A stretch of DNA of 47,602 nt from Mogibacterium sp. (GTDB lineage Bacteria > Bacillota > Clostridia > Peptostreptococcales > Anaerovoracaceae). The stretch lies in the NCBI GenBank assembly GCA_017512365.1, contig JAFWGQ010000030.1, positions 1-47,602 of the forward strand. The letters are read 5' to 3'. The position numbers and the translations under genes are program-made. Below, piece by piece: positions 1-47,602 of this stretch. The notes beneath the pieces were generated by a model. It made no database searches. It was not told where the DNA came from and worked only from the letters and a program-made list of their open reading frames with translations. Every line of letters starts with the position of its first letter. The stretch's first letter is position 1.

Positions 1-140
1 AATTTTCGAGGACTAACAAGTTTTGCTTGTTTGTCTTTGTTTCAAAGTCTTTCTATTTTCGGGGCCGCAGCCCCTTAAATTTCAAGACCTGTTCTGCACT
101 ATGAAGTTTTCAAGGTTCCGCTGTGCTTTTCAGCGACAGC
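1..140 (-). other. rRNA operon leader (boxA-like and stem-loop), 16S gene outside window
   Basis: Read on the minus strand, this stretch follows a consensus promoter and contains ACCTTGAAAACTTCATA (about 104-117). That resembles the boxA antitermination element (CTTTGAAAACT) of Firmicute rRNA leaders and spacers. It is followed by a GGGGCTGCGGCCCC hairpin (61-74). There is no open frame. I infer the leader of an rRNA operon whose 16S gene would start just beyond position 1; the rRNA itself is not visible here. Confidence 0.55.
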
Positions 141-146
141 TCCATT

Positions 147-212
147 ATTTTATGCAAACTATCCCCTTGTGTCAACACTTTTTTTGAACTTTTTTAAAAA
201 AATTTTTCCCGG
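147..212 (-). promoter_or_regulatory. strong rRNA-type promoter, leftward
   Basis: On the minus strand there is a perfect -35 TTGACA (170-175), a 17-bp spacer and TAAAAT (147-152) as -10, so transcription should start near 140. The DNA directly upstream of the -35 (176-212) is almost pure A/T runs, like an UP element. A perfect -35, 17-bp spacing, an AT-rich upstream block and a boxA-like leader together point to a ribosomal RNA promoter. Confidence 0.72.
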
Positions 213-354
213 TCTTTATTTGAACAGTTGTTCTCTTTTTTATCTGTTTATGGTATCCTTTTGATGCCGGCAAGATCCGGCAAAAGAAGGAGAGAACCAG
301 GGCGGTGAAATCCAGCCTCCGGTACCGCTGATGCGGTCAAAGGAGGTGGTCATT

Positions 355-429
355 ATGAGCAACTATGAATTGTTCATGGCCATTCTGGCCGTAGCAGGGA
401 TAGTTATTGATCTCGTAATAAGAAAGTAA
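355..429 (+). CDS. putative holin-like toxin peptide (24 aa, type I toxin-like)
   Basis: This is an ATG-initiated frame of 24 codons with an excellent ribosome binding site (AGGAGGTGG, 341-349). The peptide begins MSNYELF, continues as one hydrophobic helix (about residues 6-22) and ends in RK. The opening MS-x-YE-x plus a single helix and basic tail is the layout of the short 'putative holin-like toxin' (TxpA/BsrG-like) family of Firmicutes. The leader just before it, with a CCGGTACCGC/GCGG hairpin running into AGGAGG, matches my recollection of the conserved 5' region of those loci. Such toxins are normally silenced by an overlapping antisense RNA; I did not locate that RNA with certainty. 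It could also be a non-toxic small membrane peptide. Confidence 0.6.
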   Translation: MSNYELFMAILAVAGIVIDLVIRK

Positions 430-520
430 CCGCTTGAGCTGGCACTCATGCGGTCAGTATAAAGAATTTTCTTTTGAAAACCCGGAGGTCACCGTTCAAT
501 GGTTCTCTCCTTGTTTACAT
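430..520. terminator. hairpins downstream of the small toxin-like gene
   Basis: Right after the stop codon is a CCGC...GCGG hairpin (430-457), then GGAGGTCACC paired with GGTTCTCTCC (about 485-511). A structured, convergent region is typical downstream of type I toxin genes, where toxin mRNA and antisense RNA overlap at their 3' ends. The strand of the second hairpin's function is not clear. Confidence 0.35.
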
Positions 521-560
521 TCTTGCATATCGCACACTCGTTTGCAAGTGCAAATTTCAG

Positions 561-1292
561 CTACTCTTCCATCTCGCGCTCGGCGGCTCTCTCCTGTCTG
601 GTCACCGCAGCGCTCATCAGTACGTCCTGTTCGGCTGCGATATCCTCCTTGATCTTGCTGATGCGTCTCTGAGCGTTCTTCTGTTCGCGTATCCCTTCCT
701 TGGCTTTTGCAAGAGCCCGCTTTTCGTCCTCTTCGGCCTCCCTGAGCCTTTCCTCGTTGCCGGTGACAAAGCCCGGCCTGATGTATTCTATGCGGAAGGA
801 CTGGGCAAACCTTCTCAGCCCGAGGACGATCATGCATATACCGACAAGGAGCGTGACCGGGATGTGCAGCAGCGCCGTGTTGAAGAACATGTAGATGCCG
901 AGCAGCATCATGAGCAGATTGAGGCCGATGCCGACCCTCTGATCTCTCGACGTGCTCATGATGTCCAGGGAGTCTTCTCTGAACGACAGCACGCCCTCTA
1001 TCATGAGGAGCACCGCGAACATGGTCTGGGCCGACAGGTCGTCGGCGATCTGTCCGGTTATGACCGCAGCGCCCAGAAGCAGCATTATGACTCCGTCCTT
1101 GGTGATGCTTACGCCGACCTCGTTTTCGTCGAAGTCCGCCCTGCTGCTGACCAGCAGCTCGACCGCTCCGAGCACCAGAAACACCAGGCCTATGATGAAA
1201 GCGACTGTCAGGAACGCAGCCGTGCCGTTTGCTATGCAGAATATGCCCGAGCCTATCATCGCGACGCTCGCGAGCATCATCAGTGTCCTCAT
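561..1292 (-). CDS. HdeD/DUF308-family membrane protein with C-terminal coiled coil
   Basis: This 243-residue protein has about six hydrophobic segments in the first 165 residues, arranged in pairs as in the HdeD/DUF308 family of small membrane proteins. HdeD is linked to acid tolerance in enteric bacteria, but the biochemical role in Clostridia is unknown. After the last membrane segment (LLVGICMIVLGLRRFAQSF) comes a charged tail (about 185-243) rich in Glu, Arg, Lys and Ala, likely a cytoplasmic coiled coil. The start has an AGGAGGA site just upstream. The gene stands alone, after the terminator of iorAB. I am confident of the family and have no evidence for a specific function. Confidence 0.7.
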   Translation of the reverse strand: MRTLMMLASVAMIGSGIFCIANGTAAFLTVAFIIGLVFLVLGAVELLVSSRADFDENEVGVSITKDGVIMLLLGAAVITGQIADDLSAQTMFAVLLMIEGVLSFREDSLDIMSTSRDQRVGIGLNLLMMLLGIYMFFNTALLHIPVTLLVGICMIVLGLRRFAQSFRIEYIRPGFVTGNEERLREAEEDEKRALAKAKEGIREQKNAQRRISKIKEDIAAEQDVLMSAAVTRQERAAEREMEE

Positions 1293-1345
1293 CTTGTCCT
1301 CCTTGACTACCGCATTATACTACCACGCTCAACCTGCATATTCAA

Positions 1346-1374
1346 GAAAAAAGGCCCGCTCATGCGAGCAGGCC
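1346..1374 (-). terminator. rho-independent terminator of iorAB
   Basis: On the minus strand GGCCTGCTC-GCAT-GAGCGGGCC (1353-1374) forms a strong hairpin followed directly by TTTTTTC (1346-1352). It lies 17 bases past the iorB stop codon. Confidence 0.85.
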
Positions 1375-1390
1375 CGTGCATGCGTAATGC

Positions 1391-1969
1391 TTATCCGAGG
1401 TCGTATCCTGCGTGGAACGCCTTCTTGTTGAGGTCGATGAACTTTGCCTTTACGTTGGCTTCGATCTCTGCATCCCAGTCGATGTCGTCGAGACCGCCCA
1501 TGGCCTTGACCAGCGCTCCGAGCAGAACGATGTTCATGGCTTTAGGGTTGCCGAGCTCCGTGGCTACTTCGGCCGCCTTGAACGCCTTTACATCGCATAT
1601 GCCCTTAAGGTGTTCGATGATGCCTTCAGGATATTCGGCGTTGCCCAGATTCACCGGTACCGGCTGGATCTGGAAATCGTTGATGACCATCGTTCCGCCG
1701 ATCCTGAGGTGATCGAGCCATCTGAGGGCTTCCATCTCCTCGAACGCCACGATAACGTCCGCGGATCCCTTTCCCACGACAGGGCTGTATACCTTGTCGC
1801 CGAATCTTACCTGAGTGGATACGGAACCGCCCCTCTGGGACATGCCGTGGATCTCGCTCATCTTTACATCGTAACCGGCCTTCATGAGTCCGGATGTGAG
1901 TATCTTACTTGCCAGGATGGTTCCCTGTCCGCCTACTCCTACCAGGAGGATATTCTTTACTTCACTCAT
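1391..1969 (-). CDS. iorB: indolepyruvate:ferredoxin oxidoreductase, beta subunit
   Basis: This 192-residue protein opens with NILLVGVGGQGTILASKIL, the glycine-rich N-terminus typical of the gamma-type/IorB domain of 2-oxoacid:ferredoxin oxidoreductases. It continues with the conserved SEIHGMSQRGGSV motif. With IorA it oxidatively decarboxylates aryl pyruvates (indolepyruvate, phenylpyruvate) to aryl-acetyl-CoA and reduces ferredoxin, a step in fermentation of aromatic amino acids in the cytoplasm. Length and motifs are full for the family. Its ATG overlaps the iorA stop codon (TAATG, 1967-1971), so translation is probably coupled and the two subunits made in equal amounts. The terminator at 1346-1374 closes the two-gene operon. 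Confidence 0.93.
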   Translation of the reverse strand: MSEVKNILLVGVGGQGTILASKILTSGLMKAGYDVKMSEIHGMSQRGGSVSTQVRFGDKVYSPVVGKGSADVIVAFEEMEALRWLDHLRIGGTMVINDFQIQPVPVNLGNAEYPEGIIEHLKGICDVKAFKAAEVATELGNPKAMNIVLLGALVKAMGGLDDIDWDAEIEANVKAKFIDLNKKAFHAGYDLG

Positions 1970-3747
1970 TACCTTGTCACCTCCTCAATAGCTCCGAATG
2001 GGCAGACCTGCTTGCAGACTGTGCATCCGTTGCAGCTCGTGTAGTCCACGACCACCTTCTCCTTTGTGGAGATCAGCGCCGGGCATCCGGTCTTTACGCA
2101 CATCTTGCAGTTCTTGCACTTTTCCTGATCGATCCTGCACTGCGTCTTGTGCAGCGTCGGGAATTCGTCGAGATCCTGCTGGCTGAACTTCTTGAGCACG
2201 CACGGCCATCTCGTGATGAGCACTGTAGGCTCGTCCTTAGGCAGCAGCTTGTCGAGCGCGGCATTGACCTCATCGAGGTGGTTAGGATTGACTGTGATGA
2301 TGTTCTCTTCCTTAACGCCGATAGCCTTGCAGAGCGCAGGGATATCCACCTCAGGAGCTTCCTTGCCCATCAGTGTGTAGCCCGTTCCAGGGTTCTGCTG
2401 GTGGCCGGTCATTCCCGTGATACGGTTGTCGAGGATGATCGACAGGTTATGGCCGCTGTTGTAAACGGCATCCATCAGCGAGTTGACGCCTGTGTGGAAG
2501 AACGTGGAGTCTCCGATAACGGATACGACCTTGGTGTCCTTGCCGGCATCCCTGAGAGCGATCGATGCACCGTGCCCCTGCGAGAGCGAAGCGCCCATGC
2601 AGATGCAGGAGTGCAGTGCGTTCAGCGGAGGAGCCATTCCGAGTGTATAGCATCCGATGTCGCCTGTGATCATGAGACCTTTTCTCTTCGACAGAGCGTA
2701 GAAGAGTCCTCTGTGAGGGCAGCCTGCGCAGAGTGCAGGAGGTCTAACGACCGTCTTCATGTCCGATTTATATGTCTCAGGCTCCACGCCGAGGAAGGCC
2801 TTCCTTACGATATCCGTATTGAGCTCGTCATATCTTGGAACGACGTCCTTGCCCGTGCACTCGATGCCGAGCACCCTGAGGTGCTCTTCGAGATAAGGAT
2901 CCATTTCCTCGACGACGTATACCTTGTCCACCTTGCTGCAGAAGTCCTTCATCAGCTCGTCAGGCAGAGGGAATGTCAGGCCGAGCTTCAGGTAGGAAGC
3001 ATCATCGCCGAATGTCTCTCTGGCGTACTGATACGAAACGCCGGATGTGACAACGCCGATCTTGGTGCTGTGCATCTCGACTTTGTTGAACTCGCAGTTA
3101 TTGGAGAATTCCCTGGCTGCCGCGACTCTCTCTTCGAGCGTGGCCCTCAGCACCTTGGCGTTTGCCGGCGCTGTTACATACTTTTTGATCTTAGGCTCGT
3201 AATCCGGTACGGAAGCCTCTTCTCTGTCGCCCAGCTCTACGATGCCCTTGGAGTGGCATGTTCTTGTCGTTACATGGAACATCACAGGCATGTCGAACTT
3301 CTCCGAGAGTGCGAAAGCCTTCTTCATGAAGTCCTTAGACTCCTGGGAGTCTGAAGGCTCAAGCATCAGGAGCCTTGCCGACTTAGCTGTGTTTCTGTTG
3401 TCCTGCTCGTTCTGCGAGCTGTGCTGACCCGGATCATCGGCGACCACCATGACAAAGCCGCCTGTGACGCCTGTGTAAGCAAATGTGAAAATAGGGTCTG
3501 CAGCTACGTTCATTCCCACGTGCTTCATCGCACAGAAGGATCTTACGCCTGCGATCGAAGCACCGATCGCCGCCTCTGTTGCAACCTTTTCGTTAGGTGC
3601 CCACTCGGAGTATACGTCTTCTCCGTACTGAGGCATGTTCTCGAGGATCTCGGTGCTTGGTGTTCCCGGATATGCCGATGCGAATCTCGCGCCGCCTTCC
3701 CAGGCTCCGCGGGCTGTCGCCTCGTTACCGGACATGATCACTTTCAT
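1969..3747 (-). CDS. iorA: indolepyruvate:ferredoxin oxidoreductase, alpha subunit
   Basis: The 592-residue catalytic subunit starts MKVIMSGNEATARGAWEGG and carries the AYPGTPSTEI motif of the pyrimidine-binding half. A thiamine-diphosphate half follows with GDIGCYTLG (about 365) and GDSTFFHTG. The last 55 residues form a ferredoxin domain with two cluster motifs, C-x2-C-x2-C-x4-CP and CNGCTVCKQVCP. Length and order match archaeal and clostridial IorA. It converts aryl pyruvates from Trp, Phe and Tyr deamination to acyl-CoA esters with ferredoxin as electron acceptor. A GGAGGG site lies 8 bases before the ATG. It is the first gene of iorA-iorB; I do not see an aminotransferase or acyl-CoA synthetase next door. 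Confidence 0.95.
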   Translation of the reverse strand: MKVIMSGNEATARGAWEGGARFASAYPGTPSTEILENMPQYGEDVYSEWAPNEKVATEAAIGASIAGVRSFCAMKHVGMNVAADPIFTFAYTGVTGGFVMVVADDPGQHSSQNEQDNRNTAKSARLLMLEPSDSQESKDFMKKAFALSEKFDMPVMFHVTTRTCHSKGIVELGDREEASVPDYEPKIKKYVTAPANAKVLRATLEERVAAAREFSNNCEFNKVEMHSTKIGVVTSGVSYQYARETFGDDASYLKLGLTFPLPDELMKDFCSKVDKVYVVEEMDPYLEEHLRVLGIECTGKDVVPRYDELNTDIVRKAFLGVEPETYKSDMKTVVRPPALCAGCPHRGLFYALSKRKGLMITGDIGCYTLGMAPPLNALHSCICMGASLSQGHGASIALRDAGKDTKVVSVIGDSTFFHTGVNSLMDAVYNSGHNLSIILDNRITGMTGHQQNPGTGYTLMGKEAPEVDIPALCKAIGVKEENIITVNPNHLDEVNAALDKLLPKDEPTVLITRWPCVLKKFSQQDLDEFPTLHKTQCRIDQEKCKNCKMCVKTGCPALISTKEKVVVDYTSCNGCTVCKQVCPFGAIEEVTR

Positions 3748-3882
3748 AAATCATTCCCTCCTAAACAGTAATTTATGCCCTTACGCCATCATGTCTTCTA
3801 TTTTATATAGAAGAGAAATAATTGACCGCAGATATTCTATCACTCTGTCCAATGGCGTTCAATGAACGGCCTGTGAAAAATG

Positions 3883-3911
3883 GCGTCATGTTCCTTTTTA
3901 AAACATGACGC
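3883..3911 (-). terminator. terminator of the pentapeptide-repeat gene
   Basis: GCGTCATGTT (3883-3892) pairs perfectly with AACATGACGC (3902-3911). On the minus strand the hairpin is followed by CATTTTTC. It begins just 7 bases after the stop of the gene ending at 3919 and separates it from iorA. Confidence 0.75.
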
Positions 3912-3918
3912 TCTTATG

Positions 3919-4740
3919 TTATTTGGACTGGTAGTCGACGCATTGCTGGCGGTCGAGGAAGAAATGTATGCCGGGCGACGAGTCCTTCCAGCGGTCCTCC
4001 TGAAAGCCGTTGGCCGGTTCCAGCCATTTGCCCACTTCGTAGTAGAAGTCCGGGTCGACCGTCGACTGGGCCCAGGTGTAGTTCTCGGTCTCGTCTATGC
4101 TGGTTATCTTCAGGACCTTGACCTTCGACACCCTGCCCGTCTCCATCGTCGCCATGCAGCGCTTGGCATCACGCGGCACGAGCATCATCACGACCCTGAG
4201 ATCCGTGCAGCACTTCCACGCGATGAAGGCCTCCCCCTCTTCAGGGCAGCGCATCCTGTACCACTTAGTGTCGTCATCCGTGATCACCTTGTCCTGATTG
4301 ATCGCGTCTTCGAGGACCGATGAATAGATATTGGCGCCGCGAAGGTCGATGTCTGTCATGTCCTGAAAGCGGAAGCTGCATCCCCTGGCGAGGCAGCCCC
4401 TGAGCTTCATTCCCGTGAGCTTATTATCATAGAAAGCTATATTGTCCATCTTTGAGCCGGAAAAATCCGCGCCCCTCAGATCGCAGCTCTCGAAAGTCGA
4501 GCGCGACAGATCCAGGCCGGTCATGTCGCGGCCTGACAGATCGAGGCCTTTCATGACGCTGTGCTTCATGTTGAGCCTGCCGTCGATGCGGCCGGCTTCA
4601 CCGCCGTCCGGATCATCTCTGAACGCCAAGAGGCGGTCGAGCTCACCGATCGACTCTATGTGTCTCTTCTCGCTGTCCGCCACCGGCACATACGCCTCGT
4701 TGTCTTTTACGAAATCGATTTCTGATGATGTAAAGTTCAT
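3919..4740 (-). CDS. pentapeptide-repeat protein with C-terminal DUF5758-like domain
   Basis: This 273-residue soluble protein has no signal peptide. Residues about 58-140 are pentapeptide repeats of the A(D/N)Lxx type (for example LDLSGRDMTGLDLSRSTF, CDLRGADFSGSKM), which fold into a right-handed beta helix. The C-terminal half includes KVLKITSI and ends in GIHFFLDRQQCVDY, which resembles the DUF5758 domain often attached to pentapeptide proteins in phages and Firmicutes. The substrate or partner is unknown. An AGGAGAAAC site precedes the ATG. It appears to be a single-gene unit between its own terminator (3883-3911) and the antiporter gene's terminator. The repeat fold is sure; the domain name of the C-terminus is from memory and less sure. 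Confidence 0.75.
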   Translation of the reverse strand: MNFTSSEIDFVKDNEAYVPVADSEKRHIESIGELDRLLAFRDDPDGGEAGRIDGRLNMKHSVMKGLDLSGRDMTGLDLSRSTFESCDLRGADFSGSKMDNIAFYDNKLTGMKLRGCLARGCSFRFQDMTDIDLRGANIYSSVLEDAINQDKVITDDDTKWYRMRCPEEGEAFIAWKCCTDLRVVMMLVPRDAKRCMATMETGRVSKVKVLKITSIDETENYTWAQSTVDPDFYYEVGKWLEPANGFQEDRWKDSSPGIHFFLDRQQCVDYQSK

Positions 4741-4817
4741 GTTTCTCCTTTTTAAGTCCAGTTCCCCTGTCAGTATGAGTATACTACCTTTTTATATTTA
4801 TGTTTAGAAAAAACGAA

Positions 4818-4863
4818 CAGATGAAAGCCCCGCAACGGGTATGAAATATCCGTCACGGGGCTT
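4818..4863 (-). terminator. terminator downstream of the NhaC-family gene
   Basis: AAGCCCCG (4825-4832) pairs with CGGGGCTT (4856-4863); inner bases ACGG and CCGT extend the stem. On the minus strand it is followed by a T-rich run ending GTTTTTTC. It lies past the palindromic repeat pair that also follows the antiporter gene, and marks the end of that unit. Confidence 0.7.
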
Positions 4864-4886
4864 CGTAAAAGCTGTTGTCCGATTGC

Positions 4887-4960
4887 GCTGGCCAGGGGGA
4901 CAGACCCCTTGGCCGCCTTGCCGCCTTTATGTGGCCAAGGGGTCTGTCCCCCTGGCCAGC
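4887..4960. repeat. inverted pair of 25-bp REP-like palindromic repeats
   Basis: Two copies of the GGCCAGGGGG-type repeat sit head to head: 4890-4914 and its exact reverse complement 4933-4957. With flanking bases the arms are 28 bp, perfect, separated by 18 bases. Each copy is itself a near-palindrome, so the pair can form either one long stem or two short ones. It begins only 12 bases past the antiporter stop codon, so it may protect or end that mRNA. Single copies of the same repeat occur at 12853, 20910 and 25457. Confidence 0.8.
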
Positions 4961-4971
4961 GGCAGCAGTCG

Positions 4972-6537
4972 TTAGTTTGCTGCGGCATTGTTTCTGTTTG
5001 CGCTCTCAGGCACTTTGTACGATCCTTCTCTGCTGCGGAAATAGAACAGAGTTCCGATCAGCAGCACGACTCCGACGATCAGCGGGATCACAGGGCTCTT
5101 CAGGAATCCTGCGAGCACATATGCGATGGCGGATATCACAGCGACCGTTGTCGCATAAGGCAGCTGCGTCGCTACGTGCGAGACGTGGTTGCAGTTCGCG
5201 CCGGCAGAAGCCATGATCGTCGTATCCGAGATCGGCGAGCAGTGGTCGCCGTATACGGCGCCCGCCATGCAGGCTGCGATGATCGGCGTAGCCAGTTCAG
5301 GATGCGTCTCCGTGATGGCAAGCCCGAGCGGGATCAGGATACCGAATGTTCCCCAGGATGTTCCGGATGCGAATGCGAGCACGCACGCGATCAGGAAGAG
5401 GGCTGCAGGGATGACGCCTACAGCGGCTCCGCCCATGCCCTTGACAAGTCCGCTTACGAAATCCGCAAGTCCGAGGCTGTCTGTCATGGCCTTGAGGGAC
5501 CATGCGAGCGTCAGCACGAGTATAGGCGATACCATCGCTTTCATTCCTTCAGGGATGCAGCTCATGCACTGATTGAAGCTTATGGTGCGTCTGCATGTGT
5601 AGTAGATGATTATGATGACCAGCGCTACGAGAGCTCCCATCGAGAGTCCTACGGATGCGTCGGAATCCGAGAATGCAGTAACGAAGTTCGTTCCGCTGAA
5701 GAATCCGCCTGTGTATACCATGCCGAGCACGCAGGAAATCACGAGTACGACTACAGGGAACACGAGGTCGAGGACTATGCCCTTGTCGCTTCCTTCTTCT
5801 GCAGCATCTGCGTTTGCAGCGTTGTCATCAACGATCGTGAAGAGATCGCCGTTCTCGATGGCATTTCTCTCAAATTCGGCCATCTTCAGATAGTCGAACT
5901 TCATGAGGATGATCGAGAATATCATGACGAGAGTGAAGAGTGCATAGAAGTTGTACGGGATGCACTGGATGAACAGGTGGATGCCGTTCTGTCCTTCGCC
6001 GGCGAAGCTCGATACTGCAGCAGCCCATGAAGATACAGGAGCGATGATGCAGACCGGAGCGGCCGTCGCATCGATGATGTAGGCGAGTTTCGCTCTCGAG
6101 ACCCTGAACTCATCGGTCACAGGCTTCATTACCGAGCCGACTGTCAGGCAGTTGAAGTAGTCATCAACGAAGATGATTATGCCGAGGAGCACTGTCGCGA
6201 TCTCGGCGGCTACACGGGTCCTTACCTTTCTGAGGGCCCATCCGCCGAAGGCCTTTGAGCCTCCGGAGAGGTTCATCAGCGCCACGATGATGCCGAGGAT
6301 GACGAGAAAGATGAGTATTCCCACGTTCCATCCGTCGCTCAGCGAAGCGATGAGTCCGTCCTTGAGAACATGGTTTACGATGCCGTCAAAGTCAGCTCCG
6401 GCGTAAAGGATCGCGCCGGTGAGAACTCCGAGGAACAGCGAACTGTATACCTCTTTTGTGATCAGCGCCAGACCGATGGCAATGAGCGGGGGCAGTACAG
6501 CCCATGCGGTTGCGTAAAGAGCAGGTGCGTTTTCCAT
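4972..6537 (-). CDS. lysW: NhaC-family antiporter, probable lysine transporter
   Basis: This 521-residue protein has 11-12 hydrophobic segments and NhaC-family hallmarks: IIIFVDDYFNCLTVGSVMKPV (about 150), SGTSWGTFGILIPL and YGDHCSPISDTTIMAS. NhaC proteins are classed as Na+/H+ antiporters, but several clades carry other substrates. The decisive clue is upstream: a lysine riboswitch with its own terminator lies between promoter and start codon (6640-6805 and 6581-6612), so expression should fall when lysine is plentiful. NhaC-like genes under lysine riboswitches have been proposed in comparative genomics to be lysine importers and named LysW; I apply that name as an inference. The start is supported by GGAGG 8 bases before the ATG. 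A short acidic, Ala-rich loop lies near residue 240. Confidence 0.85.
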   Translation of the reverse strand: MENAPALYATAWAVLPPLIAIGLALITKEVYSSLFLGVLTGAILYAGADFDGIVNHVLKDGLIASLSDGWNVGILIFLVILGIIVALMNLSGGSKAFGGWALRKVRTRVAAEIATVLLGIIIFVDDYFNCLTVGSVMKPVTDEFRVSRAKLAYIIDATAAPVCIIAPVSSWAAAVSSFAGEGQNGIHLFIQCIPYNFYALFTLVMIFSIILMKFDYLKMAEFERNAIENGDLFTIVDDNAANADAAEEGSDKGIVLDLVFPVVVLVISCVLGMVYTGGFFSGTNFVTAFSDSDASVGLSMGALVALVIIIIYYTCRRTISFNQCMSCIPEGMKAMVSPILVLTLAWSLKAMTDSLGLADFVSGLVKGMGGAAVGVIPAALFLIACVLAFASGTSWGTFGILIPLGLAITETHPELATPIIAACMAGAVYGDHCSPISDTTIMASAGANCNHVSHVATQLPYATTVAVISAIAYVLAGFLKSPVIPLIVGVVLLIGTLFYFRSREGSYKVPESANRNNAAAN

Positions 6538-6580
6538 AAGTTTACCTCCAAATTTCTTTCATACCTGTCAATAAAGAAAA

Positions 6581-6612
6581 ATCCATGAATAACGCTTGAA
6601 ACGTTCATGGAT
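6581..6612 (-). terminator. riboswitch expression-platform terminator
   Basis: ATCCATGAA (6581-6589) pairs with TTCATGGAT (6604-6612), with AACG/CGTT extending the stem. On the minus strand it runs straight into TTTTTCTTT. It lies between the lysine aptamer and the ribosome binding site of the NhaC-family gene, the position expected for a premature-termination switch turned off by bound lysine. Confidence 0.85.
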
Positions 6613-6639
6613 GAGGTAATCGATATTAATTCCTATACC

Positions 6640-6805
6640 ATGATAGCGCTCCACTTACGTGACAGTACGATGCATCTTATTACATCGTCCCAGCAAATCA
6701 GTCCGGGTCTGCTGATATGCTTCGGCGGATCACCCTTTCACGGCAGCGTTCCCGCGCTTTTCTTGCCGTTACTCTTGATCTCCGCGACCTCTATCGGGTC
6801 AGGTG
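6640..6805 (-). ncRNA. lysine riboswitch aptamer
   Basis: On the minus strand the stretch contains the conserved blocks of the lysine (L-box) riboswitch in the right order. They are GAGGTCGCGGAGATC followed by AAGAGTAACGG (about 6766-6793), GTGAAAGGGTGATCCGCCG (6720-6741), GCTGGGA, and GTCACGTAAGTGGAGCGCTA (6643-6663). Size and spacing fit the five-stem aptamer. A consensus promoter is just upstream and a terminator just downstream. The only gene it can control is the NhaC-family transporter starting at 6537. Confidence 0.93.
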
Positions 6806-6824
6806 TTATTCATTTGATGCCCCT

Positions 6825-6853
6825 ATAATAAGTACAAGGCAGTACAATGTCAA
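6825..6853 (-). promoter_or_regulatory. promoter of the lysine-riboswitch transcript
   Basis: On the minus strand TTGACA (6848-6853), a 17-bp spacer and TATTAT (6825-6830) form a near-consensus sigma-70 promoter. Transcription would start near 6818, about 13 bases before the aptamer's first conserved stem. Confidence 0.85.
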
Positions 6854-6933
6854 CAGTTTTTGTGAAATTCCCCAAAATATTTTTCAGAAGAGCATCGCAT
6901 TTGACGAAATTATACAAAACTGCTGTATCCGTC

Positions 6934-7923
6934 TCAGTATATGAACACAGGAGTACCCTCTGCGACCATGTCATACAAAGCCGCCGCCTGTGATTCAGGC
7001 ATGTTGATGCATCCGTGAGAGCCGTCGCCCCTGTAAATACCGCCTCCGAAGTCGGATCTCCAGCTTGCGTCATGCATGCCGTATTCGCTCCCGATGAACG
7101 CCATCCAGTACTTCACGAAAGATTCGTACTCATCGCCGTTGTCCTCCAGACCCTTGAGCGTGACGTTGCGGGCTTTGTATATCACGCTGTACTGGCCTGT
7201 AGGCGTATCGTGATTTCCGGCATTGCCCGTGACGACAGGAGAGCTCAGAGCGACGCTGTCGTCCACGAAGTATGTAAGCTGCTGATCGGCTATGCTGACC
7301 CATATATATGTGCCGTGCATGCCGTAGTGCGGATTCTCAACAGTCACGGTCGCCTCCGCCTCGGCCTTGTTTCCGCTCGGATCTTCCGCGACAGCCTTTA
7401 CTGTATATTCGCCGGCTGTATAGTAATCGACATCCATGTCACTGACGCTCAGCTTTACATCGCCGCTGTTGTCGGTCACTACGAACATGGACTCCAGCTC
7501 CTCCTCGCTGAGGACAGTTCCCGTATATGTGGTCAGGTCATTCGTCTCGGTGAATTCAGGCGGATCGTTGTCGACTATGTCTATGTTGTATTTCCGGTAC
7601 TGGTGGCCCTTGTACATGATCGTCAGCGTGTGCTCGCCGGCGCTGTCGAAGATCTGTCCCTTTACAGGCTCTCCGTCATAGAGTATCTCGGTGTTTTCGA
7701 GTATGAACTGACGGTCTTCGTCGGACGCATCAGAAAGATCGACATATTCTTCTATGTCGGCAGGCACCGTTTCGCCCAGTTCGAGCCCGAAGCTGGTATA
7801 CGAATATTTGGGATTGAGATGGAGCACCGGATCGCACGACGCCAGAACAAAGCACGCCCCCAGCAGAAGCATGAGCGCCGCGATCTTCCTTATTGTCATT
7901 TTGCGCCTAGTACTCTTCCTCAC
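6934..7923 (-). CDS. L,D-transpeptidase (YkuD) lipoprotein with Ig-like domain
   Basis: The N-terminus is a lipoprotein signal (basic start, hydrophobic stretch, lipobox LASC with Cys30). A linker and an Ig-like DUF5011-type domain follow (about 115-200, with NDPPEFTETNDLT and AGEYTVKAVAEDPSGNKA). The YkuD catalytic domain fills 205-329, with the active-site motif SHGCINMP (Cys305). YkuD enzymes form 3-3 peptidoglycan cross-links or attach proteins to peptidoglycan outside the membrane. The listed GTG start overlaps the upstream penicillin-binding protein gene by 17 bases; an ATG at 7899 (321 residues), 7 bases past that gene's stop, is an equally good choice. It is the last gene of the SEDS-PBP cluster, so it probably acts on the same wall. 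Confidence 0.9.
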   Translation of the reverse strand: MRKSTRRKMTIRKIAALMLLLGACFVLASCDPVLHLNPKYSYTSFGLELGETVPADIEEYVDLSDASDEDRQFILENTEILYDGEPVKGQIFDSAGEHTLTIMYKGHQYRKYNIDIVDNDPPEFTETNDLTTYTGTVLSEEELESMFVVTDNSGDVKLSVSDMDVDYYTAGEYTVKAVAEDPSGNKAEAEATVTVENPHYGMHGTYIWVSIADQQLTYFVDDSVALSSPVVTGNAGNHDTPTGQYSVIYKARNVTLKGLEDNGDEYESFVKYWMAFIGSEYGMHDASWRSDFGGGIYRGDGSHGCINMPESQAAALYDMVAEGTPVFIY

Positions 7924-9304
7924 TGTACACCGGTCCTATCGCGTTGATGACTCTGGCTGCTATCGGAGCAGCTACCTCCGAGCCGTAGCCTCCGTCCTTT
8001 ACCCATACCACGAACGCGTACGGCGCGTTGTCGTCGCCTGTGAATCCGACGAACCACGCATCCGGCGTGTCGGTGCCGTTTTCGGCGGTACCGGACTTTG
8101 CGTACATGTCATAGCCGTAGAAATTGTCTTCGCCGTAGCTCTCCACTACGTTGTTCTTCATCATGCTCTTCAGCTCTGCAGCCGTGTCTTTGTCGATGTA
8201 TCGCCCGAGGCTCTTGCCTCCCATTTTCTCCTTGATGAAGGTGGCGCTCTTGAACAGCGACGGCTGTACAGGCTCTCCGCCGTTCGCGATCGCTCCCATG
8301 TATACCATCATCGCGCACGGGTTGACCAGATCGCCCGCCTGGCCTATTCCCGCCCAGCTGAGCCTGACATCATTGTCGTCCGGGAAGTCGAACGAACCGG
8401 CTGCGGTCTGTACGCCGTTCACATCAACAGGCTCCGTCAGACCCGCCTTCTTTACATACTTTTTCATGGTGTCCGCGCCGACTTCTCTTGTCAGGGCGCC
8501 GAAGGCTCCGTTGCAGGACTCCGCAAGGGCTTCCCTGAAGTCCACCGTCCCGTGTTCCCTGACGCAGACAAGCTGGCTGTCTTCTCTGTCATCGATCAGC
8601 TGGTTGACTCCGTCGCATTCGAATTCGAACTGATCCCTGTCGGGCATCGTATCTATGACGGCAGCTGATGTGACGAGCTTGAACGTGGATCCCGGCGCCA
8701 TGGTGGCGTCAAGGAAGTTGTTGAAGTAGATCGACTCCTCCTCTTCATCCTCTTCATCCTCATCGCTCTGTTCATCATAGTACAGATAATCCTGAGGATC
8801 GAAAGACGGATTGCTCACCATGCAGACTATCTCGCCTGTCTTCCAGTTGTATACTCCGACGGCGCCCGTCCTGCCGTCAAGCGCGTAGTACGCCTCCCTG
8901 TTGGCGTTGGCGTCTATGGTAAGAGAGATGCTCTTGCCGTTTGCCGTCGTATCATAGGTGCCGTTCATGAGGTCATAGCCTATGAGCTGGCTTCTGAACA
9001 TATTGATGGCTCCGGCGGGTATGTTCCCTGCCGGGTCTCCGACAGCATGCACCGTCGCGAGCCTCGTCACCCTGTCCGGGCTGTAGAACACGCCCTCAGG
9101 AGTGGCCGTCAGCAGTTCTTCGCCGTTCCTGTCCTTGACGGTGCCGCGGTTGATGTATCCGTCCGTATAGATCTGCGTGTTGCCGTAAAAGGACGCCCAC
9201 TTGCCTCCGTTCTTTACCAGTCTGTATCCGAAAACGCCGATCCCTGCCACGAGGACCATCGCAAGCATGAGGCATATCCATGCTCTTCTTTCCTGTTTGC
9301 GCAT
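7907..9304 (-). CDS. class B penicillin-binding protein (PbpA-like transpeptidase)
   Basis: This 465-residue protein has one N-terminal membrane segment (about 8-28), a short extracytoplasmic linker and a transpeptidase domain. The three catalytic motifs are present: STFK (SxxK, in APGSTFKLVTSAA), SCN (SxN) and KSGT (KTG-like). It lacks the large dimerisation domain of high-molecular-weight PBPs and matches the small PbpA type found next to FtsW/RodA genes in Gram-positives. It cross-links peptidoglycan made by the SEDS partner encoded directly upstream; that gene's stop and this ATG abut (TAGATG). An unusual run of about 15 mostly acidic residues (near 183-197) just before the catalytic Ser motif is not part of the core fold. 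Confidence 0.92.
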   Translation of the reverse strand: MRKQERRAWICLMLAMVLVAGIGVFGYRLVKNGGKWASFYGNTQIYTDGYINRGTVKDRNGEELLTATPEGVFYSPDRVTRLATVHAVGDPAGNIPAGAINMFRSQLIGYDLMNGTYDTTANGKSISLTIDANANREAYYALDGRTGAVGVYNWKTGEIVCMVSNPSFDPQDYLYYDEQSDEDEEDEEEESIYFNNFLDATMAPGSTFKLVTSAAVIDTMPDRDQFEFECDGVNQLIDDREDSQLVCVREHGTVDFREALAESCNGAFGALTREVGADTMKKYVKKAGLTEPVDVNGVQTAAGSFDFPDDNDVRLSWAGIGQAGDLVNPCAMMVYMGAIANGGEPVQPSLFKSATFIKEKMGGKSLGRYIDKDTAAELKSMMKNNVVESYGEDNFYGYDMYAKSGTAENGTDTPDAWFVGFTGDDNAPYAFVVWVKDGGYGSEVAAPIAARVINAIGPVYSEEEY

Positions 9305-10981
9305 CTAGTCCTCCTTCCTCACCGCAAGGCTGGCGTCCCGCCTCATGTCCGCCGCCTTGAAATACGCAAGCATCGCCCATGAGGTCAGAAGGCTCGTGCC
9401 TCCGGTGGATACGAACGGGAAGGTGACTCCCGTCAGAGGGAAGAGGTCTATGGCGCCGAACACGTTCAGCATCGTCTGCACGAGGAACATTGTTGCGGCG
9501 CTGCACGCCAGCAGTGTATAGAACGTGGATCTTCCCGCGACTATGCTCATCACCGCGAACACCGACAGCGTCGCTATGCAGAGCACCAGGAGGACCGCGA
9601 TCACGAAGCCCCATTCCTCCATCACAAAGCCGAATACGAGGTCGGTGTTGGAAGCGCCCACATACTTGAGCGAACCGTTGCCTGCGCCCAGGCCGAGCAT
9701 GCCTCCGCCGGCGCCGAACGACATCGTCCTGGTCTGCTGGAAGCCCAGATCGTTCATGAATTCAGGCTCCCATACATGGCCCCAGGCACTGAATCTCGAG
9801 GCTATGTACGGCTTGAATTTCAAAACCATCAGGCCCATGGCGAGCGCCGCCACGCCCGTCAGGGTCATTCTCGAAAAGTCGCCGCTCCTCAGGAAGGAGA
9901 CGACCAGATATGTCGCAAAGAATATGAGAGCCGTACCGAAGTCGCTCATCAGAGCCAGACATGCGAGGCAGAAGAACGAGAATGCCGCGTAGACTATAGT
10001 GTTCCTCCTGTTATAGAGTTCCTCGAGCGTGCCCGCTCCGATCAGTATGAAGGCCAGCTTTACAAGCTCGGACGGCTGCATCGAAACACCGCCTATCCTG
10101 ATCCAGTTGGTGGCTCCGAACTTGGCCTCTCCGAATATGAGGTTTATGAGCATGGCCGCGACGCCGAGACCGATGAGTACCGGCTTGAGCTTTTTGGTCC
10201 TGTCAAGATCTCTCAGTACCAGGCACATGAATATCATCAGCGCGACGCCGAGCACTATGGCTATGAATTCCTTCACCACTATGCCCGGGTCGGACGAAGC
10301 CGTGACCGCAAGGCTCACCGTCGACATGAAGAATGCTATCATCTCCATCTCAAAGCCCTTGCTTCCCATCGCCTTGAAGAACATGACATACGCCCACATC
10401 AGGATCGAGAGAAGCAGTATCGAGAGCAGGGCTCCCGCGGTGATCTCCGTGCCCATGGACAGCACCAGCTGCACTATCGTCATCAGCTGGAAGAACGTGA
10501 TCGCTATGAGTATCTTCCACGGCGCGACAGGCTCCTTGTCAAGGCGCCTCATGTATTTGTTGTTGCGTGACTCCTCAAGGCTCGGCGGCGTGACCGTGGA
10601 TATGACCCCGCCCGTGCCTATGTCATCGCCGGTCTCAACGAGGTACCTCTTTTCAGGATCGAGCCGGTAGCCGTTTATCTCGGACCCGGCGGCCGAATCG
10701 AGGTCCCTGAATACCCACTGCTCCTCGCCTTTTCTTATCAGCAGAGCGTGGTTGTTGGAGACTGTCTGCAGAGGTATCATGATGTCCGCCGTCTTTGACC
10801 TGCCTATGACATTCTCCCAGTGTGTTATCGGGAAGCTTCCTCCGCCCTCGACGATGAAGTACCCCCAGATCTCGGGGGTCGCCCTGGTCGACAGCAGCGA
10901 GACTATGGAGATGAGGAGTATGTAAGCTGCCAACACAACAAAGACCCACCGGAACACGGTGGTTATCTCTGTTGCCAGCAT
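9305..10981 (-). CDS. FtsW/RodA/SpoVE-family glycosyltransferase with N-terminal FHA domain
   Basis: This 558-residue protein begins with a membrane segment (about 10-30). A cytoplasmic FHA domain follows (about 45-115), with the phosphothreonine-binding signatures GRSKTADI, SNNHALL and NGYRL. About ten further membrane helices form the SEDS core, with GASNTDLVFGFVMEEWG and the final PFVSTGGTSLLTSW motif. SEDS proteins polymerise lipid II into glycan strands and work with a class B PBP, here encoded next in the operon. FHA domains bind phosphothreonine, so activity is probably tuned by a Hanks-type kinase; no kinase gene lies in the window. ATG follows a GGAG site. In related bacteria the FHA protein is often separate, so the fusion is notable. 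Confidence 0.92.
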   Translation of the reverse strand: MLATEITTVFRWVFVVLAAYILLISIVSLLSTRATPEIWGYFIVEGGGSFPITHWENVIGRSKTADIMIPLQTVSNNHALLIRKGEEQWVFRDLDSAAGSEINGYRLDPEKRYLVETGDDIGTGGVISTVTPPSLEESRNNKYMRRLDKEPVAPWKILIAITFFQLMTIVQLVLSMGTEITAGALLSILLLSILMWAYVMFFKAMGSKGFEMEMIAFFMSTVSLAVTASSDPGIVVKEFIAIVLGVALMIFMCLVLRDLDRTKKLKPVLIGLGVAAMLINLIFGEAKFGATNWIRIGGVSMQPSELVKLAFILIGAGTLEELYNRRNTIVYAAFSFFCLACLALMSDFGTALIFFATYLVVSFLRSGDFSRMTLTGVAALAMGLMVLKFKPYIASRFSAWGHVWEPEFMNDLGFQQTRTMSFGAGGGMLGLGAGNGSLKYVGASNTDLVFGFVMEEWGFVIAVLLVLCIATLSVFAVMSIVAGRSTFYTLLACSAATMFLVQTMLNVFGAIDLFPLTGVTFPFVSTGGTSLLTSWAMLAYFKAADMRRDASLAVRKED

Positions 10982-11059
10982 CGGATGATTCTCCGAAAAT
11001 GAAAGAATGCTGTCGACTAACGCCTGTATCTCAGCTTCCTCCTTTTCATTGTCCCTGTT

Positions 11060-12724
11060 TTATTGCGGCTTCCAGCTGCTCTTCAGCCCGACTATGCTGT
11101 TGAAGACCTTCTCGTCTTCGGTCGTGAGCTTTTCGTCCGCGATGTAGTAGCCCTTGCGGAAGAACTGAAATCTCTCGCCCGGCTTCACGCCTGCAGCCGA
11201 CGGTTCAGCGTATCCCCAGGTCTCGACCAGCGATGCGGGATCGAATTCCTGCTCTCCCGTCTCTTCGTTTTCCTTCATGAGGTAGCCGTATTCTCTGATC
11301 TTTATCTTTACAGCCGAATCTGCTTCGACGAAGTGGATGGTGCCCTTGACCTTGCGGCCCTCGAAGCCCTCTCCGCTCTTCGTCTCCGGATCGTATGTGC
11401 AGTGCAGGCAGACGATGTTGCCGTCCGCGTCCTTTTCGACCTCGTTGCACGTGATGAAATACGCGCCCTTGAACCTGACCTCGTTGCCCGGGAAGAGTCT
11501 GAAGTACTTCTTTGCCGGGACCTCCATGAAGTCATCTCCGTCGACCCAGAGCTCTCTGCCGAACGGGATCTCGCGCGTGCCCATCTCAGGCACCTTGGAG
11601 TTGTTCTCGACGGTGCACATCTCGGTCTGTCCCTCCGGATAGTTGTCGATGATGACCCTGATCGGGTTCTTTACGACGTTGATCGCAGGCACCTTGAGCT
11701 GGAGGTCTTCCCTGACGCACTGCTCGAGCTGCGCGATGTCTATCATCGTATCGGCCTTCGTGACTCCGATGTCGTTGCAGAACTTCCTGAGCGCCTCAGG
11801 AGTATATCCCCTGCGGCGTATGCCGGCGAGGGTGCACAGTCTCGGATCGTCCCAGCCCTCGACCTTGCCTTCTTCGACGAGCTTTCTGATGAAGCGCTTG
11901 CTCATCAGCATGGTCGTGATGTTCAGCGGCGCGAACTCGATCTGTCTCGGCGGATTAGGCCACCAGCCGACCTCGCGGACCACCCAGTCGTACAGAGGTC
12001 TGTGGTCCTCGAACTCGAGCGTGCAGATGGAATGCGTGATCCCCTCGATCGCGTCCTCTATAGGATGGGCGAAGTCGTACATAGGATAGATGCACCACTT
12101 GTCCCCCGTGTTGTGATGCGACTCATGGACCACTCTGTAGATGACAGGGTCTCTCATGTTGATGTTAGGGCTCGCCATGTCGATCTTGGCCCTGAGGCAG
12201 ATCTCGCCGTCGGCGAATTCGCCGGCTCTCATCTTCTCAAAGAGCTCGAGATTCTCCTCTACAGGCCTGTTCCTGTACGGGCTCTCCTTGCCCGGCTTTG
12301 TGAGCGTACCCCTGTATTCTCTTATCTGATCAGGAGTGAGCTCGCATACGAAGGCCTTGCCCTGCTTTATCAGCTCGACCGCGGCCTCGTACATGGTGTC
12401 GAAGTAGTCGGAAGCCCAGAGCTTCTCGTCCCACTGGAACCCAAGCCAGTTGACGTCGTTCTCGATGGACTTGACGAACTCGATGTCCTCCTTCGTAGGG
12501 TTCGTGTCGTCATATCTCAGGTTGCACCTGCCGCCGTATTTCAGAGCGGTACCGAAATTCAGGCACAGCGACTTGGCGTGTCCGATGTGAAGGTATCCGT
12601 TCGGCTCAGGCGGGAACCTCGTAACTATCTCCGTATGCTTTCCTGTGGCCAGATCCTCGTCGATTATGTCGTGGATGAAATTGCCGGCCATGTTTTTGTA
12701 TTCTTCTGCTGTTGCGAATGCCAT
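11060..12724 (-). CDS. glnS: glutaminyl-tRNA synthetase
   Basis: This 554-residue class I synthetase has [17 protein letters not shown] (the HIGH motif, about 40-55) and LMSKR (the KMSKS loop). The glutamine-specific features NLRYDDTNP and [11 protein letters not shown] are also present. The C-terminal beta-barrel anticodon-binding domains follow, so length and order match bacterial GlnRS. It charges tRNA-Gln directly. A GGAGGTAAGATA site precedes the ATG. I see no T-box leader in the 180 bases upstream. It is followed by the FHA-SEDS gene after 78 bases; a shared transcript is possible but not shown. Confidence 0.97.
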
Positions 12725-12852
12725 TATCTTACCTCCGGTTCTGCGACCTGCTTATACCACTAAAGTATAACATAAATACCGCGGAATTATTCTTTATTTC
12801 TATATAGAAGCACGACATCATGCATGCTATCATATGTTCTAAGAGGCAATGC

Positions 12853-12877
12853 GGCCAGGGGGTCTGACCCCCTGGCC
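12853..12877. repeat. REP-like palindromic repeat, single copy
   Basis: A 25-bp near-perfect palindrome (GGCCAGGGGG, TCTGA, CCCCCTGGCC) lies between the divergent glnS and hydrogenase genes, about 20 bases upstream of the hydrogenase ribosome binding site. It is the same family as copies near 4890, 20910 and 25457. Confidence 0.8.
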
Positions 12878-12906
12878 AAAAACGCAGACCCCTTTGGAGG
12901 TAAAAA

Positions 12907-14697
12907 GTGAAAAGAGAACCTATCTATACGCAGATAAACAACTGCCGCGACTGCTACAGATGCGTCAGGCACTGCCCTGTCAAGGCGATACGTATCAAGG
13001 ACGCGCACGCCGTCATAATCCACGAACGCTGCACGTTCTGCGGCACCTGCGTCAACGAGTGCCCGAACTCGGTAAAGACCATCAGGAACGATGTCGACAA
13101 GGTCACCATGGCCTTCCTGTCAAAGCGCAAGGTCATAGTGTCGCTGGCGCCGTCGTACGTGTCGGAGTTCAAGGGCTATGAGGACAATTTCGTGAGGGCC
13201 CTGTACAGGCTCGGCTTCCACGCCGTTTCCGAGACCGCCATAGGAGCTGCCCTCGTATCGCAGGCTCTCGACATGTATTACGAGAAGCACGGATCGGTGC
13301 CTTTCATCTCGACCGCCTGCCCTTCCGTCGTTGAGCTGGTAAGGAAATACTTCCCTCAGGACATAGAGCACCTCGCTCCTGTGCCGTCTCCTCTTCAGAC
13401 GCACAGCGCGTATCTCAGAAGGCTCTACGGCGATGACATCGTCATAGTCTTCATCGGGCCGTGCATCGCCAAGAAGGTCGAGGCCGACGATCATCCGGGC
13501 TATCCGGACATAGCTCTCACCTTCAGAGAAGTCAGGGAATGGCTCGAGGAGGAGAACATCGATCTCGCCAACATGGACACCGGCGTCGCCGTGGACTTCG
13601 TGCCGATGAAGGCCGGCAAGGCCACGGCCTACCCTATAGAGAACGGTCAGATCGAGACATCGAAGATCTGGCAGAACCACTTCATCGAGCAGGAGGCCCT
13701 CTCGGTATCCGGCATCACGCGGGTGATGTCGTCCCTGAAGGGCACGCACACAGACGACTTCCTCGAAGCTCTTAACTGCGACGGAGGCTGCATCAACGGG
13801 CCGGGGACCTCGCACGAGGATTCGGCCATAATCCGCAAGAAGGCCGTTGCCACGCACGTTCTGTCGAGGCTGAACGATCCTGAAGTATTCGAGGGCGATG
13901 AGGAATTCGCCAGAGAGGTAATGGAAAAAGGCTACGGCATACTCGGCGCGGGCTCGCCTGCTCCTACCGGGCTCTCGCTCTCTCCTCATTCAGAGGACGA
14001 GATCACCGCGGCTCTCAGGAGCCTCGGAAAGACCAGGCCTGAGGATGAGCTGAACTGCGGCGGATGCGGATACCCGTCGTGCCGCGACATGGCGCGGGCC
14101 ATGCTCGACGGACTGGCGGAGACAGAGATGTGCGTGACCAAGATGAGGAAGGACGCGGAGAGCAAGGTCGACATACTGCTCTCGACCATCCCTCACGGCG
14201 TCGTCATCGTGGACAACGAGCTCAACATAGCGGACTGCAACAAACGCTTCATAGACATATTCGAGGATTATCCGGAAGGCTTCCTCGACGCCGACGGGCT
14301 GCGCTCCTTCAGGGGCACTCCTGTATCGGTGTTTGTTCCGTTCGCGGAGAAGTTCCGCGAGCAGTTCTACATGAACAAGCCTTCGCAGTACAGGTTCAGG
14401 CACGAGGGCAAGGTCATGAGGGTGACCTTCTTCCTTGTAGAGAGCAAGATGCTGCTCGGAGCCATGTTCGAGGACATCACCACGCCTTCCGTCAGGCGCG
14501 AGGCCGTGATCGAGAAGGCCGAAGAGGTCATCATGAACTCTATGAAGACGGTCCAGCAGATAGCGTCACTGCTCGGAGACAACGCGGCGGAGACCGAGAT
14601 CGTGCTGAATTCCATCATCGAGGAGTTCAACGTGCACGGCGAGGGAACGGCCGACGACGGCCTCATGATCGAAAGCGAGGGTGGTTCGGATGAATGA
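12907..14697 (+). CDS. putative sensory [FeFe]-hydrogenase with Fes and PAS domains
   Basis: The 596-residue protein has two N-terminal [4Fe-4S] motifs (Cys13/16/19/23 and CTFCGTCVNECP), then an H-cluster domain. L1 reads S135-T-A-C-P instead of TSCCP, so the usual proton-relay cysteine is Ala while the ligand Cys138 stays. L2 is GPCIAKKVE (Cys186) and L3 is NCDGGC (Cys291, Cys295). All four presumed H-cluster ligands are thus kept. A Fes-type motif CGGCGYPSC (384-392) and a PAS domain (about 415-530) follow. This layout matches the sensory (HydS/HfsB-like) hydrogenases, thought to sense H2 or redox state rather than make H2. GTG start with GGAGG seven bases upstream. The next gene, a SpoIIE-type phosphatase, overlaps its end and is the likely output. 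Confidence 0.88.
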   Translation: MKREPIYTQINNCRDCYRCVRHCPVKAIRIKDAHAVIIHERCTFCGTCVNECPNSVKTIRNDVDKVTMAFLSKRKVIVSLAPSYVSEFKGYEDNFVRALYRLGFHAVSETAIGAALVSQALDMYYEKHGSVPFISTACPSVVELVRKYFPQDIEHLAPVPSPLQTHSAYLRRLYGDDIVIVFIGPCIAKKVEADDHPGYPDIALTFREVREWLEEENIDLANMDTGVAVDFVPMKAGKATAYPIENGQIETSKIWQNHFIEQEALSVSGITRVMSSLKGTHTDDFLEALNCDGGCINGPGTSHEDSAIIRKKAVATHVLSRLNDPEVFEGDEEFAREVMEKGYGILGAGSPAPTGLSLSPHSEDEITAALRSLGKTRPEDELNCGGCGYPSCRDMARAMLDGLAETEMCVTKMRKDAESKVDILLSTIPHGVVIVDNELNIADCNKRFIDIFEDYPEGFLDADGLRSFRGTPVSVFVPFAEKFREQFYMNKPSQYRFRHEGKVMRVTFFLVESKMLLGAMFEDITTPSVRREAVIEKAEEVIMNSMKTVQQIASLLGDNAAETEIVLNSIIEEFNVHGEGTADDGLMIESEGGSDE

Positions 14698-15964
14698 CCT
14701 CTGCATAGATATCGATTATTCACAGCTTTACAAGCACGGGCAGAAAATAGGCGGAGACGTTTTCTTCCTGGACAGGGCCACAGGCAGCAATGTCATCACC
14801 GCCATCCTTTCGGACGGTCTGGGAAGCGGCGTCAGGGCCAATGTGCTGGCATCCCTTACATCGCACATGGCAAGCAAGCTGTCTCTGTCTCCGATGGAGC
14901 TCAGGCGTTCAGCCGAGGTCATCATGGACACCCTGCCGGTCGACAGCGTCAAGGGCATCAGCTATTCGACCTTTACGATCGCGAGGATCATCTTCTCGGA
15001 CACCAAGTCCTTTATCAGGGTGGAGCTGGTCGAATACGACAATCCGGACAGCCTGAGATTCTCGGGCGCCGGTCCTGTAGAATGGAAAAAGGAGTCGGTC
15101 AGGCTCAGGCGAAAGGCCGCTATCAAGGAAGAGATAGTCTATTCATCGACTTTTGAGATGAAGGAAGGCGACAGGCTCATATTCTTCAGCGACGGAGTAG
15201 CCCAGGCCGGAGTGTCACTGGGACAGGCTTCCGAACAGAGGAGAGACGCCGCCTACACTTCGTTCGATCACATGCCTCACCGTCAGAAAAAGGCTCAGCC
15301 TGTGACAGCCAAGGGCTGGGGCCTCGATAATGTCACGGAGTACATCAGCGGCTCTCTGAAGAAAGAACCCGACATATCCTCGCGCCAGCTGGCCCGCGAC
15401 ATAGTGACGCAGGCGTATAAGTACGACGGCTATAAGCCCAACGACGACATAACCTGCTGCGTCATCAGCGTGAGAAAGCCGAGGCGCACCCTTATCATCA
15501 CGGGAGCTCCGAGGAACCGCGAGTCGGACAAAAAGCTCGGCGAGATAATCAGGAATTTCGAAGGACAGATCATAGTATGCGGAGGAACTACCGCAAAGAT
15601 AGTTGCAAGGGAGCTCGGCAGGGACATCACAGCCGACAAGTCACCGGCAGGAGGTCTGCCGCCTTCAAGCGTGATCGAAGGCATCGATCTTGTGACGGAA
15701 GGCATGATCACCCTCTCAGCCGTCGCGGACAGGCTGAGCAAAAAAGTGCTGCTGAAGGAAATGAATGAGGACGCCGCCAAGCGCATGATAAAGCTTCTCA
15801 GGGAGACCGACCAGATCGAGATCATCGCCGGCACCAAGATCAACGACGAGCTCGACGATCCTGCGACCGCTGCCAAGATAGGTCTCAGGTTCCCGGTCAT
15901 AGACTCGATCTCCCGCTCCCTCCGCAATAATTACTTCAAGGAGTGCGAGGTAAGGTATCTCTGA
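14690..15964 (+). CDS. SpoIIE-family PP2C phosphatase paired with the sensory hydrogenase
   Basis: I chose the ATG at 14690, overlapping the hydrogenase stop (GATGAATGA) with AGGGTGG upstream; a GTG nine bases earlier is possible. The 424-residue protein has a SpoIIE/PP2C phosphatase domain (about 5-265). It shows the metal-binding motifs LSDGLGSGVRAN, FFSDGVAQAG and NDDITCCVIS. Such enzymes dephosphorylate serine or threonine on anti-sigma antagonists and similar proteins. The last 160 residues (from TLIITGAPRN, with VCGGTTAKIVARELGRDI) form a separate domain I cannot name. Similar phosphatases are encoded beside PAS-linked sensory hydrogenases, so I infer that H2 or redox sensing controls its activity; the target is not in view. 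A strong terminator follows. Confidence 0.85.
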   Translation: MNDLCIDIDYSQLYKHGQKIGGDVFFLDRATGSNVITAILSDGLGSGVRANVLASLTSHMASKLSLSPMELRRSAEVIMDTLPVDSVKGISYSTFTIARIIFSDTKSFIRVELVEYDNPDSLRFSGAGPVEWKKESVRLRRKAAIKEEIVYSSTFEMKEGDRLIFFSDGVAQAGVSLGQASEQRRDAAYTSFDHMPHRQKKAQPVTAKGWGLDNVTEYISGSLKKEPDISSRQLARDIVTQAYKYDGYKPNDDITCCVISVRKPRRTLIITGAPRNRESDKKLGEIIRNFEGQIIVCGGTTAKIVARELGRDITADKSPAGGLPPSSVIEGIDLVTEGMITLSAVADRLSKKVLLKEMNEDAAKRMIKLLRETDQIEIIAGTKINDELDDPATAAKIGLRFPVIDSISRSLRNNYFKECEVRYL

Positions 15965-15987
15965 TCCGGATATCAGGAATCAAAAAA

Positions 15988-16040
15988 GAAACAACTTTAC
16001 AGCGATCCGTATTTCCGGATGTACTGTAAAGTTGTTTTTT
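15988..16040. terminator. bidirectional terminator between convergent genes
   Basis: AACAACTTTACAG (15990-16002) pairs with CTGTAAAGTTGTT (16024-16036). The hairpin is flanked by TTTTTT on the plus strand and by a T-rich run on the minus strand. It serves the phosphatase gene (plus) and probably also the ABC pair (minus). Confidence 0.88.
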
Positions 16041-16085
16041 ATGCTGATGAGCCATACTCTCAGTCTATGCGATACACAGCCTTCA

Positions 16086-18536
16086 TCATATGTCGGTACG
16101 CGCGAGTATCTGCGCCGGGGTCTTTCTCATGGTCGTATAGACCGGGATCAGGCCCGCCATCAGGTTGAACACTACGATCAGGCCCAGCGTCGCCGCCGCG
16201 ACCATCGGATTGATTATGTACAGCCCCTGCAGATAGTAGGTTATCTTTACTACCTGCTTGAGCACGAAGTACATGATCGCTATGCCCGGAATGGCCGTGA
16301 TGAAAGTTATCACGAGTATCTCGCCGGTAAACATCCTGTAGATGTCCTTCTTCTTCAGACCTATCGCCCTCAGAGTACCTACTTCCTTTATCCTCGAGAG
16401 GAACGAGGATCTCAGCATCAGGAACATCTCTATGAGCGAGATGAACATTATGATGGCAGCCACGATGATGGCCGATGTCAGCTGGTCCTTTCTCTGGTGG
16501 ATGTACGCCTTCCTGTCGCGCACGTCGTTGATCTTCGAAGGCAGGTTCTCGCTGTCGAGTATGGACTTGAGCTGCTCCGGGTTCTCCGCGTACGCCGAGA
16601 AGTTCTTCTGCTTGCCTATGTAGTCCGCCCTTATGGTGTCGGCATGGACATAATATGTGTCGTCATCGGATGCATCCGATGTGTAGAATCCGACCACCTT
16701 GAGCTTGTGTCCGGCGACCTTTACGCTCAGCGTCTTTCCGATCGCGATCTCCTCCTCGTGATCGGCGTTTATGATCGTCTCGTAGATTTTCTCAGGCTTC
16801 TTTCCCTTCTTAATCTTGATCTTGTTGGTCGCCAGATCGAGGTCCTTGACCTTTCCGGCCTTGATTATGTCCTCGCTCTCTCCGTCCTCGGTATCGAATG
16901 CGAAATCATCCGCTACCACATTGGCATTGGAAAGGATGTACATCATCTGGCTCTCATCGATAAAGAGCGACGGCGACTCTGTATCCGAGATGCCGACTAT
17001 CCTGTAGTCATCAAGGTTCGGGACCTTGAGCTTGCGGCCGATGAATTCCCCCATCGTATCGAGGCCGACAGCTTTTCCGCTGCCATCCCGGAGGAAAGTA
17101 TCTATGATGCTCTTGTCGATCACCACATCATGCGGGTCGGACGGCATTTTTCCGGCAACCATGTCTTCCTTTGTGAGCACTTTCGTAAGGACCAGAGATA
17201 CCATGAGGTCCTCCGAGGCGTAACTTGTCTGGAGATAATCATCCATAGGAAGAGTCATGCTTATCCTGGTCTCGCCCGGCATCACATAGGTCACGCTGTC
17301 CAGGCCCCCGACCACATTCAGCAGGGCATCCGTCTTGTCCGGATTCGAGATCGTCAGGTAATGCCCGTTGGTATTTCTGTAGTCCACCGGCTTGACGTCC
17401 AGTATTCCGAGCACATTGCTTACTGCCAGGAACGCGAACATCGCCGCGAACACGAAGCCTATCATCAGGAATTTCCTGACCTTCTTGAAGCTCTTCACCG
17501 TCTTCCATCCATTGCTGAGCATGTTGCTCAGCTTGTAGATGGAGGTGTATTTCGCCTTGTACTTGGCCGGCAGGTAGGCCGTATAGTTGAAGTCATTGTC
17601 CTCGAAGTAGGTCTCGTCCATGGCCGTGTAGTGGCCGTCGACCATCTCGATGTTGGCCGTCTCATCAACGACATTCAGTCTGCCTCCGGTGTCGATATAG
17701 AGGTTGTTGCCTCTTATCACCACCTTTATGTCCGCCTGGCGCTCCTCGTCGCTGTAGACGCTGACTCTGAGATCGTCCTCCGCGAACTCTCTCCGGACAG
17801 GCATGTCCCTGAGATAGATCTTGTTCTCGAGCTGGTAATCGAGATATCTCGAGGAATCGTTGTTGTACGCCTTGACGATCCTGCCGTCCTTCATCTCCGC
17901 CACGTGGTCGGAATAGAATTCAGCGATGTTCCTCTCGTGGGTTACGAGTATGACCAGCCTCTCCCTGGAGATGGTCTTGATGATGTTCATTATCTCGAGG
18001 GTGTTGGCGCTGTCGAGGTTTCCTGTCGGCTCATCGGCGATGATGATGCGCGGGTTCTTGACTATGGCTCTCGCGATCGCGACCCTCTGTCTCTGTCCTC
18101 CCGACAAAGACCCCGCAAGCTTGTTGCGGTACTGGTCGATGCCGACCTTTTCAAGGCAGTACCTGACTCGGTTGTTGATGACCGATTTGTCCTTGATGCC
18201 TATCATGCGGAGGGCTATGGCTACATTGTCGAAAACCGTTCTGTCATCGAGCAGATTGAAGTTCTGGAAGATATAGCCGATGCGGGCATTGCGGATCGTA
18301 TCGATCTTGCTCGACGAGAATCTCGTGATCAGCTGATTGTCTATCCAGATCTTGCCCGAATTGACCTTGTCCAGACCTCCGATGCAGTTCAGCAGTGTCG
18401 TCTTGCCGCAGCCCGAAGGTCCGAGCAGACATACTATGCCCTTGTCCGGCAGTGTCATCGATGTGTTGTCGATGACGTGTATCTGATTGGCCTTGCCCTT
18501 GTAAAAGTATTTGTTTACTCTGTCCAGTTTTATCAT
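16086..18536 (-). CDS. MacB-like ABC transporter, ATPase-permease fusion (second of pair)
   Basis: The 816-residue protein has an N-terminal ATPase (1-225) with Walker A GPSGCGKTT, signature [14 protein letters not shown] and Walker [15 protein letters not shown] soluble linker of about 120 residues leads to a FtsX/MacB permease: one membrane segment near 360-385, a large extracytoplasmic region, then three segments near the C-terminus. This is the fold of mechanotransmission-type transporters (MacB, BceAB, LolCDE), which export peptides or act on lipids and the wall rather than import nutrients. It starts 3 bases after the stop of a second fusion of the same kind, so the two products may form a heterodimer. 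The substrate is unknown; peptide export or resistance is one possibility. No sensor kinase is adjacent. Confidence 0.88.
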   Translation of the reverse strand: MIKLDRVNKYFYKGKANQIHVIDNTSMTLPDKGIVCLLGPSGCGKTTLLNCIGGLDKVNSGKIWIDNQLITRFSSSKIDTIRNARIGYIFQNFNLLDDRTVFDNVAIALRMIGIKDKSVINNRVRYCLEKVGIDQYRNKLAGSLSGGQRQRVAIARAIVKNPRIIIADEPTGNLDSANTLEIMNIIKTISRERLVILVTHERNIAEFYSDHVAEMKDGRIVKAYNNDSSRYLDYQLENKIYLRDMPVRREFAEDDLRVSVYSDEERQADIKVVIRGNNLYIDTGGRLNVVDETANIEMVDGHYTAMDETYFEDNDFNYTAYLPAKYKAKYTSIYKLSNMLSNGWKTVKSFKKVRKFLMIGFVFAAMFAFLAVSNVLGILDVKPVDYRNTNGHYLTISNPDKTDALLNVVGGLDSVTYVMPGETRISMTLPMDDYLQTSYASEDLMVSLVLTKVLTKEDMVAGKMPSDPHDVVIDKSIIDTFLRDGSGKAVGLDTMGEFIGRKLKVPNLDDYRIVGISDTESPSLFIDESQMMYILSNANVVADDFAFDTEDGESEDIIKAGKVKDLDLATNKIKIKKGKKPEKIYETIINADHEEEIAIGKTLSVKVAGHKLKVVGFYTSDASDDDTYYVHADTIRADYIGKQKNFSAYAENPEQLKSILDSENLPSKINDVRDRKAYIHQRKDQLTSAIIVAAIIMFISLIEMFLMLRSSFLSRIKEVGTLRAIGLKKKDIYRMFTGEILVITFITAIPGIAIMYFVLKQVVKITYYLQGLYIINPMVAAATLGLIVVFNLMAGLIPVYTTMRKTPAQILARTDI

Positions 18537-18539
18537 CAG

Positions 18540-20891
18540 CTACGCCCCCTCTCTGAATGCCTTCATGGCGCTCCTGGTGAAGATGTTCCTGGAGTACCTG
18601 TTGGCTATGAGAAGCGACATGAGCAGCAGAAGACCGAACAGGATCCCGTAGTCAAGCGGCGTCAGATAGTAGAGCAGCTTTGAGACTTCCTTGATCCTGA
18701 TGTATCCCAGTTTTACGAGGGCCACGAATGCCATGTCGACGGCGTACGCAATGATCATCATGAGGACAAGCTCTACCTTCAGGATGTTGTCGGTGTTCTT
18801 TTTGGTCGCGCCGAGTATCCTCAGGGTCGAGTAGTACTGGTTCCTCGATCTCATGATGAGCTTTATTACGGCGTAAGCTATGAAGAAGAGTATGATGAAC
18901 TCAAGCAGGAGTCTGCCGTACGTCATCAGGGATATGACTACGTTGAATCCGCCCGTGGAATCCGTAAGCGAGTCCTTGATGGCGAGCGTGGTGAAGCCCT
19001 GATCGTTGAGCGCCTTGAGAGTATCCTCCGAGTCCTGCTCGTTCTCCATGTACGCACTTATCTGATAGTATCCTTTGTCGAACAGTTTCCTGAAGTCCTT
19101 GTCGTTGATGAACACGCAGTTGTAATACATGTCATATTCATCCCTCGGAATGTTCAGGAGGCTCTCACAGTTTTTTTCCGTGATCATCTGAGCGACCTTG
19201 TAGTCCCCTTTAGACTCGAAGAATCTGTTCGTTACCTTGAGGCTGAAGTCCTTGCCTACGGCCTCCTGGTCCTTGTAGTAATAAGACTGATCCTCCAGGA
19301 TATATACCTTGCCCTCAGGTATGTCAGGAGCCGAGTATACAGCTCTCTCGTTTTCGCTCATTACCTTGGTCCCGTTGAAGTTCAGTTCGGCCTTGGACAT
19401 CGACGCCATCATGGAGATCATCAGCTCGTTGCTGACAGTATCACTCGCGTAGATGGTCGAATAGCCGTACAGAGAGTAATCGGAATCCTCGTCGATATTG
19501 TCGTCGATAATGATGCCCGCGATAGTTATAGGCTCCTTGAAGCTGTACGTCTGCATCTGGCTCATGTCCTGCATCTTTATGCTCTGTTCGATGTATGCAT
19601 CGCTGTTGTTCGAGACGCTTACCAGGGCATCGCTCGTAGGATCGAGCTTGATCACGACCTCGTAATCGTTCTCAGGCATGTGCCCGTATGTGATGTCTTT
19701 CTCGCTGATCTGGTCTGTCGGCATTACCGGCCCCTCTATGTAGAAGTCGCCCATGGTAAAGCTGACTCCGCTGTCCACAGCGAGATCGTTTTTTACTATG
19801 CTCTTGATGTTCGGCGTATTTCTGACCTTCTCAAAATCAGCTTCGCCAAAGCTGCTCTCATCGTCCTTCTTTACTATGATCCTGTCCGAGCTGGCATTGA
19901 TGAAATACTCGTTGGATCCAAGAAGATCGCTCTCGTGCATACTGTTCTTGGTCGTCGCATACTGGCTCAGCACCGCGGTCGACACGAAGAAATACACTAT
20001 GAAAAGGAGGATGAACTTCGTCGGCAGATTGAAGGTGTTGCGGATCCCGAGCAGCAGCTCGGAGGTCCAGCGCATCTTCTTCGGCTTTTCGATGCTGGCC
20101 CTCGAGGCTCTTCCGCCCGCTCTCGCCGCCCTGCCCGGTCTCTCCTCTCCTCCGAGCTCGGTCCCGGTAGTGTCAGTCAGATACTCCTCTTCGGTCAGAC
20201 GGGGCTCCGCTATCCTCTTGTCTTCGATGATCTTGCCGTCGTGCATCGTCAGCTTTCGCGTGACGTACGGCTCAGCCTGCTCGTAGTTGTGGGTAACTAT
20301 GACCACGAGCTTGTCTTTCGACACCTTGCAGAGCGTTTCCATTACGATATCCGCAGACGCGCTGTCCAGATTGCCCGTAGGCTCGTCCGCAACGATAATA
20401 GGCGCGTCCTTTGCAAGGGCGCGCGCTATGGCTACTCTCTGCTTCTGGCCGCCGGAAAGTTTGGAGACCTTGGTGCGCCTGTACTCGCCAAGTCCGACCA
20501 GATCGATCAGCTCGAGTATGCGGGACCTGCACTCGCTCCTCTTCTTTCCGTTCAGCAGCATCACGACCTCGATATTCTGGTAGACCGTGTAGCTGTTGAT
20601 CAGGTTGAAGTCCTGGAATATATTTCCGATGTACGTTTTCCGGTAGACTTCGTAGTCTTCGGTGGTGTAGGCGGTCGTGTCCTCTCCGCATACGAACATC
20701 TCACCTTCTTCGTAGGTGTCAAGTCCGCTTATTACGTTGAGGAGTGTCGATTTACCGCTTCCGCTCTCACCGGTGATCGCTACGAATTCACCGATATCCA
20801 GATCAAGATCTATCCTTGAAAAACCCATGCTGACGGAATCTTCGCCGGCATAGTACTTGGATACTTTTCTGAGTTCTATTGTGTGTGGCAA
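18540..20891 (-). CDS. MacB-like ABC transporter, ATPase-permease fusion (first of pair)
   Basis: The 783-residue protein has Walker [10 protein letters not shown] (about 39-47), signature [14 protein letters not shown] and Walker [16 protein letters not shown] basic, Ala/Arg-rich linker (about 250-270, [15 protein letters not shown]) follows. The permease has one membrane segment near 285-310, an extracytoplasmic domain of about 300 residues, and three C-terminal segments. Family and role as for its partner encoded 3 bases downstream. It is related to the partner but not a recent duplicate, because the extracytoplasmic domains look quite different. Translation seems to begin at TTG (20889-20891) with AAGGAG about 10 bases upstream. 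A REP-like repeat lies between it and the aldolase gene, so the pair probably has its own promoter or relies on read-through. Confidence 0.87.
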
Positions 20892-20909
20892 CTGATATAT
20901 CTCCTTTGT

Positions 20910-20934
20910 GGCCAGGGGGACAGACCCCCTGGCC
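20910..20934. repeat. REP-like palindromic repeat, single copy
   Basis: GGCCAGGGGG-ACAGA-CCCCCTGGCC is a 25-bp near-palindrome between the aldolase stop codon and the ABC pair. It starts 10 bases past the aldolase stop and could stop or stabilise that transcript. Same family as the copies near 4890, 12853 and 25457. Confidence 0.8.
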
Positions 20935-20944
20935 GGTTTTGTCT

Positions 20945-21913
20945 TTAGATCTTATTATCCGATCCGAGCACGTTCACGATCTTGTGCGCTACCATGTCCT
21001 TTACGGCCTGTCTTGCCGGCTTGAGGTACTGGCGCGGATCGAAGTGATCAGGATGCTCTGCGAAGTACTTGCGGATGTTTCCTGTCATCGCAAGGCGGAT
21101 GTCCGAATCGATGTTGATCTTGCATACCGCGGATCTTGCCGCCTGACGGAGCTGTTCCTCAGGGATACCGATGGCGTTAGGCATGTTGCCGCCGTAGGTA
21201 TTGACCATCTCGACGAATTCCTGCGGCACCGATGAAGAACCGTGCAGCACGATAGGGAATCCAGGCAGTCTCTTTACGACCTCATCGAGCACATCGAAGC
21301 GGAGCGGCGGCGGTACAAGCACGCCCTTCTCGTTTCTCGTGCACTGCTCAGGTCTGAACTTATACGCTCCGTGCGAAGTTCCGATCGCGATCGCGAGCGA
21401 GTCGCAGCCTGTCCTCGTGACGAATTCCTCTACCTCTTCAGGCCTTGTATACGAAGCCTGTCCCGCCTCTACGACGACCTCGTCCTCGACTCCCTCGAGG
21501 GTACCGAGCTCGGCCTCTACAACGACGCCATGCGCGTGAGCGTATTCGACGACCTGCTTTGTGACCGCGATATTCTCCTCGAACGGCTTCGAGCTCATGT
21601 CGATCATGACAGATGTGAAGCCTCCGTCGATGCAGCTCTTGCAGAGCTCGAAGGAATCGCCGTGGTCAAGATGAAGCACGATAGGGATATCCGGGTTCTC
21701 GATGATCGCAGCCTCTACGAGCTTGACCAGATAGGTGTGGTTCGCATAGGCCCTTGCACCCTTGGATACCTGCAGGATAACAGGGCTGCGGAGCTCTCCG
21801 GCTGCCTCTGTGATGCCCTGAACGATCTCCATATTGTTTACGTTGAAAGCTCCGATGGCATATCCGCCGTCATACGCTTTTTTGAACATTTCTGTTGAAG
21901 TTACGAGTGGCAT
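20945..21913 (-). CDS. fba: class II fructose-1,6-bisphosphate aldolase
   Basis: The 322-residue enzyme opens MPLVTSTEMFKKAYDGGYAIGAFNVNN, typical of the class IIB type. HLDHG carries the catalytic Asp and a zinc-binding His. GTSHGAYK and VLHGSSS carry the other two zinc histidines, and KINIDSD binds phosphate. It splits fructose-1,6-bisphosphate into dihydroxyacetone phosphate and glyceraldehyde-3-phosphate in glycolysis, and runs in reverse in gluconeogenesis. Length is standard. It has its own consensus promoter (21949-21977) and a GGAGG site before the ATG. It is probably monocistronic, with a REP-like repeat after it. Confidence 0.97.
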   Translation of the reverse strand: MPLVTSTEMFKKAYDGGYAIGAFNVNNMEIVQGITEAAGELRSPVILQVSKGARAYANHTYLVKLVEAAIIENPDIPIVLHLDHGDSFELCKSCIDGGFTSVMIDMSSKPFEENIAVTKQVVEYAHAHGVVVEAELGTLEGVEDEVVVEAGQASYTRPEEVEEFVTRTGCDSLAIAIGTSHGAYKFRPEQCTRNEKGVLVPPPLRFDVLDEVVKRLPGFPIVLHGSSSVPQEFVEMVNTYGGNMPNAIGIPEEQLRQAARSAVCKINIDSDIRLAMTGNIRKYFAEHPDHFDPRQYLKPARQAVKDMVAHKIVNVLGSDNKI

Positions 21914-21948
21914 ATATGGTACCTCCTTTACATTCTCATACAGAATAT

Positions 21949-21977
21949 ATTATATGTTGTATAGTCAGCACTTTCAA
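21949..21977 (-). promoter_or_regulatory. promoter of fba
   Basis: On the minus strand TTGAAA (21972-21977), a 17-bp spacer and TATAAT (21949-21954) form a near-perfect promoter with a start near 21942. That leaves a leader of about 30 bases with GGAGG before the ATG. Confidence 0.88.
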
Positions 21978-22010
21978 CCTTCCTTAAGCAATGTGAAGGG
22001 ATTTTCACAC

Positions 22011-22037
22011 ATGCAAAGAGCCGGCCATAAGGCCGGC
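22011..22037 (-). terminator. terminator of the large CAP-protein gene
   Basis: GCCGGCC-ATAA-GGCCGGC (22020-22037) is a GC-rich hairpin, followed on the minus strand by CTCTTTGCAT. The U-tract is short. An almost identical GAGCCGGCC hairpin lies at 25403-25426, at the other end of this gene. Confidence 0.65.
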
Positions 22038-22069
22038 CCGCTGTGAGTGTCTGCATCTGGGACTTATGT

Positions 22070-25000
22070 TCAGGCTGTCAGTTTGACTTTCTTTCCGGCG
22101 TTCTTCTTCGTGAAGATGGTCTTGTACTTCTTCACATAAGTCTTATTGACCTTTTTGCTCCCGACTGCGACCTTGATCTTTGTGATCTTCGAGCCCTTGA
22201 GCGAATTCTTTACGGATGCCTTCTTCAGTTTCTTTGTTTTGACCGTGAGCGTGCCGGCTTTTTTGTACTTCATGAAAGCGCCGCTGCTGATCTTTTTGAC
22301 CTTCCTGCCGAGGACGATCCTGGTAACGTACTTCTCGGAACCTCCGGCCTGTTTGACGGCATTGTCTACAGCCTTTGCGTTCACTGTGGCGGCATTGACA
22401 GTCACGGTACTGACCTTCTGTGCCCTGGCTTCAGCTTCTGCCGCTCTGTCTGCAGCTTCTCTTTCTGCAGCCGCTCTTTCAGCTGCCTCCCTGTCGGTTG
22501 CCGCTTTGTCTGCCTTCTCTTTGTCTTCTTTGGCCTTTTCTGCAGTGCTTGCGGCATTCTTTGCATCCGTCACAGCCGTAGCAGCTGCGGCCGCAGCTGC
22601 TGCGGCATCACTTGCTGCCTGTTTGGCATCTTTTGTTTCCTGTGCATCTGTTCCGTAGGCTTTTTCTGCTGCCGCCGCATATGCGTCTGCTGCCTCTTTA
22701 TATGCGTCTGCCGCCAGTTTTGCCGCTGATGCATCAAACTGAGCTTTCTTTGCAGCATCTATCGCCGCCTGGCCTGGTGTCTTTGCAGCTTCCTCAGCAG
22801 CAACTTTGCTTTCATCTGCTTTCTGCTTTGCAGCATCTGCGACTGTCTTCGCAGAATCAGCCGCTTTCTTTGCAGCATCTGCAGCTATCACATCTGCGCT
22901 GGAGACATATTCTTTCTTAGTCTGGGTCTCAAAAGCATCCTTTTGGAATACCGCTGTATAAGTTCTCTCGCCGGGGGCCTCATCGGTTGGAGGTGTCGTA
23001 ATTTCGGACGTTGAGTTCACAGTCTCCGTATCCTTTCCAGTGCAGCCTTCATGGCCGCAGGTTCTGGTTGCTGTACAGGTGCTGTTGTCATCTGCCCAGG
23101 AGTAGCTTGCAGGGCCCCATGCATGACCAAGAGGATTTACATCTTCTATTTCTTTTGTACCCGTCGCTATGCCTTCTTTTGTGAATGTTGCCGTATATGT
23201 CGTTTTTCCTTTTGCATCGCAGGTCGGTTGCTGAGTGACATCTGATGTTATGGTCCCGTCCTCGGAATCCGTTGCATTACAGCCATTCCTTGTGCAGTTC
23301 CTCGCTGCTGTGCACGCGCTGCCGTCATCTGCCCAGGAATAACTGACAGTGCCCCATGCATGACCGGCTGCAGGATCGACATTACCATTTTCAATTACTG
23401 TCTTACAGTCGTTGCAATACCTGTCTCCTGTATATCCGTCATTCTCACAATCCGGAGTGACTTTGTTTTTGATCTCTACAGAAGAGTCAGGGTGGAGGCA
23501 TTCTTTACGGGTTATTTTGATTGTCTTAGTTTCATGGATGTAATTGCCTGCACCGTTTCCGGTGTATTTTGCATCAAACGAATTCACGCCGATATTGAGA
23601 CTCTTTCCGATATCATTCGAATCGAACGCCCATCCCTCTGCAGCTGCAAGGATCTTGTTATCAAGTGTTTTAGTCAGATATGGAACAGTATAAGCATCAT
23701 CAGGCACTGCCGGCGGATATTCTGCCTTATGTATTACGAATGCAGGAGATACACTCCCGGCAAAGTTACCCTGTCCGGTAATGTTCAGACTATATGTGCC
23801 GGCATTGACAGCTTCATCACATGTGACTGTATAGTCAGTTCCCAGGACCAGATCGTTATTGCCGTATCTGCCCGCGACCTCAGGAGTCTGAGCTTTTCCG
23901 TTATATACAAGCCCGGAATCATCGACAGTGAACATGTCTGCAGCTAACTGCAGCGGACTTATTTCAAAGTTCGCTTTACACGAACCGGCATAGTTGCCCT
24001 TGCCGGTGATGTTTGCGGCCGCAGTACCTGCTTCAGTATTCTTCTCGTATGCAACTGTATAGTCAGTATTGGCCGTCAGAGTCTTTCCTTTCTTTGTGAC
24101 AGTTACATCAGGCCTTTTGGCCGTTCCGTCATAAGTGAAAGAACCACTCACTGTCGCAGTTGCATCATCTATGGATACTGGTTTGACTGTCAGCGAAACA
24201 CTCTTTGAAACAGAGTTGTCAAGATCAGAAGTCACTGTCACAGCAGTTGTTCCGGCTTTCTTCGCCGTAATATTCTTTCCCGAAACAGATGCTATACTGC
24301 TATCGGTGATATCTATTGAATAGCCTCCTCCCACTGTCACATAATATGGACCTTTTGAAACAGCACCGTCAGTCCAGCTAAGATTGAACTCTTTCGGCCA
24401 TGTTTCACCAAGTCTGATAACTGAACTCGCTCCGCTGAATGCTTGTGTGTCTCCATAAACCATTTCGAATGAATCAGCATCAGTTTCAATGCCTACATGC
24501 TCGATCTTGCTGCTGAGTACATCTATCGGCAATGTAGTCTCGCTGTCATCCGCCTCTGTCTGAGTAAGTCCGTATGTATCATTTCTGTATCCGAATTCCT
24601 GTACCCAGTAATGGATCTGAGTCTTGTAAGGGTAGTCTCTGTCGCCTTCAGTCAGATTGCCTGAATAGTTAACTACTACATGCGCGATCCCTATACGGTT
24701 ATATCCACGCCCGAGCATATTGCGGCGATGCCCCTGTCCGCCATAAGGATAGCCGGTTTCGCTCCATGAATTAAATGCTTTCAGTGCAGTGTTGGTTCTA
24801 TCTCCATATCCGGCAGCTATATTTTCTCCCATGGCAGAGTAGCCATTGGGAAAAATCGAATAACAAGACTGTCCGTCCGGCCTCTGATGGTCGAACTGTA
24901 ATATGAGCTCCATTGCACGCTTTTTTGCCACTTTCTCGAGCTCGTAATCATACTGCAGTTCGCTCAAATTGGCATATGACGCAGTATCGATATTCCCCTG

Positions 25001-25225
25001 AGAATCATAAGCCCACACTGTGCTCTGCCCACCGTCAGTGATCCTTCCGGTTCTGAAATCATTTACAAGGCTCAGCATGCTTCTTGCCTCAGTTTGTCCA
25101 TAAGTACCCGTAACATCAACACTGACTGTATCAGCCGCAGATGCTGTTCCTGTCATTGCTATTACAAGCAGGGCAGCTATAATCACTGCCGTCAGGCCGC
25201 TTTTTCTCGAAGTGCACTTCATCAT
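22070..25225 (-). CDS. large secreted CAP-domain protein with Ig-like, repeat and Ala-rich helical regions
   Basis: The 1051-residue protein has a signal peptide (about 1-30, ending TASA). A CAP/SCP domain (about 45-215) shows GENIAAGYG, SWSETGYPYGGQGHRRNMLG and HYWVQEFGY. Ig-like Big_2 and MBG-type repeats (about 285-500) include GKGNYAGS and GQGNFAGS. Two Cys-containing repeats (about 590-750) carry GHAWG..SYSWADD. An Ala/Lys/Asp-rich segment (about 765-930) is probably an extended helix, and a very basic C-terminus includes KISSGAF and BspA-like KLKKASVKNSL. There is no LPXTG anchor, so it is secreted or held by charge. CAP proteins of bacteria are mostly of unknown function. Two GTTACA boxes 11 bp apart lie about 100 bases upstream. 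Confidence 0.85.
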   Translation of the reverse strand: MMKCTSRKSGLTAVIIAALLVIAMTGTASAADTVSVDVTGTYGQTEARSMLSLVNDFRTGRITDGGQSTVWAYDSQGNIDTASYANLSELQYDYELEKVAKKRAMELILQFDHQRPDGQSCYSIFPNGYSAMGENIAAGYGDRTNTALKAFNSWSETGYPYGGQGHRRNMLGRGYNRIGIAHVVVNYSGNLTEGDRDYPYKTQIHYWVQEFGYRNDTYGLTQTEADDSETTLPIDVLSSKIEHVGIETDADSFEMVYGDTQAFSGASSVIRLGETWPKEFNLSWTDGAVSKGPYYVTVGGGYSIDITDSSIASVSGKNITAKKAGTTAVTVTSDLDNSVSKSVSLTVKPVSIDDATATVSGSFTYDGTAKRPDVTVTKKGKTLTANTDYTVAYEKNTEAGTAAANITGKGNYAGSCKANFEISPLQLAADMFTVDDSGLVYNGKAQTPEVAGRYGNNDLVLGTDYTVTCDEAVNAGTYSLNITGQGNFAGSVSPAFVIHKAEYPPAVPDDAYTVPYLTKTLDNKILAAAEGWAFDSNDIGKSLNIGVNSFDAKYTGNGAGNYIHETKTIKITRKECLHPDSSVEIKNKVTPDCENDGYTGDRYCNDCKTVIENGNVDPAAGHAWGTVSYSWADDGSACTAARNCTRNGCNATDSEDGTITSDVTQQPTCDAKGKTTYTATFTKEGIATGTKEIEDVNPLGHAWGPASYSWADDNSTCTATRTCGHEGCTGKDTETVNSTSEITTPPTDEAPGERTYTAVFQKDAFETQTKKEYVSSADVIAADAAKKAADSAKTVADAAKQKADESKVAAEEAAKTPGQAAIDAAKKAQFDASAAKLAADAYKEAADAYAAAAEKAYGTDAQETKDAKQAASDAAAAAAAAATAVTDAKNAASTAEKAKEDKEKADKAATDREAAERAAAEREAADRAAEAEARAQKVSTVTVNAATVNAKAVDNAVKQAGGSEKYVTRIVLGRKVKKISSGAFMKYKKAGTLTVKTKKLKKASVKNSLKGSKITKIKVAVGSKKVNKTYVKKYKTIFTKKNAGKKVKLTA

Positions 25226-25321
25226 ATTCCTGCCATGGCTCCTTTCTTTGTTCTTTTGTGTATTTCCTGTCCCGCAAGTCAGCCATCGTCAGTAGTTTAA
25301 ACTGCAGTTCATCGGCCGATG

Positions 25322-25338
25322 TGTAACCGTTCTGTAAC
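25322..25338 (-). promoter_or_regulatory. two GTTACA boxes, 11-bp period, upstream of the CAP gene
   Basis: On the minus (coding) strand GTTACA occurs at 25333-25338 and 25322-25327, exactly 11 bp apart, in a 313-base gap. A TTTAAA stretch lies just upstream and a 10-bp palindrome AGTTTAAACT just downstream (25294-25303). The arrangement resembles half of the four-box array in front of the giant surface-protein gene at 43906. I did not find a convincing -35/-10 pair at ideal spacing. Confidence 0.45.
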
Positions 25339-25402
25339 TGTTTAAAGCATATCAGAAAACCGCCGGACTTGCAACGCACGGGCGAAGAAAACTACCATAC
25401 AA

Positions 25403-25426
25403 AGAGCCGGCCCGAAGGCCGGCTCT
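25403..25426 (-). terminator. hairpin between the PFOR terminator and the CAP-gene promoter
   Basis: AGAGCCGGCC-CGAA-GGCCGGCTCT is a perfect 10-bp stem with a tetraloop. On the minus strand TTTG follows. It probably acts as a second stop after the pyruvate:ferredoxin oxidoreductase gene. The arm is nearly identical to the hairpin after the CAP gene. Confidence 0.6.
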
Positions 25427-25456
25427 AGTGCTGCATTGTGCAATGTTTTGACTTCC

Positions 25457-25481
25457 GGTCAGGGGGTCTGTCCCCCTGGCC
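25457..25481. repeat. REP-like palindromic repeat, single copy
   Basis: GGTCAGGGGG-TCTGT-CCCCCTGGCC; one arm has a T in place of C at the third base, otherwise the same 25-bp element as near 4890, 12853 and 20910. It lies between two terminator hairpins downstream of the PFOR gene. Confidence 0.78.
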
Positions 25482-25485
25482 ACAG

Positions 25486-25510
25486 CAAAACGGAGGCCTT
25501 GCGGCCTCCG
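25486..25510 (-). terminator. terminator of the PFOR gene
   Basis: CGGAGGCC-TTGC-GGCCTCCG (25491-25510) is followed on the minus strand by TTTTGC. It lies about 30 bases past the PFOR stop codon. Confidence 0.75.
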
Positions 25511-25538
25511 TCGTGTTGTGAGTCTGTATTACTGCGGC

Positions 25539-28500
25539 TTACTCTGCAGGTGCGTAGAAGTCCACGAACTTGACGAGCTTGTCGTAACGTGCCATTGCGG
25601 CTGCCTCGTTCTCCGCGAAGAGCTTCTCGGCTCTTTCCGGATTCTCTCTGGTCAGTCTGTTGTATCTTGCCTCGTTCATCAGGAACTCCTGATATCCGCC
25701 TGCAGGTACCTTGCTGTCCAGTGTGAACGGGTTCTTGCCCTCTGCCTTGGCTGCAGGGTTGTATCTGAAGAGGTTCCAGTAACCGCACTCAACAGCCTTC
25801 TTCATCTCCATCTGGCAGTTCATCATGCCGCCCTTGATGGAGTGCATCTCGCATGGGGAGTATCCGATGATCAGGGATGGTCCGTCATATGCGATAGCCT
25901 CGTTCATTGCCTTCAGAGTCTGGGCCGGGTTAGCGCCCATAGCTACCTGAGCTACGTATACATAACCGTAAGCCATAGCGATCTGAGACAGCGACTTCTT
26001 CTCGATGGACTTGCCGGCAGCAGCGAACTGAGCGACCTGTCCGATGTTGGAAGCCTTCGAAGCCTGTCCGCCTGTGTTGGAGTAGACCTCTGTATCGAAT
26101 ACCATGACGTTTACGTTCTCGCCGCTTGCGAGTACGTGATCAAGTCCGCCGTAACCGATATCGTAAGCCCAGCCGTCTCCGCCGAAGATCCATACGGTCT
26201 TCTCGCCGAGGAGGTCTTTGCGCTCAACGATCTCCTTGCCGATGCCTGCCTTCTCGAGTGCTGCAGCGAGCTCGTCGCCCTTTGCTCTCGACTCAACAGG
26301 ATCGTTGAATACTGCGTACCATGCCTCTGCGGCAGCCTTTACGTCTGCAGGCACTCCGGCAGCAACGAGTTCTTCAACGTCTGCCTTGATCTTGGCTCTT
26401 CTGGCCTTGACAGCCATTCTCATTCCGAGACCGTGCTCAGCGTTGTCCTCGAAGAGGGAGTTGTTCCATGCAGGGCCGTGTCCGCATGCGTCAGTTGTAT
26501 AAGGTGCTGTAGCTCCAGGGCCGCCCCAGATGGACGAGCATCCTGTAGCGTTGGAGATGTAAGTGTGATCTCCGCAGAGCTGTGTGATCAGCCTTGCGTA
26601 CGAGGTCTCAGCACATCCTGCGCAGGAGCCCGAGAACTCGAGGAGAGGAGTCTTGAACTGCGAGCCCTTTGTCGTCTTTGTCTCGGCAACGTCGGCCTTG
26701 ACTGTGACGTTCTTGACTGCGTAGTTGAAGTTCTCCTGCTCAGGAAGCTGCTCTTCGAGCGGCTTCATCGTCAGAGCCTGTACCTTGTCCGGGCAGACTG
26801 TTACGCAGACGCCGCATCCCATGCAGTCGAGCGGGGATACTGCCATCGCGAACTTGTATGTGCCCTTGCCTGCGCCGGCCTTTACATCGGCCATCTTGAA
26901 GCCTGCAGGTGCTGCAGCTGCTTCCTTGTCGTCAAGCATGTAAGGTCTGATAGTAGCGTGCGGGCAGACGAATGCGCAGCTGTTGCACTGTATGCACTTC
27001 GCAGGATCCCACTCAGGAACCATGACTGCAACGCCTCTCTTCTCGTAAGCGGATGCTCCGAGCTCCCACTCGCCGTCGACGTGAGGCATGAATGCCGATA
27101 CAGGCAGGCTGTCTCCGTCCATGTTGTCGATAGGGAGAAGGATGTTCTTGACCTGTGTTACGAGAGCCTCCGGTCCTTCGAGAGCCGGCTTGGCAGGATC
27201 TGCGTCAGGGTTCTTCCACTCGGCAGGAACGTCGATCTTGACGAGAGCGTCAGCGCCGGCGTCGATAGCCTTGTGGTTCATGTCTACGATATCCTGTCCC
27301 TTCTTGAGGTAGGACTTCGTGGCAGCATCCTTCATGTACTTGATCGCGTCTGCCTTAGGCAGTACTTCTGCGAGTGAGAAGAACGCGGACTGCAGAGTCG
27401 TGTTCGTTCTCTTGCCCATTCCGATCTTCGCACAGAGGTCGATAGCGTCGATGATGTACAGCTTGATGTCGTTCTCGGCGATGTACTTCTTTGCAGCAGC
27501 GTCGAGGTGGTGTCCGACTTCCTCAGGCTTCCACTGGCAGTTGATCAGGAAGATGCCGCCCGGCTTTACATCCTGAACGATCTTGAATCCCTTGTCAATG
27601 TAGCTTGGGTTGTGGCATGCAACGAAGTCTGCCTTGTTGATGTAGTACGAAGACTTGATCGGGGAGTCGCCGAATCTCAGGTGGGAGATCGTTACGCCGC
27701 CTGTCTTCTTGGAGTCATACTGGAAGTAAGCCTGAACGTACTTGTCAGTGTGGTCTCCGATGATCTTGATGGAGTTCTTGTTGGCTCCGACTGTTCCGTC
27801 GCCGCCGAGACCCCAGAACTTGCACTCGATCGTGCCCTTTGCAGCTGTGATAGGAGCAGGCTTTTCCTCGAGCGAAAGGTTCGTGACGTCATCTACGATA
27901 CCGATCGTGAATCTCTTCTTAGGGTCAGCCTTTGCGAGCTCGTCATAAACTGCGAATACCGATGCCGGAGGTGTATCCTTCGAACCGAGTCCGTAACGTC
28001 CGCCGATGACCTTCACATCGCTCATTCCCGCTTCTGCGAATGCGGTCATGACGTCGAGGTAGAGAGGCTCGCCGAGGGAGCCAGGCTCTTTGGTCCTGTC
28101 AAGAACAGCGACCTTCTTGCATGTCTTAGGAAGTGCTGCGATCAGCTTGTCTGCTCTGAAAGGTCTGTAGAGTCTGACCTTGATCAGTCCGACCTTCTCG
28201 CCCTTGGCTGTGAGGTAGTCGATGACTTCCTCTGCAACGTCGCAGATCGATCCCATGGCGATGATGACTCTGTCAGCGTCGGCAGCGCCGTAGTAGTTGA
28301 ACAGCTGATAGTCAGTGCCCAGCTTGGCGTTGATCTTGCCCATGTACTTCTCAACAACTTCAGGAACTGCATCGTAGTACTTGTTGCAGGCCTCTCTGTG
28401 CTGGAAGAATACGTCGCCGTTCTCGTGGGATCCTCTGAGGTGAGGGTGATCCGGGTTGAGGCATGCGTCGCGGAACTTCTTTACAGCGTCCATGTCGCAC

Positions 28501-29081
28501 ATTTCCTTGAGGTCCTCATAATCCCAGACTGCTACCTTCTGGATCTCGTGAGAAGTTCTGAATCCGTCGAAGAAGTTGAGGAAAGGAACTCTGCCTTCGA
28601 TAGCTGCGAGGTGAGCTACAGGAGCGAGGTCCATGACTTCCTGAACGTTGCCTTCTGCGAGCATCGCGAAGCCTGTCTGACGGCAGGCATATACATCGGA
28701 GTGGTCTCCGAAGATGTTCAGCGCGTGAGTCGAAACCGTACGTGCCGATACATGGAATACTGCCGGCAGAAGCTCTCCTGCGATCTTGTACATGTTAGGG
28801 ATCATCAGGAGGAGTCCCTGGGAAGCAGTGTATGTGGTCGTCAGAGCGCCTGCTCCGAGTGAACCGTGTACTGCGCCTGCAGCGCCTGCCTCAGACTCCA
28901 TCTCGACTACCTGTACAGTAGATCCGAAGATGTTCTTGCGTCCGGCAGCTGCCCACTGGTCTACATAGTCAGCCATAGGCGAAGACGGAGTGATCGGATA
29001 GATTCCGGATACCTCTGTGAACGCATAGGAGACATGTGCAGCAGCGTTGTTGCCGTCCATAGTCTTGAATTGTCTTTTCAT
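25539..29081 (-). CDS. nifJ: pyruvate:ferredoxin (flavodoxin) oxidoreductase, one-chain type
   Basis: The 1180-residue homodimer-type PFOR contains all expected parts. YPITPSSPMADYVDQW opens domain I. A ferredoxin domain carries CIQCNSCAFVCPH and CMGCGVCVTVCPD (about 685-760). GSCAGCAE holds part of the proximal cluster, and GDGWAYDIGYGGLDH with SNTGGQASKAS binds thiamine diphosphate. It turns pyruvate and CoA into acetyl-CoA, CO2 and reduced ferredoxin, the central step of anaerobic fermentation. The ATG is preceded by AAAGGGAGATGAAAGA. Acetate kinase lies upstream in the same direction, 322 bases away; that gap contains a second, partial copy of this gene's first codons and a perfect 14-bp palindrome. 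Confidence 0.97.
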   Translation of the reverse strand: MKRQFKTMDGNNAAAHVSYAFTEVSGIYPITPSSPMADYVDQWAAAGRKNIFGSTVQVVEMESEAGAAGAVHGSLGAGALTTTYTASQGLLLMIPNMYKIAGELLPAVFHVSARTVSTHALNIFGDHSDVYACRQTGFAMLAEGNVQEVMDLAPVAHLAAIEGRVPFLNFFDGFRTSHEIQKVAVWDYEDLKEMCDMDAVKKFRDACLNPDHPHLRGSHENGDVFFQHREACNKYYDAVPEVVEKYMGKINAKLGTDYQLFNYYGAADADRVIIAMGSICDVAEEVIDYLTAKGEKVGLIKVRLYRPFRADKLIAALPKTCKKVAVLDRTKEPGSLGEPLYLDVMTAFAEAGMSDVKVIGGRYGLGSKDTPPASVFAVYDELAKADPKKRFTIGIVDDVTNLSLEEKPAPITAAKGTIECKFWGLGGDGTVGANKNSIKIIGDHTDKYVQAYFQYDSKKTGGVTISHLRFGDSPIKSSYYINKADFVACHNPSYIDKGFKIVQDVKPGGIFLINCQWKPEEVGHHLDAAAKKYIAENDIKLYIIDAIDLCAKIGMGKRTNTTLQSAFFSLAEVLPKADAIKYMKDAATKSYLKKGQDIVDMNHKAIDAGADALVKIDVPAEWKNPDADPAKPALEGPEALVTQVKNILLPIDNMDGDSLPVSAFMPHVDGEWELGASAYEKRGVAVMVPEWDPAKCIQCNSCAFVCPHATIRPYMLDDKEAAAAPAGFKMADVKAGAGKGTYKFAMAVSPLDCMGCGVCVTVCPDKVQALTMKPLEEQLPEQENFNYAVKNVTVKADVAETKTTKGSQFKTPLLEFSGSCAGCAETSYARLITQLCGDHTYISNATGCSSIWGGPGATAPYTTDACGHGPAWNNSLFEDNAEHGLGMRMAVKARRAKIKADVEELVAAGVPADVKAAAEAWYAVFNDPVESRAKGDELAAALEKAGIGKEIVERKDLLGEKTVWIFGGDGWAYDIGYGGLDHVLASGENVNVMVFDTEVYSNTGGQASKASNIGQVAQFAAAGKSIEKKSLSQIAMAYGYVYVAQVAMGANPAQTLKAMNEAIAYDGPSLIIGYSPCEMHSIKGGMMNCQMEMKKAVECGYWNLFRYNPAAKAEGKNPFTLDSKVPAGGYQEFLMNEARYNRLTRENPERAEKLFAENEAAAMARYDKLVKFVDFYAPAE

Positions 29082-29126
29082 TCTTTCATCTCCCTTTAAA
29101 AAAGTTGTTTAGAATAAGAATTAAGT

Positions 29127-29166
29127 TAAAAGTACTTTTAAAATAATTATATGGTGAAATAATTAT
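29127..29166. promoter_or_regulatory. perfect 14-bp palindrome and AT-rich promoter region of the PFOR gene
   Basis: TAAAAGTACTTTTA (29127-29140) is a perfect palindrome about 46 bases before the PFOR start codon. Just upstream on the minus strand lies TATAAT (29147-29152), a likely -10, within two direct copies of AATAATTAT. The -35 (TTACGG) is poor. A palindrome immediately downstream of the -10 is where a repressor operator would be; the regulator is unknown. Confidence 0.45.
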
Positions 29167-29400
29167 TTCCGTAAGTCATGATGCGAATGCTGTGATCGCG
29201 ACGCGTGCGTTGCGCAGGAACCGCTAAGAGCGTCCTGAGGTGACTGCAGACGATTGGCTAAGAACCAGCTGAGCAAGCGCAGCGCGTCGAAGTGGTTCTC
29301 CAAGAGGCAAAGTCGCCGAAGATGACGTTCTCGGTGACGGAGCACAGCGAGCAGAGTGATCTCCAGCATTCGCAGCATTGCTGCCGTCCATAGTCCTGAA
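29165..29400 (-). repeat. structured GC-rich intergenic element with partial PFOR start duplication
   Basis: This is a GC-rich block in an otherwise AT-rich gap. Near its ends are inverted copies GCGAATGCTGTGATC (about 29174) and GATCTCCAGCATTCGC (about 29363). Internal complementary stretches include GAGAACCACTTCG and CGCAGGAACCGC. Its right end, read on the minus strand, is TTCAGGACTATGGACGGCAG followed by CAATGCTGC, close to codons 5-14 of PFOR. A 90-codon frame (29163-29435) crosses it and overlaps ackA, but the His/Arg/Ser-rich product looks unlike a real protein. From memory, similar spurious frames recur in clostridial genomes, so it may be a dispersed repeat. Confidence 0.4.
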
Positions 29401-29403
29401 AGA

Positions 29404-30600
29404 CTACAGTGCTTCGACGATAGCCTTCGTGTCACGCGCGATCATCAGCTCTTCCTGCGTAGGAATGATGAAGACTCTTACCTTGGAGTCCTTGCCGGTG
29501 ATCTCGACTTCCTCGCCTCTGCAGTTGTTCTTCTCTTTGTCGATGGTGACGCCCATGAATCCGAGATAGTCGGTGACCTTCTCTCTCAGGTCGATGTCGT
29601 TCTCGCCGATGCCGGCTGTGAATACCATCGCGTCGACGCGTCCGAGCTCAGCAGCGTAAGCGCCGATGAATCTCCTGACGGATCTGAGCAGCATCTCTCT
29701 TGCGATGTGAGCCTTCTTGTTGCCCTTTGCCTCAGCTTCGCAGATGTCTCTGCAGTCTCCCGAGATCTCGGAGACAGCGAGGAGTCCGGACTTCTTTGTC
29801 ATCATGTCCGTGATCTCTTTTACAGGCATGCCTGTCTGTTCATAGATGAAGCTCACGACTGTCGGGTCGATGGATCCGCAGCGCGTTCCCATCACGAGGC
29901 CTTCAAGCGGCGTCAGGCCCATCGATGTGTCGTAGCACTTGCCGCCTTTGACGGCGCTGATGGAAGATCCGTTGCCGAGGTGGCACGTGATGATGTTGAG
30001 CTTCTCAGGGTCGCCGCCCATGAGCTCGGCGCATCTTTCAGCAACGTATCTGTGGCTGGTGCCGTGAGCGCCGTATCTCTGTACATGATACTTCTCAGCG
30101 TATTCCCAAGGGATTGCGTAATATTTGCACTCGTCAGCCATGGTCCTGTGGAATGTAGTATCGAATACCACTACTCCAGGAGTGTTCGGAAGCACCTTCT
30201 TGCAGGCTCTGATACCTACCAGAGCAGGCGGATTGTGGAGAGGTCCGAGCGTGCAGAGCTCTTCGATGCCTGCCTCGACCTCATCAGTGATGAGCTCGGA
30301 CTTGTCGAAGATGTATCCGCCCTGTACGATCCTGTGTCCTACAGCGCCGATCTCGTCCATACTCGAGATGACTCCGTGCTCCTTGTCAGTAAGAGCGTCA
30401 ATGACCAGCTGCATCGCTACTCCGTGATCCGGAAGAGCTATATCCTTGTCGAATACAGTGCCCTTGTCGGTCTTGTAGTTCATGTGGCCGTCTTCGCCGA
30501 TCCTCTCGCACAGTCCCTTTGCAAGTACGGACTCGTTGTCCATGTCGATCAGCTGATACTTGAGTGAAGAACTTCCTGTGTTGACTACCAGAATGATCAT
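29404..30600 (-). CDS. ackA: acetate kinase
   Basis: The 398-residue enzyme has the family signatures ILVVNTGSSSLKYQL at the N-terminus, HRIVQGG, FDTTFHRTM, YGAHGTSH and CHLGNGSS, and GIGEND near the C-terminus. It transfers phosphate from acetyl phosphate to ADP, giving acetate and ATP by substrate-level phosphorylation, and so completes the route from pyruvate opened by PFOR. The usual partner phosphotransacetylase gene is not adjacent. The ATG follows AAAGGATAATGTAAA. A TTCGGC-TGT-GCCGAA hairpin sits in the 5' leader (30646-30660). Confidence 0.97.
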   Translation of the reverse strand: MIILVVNTGSSSLKYQLIDMDNESVLAKGLCERIGEDGHMNYKTDKGTVFDKDIALPDHGVAMQLVIDALTDKEHGVISSMDEIGAVGHRIVQGGYIFDKSELITDEVEAGIEELCTLGPLHNPPALVGIRACKKVLPNTPGVVVFDTTFHRTMADECKYYAIPWEYAEKYHVQRYGAHGTSHRYVAERCAELMGGDPEKLNIITCHLGNGSSISAVKGGKCYDTSMGLTPLEGLVMGTRCGSIDPTVVSFIYEQTGMPVKEITDMMTKKSGLLAVSEISGDCRDICEAEAKGNKKAHIAREMLLRSVRRFIGAYAAELGRVDAMVFTAGIGENDIDLREKVTDYLGFMGVTIDKEKNNCRGEEVEITGKDSKVRVFIIPTQEELMIARDTKAIVEAL

Positions 30601-30732
30601 TTTACATTATCCTTTCATTCATTTTTTATCTTTCATAGATGTTCGGCACAGCCGAAAAAAACCTTGTATAGTATATCACAACGGTCTGTATAAATCTTGA
30701 CTGTTTTGTGTACTTTTTAACGAAACCGCTGA

Positions 30733-30775
30733 CAAAAAAAGACCGGGAAGGAATCTCAGATATGCTCCCTCCCGG
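30733..30775 (-). terminator. terminator of the sensor kinase gene
   Basis: CCGGGAGGGA (30766-30775) pairs with TTCCTTCCCGG, followed on the minus strand by TCTTTTTTT. It is a classic rho-independent terminator 14 bases after the kinase stop codon. Confidence 0.9.
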
Positions 30776-30788
30776 CCGGCTGCTTTTC

Positions 30789-32633
30789 CTATCCGTCCGA
30801 GTCTTCCTCGATCTTTTTCCGTTCGGCTTCCGCCTTTGCGAGTTCTCTCCTGAAAATGTTGGCGCTGTAGCGCTTGGTGTCGAATTTGCCCTCGCCGTTC
30901 GGCCCCCATGCAGGCGTCTCTATGTCGGTCCCGGCCACAGGCAGCGATATCCTGAATTCAGTGCCCTTGCCCGGTTCGCTGTCCACGTATATCCTGCCTC
31001 CGTGGGTCTCGACGATCTGCGCTACTATCGCCAGCCCGAGTCCCGTGCCCTTGCCTGACTCCTTGGTGGTATAGAACGGATCGAATATCTTGGTCACGGT
31101 CTCCGCGTCCATGCCGCATCCGGTATCTTTGAACCTCATTATGATCTCGTCCCCGGCTTTTCTGGTGGAGACCATTATGGAGCCTCCGTTTTCTCTCAGG
31201 GCGTCGTAGGCGTTGAGCACTATGTTCATCACGAGCTGGGATATCTGCGTGCGGTCTGCTCTGATCAGGGTCCCGTCCGCTCCGAAGTGAGCCTTGACCT
31301 CTACGTTCTCAGGCTTCGCCGGGAGCGTCACCTTGAGCGCGCTCTGTATCGTCTCGTCGATGTCCACCTCGCTGTAGTTTTCTTCACTGCCCTTCTTGCT
31401 CAGTTCGGAGAGCCTCGTGACTATGTCCTTGGCCTTGACCGAGGCGTTGTATACCTCCATAAGGTTCTCCTGCAGATCGGTCGCGTCAGCCGGCAGCATC
31501 TCCATGGTCATGATGCTGTAGCCCATTATAGGCGTCAGCAGATTGTTGAAGTCGTGAGCGATACTGGCCGTCATCGTTCCGATGGTCTCGAGCCTCTGGT
31601 GGTGGGTCAGCGCCTGCATCTTGCGGTTGATCTCCTCGAGCGCTTCGTTCTTCTTCTTGAGCACGTTCAGTTCCGCCGAAGTGCTCGCATTGGCGCGGCT
31701 CATGAAAACGAGCAGGAAGAGAAGTCCGAGCACGCCTATGACCGCAAGTCCGCCGTATATGAGTATCTCCCTTGCCGCCGCTCTCGACGGGGCGACCGCT
31801 TCCTCGTAATTGATTATCACGCCAAGGGCGAACTCGCCGTTGACAGTGCCTCCGCTTGGCTGCGCCACGACCCTGGCTGTGTAGGTCTTTCCGTCCGCGT
31901 CCTTAAGCTCCATCGATGTCCCTCCGGCCGCTCCCGACTGCTGGCATCTGAGAAGGTAGTCCCTGCATGCCGCCGCCGTCTCGTCGACCTCGTCACCGGT
32001 CGTCCTGACCCTGACTCCTTCGTCATCCGGCGTGATCATCACGTTCGTAGTGCTGTCGACCAGCATGACCCATTTTTCCGGGTTGGTGCCGATGGCAGTC
32101 GCGTACAGCTGTTCAAGGTCGATCAGCGCCTCATAGCTGACGCCGCCCGAACCGTCGTGCTCATACGCGAGATAATACCTGCCGTCCTCATCGCGGCATA
32201 GCCTTATGCTTTTGGCATCCTTTGTCGTTATGAATTCATATGACTTTTTGCCTGTAGCCGAAAGTACGATCCTGTCGCCCTTCATCACGACCAGATCGGC
32301 GTAGATCGGGTTGGTCTGAAGAGTGTTTTCGCTTATGAAATCCCTGAGATCGGAAGTGTCATCCTGACTGTTCCAGACCCTCAGCGCCTCTTTGAGCATC
32401 TGGCGGCTCAGAAAGGTCTCGGTCTCGCGCTCGAAGGCGTTTATGGAATTCTCGATGTTTATATCATCGGACCGCATGAGGCTGTAGATCTGGTCGTCTT
32501 TTTCCGTCATTATGGTCTCATCGAAGCGGGCGAACGCGCGCCAGACGCCGAATATGCCGACCGCGATGAGCGCCACTGCCACGATGATGGCTGTTATGTA
32601 AAGATTCCTGTTGCTGAAGACTTTGTCTTTCAA
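30789..32633 (-). CDS. membrane sensor histidine kinase
   Basis: I chose a TTG start at 32633 because GGAGGG lies 6 bases before it; an in-frame ATG at 32684 has no such site. The 614-residue protein has a membrane segment (about 10-32), an extracytoplasmic sensor of about 270 residues that looks Cache-like, and a second membrane segment. A short coiled coil leads to the kinase core: H-box SIAHDFNNLLTPI, N-box NIVLNAYDAL, G-boxes DTGCGMD and GTGLGLAIV. The HDFNN form is typical of NtrB-like and hybrid kinases. It is divergent from an OmpR-type regulator with a 155-base gap, and is probably its partner. The ligand is unknown. Confidence 0.85.
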   Translation of the reverse strand: MKDKVFSNRNLYITAIIVAVALIAVGIFGVWRAFARFDETIMTEKDDQIYSLMRSDDINIENSINAFERETETFLSRQMLKEALRVWNSQDDTSDLRDFISENTLQTNPIYADLVVMKGDRIVLSATGKKSYEFITTKDAKSIRLCRDEDGRYYLAYEHDGSGGVSYEALIDLEQLYATAIGTNPEKWVMLVDSTTNVMITPDDEGVRVRTTGDEVDETAAACRDYLLRCQQSGAAGGTSMELKDADGKTYTARVVAQPSGGTVNGEFALGVIINYEEAVAPSRAAAREILIYGGLAVIGVLGLLFLLVFMSRANASTSAELNVLKKKNEALEEINRKMQALTHHQRLETIGTMTASIAHDFNNLLTPIMGYSIMTMEMLPADATDLQENLMEVYNASVKAKDIVTRLSELSKKGSEENYSEVDIDETIQSALKVTLPAKPENVEVKAHFGADGTLIRADRTQISQLVMNIVLNAYDALRENGGSIMVSTRKAGDEIIMRFKDTGCGMDAETVTKIFDPFYTTKESGKGTGLGLAIVAQIVETHGGRIYVDSEPGKGTEFRISLPVAGTDIETPAWGPNGEGKFDTKRYSANIFRRELAKAEAERKKIEEDSDG

Positions 32634-32788
32634 TATGTTCCCTCCGACGGGCAGTGTCTGCATGCGCCCGTTCACCTTCAACATTCTATCACGAAGAACG
32701 ACAAAAACCTACATATTGTGTTTTAAGTGTGATAATATATGTATGTATTGGGTTCGGAGGAAGTCCGGCGGATAACGAGGAGGAAGAA

Positions 32789-33478
32789 ATGGCAGACAAA
32801 GTCCTGGTAGTGGATGACGATAAAGCGATACTGACGATGCTCCACAAAGCGCTCAAGAACAACGGTATCGAGAACGATCTCGCCATCAGCGGCGAGGCGG
32901 CCCTCGAGCTGCTTGAGGTCAACGAATACGACCTTATCCTGCTGGATATCAACATGAGAGGCATAAACGGCTTCGAGGTCATACAGCGCATAAGAGCAAA
33001 GGGCCTCACCACGCCGGTCATGGTCGTAAGCGGACGCAAGGAGGATCAGGACGCTCTGTACGGTCTCGAGATCGGCGCCGACGACTACATCATCAAGCCT
33101 TTCAATCCGGTCACTCTGGTCGCGAAGGCCAAGGCCCTCATCAGGAGGAGCCGCGAAGCCTCGCCTCAGAGCAGGAGCAACATCATCGAGGCCGGACCGT
33201 TCACCTACAACACATCGACTCTGAGGTTCTACAAGAACGACGTCGAGATCCCTCTGTCGGCCAAGGAGAATTCCATGATCAAGCTCTTTATCGACAACGT
33301 GGACCACATCTTCTCCAAGGACATGATATACAGCGTCATCTGGGGAGAGACCATCATCGACGAGAACGCCATCATGGTATATGTCAACAGGCTCCGCCAG
33401 AAGATCGAGGACGATCCGTCGAATCCTAAGTACCTGATCACGGTACGCGGACTCGGATACAGATTCACAGTCCAGTAG
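32789..33478 (+). CDS. OmpR/PhoB-family response regulator
   Basis: The start is the ATG at 32789 with GAGGAGGAAG just upstream; the frame is open further back, but that stretch is not coding. The 229-residue protein has a receiver domain (1-120) with the acidic pair DDD near residue 10, phosphorylation site LLDINMRG (about Asp53) and KPF (about Lys103). A winged-helix DNA-binding domain follows (about 135-229) with MVYVNRLRQKIE and the ending YLITVRGLGYRF. Such regulators bind direct repeats at promoters with roughly helical-turn spacing. The divergent kinase is the presumed phosphodonor. A terminator hairpin follows. Confidence 0.93.
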   Translation: MADKVLVVDDDKAILTMLHKALKNNGIENDLAISGEAALELLEVNEYDLILLDINMRGINGFEVIQRIRAKGLTTPVMVVSGRKEDQDALYGLEIGADDYIIKPFNPVTLVAKAKALIRRSREASPQSRSNIIEAGPFTYNTSTLRFYKNDVEIPLSAKENSMIKLFIDNVDHIFSKDMIYSVIWGETIIDENAIMVYVNRLRQKIEDDPSNPKYLITVRGLGYRFTVQ

Positions 33479-33504
33479 ACGACCTTTCAATACAGTTCAA
33501 AAGC

Positions 33505-33545
33505 AAAGATGCATGAAAGCCTGTCACGGCATCCATGCATCTTTT
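33505..33545. terminator. bidirectional terminator between convergent genes
   Basis: AAAGATGCATG (33505-33515) pairs perfectly with CATGCATCTTT (33535-33545), then TTGATTT. It ends the plus-strand regulator gene and probably also the minus-strand operon whose last stop codon is at 33578. Confidence 0.8.
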
Positions 33546-33577
33546 GATTTCTGTAAGCTCCTGCTCAGACGGCTGTA

Positions 33578-34414
33578 CTATTCCTCTGTCTCTTCCGTCT
33601 TGGATGTATCGGACTCTCCGCCTCCTTCAGCGGCTTTCTTCTGGGCGTCCTTGACGTACTTCTTTGCGTCGCGGTATGACATTTTGACATAGCCCAGCTT
33701 CTCGTCGCCCTGCTTTGCGAGGACCCTGGCCTCCGCACTGAAGCCTCTGACCTCAGGCTTCATCGATGTCAGGAAGTACGCCCCGATATCCTTGAGGTTG
33801 TCTTCGCCGTCCTTGCCCTTGTACTCCCTGACAGCGTCCTCAGGCGCGTCTTCCGCTACCTTGAGCACGACCTTTACGGTATTGCCCTCGGCCTTTACGG
33901 CTGCTGTGGTGTAGTCGTCCACCATGAAGCTCTTATAGACCTCGGTCATGCCTGTCTCTTCCATGTACTTTTCGATAGATTCGGACTTCTGGTAGTAATT
34001 GTACCCCCAGATGAACGCGAACATGCCTATCATCACGCCGAAGATCAGCATAGCGATGAGCGCGTTGTTAGGTCTCCTCTTCTTCTCCTCGACCTTGTTG
34101 GCTTCCTTGCGTGCCGCCTTGGCCTCCCTGCGCTCGGCTTTCTTTCGTCTGTTGTTTTCTGTCGAAGTAAGAAGTTCCTTCTCTTCCGAGGCTTTCTCTT
34201 TGGCTTCCTCTTTGACTTCTTCTTTTACTTCGTCCTTTGCATCCTTCTTTGCTTTTTCCGAAGTCTTTTTTTCTTTGGAAGTCTCTTTGCCCTTGCTTTC
34301 AGCCTCAGGCTTCGCCGCCTTCTTTTCCTTCGTTTCCTCAGTCGCTTTTTTCTCTTTGACTTCCTTTGCTTCTTTTACTTCTTTCTTTTCTTTTGTTTCT
34401 TTCTTCTCTGCCAT
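33578..34414 (-). CDS. Lys/Glu-rich single-pass membrane protein of unknown function
   Basis: I chose the ATG at 34414 (MAEKKE...) with AGGAAAGAG upstream. The 278-residue protein has an extraordinarily charged N-terminal tail: about 95 residues mostly Lys, Glu and Ala (repeats such as KEKKEVKEAKEVKEKK). A basic RRKKAERREAKAARKEANK stretch, one membrane helix (about 115-137, ALIAMLIFGVMIGMFAFIWG) and an extracytoplasmic domain of about 130 residues follow. That domain has SIEKYMEETGMTEVYKSF and AEGNTVKVVLKV, somewhat like the DUF4854 family. The tail should be cytoplasmic and disordered or helical. Last gene of the run starting at the REC-SARP regulator. Function unknown. Confidence 0.7.
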   Translation of the reverse strand: MAEKKETKEKKEVKEAKEVKEKKATEETKEKKAAKPEAESKGKETSKEKKTSEKAKKDAKDEVKEEVKEEAKEKASEEKELLTSTENNRRKKAERREAKAARKEANKVEEKKRRPNNALIAMLIFGVMIGMFAFIWGYNYYQKSESIEKYMEETGMTEVYKSFMVDDYTTAAVKAEGNTVKVVLKVAEDAPEDAVREYKGKDGEDNLKDIGAYFLTSMKPEVRGFSAEARVLAKQGDEKLGYVKMSYRDAKKYVKDAQKKAAEGGGESDTSKTEETEE

Positions 34415-34470
34415 TTTTATACTCTTTCCTGTTGATCGTATTTGCGGCCGCACCGCGGTATATAACGGAG

Positions 34471-34944
34471 TTATTCTAACTCAGAACCGCACTCGAGGCA
34501 ATAAGGAGTTCCTTTCGGATTCAGCATGCCGCATTCCGGGCACACGCTCATGTCCGCTTCATCGACAGCGTCGGTGACCCTGATCCTGACTCCGGCGTCC
34601 AGCTTTTCCGCTATCGACCAGGCATAACTGTTGATCTTCAGGTCCTGCCTGTATATCTTCCCGCCTGCTGTGCTCCCGATCTTCCGGCACCCTTCCTCGT
34701 AATCCGTCTCCTCTTTCCAGAAGACAGCGATGACATCGTGCACGCCCTGCCTGTCGGTCACCATCATCAGCAGCTTCACTTCGCCGCAGCTCATCATCGC
34801 ATATACGGAATCATCCAGAGGCAGGACTCCGAAGTCGATCGGTCTTCCCCGGTCATTCAGGAAGACCGCTGTCCTCCCGGCGATCTTCATCCCGCTGAAC
34901 ACGCGCGCCTTCTTATTGATAATGAGATAGTTGTTCCTGAGCAT
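34471..34944 (-). CDS. small protein with C-terminal zinc ribbon
   Basis: The 157-residue protein has no membrane segment. The first 125 residues look like a mixed beta fold (VFSGMKIAGRTAVFLNDRGRPIDFGVLP). The last 25 hold a zinc-ribbon motif, CPECGMLNPKGTPYCLECG (C-x2-C ... C-x2-C), of the kind found in many Clostridia proteins that bind nucleic acid or partner proteins. GGAGGAGAGC precedes the ATG, and the patatin gene's stop lies just upstream. I do not recognise a named family for the N-terminal part. Confidence 0.65.
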   Translation of the reverse strand: MLRNNYLIINKKARVFSGMKIAGRTAVFLNDRGRPIDFGVLPLDDSVYAMMSCGEVKLLMMVTDRQGVHDVIAVFWKEETDYEEGCRKIGSTAGGKIYRQDLKINSYAWSIAEKLDAGVRIRVTDAVDEADMSVCPECGMLNPKGTPYCLECGSELE

Positions 34945-34959
34945 GCTCTCCTCCGGTCA

Positions 34960-35799
34960 TTATTCCACGAAAGCTCTGATCGCCTCCGCATCCTCATAGC
35001 CTTTATGATACAGCGCGGCGATCCTCTCAGGATCTCTTGTGAGCGTCTTCATGCCGTTTATGCTGTCCGGCGCCACGATAAGGACCTTGCCTTTTTTCTC
35101 ATACTGCTTTGCCAGCCAGAGCTCTGTGTTGTACCTTATCGCCCTCCTGCTCAGCGCTTCGGCCGCCTTCGGATATCTGCGCCTGATAAGAGCCGCAGCC
35201 GGAAGGTCCTTCTTCGGATCCCGTTCGAAATCCTTCGGCCTCGTAAGTATCACAACGACCTTGTCGCAGCCCGCCTCAAAGCAGTGCTCCAGGGGGATGG
35301 GATCCGCGATGCCTCCGTCGTAATACCTCGTGCCGTCGACGTAATACGGCCTGTTCACGGCAGGGACGCAGCTGGATGCCTTTATGGCTCCGTAATCGTC
35401 CTGCTTCATGTCCGTCTTGTCGAAATAGTGCGGCTTTCCCGTGAGTGCGCTTGTCGCGACGATCTTGAATTCAGCGGGGTTCTCAAGCGACGACCTGAAG
35501 TCGAGCGGGTACTCGCCGCCTTCGTTCGACAGTTCCCCGTACGCGTACTCCAGATCCACGAAATTGCCCGTCCTGACGTAATTGCCGAAGCTCATGCACT
35601 CATCGCGCATGTCGTATTCGGTATAGAAGACATAATTGCGCCCGCGCTGCCCGGCCAGGTAGGACACGACATTCGCGCTGCCAGCCGAAACGCCCGCGCA
35701 GTAGTCGAAATGTACGCCGTTGTCCATGCACCAGTCGAATACGCCGGCTCCGTACGAGGCTCTCATGCCGCCTCCGACATCTATAACTCCGATCTTCAT
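34960..35799 (-). CDS. patatin-like phospholipase family protein
   Basis: The 279-residue protein shows the patatin catalytic set: an N-terminal glycine-rich oxyanion loop (DVGGGMRASYGAGVFD), the nucleophile elbow GVSAGSAN (GxSxG) and the catalytic Asp in YDGGIADPIPL. No signal peptide is visible, so it should act in the cytoplasm or at the inner face of the membrane, probably on lipid acyl esters. Bacterial homologues such as YjjU/RssA are mostly uncharacterised. Length and motif order are complete. It sits between a metal-exporter-like gene and a zinc-ribbon gene on the same strand with short gaps. Confidence 0.88.
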   Translation of the reverse strand: MKIGVIDVGGGMRASYGAGVFDWCMDNGVHFDYCAGVSAGSANVVSYLAGQRGRNYVFYTEYDMRDECMSFGNYVRTGNFVDLEYAYGELSNEGGEYPLDFRSSLENPAEFKIVATSALTGKPHYFDKTDMKQDDYGAIKASSCVPAVNRPYYVDGTRYYDGGIADPIPLEHCFEAGCDKVVVILTRPKDFERDPKKDLPAAALIRRRYPKAAEALSRRAIRYNTELWLAKQYEKKGKVLIVAPDSINGMKTLTRDPERIAALYHKGYEDAEAIRAFVE

Positions 35800-35842
35800 T
35801 CTTATTGCTGTTTCCTTTTCCTTTTTATGTTCCGAATCTCTC

Positions 35843-36724
35843 TCAGACCTGCAGGGTGATGCCCATGAGATCGATCAGGCTGCCCCAGAATACGCCGAGC
35901 GCGAAAAGCACCGCGAGTATCGCGAGGTTCTCCCTGTGATGAGCGTTTGTCCTGAAGAGCACAAGCAGTCCTACTCCGGCTCCGGTGAGGAGCCCCGCCA
36001 TCAGCTGGCCCGTAGTCAGTATGCCTCCAAGATACATCTGCGTGACAGCCACCGATGCCGCGCAGTTGGGGATCAGCCCTATGAGCGCGGCTATTACCGT
36101 GCCCGCCAGAGGAGCTCCGCTGAACAGGGACGCCATCGCGTCTTCACCCAGGAAGCCCACCAGGAGGCTCAGGATAAGCGATATGATAAAGATGAACAGC
36201 GTGATCTTCAGGGTGTGCACGAGAGCCGAGCGGAATATGCCGCCCTCTTCATCTCCGCAGCCGCAGTGCTCCCTCTCGCACAGATCGTGTATGTGCTTGT
36301 CGGCGTGGACCCATCTGCGCGCCGCCCTCGAGCCCGCGTCTATCGCGATCCCGCTCACAAGCGCGATCACGAACTTGGCAAGAAGTATCCTTCCGATGGT
36401 GCCTGCCGGGACGGCCGAGGAGAGGAATATAGGGACCATCTCGTCAGAAGTCGAAAGGAACACCGCGATCAGCGTTCCCGCAGTGATGACGCCGCCCGAG
36501 TACAGGCTCGCCGCTGCAGCCGAAAAGCCGCACTGCGGCACGAGTCCGATGCCCGCAGCGATCACGTGCCTGAATCTCCCCATACGCGAAAGCAAGGCGA
36601 CAGACTGCTCTTCCGTCCTTCGTTCGAGCCATTCCATCGCCAGGTATGTTATAAAGAGAAACGGTATCAGCGTTGCCGTATCCTTTATCGTATCCAGTAA
36701 TGAGTCAGTTATTATTTCCTGCAT
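35843..36724 (-). CDS. putative heavy-metal exporter (ArsP_2-like membrane protein)
   Basis: The 293-residue protein has about eight to ten membrane segments in two related halves; each half carries a similar motif, GLVPQCGFSAAAASLYSGG near residue 60 and GLIPNCAASVAVTQMYLGG near 220. This inverted-repeat design with PQC/PNC motifs fits the ArsP_2 family ('putative 10-TM heavy-metal exporter', also listed as a putative manganese transporter). The loop between the halves is rich in His and Cys (HADKHIHDLCEREHCGCGD), which could bind metal. It starts 3 bases after the LytS-type kinase gene, so the two are probably translated together. Substrate unproven. Confidence 0.8.
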   Translation of the reverse strand: MQEIITDSLLDTIKDTATLIPFLFITYLAMEWLERRTEEQSVALLSRMGRFRHVIAAGIGLVPQCGFSAAAASLYSGGVITAGTLIAVFLSTSDEMVPIFLSSAVPAGTIGRILLAKFVIALVSGIAIDAGSRAARRWVHADKHIHDLCEREHCGCGDEEGGIFRSALVHTLKITLFIFIISLILSLLVGFLGEDAMASLFSGAPLAGTVIAALIGLIPNCAASVAVTQMYLGGILTTGQLMAGLLTGAGVGLLVLFRTNAHHRENLAILAVLFALGVFWGSLIDLMGITLQV

Positions 36725-36727
36725 CGG

Positions 36728-38035
36728 TCATTTGTTCCCGTTCTGATTTGCAGGAGGCCTGATAGTAACGATAGCGGTCGTCTTTCTGCCCGGCGAACTG
36801 GTTATCGTCAGCTCTCCTCCGACCTCGAGGCGTATCCTCTCACGCACGTTTGCCAGGCCTTCGTGTGTTACGTCCATGTCCCTGAGCTGCTTTACATCGA
36901 AGCCGACGCCGTCGTCTATGATCCGTATCTGCGATCCTCCGTCGGAGAGCCACCTGGATACTATCCTGACGGTGCCGCCTTCCTCCTTAGGCGCGATGCC
37001 GTGCTTGACGGCGTTTTCGACGAGCGGCTGTATCGACAGAGGCGGCACGAGGAAGTCCTCGGCCTCGATATCGTATTCCACAGTCAGTCTTTTGCCGAAG
37101 CGCAGCTTTTCCAGTTCGAGATAATGTCTTATCTCGCCGAGCTCCCACGAGAAGTTCACGAGTTCCTGCTTTTCCATGGTCTCGAGAGTGCTCCTCAGGT
37201 ACTCGGAGAAGGTTCCTATCGCCCTCTGGGCCTTCTGCGGATCGCTCTCGCAGAGATAATATATGGTCGTCAGCACATTGTAAAGGTAATGCGGCTTCAT
37301 CCTGCCCGTCGCGAGAGCGAGCCTCGCCCTGGTATCCGCCATTTCATCGTGTTCGGCCTGCATTGCCACATCCAGGTAATGCTGGGTGTAGATGATGCAG
37401 AACTCGATGACGATCAGAGGATAATACAGATCTACGCCGTACGCATATGGTTCCGCGAATGTCGCGATGAGCATCAGCAGCGGCATGGCGCTCAGTATGA
37501 GCGTGTGGCGTATGCCGATAGTTCTGTAGTACTTTATCAGGATAGCAAGAGTGATCAGTATGAGTATGAGTCCGCCAATCTGTCCTATCCTGAACGAGAC
37601 TCCGAGCCTGAGCGTGGAATCGCTTATCCTTTCAAAATCCTCATCTACCGTGGAAATGACCCAGAGCGTGGAGCCGATGACGCATACCACAAGCGAGATA
37701 TACACTACCGCCCTGTTCACCGGATGCGCGGGGTCGAGCTCTTCTATCTGCGCTCTGAGGTACTCAATATATAAATAGAAAACAATATAAACGCCTACAT
37801 GCGACAGCGAAAGGAGCACCACATTCAGCGGGTCTCTCAGTTCCATGCCGCGCATGCAGCAGCCCACATGGCAGAGCATGCAGACCGTCGCGACCGCGAT
37901 CTTCGAAAAGAACAGCCGCTGTGAGCGGTTGCTGAGCATGTCACTGCGGAAGCTCGTCATCATCGCGATCGCCACCAGGCTGCTGTAGCCCATGAGCGCT
38001 ATATTAACAGATCTGACTAATATCTCACTGGCCAT
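36728..38035 (-). CDS. LytS-type sensor histidine kinase
   Basis: I chose the ATG at 38035, with AAGGGAAAGC upstream and an 11-base overlap with the regulator gene; the frame extends further back but that part is the regulator's shadow. The 435-residue protein has seven or so membrane segments in its first 215 residues. A His_kinase (PF06580) core follows with the H-box GRMKPHYLYNVLTTIYYL, then an ATPase domain with PLVENAVKHGI and DDGVGFD. Kinases of this class usually signal to LytTR regulators; here the partner is a REC-SARP protein. The signal is unknown, but the multi-pass sensor suggests a membrane or peptide cue. Confidence 0.9.
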   Translation of the reverse strand: MASEILVRSVNIALMGYSSLVAIAMMTSFRSDMLSNRSQRLFFSKIAVATVCMLCHVGCCMRGMELRDPLNVVLLSLSHVGVYIVFYLYIEYLRAQIEELDPAHPVNRAVVYISLVVCVIGSTLWVISTVDEDFERISDSTLRLGVSFRIGQIGGLILILITLAILIKYYRTIGIRHTLILSAMPLLMLIATFAEPYAYGVDLYYPLIVIEFCIIYTQHYLDVAMQAEHDEMADTRARLALATGRMKPHYLYNVLTTIYYLCESDPQKAQRAIGTFSEYLRSTLETMEKQELVNFSWELGEIRHYLELEKLRFGKRLTVEYDIEAEDFLVPPLSIQPLVENAVKHGIAPKEEGGTVRIVSRWLSDGGSQIRIIDDGVGFDVKQLRDMDVTHEGLANVRERIRLEVGGELTITSSPGRKTTAIVTIRPPANQNGNK

Positions 38036-38819
38036 TGCTTTCCCTTGACTCCAGACTTCCGTGCGTGACTTCGGACCAGCTGTACTGCTGCATGTACTCG
38101 CCGTGATATGAATTGATGCCCTTCGCGTCTCCCGCAAGGTAGTCGAAGAAGTCGCACTTGACCTTGGCAGGGATGACTCCGATGCCGCCGCGCATGATGA
38201 CTATGGCATCCTCCGCGCCGACTCCCTTCAGGGTATCCACGAGGTCCTTCCTGAGCTGCTTGATGTAGCTGGTGCGGTCCTCGTCATCGTCCCAGAGGAT
38301 AGCCCTGATCTCGCCTATGTCCACTACCGCGCAGTTGCGGTCGATGAGGTATGCCAGCAGTTCCTTGGTCTTGGCATACTTGAAGTGCAGAGGCTTGCCG
38401 TCGAAGAAGACCTCGAAATTGCCGAAGGCCTGTACCCGGAGTCCCCTGTCATCGTTCTCGACCGGATGCCTCAGATCATCTATCTCTGTCATGACCTTTT
38501 CGCGGTTGAGAGGCTTAGTTATGTATCCGCTGGCGTGCAGGCTGAAAGCATCGCCGGCATACTGAGGATAAGCCGTCGAGAAAATAATATTGGTGTCAGG
38601 CGCGATCTTCTTGATCTTCTTGGCAAGCTCGACTCCGTTCATGCCCGGCATCTCTATGTCGAGGAAGGCTATGTCGAAGTGTCTTTTTTCGACCTCTTCA
38701 AGAGCCTCGGACGGAGTGCCGCATACCACCATGTCCGAGTTAGGGATGCAATCCGCGATGACTTTCGCGGCTCCGTCTCTGATGACCTGTTCGTCGTCTA
38801 CTACAAGTACTCTGATCAT
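38025..38819 (-). CDS. response regulator with receiver and SARP-like DNA-binding domain
   Basis: The 264-residue protein has a receiver domain (1-118) with VVDDEQ, phosphorylation site FLDIEMPG (about Asp54), and KPLN. An OmpR/SARP-type winged helix follows (about 128-225), recognisable from VQAFGNFEVFFDGKPLHFKYAKTKELLAYLIDR and the TSYIKQLRKDL recognition-helix region. A short tail lacks the large BTAD repeats of Streptomyces activators. SARP-type domains bind direct repeats 11 bp apart. Such repeats lie in front of the surface-protein genes nearby, and two imperfect boxes lie over its own promoter. It is the first gene of a compact run with the LytS kinase. Confidence 0.88.
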   Translation of the reverse strand: MIRVLVVDDEQVIRDGAAKVIADCIPNSDMVVCGTPSEALEEVEKRHFDIAFLDIEMPGMNGVELAKKIKKIAPDTNIIFSTAYPQYAGDAFSLHASGYITKPLNREKVMTEIDDLRHPVENDDRGLRVQAFGNFEVFFDGKPLHFKYAKTKELLAYLIDRNCAVVDIGEIRAILWDDDEDRTSYIKQLRKDLVDTLKGVGAEDAIVIMRGGIGVIPAKVKCDFFDYLAGDAKGINSYHGEYMQQYSWSEVTHGSLESRESNGQ

Positions 38820-38833
38820 GTCTCCACTCTTTC

Positions 38834-38889
38834 GTTATAAAACAGTTACATTTATGCTTATTATATTTGCAACTCCTGCAGTATTTCAA
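38834..38889 (-). promoter_or_regulatory. promoter of the REC-SARP/LytS operon with possible autoregulatory boxes
   Basis: On the minus strand TTGAAA (38884-38889), an 18-bp spacer and TATAAT (38860-38865) make a good promoter, start near 38853. On the plus strand GTTACA (38845-38850) and GTTATA (38834-38839) lie 11 bp apart around the start site. If a regulator binds there it should block rather than help this promoter. The promoter is well supported; the boxes are an inference from spacing. Confidence 0.7.
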
Positions 38890-38944
38890 GGAAGCAGGGG
38901 GTTTTTTTGAAAAAAACGGGGATTTTTAATACTTTTTTGCGGTC

Positions 38945-39000
38945 TGTAACCCTTCTGTCTCCCTATCCTAACCGTCGTGTGTCTGTGCCGTTGCTATACT
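38945..39000 (+). promoter_or_regulatory. promoter of the small CAP gene with degenerate 11-bp repeats
   Basis: TATACT (38995-39000) is a good -10, but the -35 position has no TTGACA-like sequence. Upstream, TGTAAC (38945), TGTCTC (38956), CCTAAC (38967) and TGTGTC (38978) follow at exactly 11-bp steps, spanning about -62 to -24. A missing -35 with boxes at this place is what an activator-dependent promoter looks like. The repeats are imperfect, so this is tentative. Confidence 0.4.
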
Positions 39001-39063
39001 GCAGCCATAAGCTAAGACTTATCCATCCCCCCGGATATATCACCAGCGAAAAGAGGTACAGAT

Positions 39064-39801
39064 ATGAAGACTATCAGAAGACTGGCGGTCGTGCTCACAG
39101 CCATACTGATCATTGCTCTCGCGGCGGTGACGGCAAGCGCGGCCGATTCTCATGTTACTTCCGTAGACATAAACAAAGACAGCGTTTCGATGAAAGCCGG
39201 CGCAAAGACAGGCCTCAGGATATCCTACAGCTATCAGGGCGAAAAGCCGGACACGAACGACATCCACTGGAGCAGCTCCAACGACGCCGTAGTCACAGTC
39301 AGCAACGGCACAGTCACAGCAAAAAAAGCAGGCACCGCAGAAGTGACCGTTGAATTCGAAGGCGAGACCGATTCCTGCACGATAAGCGTCAGCGCCCAGA
39401 AGCCGGCAGTCGTGAATACATCGCAGGCATACAGGCAGCTCAACAACTACCGCAGCCAGTACAACCAGCACGTGAAAAAGAGCTCCGGCAAGCTCGTGCC
39501 GCTCAAAAGAGACAGGAAGCTCGAAAAGATAGCTCTGATCCGCGCAAAGGAAATGGCTGAGACAGGAAAGTTCTCGCACACACGTCCGAACGGCAGGAGG
39601 GGCATCACCCTCGTCAAGGGCAACAAGGCCAAGGGCGAAAACATCGCCAGAGGACAGGAAACATGCGCTCAGGTCTCCGAAGCGTGGTACGCTTCCACAG
39701 GACACAGAGCAAACATGCTGAGAAAAAACTTCAGAAAGGTCGGCATCGCAGGGTACACCTACAACGGAACGACCTACTGGGCACAGATATACTCCTCTTA
39801 A
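39064..39801 (+). CDS. secreted CAP-domain protein with Big_2 Ig-like domain
   Basis: The 245-residue protein has a signal peptide (1-27, ending ASA), a Big_2 Ig-like domain (about 32-112, with WSSSNDAVVTVSNGTVTAKKAGTAEV) and a CAP/SCP domain (about 120-245). The CAP part shows FSHTRPNGRRG, GENIARGQ and AWYASTGHRANMLRKNF, close to the YkwD type. It should be secreted or wall-associated; function is unknown, though CAP proteins are common in the cell envelope of Firmicutes. Strong AAGAGGTAC-type site before the ATG. It is the reverse domain order of the large CAP protein at 22070, where the CAP domain comes first. Confidence 0.88.
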   Translation: MKTIRRLAVVLTAILIIALAAVTASAADSHVTSVDINKDSVSMKAGAKTGLRISYSYQGEKPDTNDIHWSSSNDAVVTVSNGTVTAKKAGTAEVTVEFEGETDSCTISVSAQKPAVVNTSQAYRQLNNYRSQYNQHVKKSSGKLVPLKRDRKLEKIALIRAKEMAETGKFSHTRPNGRRGITLVKGNKAKGENIARGQETCAQVSEAWYASTGHRANMLRKNFRKVGIAGYTYNGTTYWAQIYSS

Positions 39802-39840
39802 CAGAGGTGATATATAGGGGGATATGGCCATATGACCATA

Positions 39841-39876
39841 ACAAAACAGGAGGTTTCAAAGCCTCCTGTTTTGTTT
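39841..39876. terminator. bidirectional terminator between convergent genes
   Basis: ACAAAACAGGAGG (39841-39853) pairs perfectly with CCTCCTGTTTTGT (39863-39875). Either strand ends in a T-rich run. It closes the plus-strand CAP gene and the minus-strand giant surface-protein gene. Confidence 0.88.
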
Positions 39877-39931
39877 GGTTGGGGGATATAGTCTGCCGAC
39901 TTCACTTTCGCTATGCCGGTCTGACTCTTTC

Positions 39932-42900
39932 TTACTGCAGATCGCGTCTGCGTCTTGCTGCCATGATGATCAGCGAAAGAATGATAGCTGCAATCATGAT
40001 CCCGATATATGCGATGAGCCTTGTCTCATCTCCTGTCTTTACTCCACTGGATGCTGCCGGCTGCGAAGTTTCAGCTGTCCTGACGATGTCGGCGGAGCCT
40101 GCTTCGTTATCGTCCGTTCCGTCATCCTCGTAGTCTCCGAGTACATCGCTGTCTGCTGTATCCGTCGGAGCCACGATCCCGTTCTTTACCTCAGGCAGTT
40201 CTTCCCATACAGCGTAGAGGTCGTTTTCCCACCTGCCCGCCGCCGCGAGCTCATCCGGGAAGAAGTAGTCGCGTCCGGCCGATCTGACGTAGAGCCTCTC
40301 TCCTCCTGCACTGGTCCAGCAGACGAACTTATATGTCCTGCCGTCAAAGGCATATGTGTCGCTCCAGCCTGTATCCTTTATCGCCAGCACCCTGAACCAT
40401 TGGTTTACCTCCAGAGGCTCCGTTTCGAAGGTCCTGTTTTCTTCTCCTGCCGGATAATTCGTATGGTAGACTACAGTCGTATTCTGCTTATACGTTTCAT
40501 ATTTCGCTACGAGCGTGATCACATTGTCGCTTTTGCCGTCCGCACTGTCATTAACGTCGCTGACCCTGAAGGTGGAGCCTGTTATGAGCTTATCCTTTTC
40601 GGTTCCGACAGCCCAGCCGATGAAGCGGCTGTTTTTGCCTTCTCCAGGCTTTGCGCTGCCGACCGTCTTCGCGTCAGAGTCTCTGCGGTAGGCCTTCGGA
40701 TCCATGCCATCCACAAGGCCCTCAGGCAGAGTGCCGCCGTTCGCGTCATAGCGCACCTTATAGATATCTGTCGGCTCCCATACGGCTTTCAGGCGGTAGT
40801 TTTTCATTATCCTGGTGCTGAAGTCGAACCTGCTGACCGGCTTTCCCTCGTCATCACATTCATACCAGCCCCTGAATTCAAGTTCTTCGTTTTTAAGTTC
40901 CTCTGCACCCGGAAGGTTTTCGTACCCCTTCGTTCTTCCGTTTGCAGGGATGTCTGAGTCTGTAAGCACCGGATCTCCGTTGTCCGGATCATAGTCGACC
41001 CTGAATTTTTCCGGCGTCCACCTGTAATAGACTATCAGATCGCTGCTCGGCATTTTTTCCGGCATAGATCTAAGCTTTTTGCCCGACTTCGTATTATATA
41101 TCTCGATACCGTCGAAATCATAGCGGATGCCGTTTTTATCCTTGATCACATTCCACTTGCCTCCGGAAGGCTGCACTTCTGCGGCAGCATCAGTAGATTC
41201 TCCGAAGAGGACTTTGTGCTGCTGATCGGCTTCTTTGCAATCGTCGGCTATGTCCACCGCGCCGGCCTTCACCTGCACGTAAGTGATCGTGTATTCCGCA
41301 GGATACCAGTGGCATATCATCGGGAGCGGCTCGCCATCTTCGTACAGATATGCGAACTTTGTCTGTCCGTTTGACTGGAGTTCAGCATCAAGTTTCTTAT
41401 AACTGCCTGAGCTTTCATCGAACGGTCCCGTGACCTCTTTCAGCTCATATCCGCCCACGACCGAGCCGATCCTGAATTCGTGCTTTCGAGGCGACCGGTA
41501 ATTGATCGTGATCGGAGGATCATTTTCATCCACCTTTTTCCCGGCAGCATCATAGTAGATGTCTTTGATCTGGTGCGCCTTTTGACTGGAATTGTATTTG
41601 ACCAGTATCAGGCAGTCCGTCCCGTCAGCTGTGTCTTCTGCCGGGCGGAACGGATTATACATGTTGGACGCGTTGAACACCACCTGCTGTCCGGATGATC
41701 CGCGATACACCGCGTCGAACCACCAGTGAGTTCCCTCATCCAGCAGCTTCCGGATCCTCGGATTGTTGCCATAGGCCTTCGCATACATCCACTCGCCGTA
41801 CTTCAGCACCTGATCGCTCTGACCTGTGATCCAGTCTGTACCCATGAGAGTCCTGTAGTCATTATAGGCTGTCCGGTTCCTTTCCTTTGACAGCTGCGTG
41901 CCGCCGTTATATCCGTTTACCGGCATATTGTCCTTAGACAACTCCGGATCGAAGCGGAAGAACAGCTGGTAGCTGTCCAGGCTGTAGTAGACCTTTACAA
42001 CGGTATCCCTGTCCGCTATCACAGCCTTCGTGGAGTCGCCTTCGATGCATTCCCCGTTGTGATCGAATGCCGCGGCCTTTTTCCCTCCGTGATACACCTC
42101 GATGGCAGGGCAGCTGTCCTTGAATCCCGGTTTATCCTGTTTCGCGCCGGTCCCGTTCAGATGATAGTGATCGCTGCTGTACTTGTTCTTTCCATACTGA
42201 GCGAGTATAGCGCTGACCGGGATCGGGTTGCCTGTCTTAAGGGCGATCCCGTTGTTCGATGTCCACACGCTGTGCTCTTTTTCCGTATAGCTGTCGTTCT
42301 GCGCGTTCTCACGCATCACGCTGAGGATGAAAGAGTTCTCCGCCTCTTCCCATCCGGCGTAGAGGACAAGTTCGTTCTCCACGACATCGTTCTCAAGCCA
42401 TTTCTGCGAGTCATCATCCGCCGCTTCATCGCGGTACCACCCGGTGAAGCTATATCCCGCCCTGACAGGAACGTCGCTGAAATCGATCTTATCTCCATAC
42501 CGGACGCTGAGCGTAAGCGCTTCGCTTCCGGCAGCCTCGCCATTCTCATCCGCTGTTTTGAACTCTCCGCCGTTGGCATCGAGTGTCACTTTGAGATCAT
42601 CCCTGAAGACAGGCACGAGGTGGATGTCTGCGCCATTCACTTCGACGGCTGCTCCGGCGATGATATCTGTATCTGTCTTATCTTTCTCTCTCCATCCGAT
42701 AAAGCTCTGTCCCTCCGGAACGAGGCCCATATTTTCGAATTCTTCTTTTGTGATCAGCTCAACGACTCCTTTGTCAGCCGCTCTGGTCATGCAGACGGTC
42801 CCGGCATCACTGCTGGTATAGAAGATCCCATGCCAGCAGTCGAACGCCTTTACTACGTCGATAGTCTTATCCTCTGTCGCATCCTCAGGGACCATCGTGT

Positions 42901-43906
42901 CATTCGTGACCTCATCGCCGGTAGCTTTATCCACCCATCTGAATTTCTCACTGTCTTCCACTTCAGGAAGTATGACCTTTTCTCCCTGCTTTACGATCTG
43001 AGTGCTTACAGGTTTTTCTTCATCATAGAATACATATGTATAGCGTACGTTCCTGCTGATATCATCTGCATATTCCGTGCCGGTTATGCCGTAAACAGTG
43101 AAGTGATCCGTCCTGAATGATGCGGAGCTCGCCGAAGCATCGGACATGACGGAAACGCTGCCGCCGTCGCTGACCGTGACTGCCTCATGGCTGTCTCCCG
43201 CAAGCGCGCGCTTCGCGGAAAGCTTCACACTGACGCTGCGCTTCGGCTGTATCTCCTTGCCTTCATTCCAGAAGGTGATGTCGGCAGCAGCGGCATCGAC
43301 TACCTCGGTGCCCTCATCTGCCATCTTCTGCGCAGCTTCCTTTACTTCCTCTGCAGAAGCTCCGCGCACCTTCATCTGCGTTCCATCAGGGAACACTCCC
43401 TTCCCGGCGCTGACACTTATATCCAGTTCGGAAGTCGATCCGCTGAAATCCTGAGCAGGATATTTCTCCTCCTCGTCCTTCCTGTCCTTATCTGCATCTT
43501 CGGTGTCCGCGTCCTTTTCCGTGTCTGCCGCCTTGTCCGCTGACGTGACTGCAGGGTCCGCGTCCACATCCGACGGAGAAGGAGCTTCTTCATTATTGAC
43601 CGTCTGCGTATCCGACGGGCTCGCAGACTCAGGCTCAGGTTCCGGTTCAGGCTCCGGCGCCGGCTCAGGCTCCGCTGCGGCCGGTTCAGGAGAGGATACC
43701 TCTTCCGCACTATCTTCTTCAGCTGCCGGAGCTGCCGCTTCCTCTGTACTGAAAGCAGCATCCTCGGCTGCGTCTTCCGCAAAAGCATAAAAAGAAGGAG
43801 CTATGCCCGACAATATCATCATGAATGAAAGCATCATGACCATGATCACCTTAGGCATTCTGCCCCCTGAAGCCGCACGGCTCAGCCAGTCGCTCTTTTT
43901 CTTCAC
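39932..43906 (-). CDS. giant surface protein with Listeria-Bacteroides (InlB-type) repeats
   Basis: The 1324-residue protein has a long signal peptide (about 18-42), a Pro/Glu-rich stretch (EPEPAPEPEPEPEPE) and an acidic region ending YPAQDFSGS. A domain shared with the neighbouring paralogue follows (GKGVFPDGTQMKV ... HFTVYGITGTEYADD). Several Flg_new/InlB-type repeats come next, for example GYSFTGWYRDEA...LYAGW and RFIGWAVGTEKDK. The C-terminus has SDVLGDYEDD, then VKTGD, a hydrophobic helix and RRRRDLQ, an atypical sortase signal with TGD but no LPXTG. It should be exposed on the wall; adhesion is plausible but unproven. Translation probably begins at GTG (43904-43906) after GGGGGG. Confidence 0.88.
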   Translation of the reverse strand: MKKKSDWLSRAASGGRMPKVIMVMMLSFMMILSGIAPSFYAFAEDAAEDAAFSTEEAAAPAAEEDSAEEVSSPEPAAAEPEPAPEPEPEPEPESASPSDTQTVNNEEAPSPSDVDADPAVTSADKAADTEKDADTEDADKDRKDEEEKYPAQDFSGSTSELDISVSAGKGVFPDGTQMKVRGASAEEVKEAAQKMADEGTEVVDAAAADITFWNEGKEIQPKRSVSVKLSAKRALAGDSHEAVTVSDGGSVSVMSDASASSASFRTDHFTVYGITGTEYADDISRNVRYTYVFYDEEKPVSTQIVKQGEKVILPEVEDSEKFRWVDKATGDEVTNDTMVPEDATEDKTIDVVKAFDCWHGIFYTSSDAGTVCMTRAADKGVVELITKEEFENMGLVPEGQSFIGWREKDKTDTDIIAGAAVEVNGADIHLVPVFRDDLKVTLDANGGEFKTADENGEAAGSEALTLSVRYGDKIDFSDVPVRAGYSFTGWYRDEAADDDSQKWLENDVVENELVLYAGWEEAENSFILSVMRENAQNDSYTEKEHSVWTSNNGIALKTGNPIPVSAILAQYGKNKYSSDHYHLNGTGAKQDKPGFKDSCPAIEVYHGGKKAAAFDHNGECIEGDSTKAVIADRDTVVKVYYSLDSYQLFFRFDPELSKDNMPVNGYNGGTQLSKERNRTAYNDYRTLMGTDWITGQSDQVLKYGEWMYAKAYGNNPRIRKLLDEGTHWWFDAVYRGSSGQQVVFNASNMYNPFRPAEDTADGTDCLILVKYNSSQKAHQIKDIYYDAAGKKVDENDPPITINYRSPRKHEFRIGSVVGGYELKEVTGPFDESSGSYKKLDAELQSNGQTKFAYLYEDGEPLPMICHWYPAEYTITYVQVKAGAVDIADDCKEADQQHKVLFGESTDAAAEVQPSGGKWNVIKDKNGIRYDFDGIEIYNTKSGKKLRSMPEKMPSSDLIVYYRWTPEKFRVDYDPDNGDPVLTDSDIPANGRTKGYENLPGAEELKNEELEFRGWYECDDEGKPVSRFDFSTRIMKNYRLKAVWEPTDIYKVRYDANGGTLPEGLVDGMDPKAYRRDSDAKTVGSAKPGEGKNSRFIGWAVGTEKDKLITGSTFRVSDVNDSADGKSDNVITLVAKYETYKQNTTVVYHTNYPAGEENRTFETEPLEVNQWFRVLAIKDTGWSDTYAFDGRTYKFVCWTSAGGERLYVRSAGRDYFFPDELAAAGRWENDLYAVWEELPEVKNGIVAPTDTADSDVLGDYEDDGTDDNEAGSADIVRTAETSQPAASSGVKTGDETRLIAYIGIMIAAIILSLIIMAARRRRDLQ

Positions 43907-43930
43907 TGATCCATCCCCCCTGTTCAGTTC

Positions 43931-43981
43931 AAGATATGAAATTGTAACCTTGTTGTAACTTTTCTGTAACCGTTTTGTAAC
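43931..43981 (-). promoter_or_regulatory. promoter with four perfect GTTACA boxes at 11-bp steps
   Basis: On the minus (coding) strand GTTACA occurs at 43976-43981, 43965-43970, 43954-43959 and 43943-43948, each exactly 11 bp from the next. TATCTT (43931-43936) is a likely -10, and the third box from the upstream end sits 17 bp before it in place of a -35. Four direct repeats on one face of the helix overlapping -35 are typical of operators for PhoB/PhoP/SARP-type winged-helix regulators. Confidence 0.75.
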
Positions 43982-44052
43982 TTACCATATTCGCAGATCA
44001 TTGTCAATACGATGTCAGTATTTTGTTCAGCCGCCCTATGTTTTTTTCTGTA

Positions 44053-44093
44053 TTCCAAAAACAAAGAAAAACAGGAGGCCTGGACCTCCTGTT
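44053..44093 (-). terminator. terminator of the second giant surface-protein gene
   Basis: AACAGGAGG (44070-44078) pairs with CCTCCTGTT (44085-44093). On the minus strand TTTTCTTTGTTTTTGG follows. It lies about 30 bases past the stop codon at 44126. Confidence 0.85.
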
Positions 44094-44125
44094 CTCCGAG
44101 GGATATTCATAGTTACGGAAAGCTG

Positions 44126-47100
44126 CTACCTCCCGTTCCTTCTTCTGATAACGATGATCGAGATACCGGCCGCTGCCATGATCATCAGAGCCGCGAGGTA
44201 TGTGATCACCGCCTGATCTCCTGTAGCGATCCCGCCGGATCCGGCTTTTACACCTTTTTTGACTTCCGCGGCTTTATTTTTGCTGCCCTCGTCATAATCT
44301 CCGAGGACATCAGAGCTGCCGTCGTCCGTATCCGGTACAAGCTCTTCAGTGACTGCGCGAGGCACTATCTTCAGCCAGCCGTCGGTGACAGTATCGATGA
44401 CCGCTTCCTTTATCCTGCCGCTCTGCGAGTCTTCTATCACGCAGGTGAAGTGCTCTTTTGTCAGGTCCATCGGATATCCCGCCTCATTCACCTCCGTTCC
44501 CCTCGCAACGGCCTGCCTGCCGTCCGCAAGAGCGACCGTGACACCGTCAGGCGCGTTGCTCTTAAAGCCGCTGACGCTCTTCTCGGTGCCGTCATATGTC
44601 TCTGTCGCAGTATTTCCGCTTATGCTCACCTTGAGCCTCCACATCGCGTAAAGGTGGTTTTCGCCCTGCATGTTCGCGGCGGCCTTCTCTCCCGCATTGA
44701 AGTACTCGCCCGATCCGTTCCTCCAGCAGATGAACTCATAGCCGGCATGCTCCTGGTCGAGTTTTGTCAGCCTCTGATACTCCTCCACCCTGAATTCATC
44801 GTTGAACGTCACCGGTTCTTTCGATTCAGCCGCGTCGCCGGACGGAAGATTCGAATGATAGGTCACCTTCGTCGTGGCCTTCTGTTCATACTGCGCCGTC
44901 AGAACGAGAGTATATCGCCCTTTTGTATTGTTTTCCGCATACCTCCCGTTCACAGGGAATATCCCTGTGTGTACGAGGCGCTCGCTCGTCCCGATCTTCC
45001 AGCCCTTGAAGTACCAGCCGTCCTTCAGATCCTTTTCATCAAGCGCCGGCATTCCGGCCACTCTTGCTTCCGCGCCGTCAACATATATCTTTTTGTCACT
45101 GCCTGCAAACTTTGCTCTGCTGCCGACTTCTCCGTTACTGTATTCATATCTGATGGTGATCTCCATCTCTGTCGACGGGCTCCACTTTGCCCTGAGAGCG
45201 GTGTCCTTCATGATAAGAGTATCGAAGCTGAAGAGGCTGCCGTCTTCCTTTACCCATCCCTCAAAGATGTGGCCGTCCATTTTCATCTCGCCTTCAGGCG
45301 CATCTATCTGTCTGCCGGATTCCACTTTGATGTCTGCAAGTGTCTTCTTCCCGCCGCAGCTGCCTCCGTCCAGATCGAAAGTTACTTTGTATTCAGGCGC
45401 GACCCATTTTGCGAACAGCTGCAGATTGTTGGCCGGCATCGTCGTGCTCGGGTCGAACGGGATCTGGAATCCGTCATCCAGGTACCAGCCGCCGAACGTG
45501 TATCGTGTGCCGTCACTCATCATGTATGCCGGAGGCTCCAGTCCCTTTCCGTCCATAGGAATATCTTTGGTGCCGATCGTCTCCTTGAACTTTCTGCTGA
45601 AAGACCTGCTTTCGGATATGTTTGAAAGCGTGACCGAATAGTCCCGGCGCTTGTAGTAGATCGAAATGCCCTTAGGCTGGATCCTTACGGAACCGGAAGG
45701 AATGTCGATCATGTCGCCTCCTCCGTCCGCGTCATTCCTGTAACCGGCGAGTTTATAGCCATTGAATTTTTCCGAAAAATTCCAGTTGACATTCGCTGAA
45801 TTAGCGTTGGTTTCCAGCACTGACTGATACCCGCCTTCGGAATCCTCCAGCCACAGAACTATCCTGTAGCCCGCCGGAGTTCCGGCCTTCTTCAGACTGT
45901 ACAGATTGCCCGCATACGGGAAGATGAACGCGTCCAGGAAGGTCTGGAATGTGTTGGTTCCGTCCGTGTGCTGCCAAACTATCCCCGTAGGCCACTCATA
46001 GCCATTGTGTCTCAGAGAAGATCCGTACAGTCCGGTAAACTCCCTGGCTAGAATCTCGTTTTCATAGAATTGCAGCGTCATCAGCTCGCGGTCATAATAC
46101 ACGTTGTAAACGGTACTGCCGTCAGCCTTTACTTTGACGTCCTTGTTCGCTGCGTCGGTCTTCAGGGTGTTTTTTATAAAGTACGGATACGACTTGTCTT
46201 CGAACGTCCCCGTCGAGCCTGCTTCTCCGGTCAGCGTTACCGACTCCGCGAAGTCGTATGTCCTGTCAGCCGGCACAGCATTCTTGGCATCCGTCACCCT
46301 CTGCCTCCAGTACACTACGGTATAGCTTGCCGATCTGTCCGGGATCCAGCCCGCATAGAGCCTGATGTCATCATCTATGGCCTTTTCGAAACTGAACTTC
46401 TTCGTACGCTCTTCATCAGTGTACCACGCGTCGAATCCATAACCGTATCTCGTCGGTTCCTCAGGCGCTGAGGCCTTGTGACCGGTCTTTACGACTATCG
46501 GATCCACCGGTGTGCCGCCGCCGGATTCAAAGGTGATCCAGCTTGCGGATTCGATCACAGGCTGCAGATCGATGTCTGCGCCGTCAACCCTGACATGATC
46601 GCTTTCCAGAAGCTTTCCGTTATGTTTCCAGCCGGTGATCCCCATCCCGTCTCCGAGGTAACGGTTCACATCTTTCGTACTCACGATGTCTCCGTTCACG
46701 ACCTTCTTAGTGCGCAGGACGACAGTCATCGCTTCATCCTTGTAGAAGGTTACATAATATGTATTTGTGAACTCGGCATAAACAGCGAGCTCCCTGCCGT
46801 CTGTTCCCTCATCAACGCCGACCGGTTCTCCGAACGCGATTTTTTTGCCATCCAGAAACCACCCGTCGAACACCTTGCCATTGGTCGAAGCCGGTGCCGC
46901 CGGCTCAACGAGAGTATCGCCGTCCGAGACTGTCTGAGTGTCGACAAGTCTGTTCCCTCCGTTCTCCCTGACATAGAACCTGTATGTATTACGTGCTTTC
47001 TGTTCCACATCGTTTCCGTATTCTTCTCCGATTATGCCGTAGACGGAGAAATGGCCTGCGCTGAAGCTTGCCGCTTTCGCGGACGCGTCGCCTATGATCT

Positions 47101-47602
47101 CCGCTCTGCCTCCCGAAGCAATATGGACCACCTCGTGTTCGTCTCCGGCAAGCGCCTTGTCCGAGCTCAGTCTGACGCTTACGCCGCCCTGCGCGGGCTG
47201 TATCTCTTTGCCTTCATGATGGAAGGTGATGTCAGCAGCGACAGCATCGACCACGGATAGATCATCCCCTGTAGCCGCGTCGGCCGCAGATATGACATAC
47301 GAAGAAGAGACCTGGCTGACGCTCATCTCTGTGCCTTCCGGGAAAACGCCCTTACCGGCGGATGCTTTTACATTGAGTCCGCCTGCGCTCCCGCTGAAGC
47401 TCTGAGCAGGATAATCATCCTTCTCGTCATCTTTGTTTTTATCTTCATCTTCCGTGTCCGCGTCCTTTTCCGCAGCTGACGCTTTGTCCGTTGATATGAA
47501 TGCAGGATCTGCATCCGCATCCGACGGAGAAGGATCGTCTTCATTATTATTATTGACCGTCTGCGTATCTGCCGGACTCTCGGCCTCAGGCGTCGGTTCC
47601 GG
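44126..47602 (-). CDS. giant surface protein paralogue, 5' end beyond window
   Basis: The reading frame is open from its stop at 44126 to the window edge (1158 residues visible; the in-frame ATG at 47326 is internal, since the homologous N-terminal region continues past it). The visible start is Pro/Glu-rich and acidic (ESPADTQTVNNNNEDDPSPSD...), then YPAQSFSGS and GKGVFPEGTEM, closely matching the gene at 39932. InlB/Flg_new repeats follow (GYGFDAWYTDEE...LYAGW, FGGWYLDDGF..., HIFEGWVKEDGS). The C-terminus has SDVLGDYDEG, then GIATGD, a hydrophobic helix and RRRNGR: again a TGD-type sorting signal without LPXTG. It is probably a sortase substrate. The signal peptide should lie just outside. 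Confidence 0.88.
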   Translation of the reverse strand, partial: PEPTPEAESPADTQTVNNNNEDDPSPSDADADPAFISTDKASAAEKDADTEDEDKNKDDEKDDYPAQSFSGSAGGLNVKASAGKGVFPEGTEMSVSQVSSSYVISAADAATGDDLSVVDAVAADITFHHEGKEIQPAQGGVSVRLSSDKALAGDEHEVVHIASGGRAEIIGDASAKAASFSAGHFSVYGIIGEEYGNDVEQKARNTYRFYVRENGGNRLVDTQTVSDGDTLVEPAAPASTNGKVFDGWFLDGKKIAFGEPVGVDEGTDGRELAVYAEFTNTYYVTFYKDEAMTVVLRTKKVVNGDIVSTKDVNRYLGDGMGITGWKHNGKLLESDHVRVDGADIDLQPVIESASWITFESGGGTPVDPIVVKTGHKASAPEEPTRYGYGFDAWYTDEERTKKFSFEKAIDDDIRLYAGWIPDRSASYTVVYWRQRVTDAKNAVPADRTYDFAESVTLTGEAGSTGTFEDKSYPYFIKNTLKTDAANKDVKVKADGSTVYNVYYDRELMTLQFYENEILAREFTGLYGSSLRHNGYEWPTGIVWQHTDGTNTFQTFLDAFIFPYAGNLYSLKKAGTPAGYRIVLWLEDSEGGYQSVLETNANSANVNWNFSEKFNGYKLAGYRNDADGGGDMIDIPSGSVRIQPKGISIYYKRRDYSVTLSNISESRSFSRKFKETIGTKDIPMDGKGLEPPAYMMSDGTRYTFGGWYLDDGFQIPFDPSTTMPANNLQLFAKWVAPEYKVTFDLDGGSCGGKKTLADIKVESGRQIDAPEGEMKMDGHIFEGWVKEDGSLFSFDTLIMKDTALRAKWSPSTEMEITIRYEYSNGEVGSRAKFAGSDKKIYVDGAEARVAGMPALDEKDLKDGWYFKGWKIGTSERLVHTGIFPVNGRYAENNTKGRYTLVLTAQYEQKATTKVTYHSNLPSGDAAESKEPVTFNDEFRVEEYQRLTKLDQEHAGYEFICWRNGSGEYFNAGEKAAANMQGENHLYAMWRLKVSISGNTATETYDGTEKSVSGFKSNAPDGVTVALADGRQAVARGTEVNEAGYPMDLTKEHFTCVIEDSQSGRIKEAVIDTVTDGWLKIVPRAVTEELVPDTDDGSSDVLGDYDEGSKNKAAEVKKGVKAGSGGIATGDQAVITYLAALMIMAAAGISIIVIRRRNGR

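Follow-up and report, generated by a model that had tools for sequence, protein, structure and literature searches.

GTTACA box arrays in Mogibacterium sp. as candidate operators of a SARP-like response regulator with giant surface proteins among its predicted targets

Introduction

The binding sites of SARP regulators are repeats 11 or 22 bp apart, the last of which lies 8 bp from the -10 hexamer, according to part of the account in PMC10936776. Portions of PMC4415409 describe PhoB/PhoP operators as multi-unit sites built of 11-nt direct repeat units that are bound head to tail and that serve either activation or repression. For WalR/VicR, portions of PMC4168254 and PMC9210968 describe activation from upstream sites and repression where the sites cover the promoter and +1.

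Here we describe an array of four GTTACA boxes in Mogibacterium sp., on a contig of 47,602 nucleotides (JAFWGQ010000030.1, assembly GCA_017512365.1) that was analysed as a whole and is referred to as the window; the genome is a 2.46-Mb draft, 92.9% complete and 6.94% contaminated. The initial annotation had likened these boxes to B. subtilis PhoP boxes and to SARP sites, and this is partly supported: the boxes are 11-bp repeats and the candidate reader is SARP-like, its fold being nearer to SARPs than to PhoB/PhoP. In SARP terms, the repeats are 11 bp apart; in the arrays beside the regulator gene described below, the end of the hexamer is 11 bp from the -10, a distance that shrinks to 6 bp when each unit is counted as 11 bp starting at TGTAAC, and so depends on where the unit ends. 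In contrast to AfsR and EmbR, the regulator proposed here has an N-terminal receiver, a cognate kinase and an apparently shortened BTA region, and it comes with many repressor-type sites, surface-protein targets and a Firmicutes-type host. It shares with the PHO box system a response regulator, 11-nt direct repeats and multi-unit operators, whereas the box sequence differs and its match to Trans_reg_C reaches only E 0.016; no pst/pho gene was noticed among the N-termini of the targets, part of which were run against family libraries. The WalR/VicR sites (TGTWAH-N5-TGTWAH) are similar in word, spacing and envelope-type targets, whereas the arrays described here run to six or more units, carry an added AA-N-R constraint, and are distributed with another regulator.

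The four-box array

The array (43943-43981, minus strand) contains GTTACA at 43943, 43954, 43965 and 43976 with a period of exactly 11 bp, confirming the spacing first reported. Written (GTTACA-N5)x4 it lies in the sense of the gene that follows, its plus-strand reading is TGTAAC x4, and it forms three overlapping exact GTTACA-N5-GTTACA pairs (43943-43959, 43954-43970 and 43965-43981, all on the minus strand). The window has nine box pairs with at most two mismatches, against a mean of 1.35 and a maximum of 4 in 100 dinucleotide-preserving shuffles. The array had been called the strongest operator-like signal in the window, and it is the best by a matrix derived from the sites, scoring 47.2 where the next best arrays score 31.8 and 24.5; shuffles (five sequences, 10 each) gave zero arrays scoring 20 or more.

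The GTG start codon of a gene for a 1324-residue surface protein (39932-43906, minus) lies 36 nt past the end of the array, and the product has an N-terminal hydrophobic segment, List_Bact/Flg_new repeats and a C-terminal hydrophobic segment (by eye). Upstream of this gene is another very large open frame (44126-47326, minus), which runs to the window end and has its promoter outside the window or near its end. There are two predicted promoters for the 1324-residue protein gene. A perfect TTGACA (44002-44007, minus) is a predicted -35, separated by 17 bp from TAAGTT (43979-43984), the corresponding -10, which overlaps box 1, the first box in the sense of the gene; this promoter would place the array over the -10 and +1. 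TAAGTT is a poor -10 and begins just 3 bp before box 1, and the array thus falls outside the set of 24 of 40 arrays defined by an upstream -10 below. The alternative, used in the initial annotation, takes TATCTT (43931-43936, minus) as a predicted -10 and the box at 43954 (box 2 in plus-strand order) as its -35.

A candidate regulator and its kinase

Two regulators encoded in the window had been named as possible readers, and only one of them tracks the boxes. This is a 264-residue response regulator (38025-38819, minus), composed of a receiver (Response_reg, E 8.7e-24) followed by a SARP-like winged helix and a short helical tail. Its D54 and K102 are invariant in 27 aligned sequences, 26 of them full-length or nearly so from other records. 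A full-length fold search (TM about 0.4) had spoken against a SARP-like protein, and was overturned when the C-terminal part was folded alone, giving a SARP-like, OmpR-type winged-helix DNA-binding domain. The fold match reaches only residue 174 of EmbR and residue 182 of AfsR, whereupon the protein ends, and the C-terminal 140 residues have no Pfam BTAD match; as modelled, the DNA-binding portion has a SARP-like fold, and the BTA region after it appears shortened. The closest named records, at 76-77% identity, are from uncultured Clostridiales and Mogibacterium sp. Relatives at E 1e-40 or better occur in 70 of 349 family genomes, and among the matches listed in open-licence literature no operator or regulon is reported for any of them, which is weak evidence that none has been described. 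The overlapping gene (36728-38038, minus) encodes a sensor kinase (His_kinase and HATPase, membrane part by eye) that is the probable partner, and which we take to be LytS-type from its His_kinase domain; its open frame begins at 38137 and its start is placed at about 38038.

The other named regulator, an OmpR-type response regulator (32789-33478, plus), was rejected as reader; its ortholog (at least 74% identity) is near genus-wide, in about 37 of 47 genomes (one partial), and does not track the boxes.

Distribution of the boxes

The genome scan for GTTACA-N5-GTTACA proposed in the initial annotation returned eight exact pairs in the window's own genome and none for the reversed pattern. Exact pairs occur in 15 of the 47 genus genomes, with 6-10 in each of six (G000, G016, G027, G029, G031 and G039) and one or two in nine others. 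Orthologs of the 38025-38819 regulator (at least 76% identity, the next best match being at 43%) are present in eight of the 47, namely these six together with G007 and G041, such that all six genomes with at least three exact pairs carry one. A strict motif (GTTACARNAMRGTTACA) is found in 15 of 349 family genomes, comprising eight of the nine carriers (32 matches) and seven of the 340 others (one match each; Fisher P 1e-11, uncorrected for kinship). A refined motif (GTTAYAVAANRGTTAYA) occurs 2 to 11 times in each of the eight genus carriers and in three of the 39 other genomes, with one match overall for the reversed control; G005 has one match inside a gene, G033 one after a gene end, G020 has 13 copies in a dispersed repeat, and the other 36 have none. 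Both motifs were learned from the genus carriers, and the fair test is provided by G208, G041 and the non-carriers. In G208, a carrier from another genus, 14 pairs match with one mismatch or none, four of them exactly, against four in the control, and arrays are present. Over 100 half-sites of exact pairs a purine invariably precedes GTTACA, with A-A-N favoured before that, and the spacers of 54 distinct exact pairs are close to [AGC]AAN[AG].

Within the genus, rich box sets are confined to genomes with the regulator ortholog, and there is no exact pair in G040, G042 and G044, which are near the window's genome by tree and lack the ortholog. This bears on whether the boxes instead belong to WalR (YycF) or to a PhoP-type regulator common to Firmicutes, an improbable reading to which TGTAAC-N5-TGTAAC conforms exactly in its WalR/VicR consensus and for which the cell-envelope type of the targets also speaks. 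All 47 genus genomes have YycF-like matches, none of which exceeds the curated cut-off, however, whereas rich box sets occur in six and the refined motif in the eight carriers, quite apart from the three ortholog-free relatives.

The carrier label, placed on a tree of 36 OmpR genes from 36 genomes, changes twice, with G208 extra. There are thus two or three independent contrasts, and another clade-specific factor could yield the same pattern. With so few contrasts, a different regulator of the same patchy distribution might read the boxes, which we judge about as improbable as WalR; arrays lie beside the 38025-38819 gene in five carriers, pairs lie in its own promoter in two, and its domain type is known from part of PMC10936776 to read 11-bp direct repeats, all of which argue for the 38025-38819 protein. 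G041 carries the regulator and has zero exact pairs; its site at a PepSY-type gene persists as GTTATA-AAAAA-GTTATA, and its regulator is the sole ortholog of nine changed in SYIKQLRKDL (L to I). A link between this change and the drifted site is a suggestion and no more.

The ten exact pairs of ortholog-free genus genomes were all inspected, with at least four lying inside long open frames and no target class in common; exported-looking open frames lie 317 bp from the pair at L104 and 81 bp from that at L106. The one-mismatch hits of G020, considered as promoters, were rejected: among 14 in the inspected loci, 13 are one dispersed repeat and one is a similar site in L173. In the 13 near-identical copies (L161-L172), GTTACAGAACGGTTATA follows the end of a gene and adjoins a terminator-like hairpin (GCAAATAGGGG..CCCCTATTTGC or similar). 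G020 lacks a regulator ortholog, and the stretch is either a dispersed repeat or a gene end present in several copies.

Arrays of other words at 11-bp period number four in 79 loci with regulator relatives, versus none in shuffles; the genes beside them are not of one kind and the arrays are not attributable. Four-unit direct repeats of this sort are seen at L027:1604, L039:1153 and L049:2931, at loci where the regulator has distant relatives, and the last unit at L039 ends 11 bp before a TATAAT.

Two promoter layouts

A set of 61 arrays, 40 in GTTACA sense and 21 in TGTAAC sense, was curated with genes assigned by hand and promoters not looked at, and orthologs were collapsed only for family-level counts. 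Arrays that lay within genes or had no clear gene (L186, L202, L205, L230 at 3527, L237 and L240), a contig-end duplicate (L239) and secondary arrays (L182 at 2513, L195 at 6489 and L196 at 16) were dropped; L228 and L241 are plausible GTTACA-sense arrays left unused, and L180 is out where a start codon is needed, as the contig ends.

The GTTACA-sense arrays tend to lie between a promoter and its gene. The -10 of the best two-hexamer promoter starts 8-20 bp upstream in 24 of 40 (mean 5.7 and maximum 11 in 100 sets of shuffled flanks), and an earlier cut of the promoter scan placed a -10 ending 0-20 bp upstream in 24 of 36 clusters (40 shuffles, mean 5.2, maximum 10). The distance from array end to start codon, a median of 30.5 nt in these arrays, is 45 nt or less in 29/40 (19/28 families), compared with 1/20 in TGTAAC sense (1/15 families). 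The TGTAAC-sense arrays have their best -10 exactly 11, 22 or 33 bp past the last detected box in 11 of 21 (1000 shuffles, mean 1.38, maximum 6), or 5 of 15 when one is taken per promoter family (mean 1.00, with at least five in 10 of 2000 shuffles); the other ten are not at these distances. The mean -35 score of ten phase-locked TGTAAC-sense arrays with a measured start is -3.8, which is poor, versus 5.4 for the 24, a contrast inflated by the selection of the 24, in which the -35 itself played a part.

GTTACA-sense arrays show no such phase downstream (5/40, near the expected 3 in 45) or on the antisense side (3/40). This weighs against activation of the 1324-residue protein gene by the same regulator, with the box at 43954 as -35 and TATCTT as -10. 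Such an activating promoter is possible: the box is 17 bp from TATCTT, the upstream -10 is poor, and SARP activators bind -35-overlapping repeats (in part of PMC10936776) as this SARP-like regulator might. We nonetheless regard it as unlikely, as the perfect TTGACA lies upstream, GTTACA-sense arrays have no preferred downstream -10, and most end so near the start codon that scant promoter space is left. The original statement that the array overlaps a -35 is an interpretation: box 2 is 17 bp from TATCTT, but by the promoter with the upstream TTGACA the array would cover the -10 and +1. By its sense and start-codon distance, the array is most likely a repression site.

The GTTACA-sense arrays lie mostly between the -10 and the start codon, where the repeats could also act in RNA, as 5'-leader elements bound by an RNA-binding protein. 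This is very improbable, as 21 of the 61 curated arrays are opposite in sense, 11 of them upstream of a -10 at fixed phase.

Sense and layout are not strictly tied, because four TGTAAC-sense sites (38834, L184, L189 and L229) may sit downstream of a -10. The PepSY promoter could also be read as activated in GTTACA sense, with TAAAAC at +11, kept in G041.

Predicted targets

Among 60 curated targets, 46 are exported-looking, compared with 77 of 306 neighbouring open frames from the same loci (eight genomes), where exported-looking denotes an N-terminal hydrophobic segment with at most two more, a heuristic applied without collapsing orthologs. Proteins of at least 900 residues make up 21 of the 60 and 11 of the 306 others. 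The remaining curated targets are a soluble histidine-kinase core, a receiver-HD protein, a DUF4003 protein, a polytopic membrane protein, one unassigned protein and the regulator itself. The boxes, their spacing, the target classes and the co-occurrence with the regulator are all read directly from sequence.

Outside the window, exact pairs of the same genome lie upstream of exported-looking proteins of 1394 residues (weak fn3 match), 1331 residues (Flg_new, MBG) and 302 residues (fn3), and of a small PepSY protein. Within it, an exact pair (25322-25338, minus) in the sense of its gene, with TTGCAA-N17-TATGCT ending 7 bp upstream, precedes a predicted target encoding a 1051-residue exported protein with a CAP domain (22070-25225, minus). 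A degenerate four-unit array (38945-38983, minus), with TGTAAC toward the CAP gene, lies between the regulator gene and a divergent gene for a 245-residue exported Big_2 and CAP protein (39064-39801, plus), a predicted activated target. It ends 11 bp before TATACT (38995-39000), and comparable arrays are found in the same place in four other genomes. These intergenic arrays have 4-6 units in G000, G007, G027, G029 and G039, five of the nine carriers, and the last unit (in G007 a degenerate one counted by eye) lies 11 bp before TATACT, TATACT, TAAACT, TATAGT and TATACT respectively. Strong and weak boxes alternate in G027 and G039, a pattern that would suit a 22-bp unit bound by a head-to-tail dimer. 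No regulator-adjacent array was found in the fetched stretches of G016 (where the contig start is close), G031 and G041, and G208 has a weak pair.

A one-mismatch pair (38834-38850, plus) separates the start codon of the regulator gene from TATAAT (38860-38865) and is a predicted autorepression site. One-mismatch pairs in the regulator's own promoter occur in G000 and G007, whereas five of nine carriers lack any pair there within 100 nt. A surface gene located near the regulator gene of G007 carries two box pairs, one of them within a TATAAT promoter and the other 12 bp past it, and its product is weakly like the 1324-residue protein (29.5% over 88 residues).

Several further features adjoin box pairs. 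Soluble histidine-kinase cores like that of the regulator's kinase (by eye) lie under box pairs at L187:388-1047, L185:272-916 and L206, where feedback is possible. Two exported-protein genes of the window's genome (L017:6395-6540 and L018:6215-6360) share CCCACTTTCGTGC, TTCATGCA and TGTAAC-N5-TGTAACCAAAGTAGAAT at near-equal spacing, a second conserved promoter element adjoining the boxes. Surface-gene promoters at L182, L192, L208 and L234 have a GTTGAAATTTCAATG-like stretch immediately upstream of the box pair, with a membrane histidine-kinase gene divergent in several. A one-mismatch pair lies upstream of a pilin-like gene of the same genome (L022:6121-6137).

Discussion

We consider it reasonably probable that the array is a cooperative operator of the 38025-38819 response regulator, and that this is a dual regulator that represses the 1324-residue surface protein; its binding, its phosphorylation and the direction of regulation are what we infer. 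The regulator would be paired with the adjoining kinase (36728-38038), and its SARP-like winged helices would bind head to tail, one per 11-bp unit of consensus A-A-N-R-GTTACA. Where there is no -35, TGTAAC points toward the gene and the array ends 11, 22 or 33 bp before the -10, the regulator would replace the -35 and activate as SARPs do, with the neighbouring CAP gene as the clearest case. Where the promoter has a good -35 and the array follows its -10, ahead of the start codon, RNA polymerase would be blocked and the gene repressed. The window's array is of the repressor kind and therefore most likely represses the 1324-residue surface protein, and the regulator may repress itself via 38834-38850.

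A broader proposal is more tentative, and we put it at somewhat less than even. The regulator may be of an undescribed kind, combining a receiver, a SARP-like winged helix with shortened BTA region and a LytS-type kinase, that acts as a reciprocal surface-coat switch in which repeat placement codes the effect. Small secreted proteins of the CAP type, together with a membrane protein, would be activated by TGTAAC-sense arrays set at whole helical turns from the -10. Arrays between the -10 and the start codon would repress both giant surface proteins and proteins with an accessory role in signalling (a soluble kinase, an HD-GYP protein and the regulator).

The regulator now has a predicted operator, a list of predicted targets and a proposed rule that would set the sign of regulation. 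The four boxes are part of a common set of landing sites, a regulon whose reader is probably one signal-responsive regulator that would turn giant surface proteins off and other secreted proteins on. This makes testable both whether a SARP-like domain can repress and how a bacterium of this kind replaces giant surface proteins with other exported ones.
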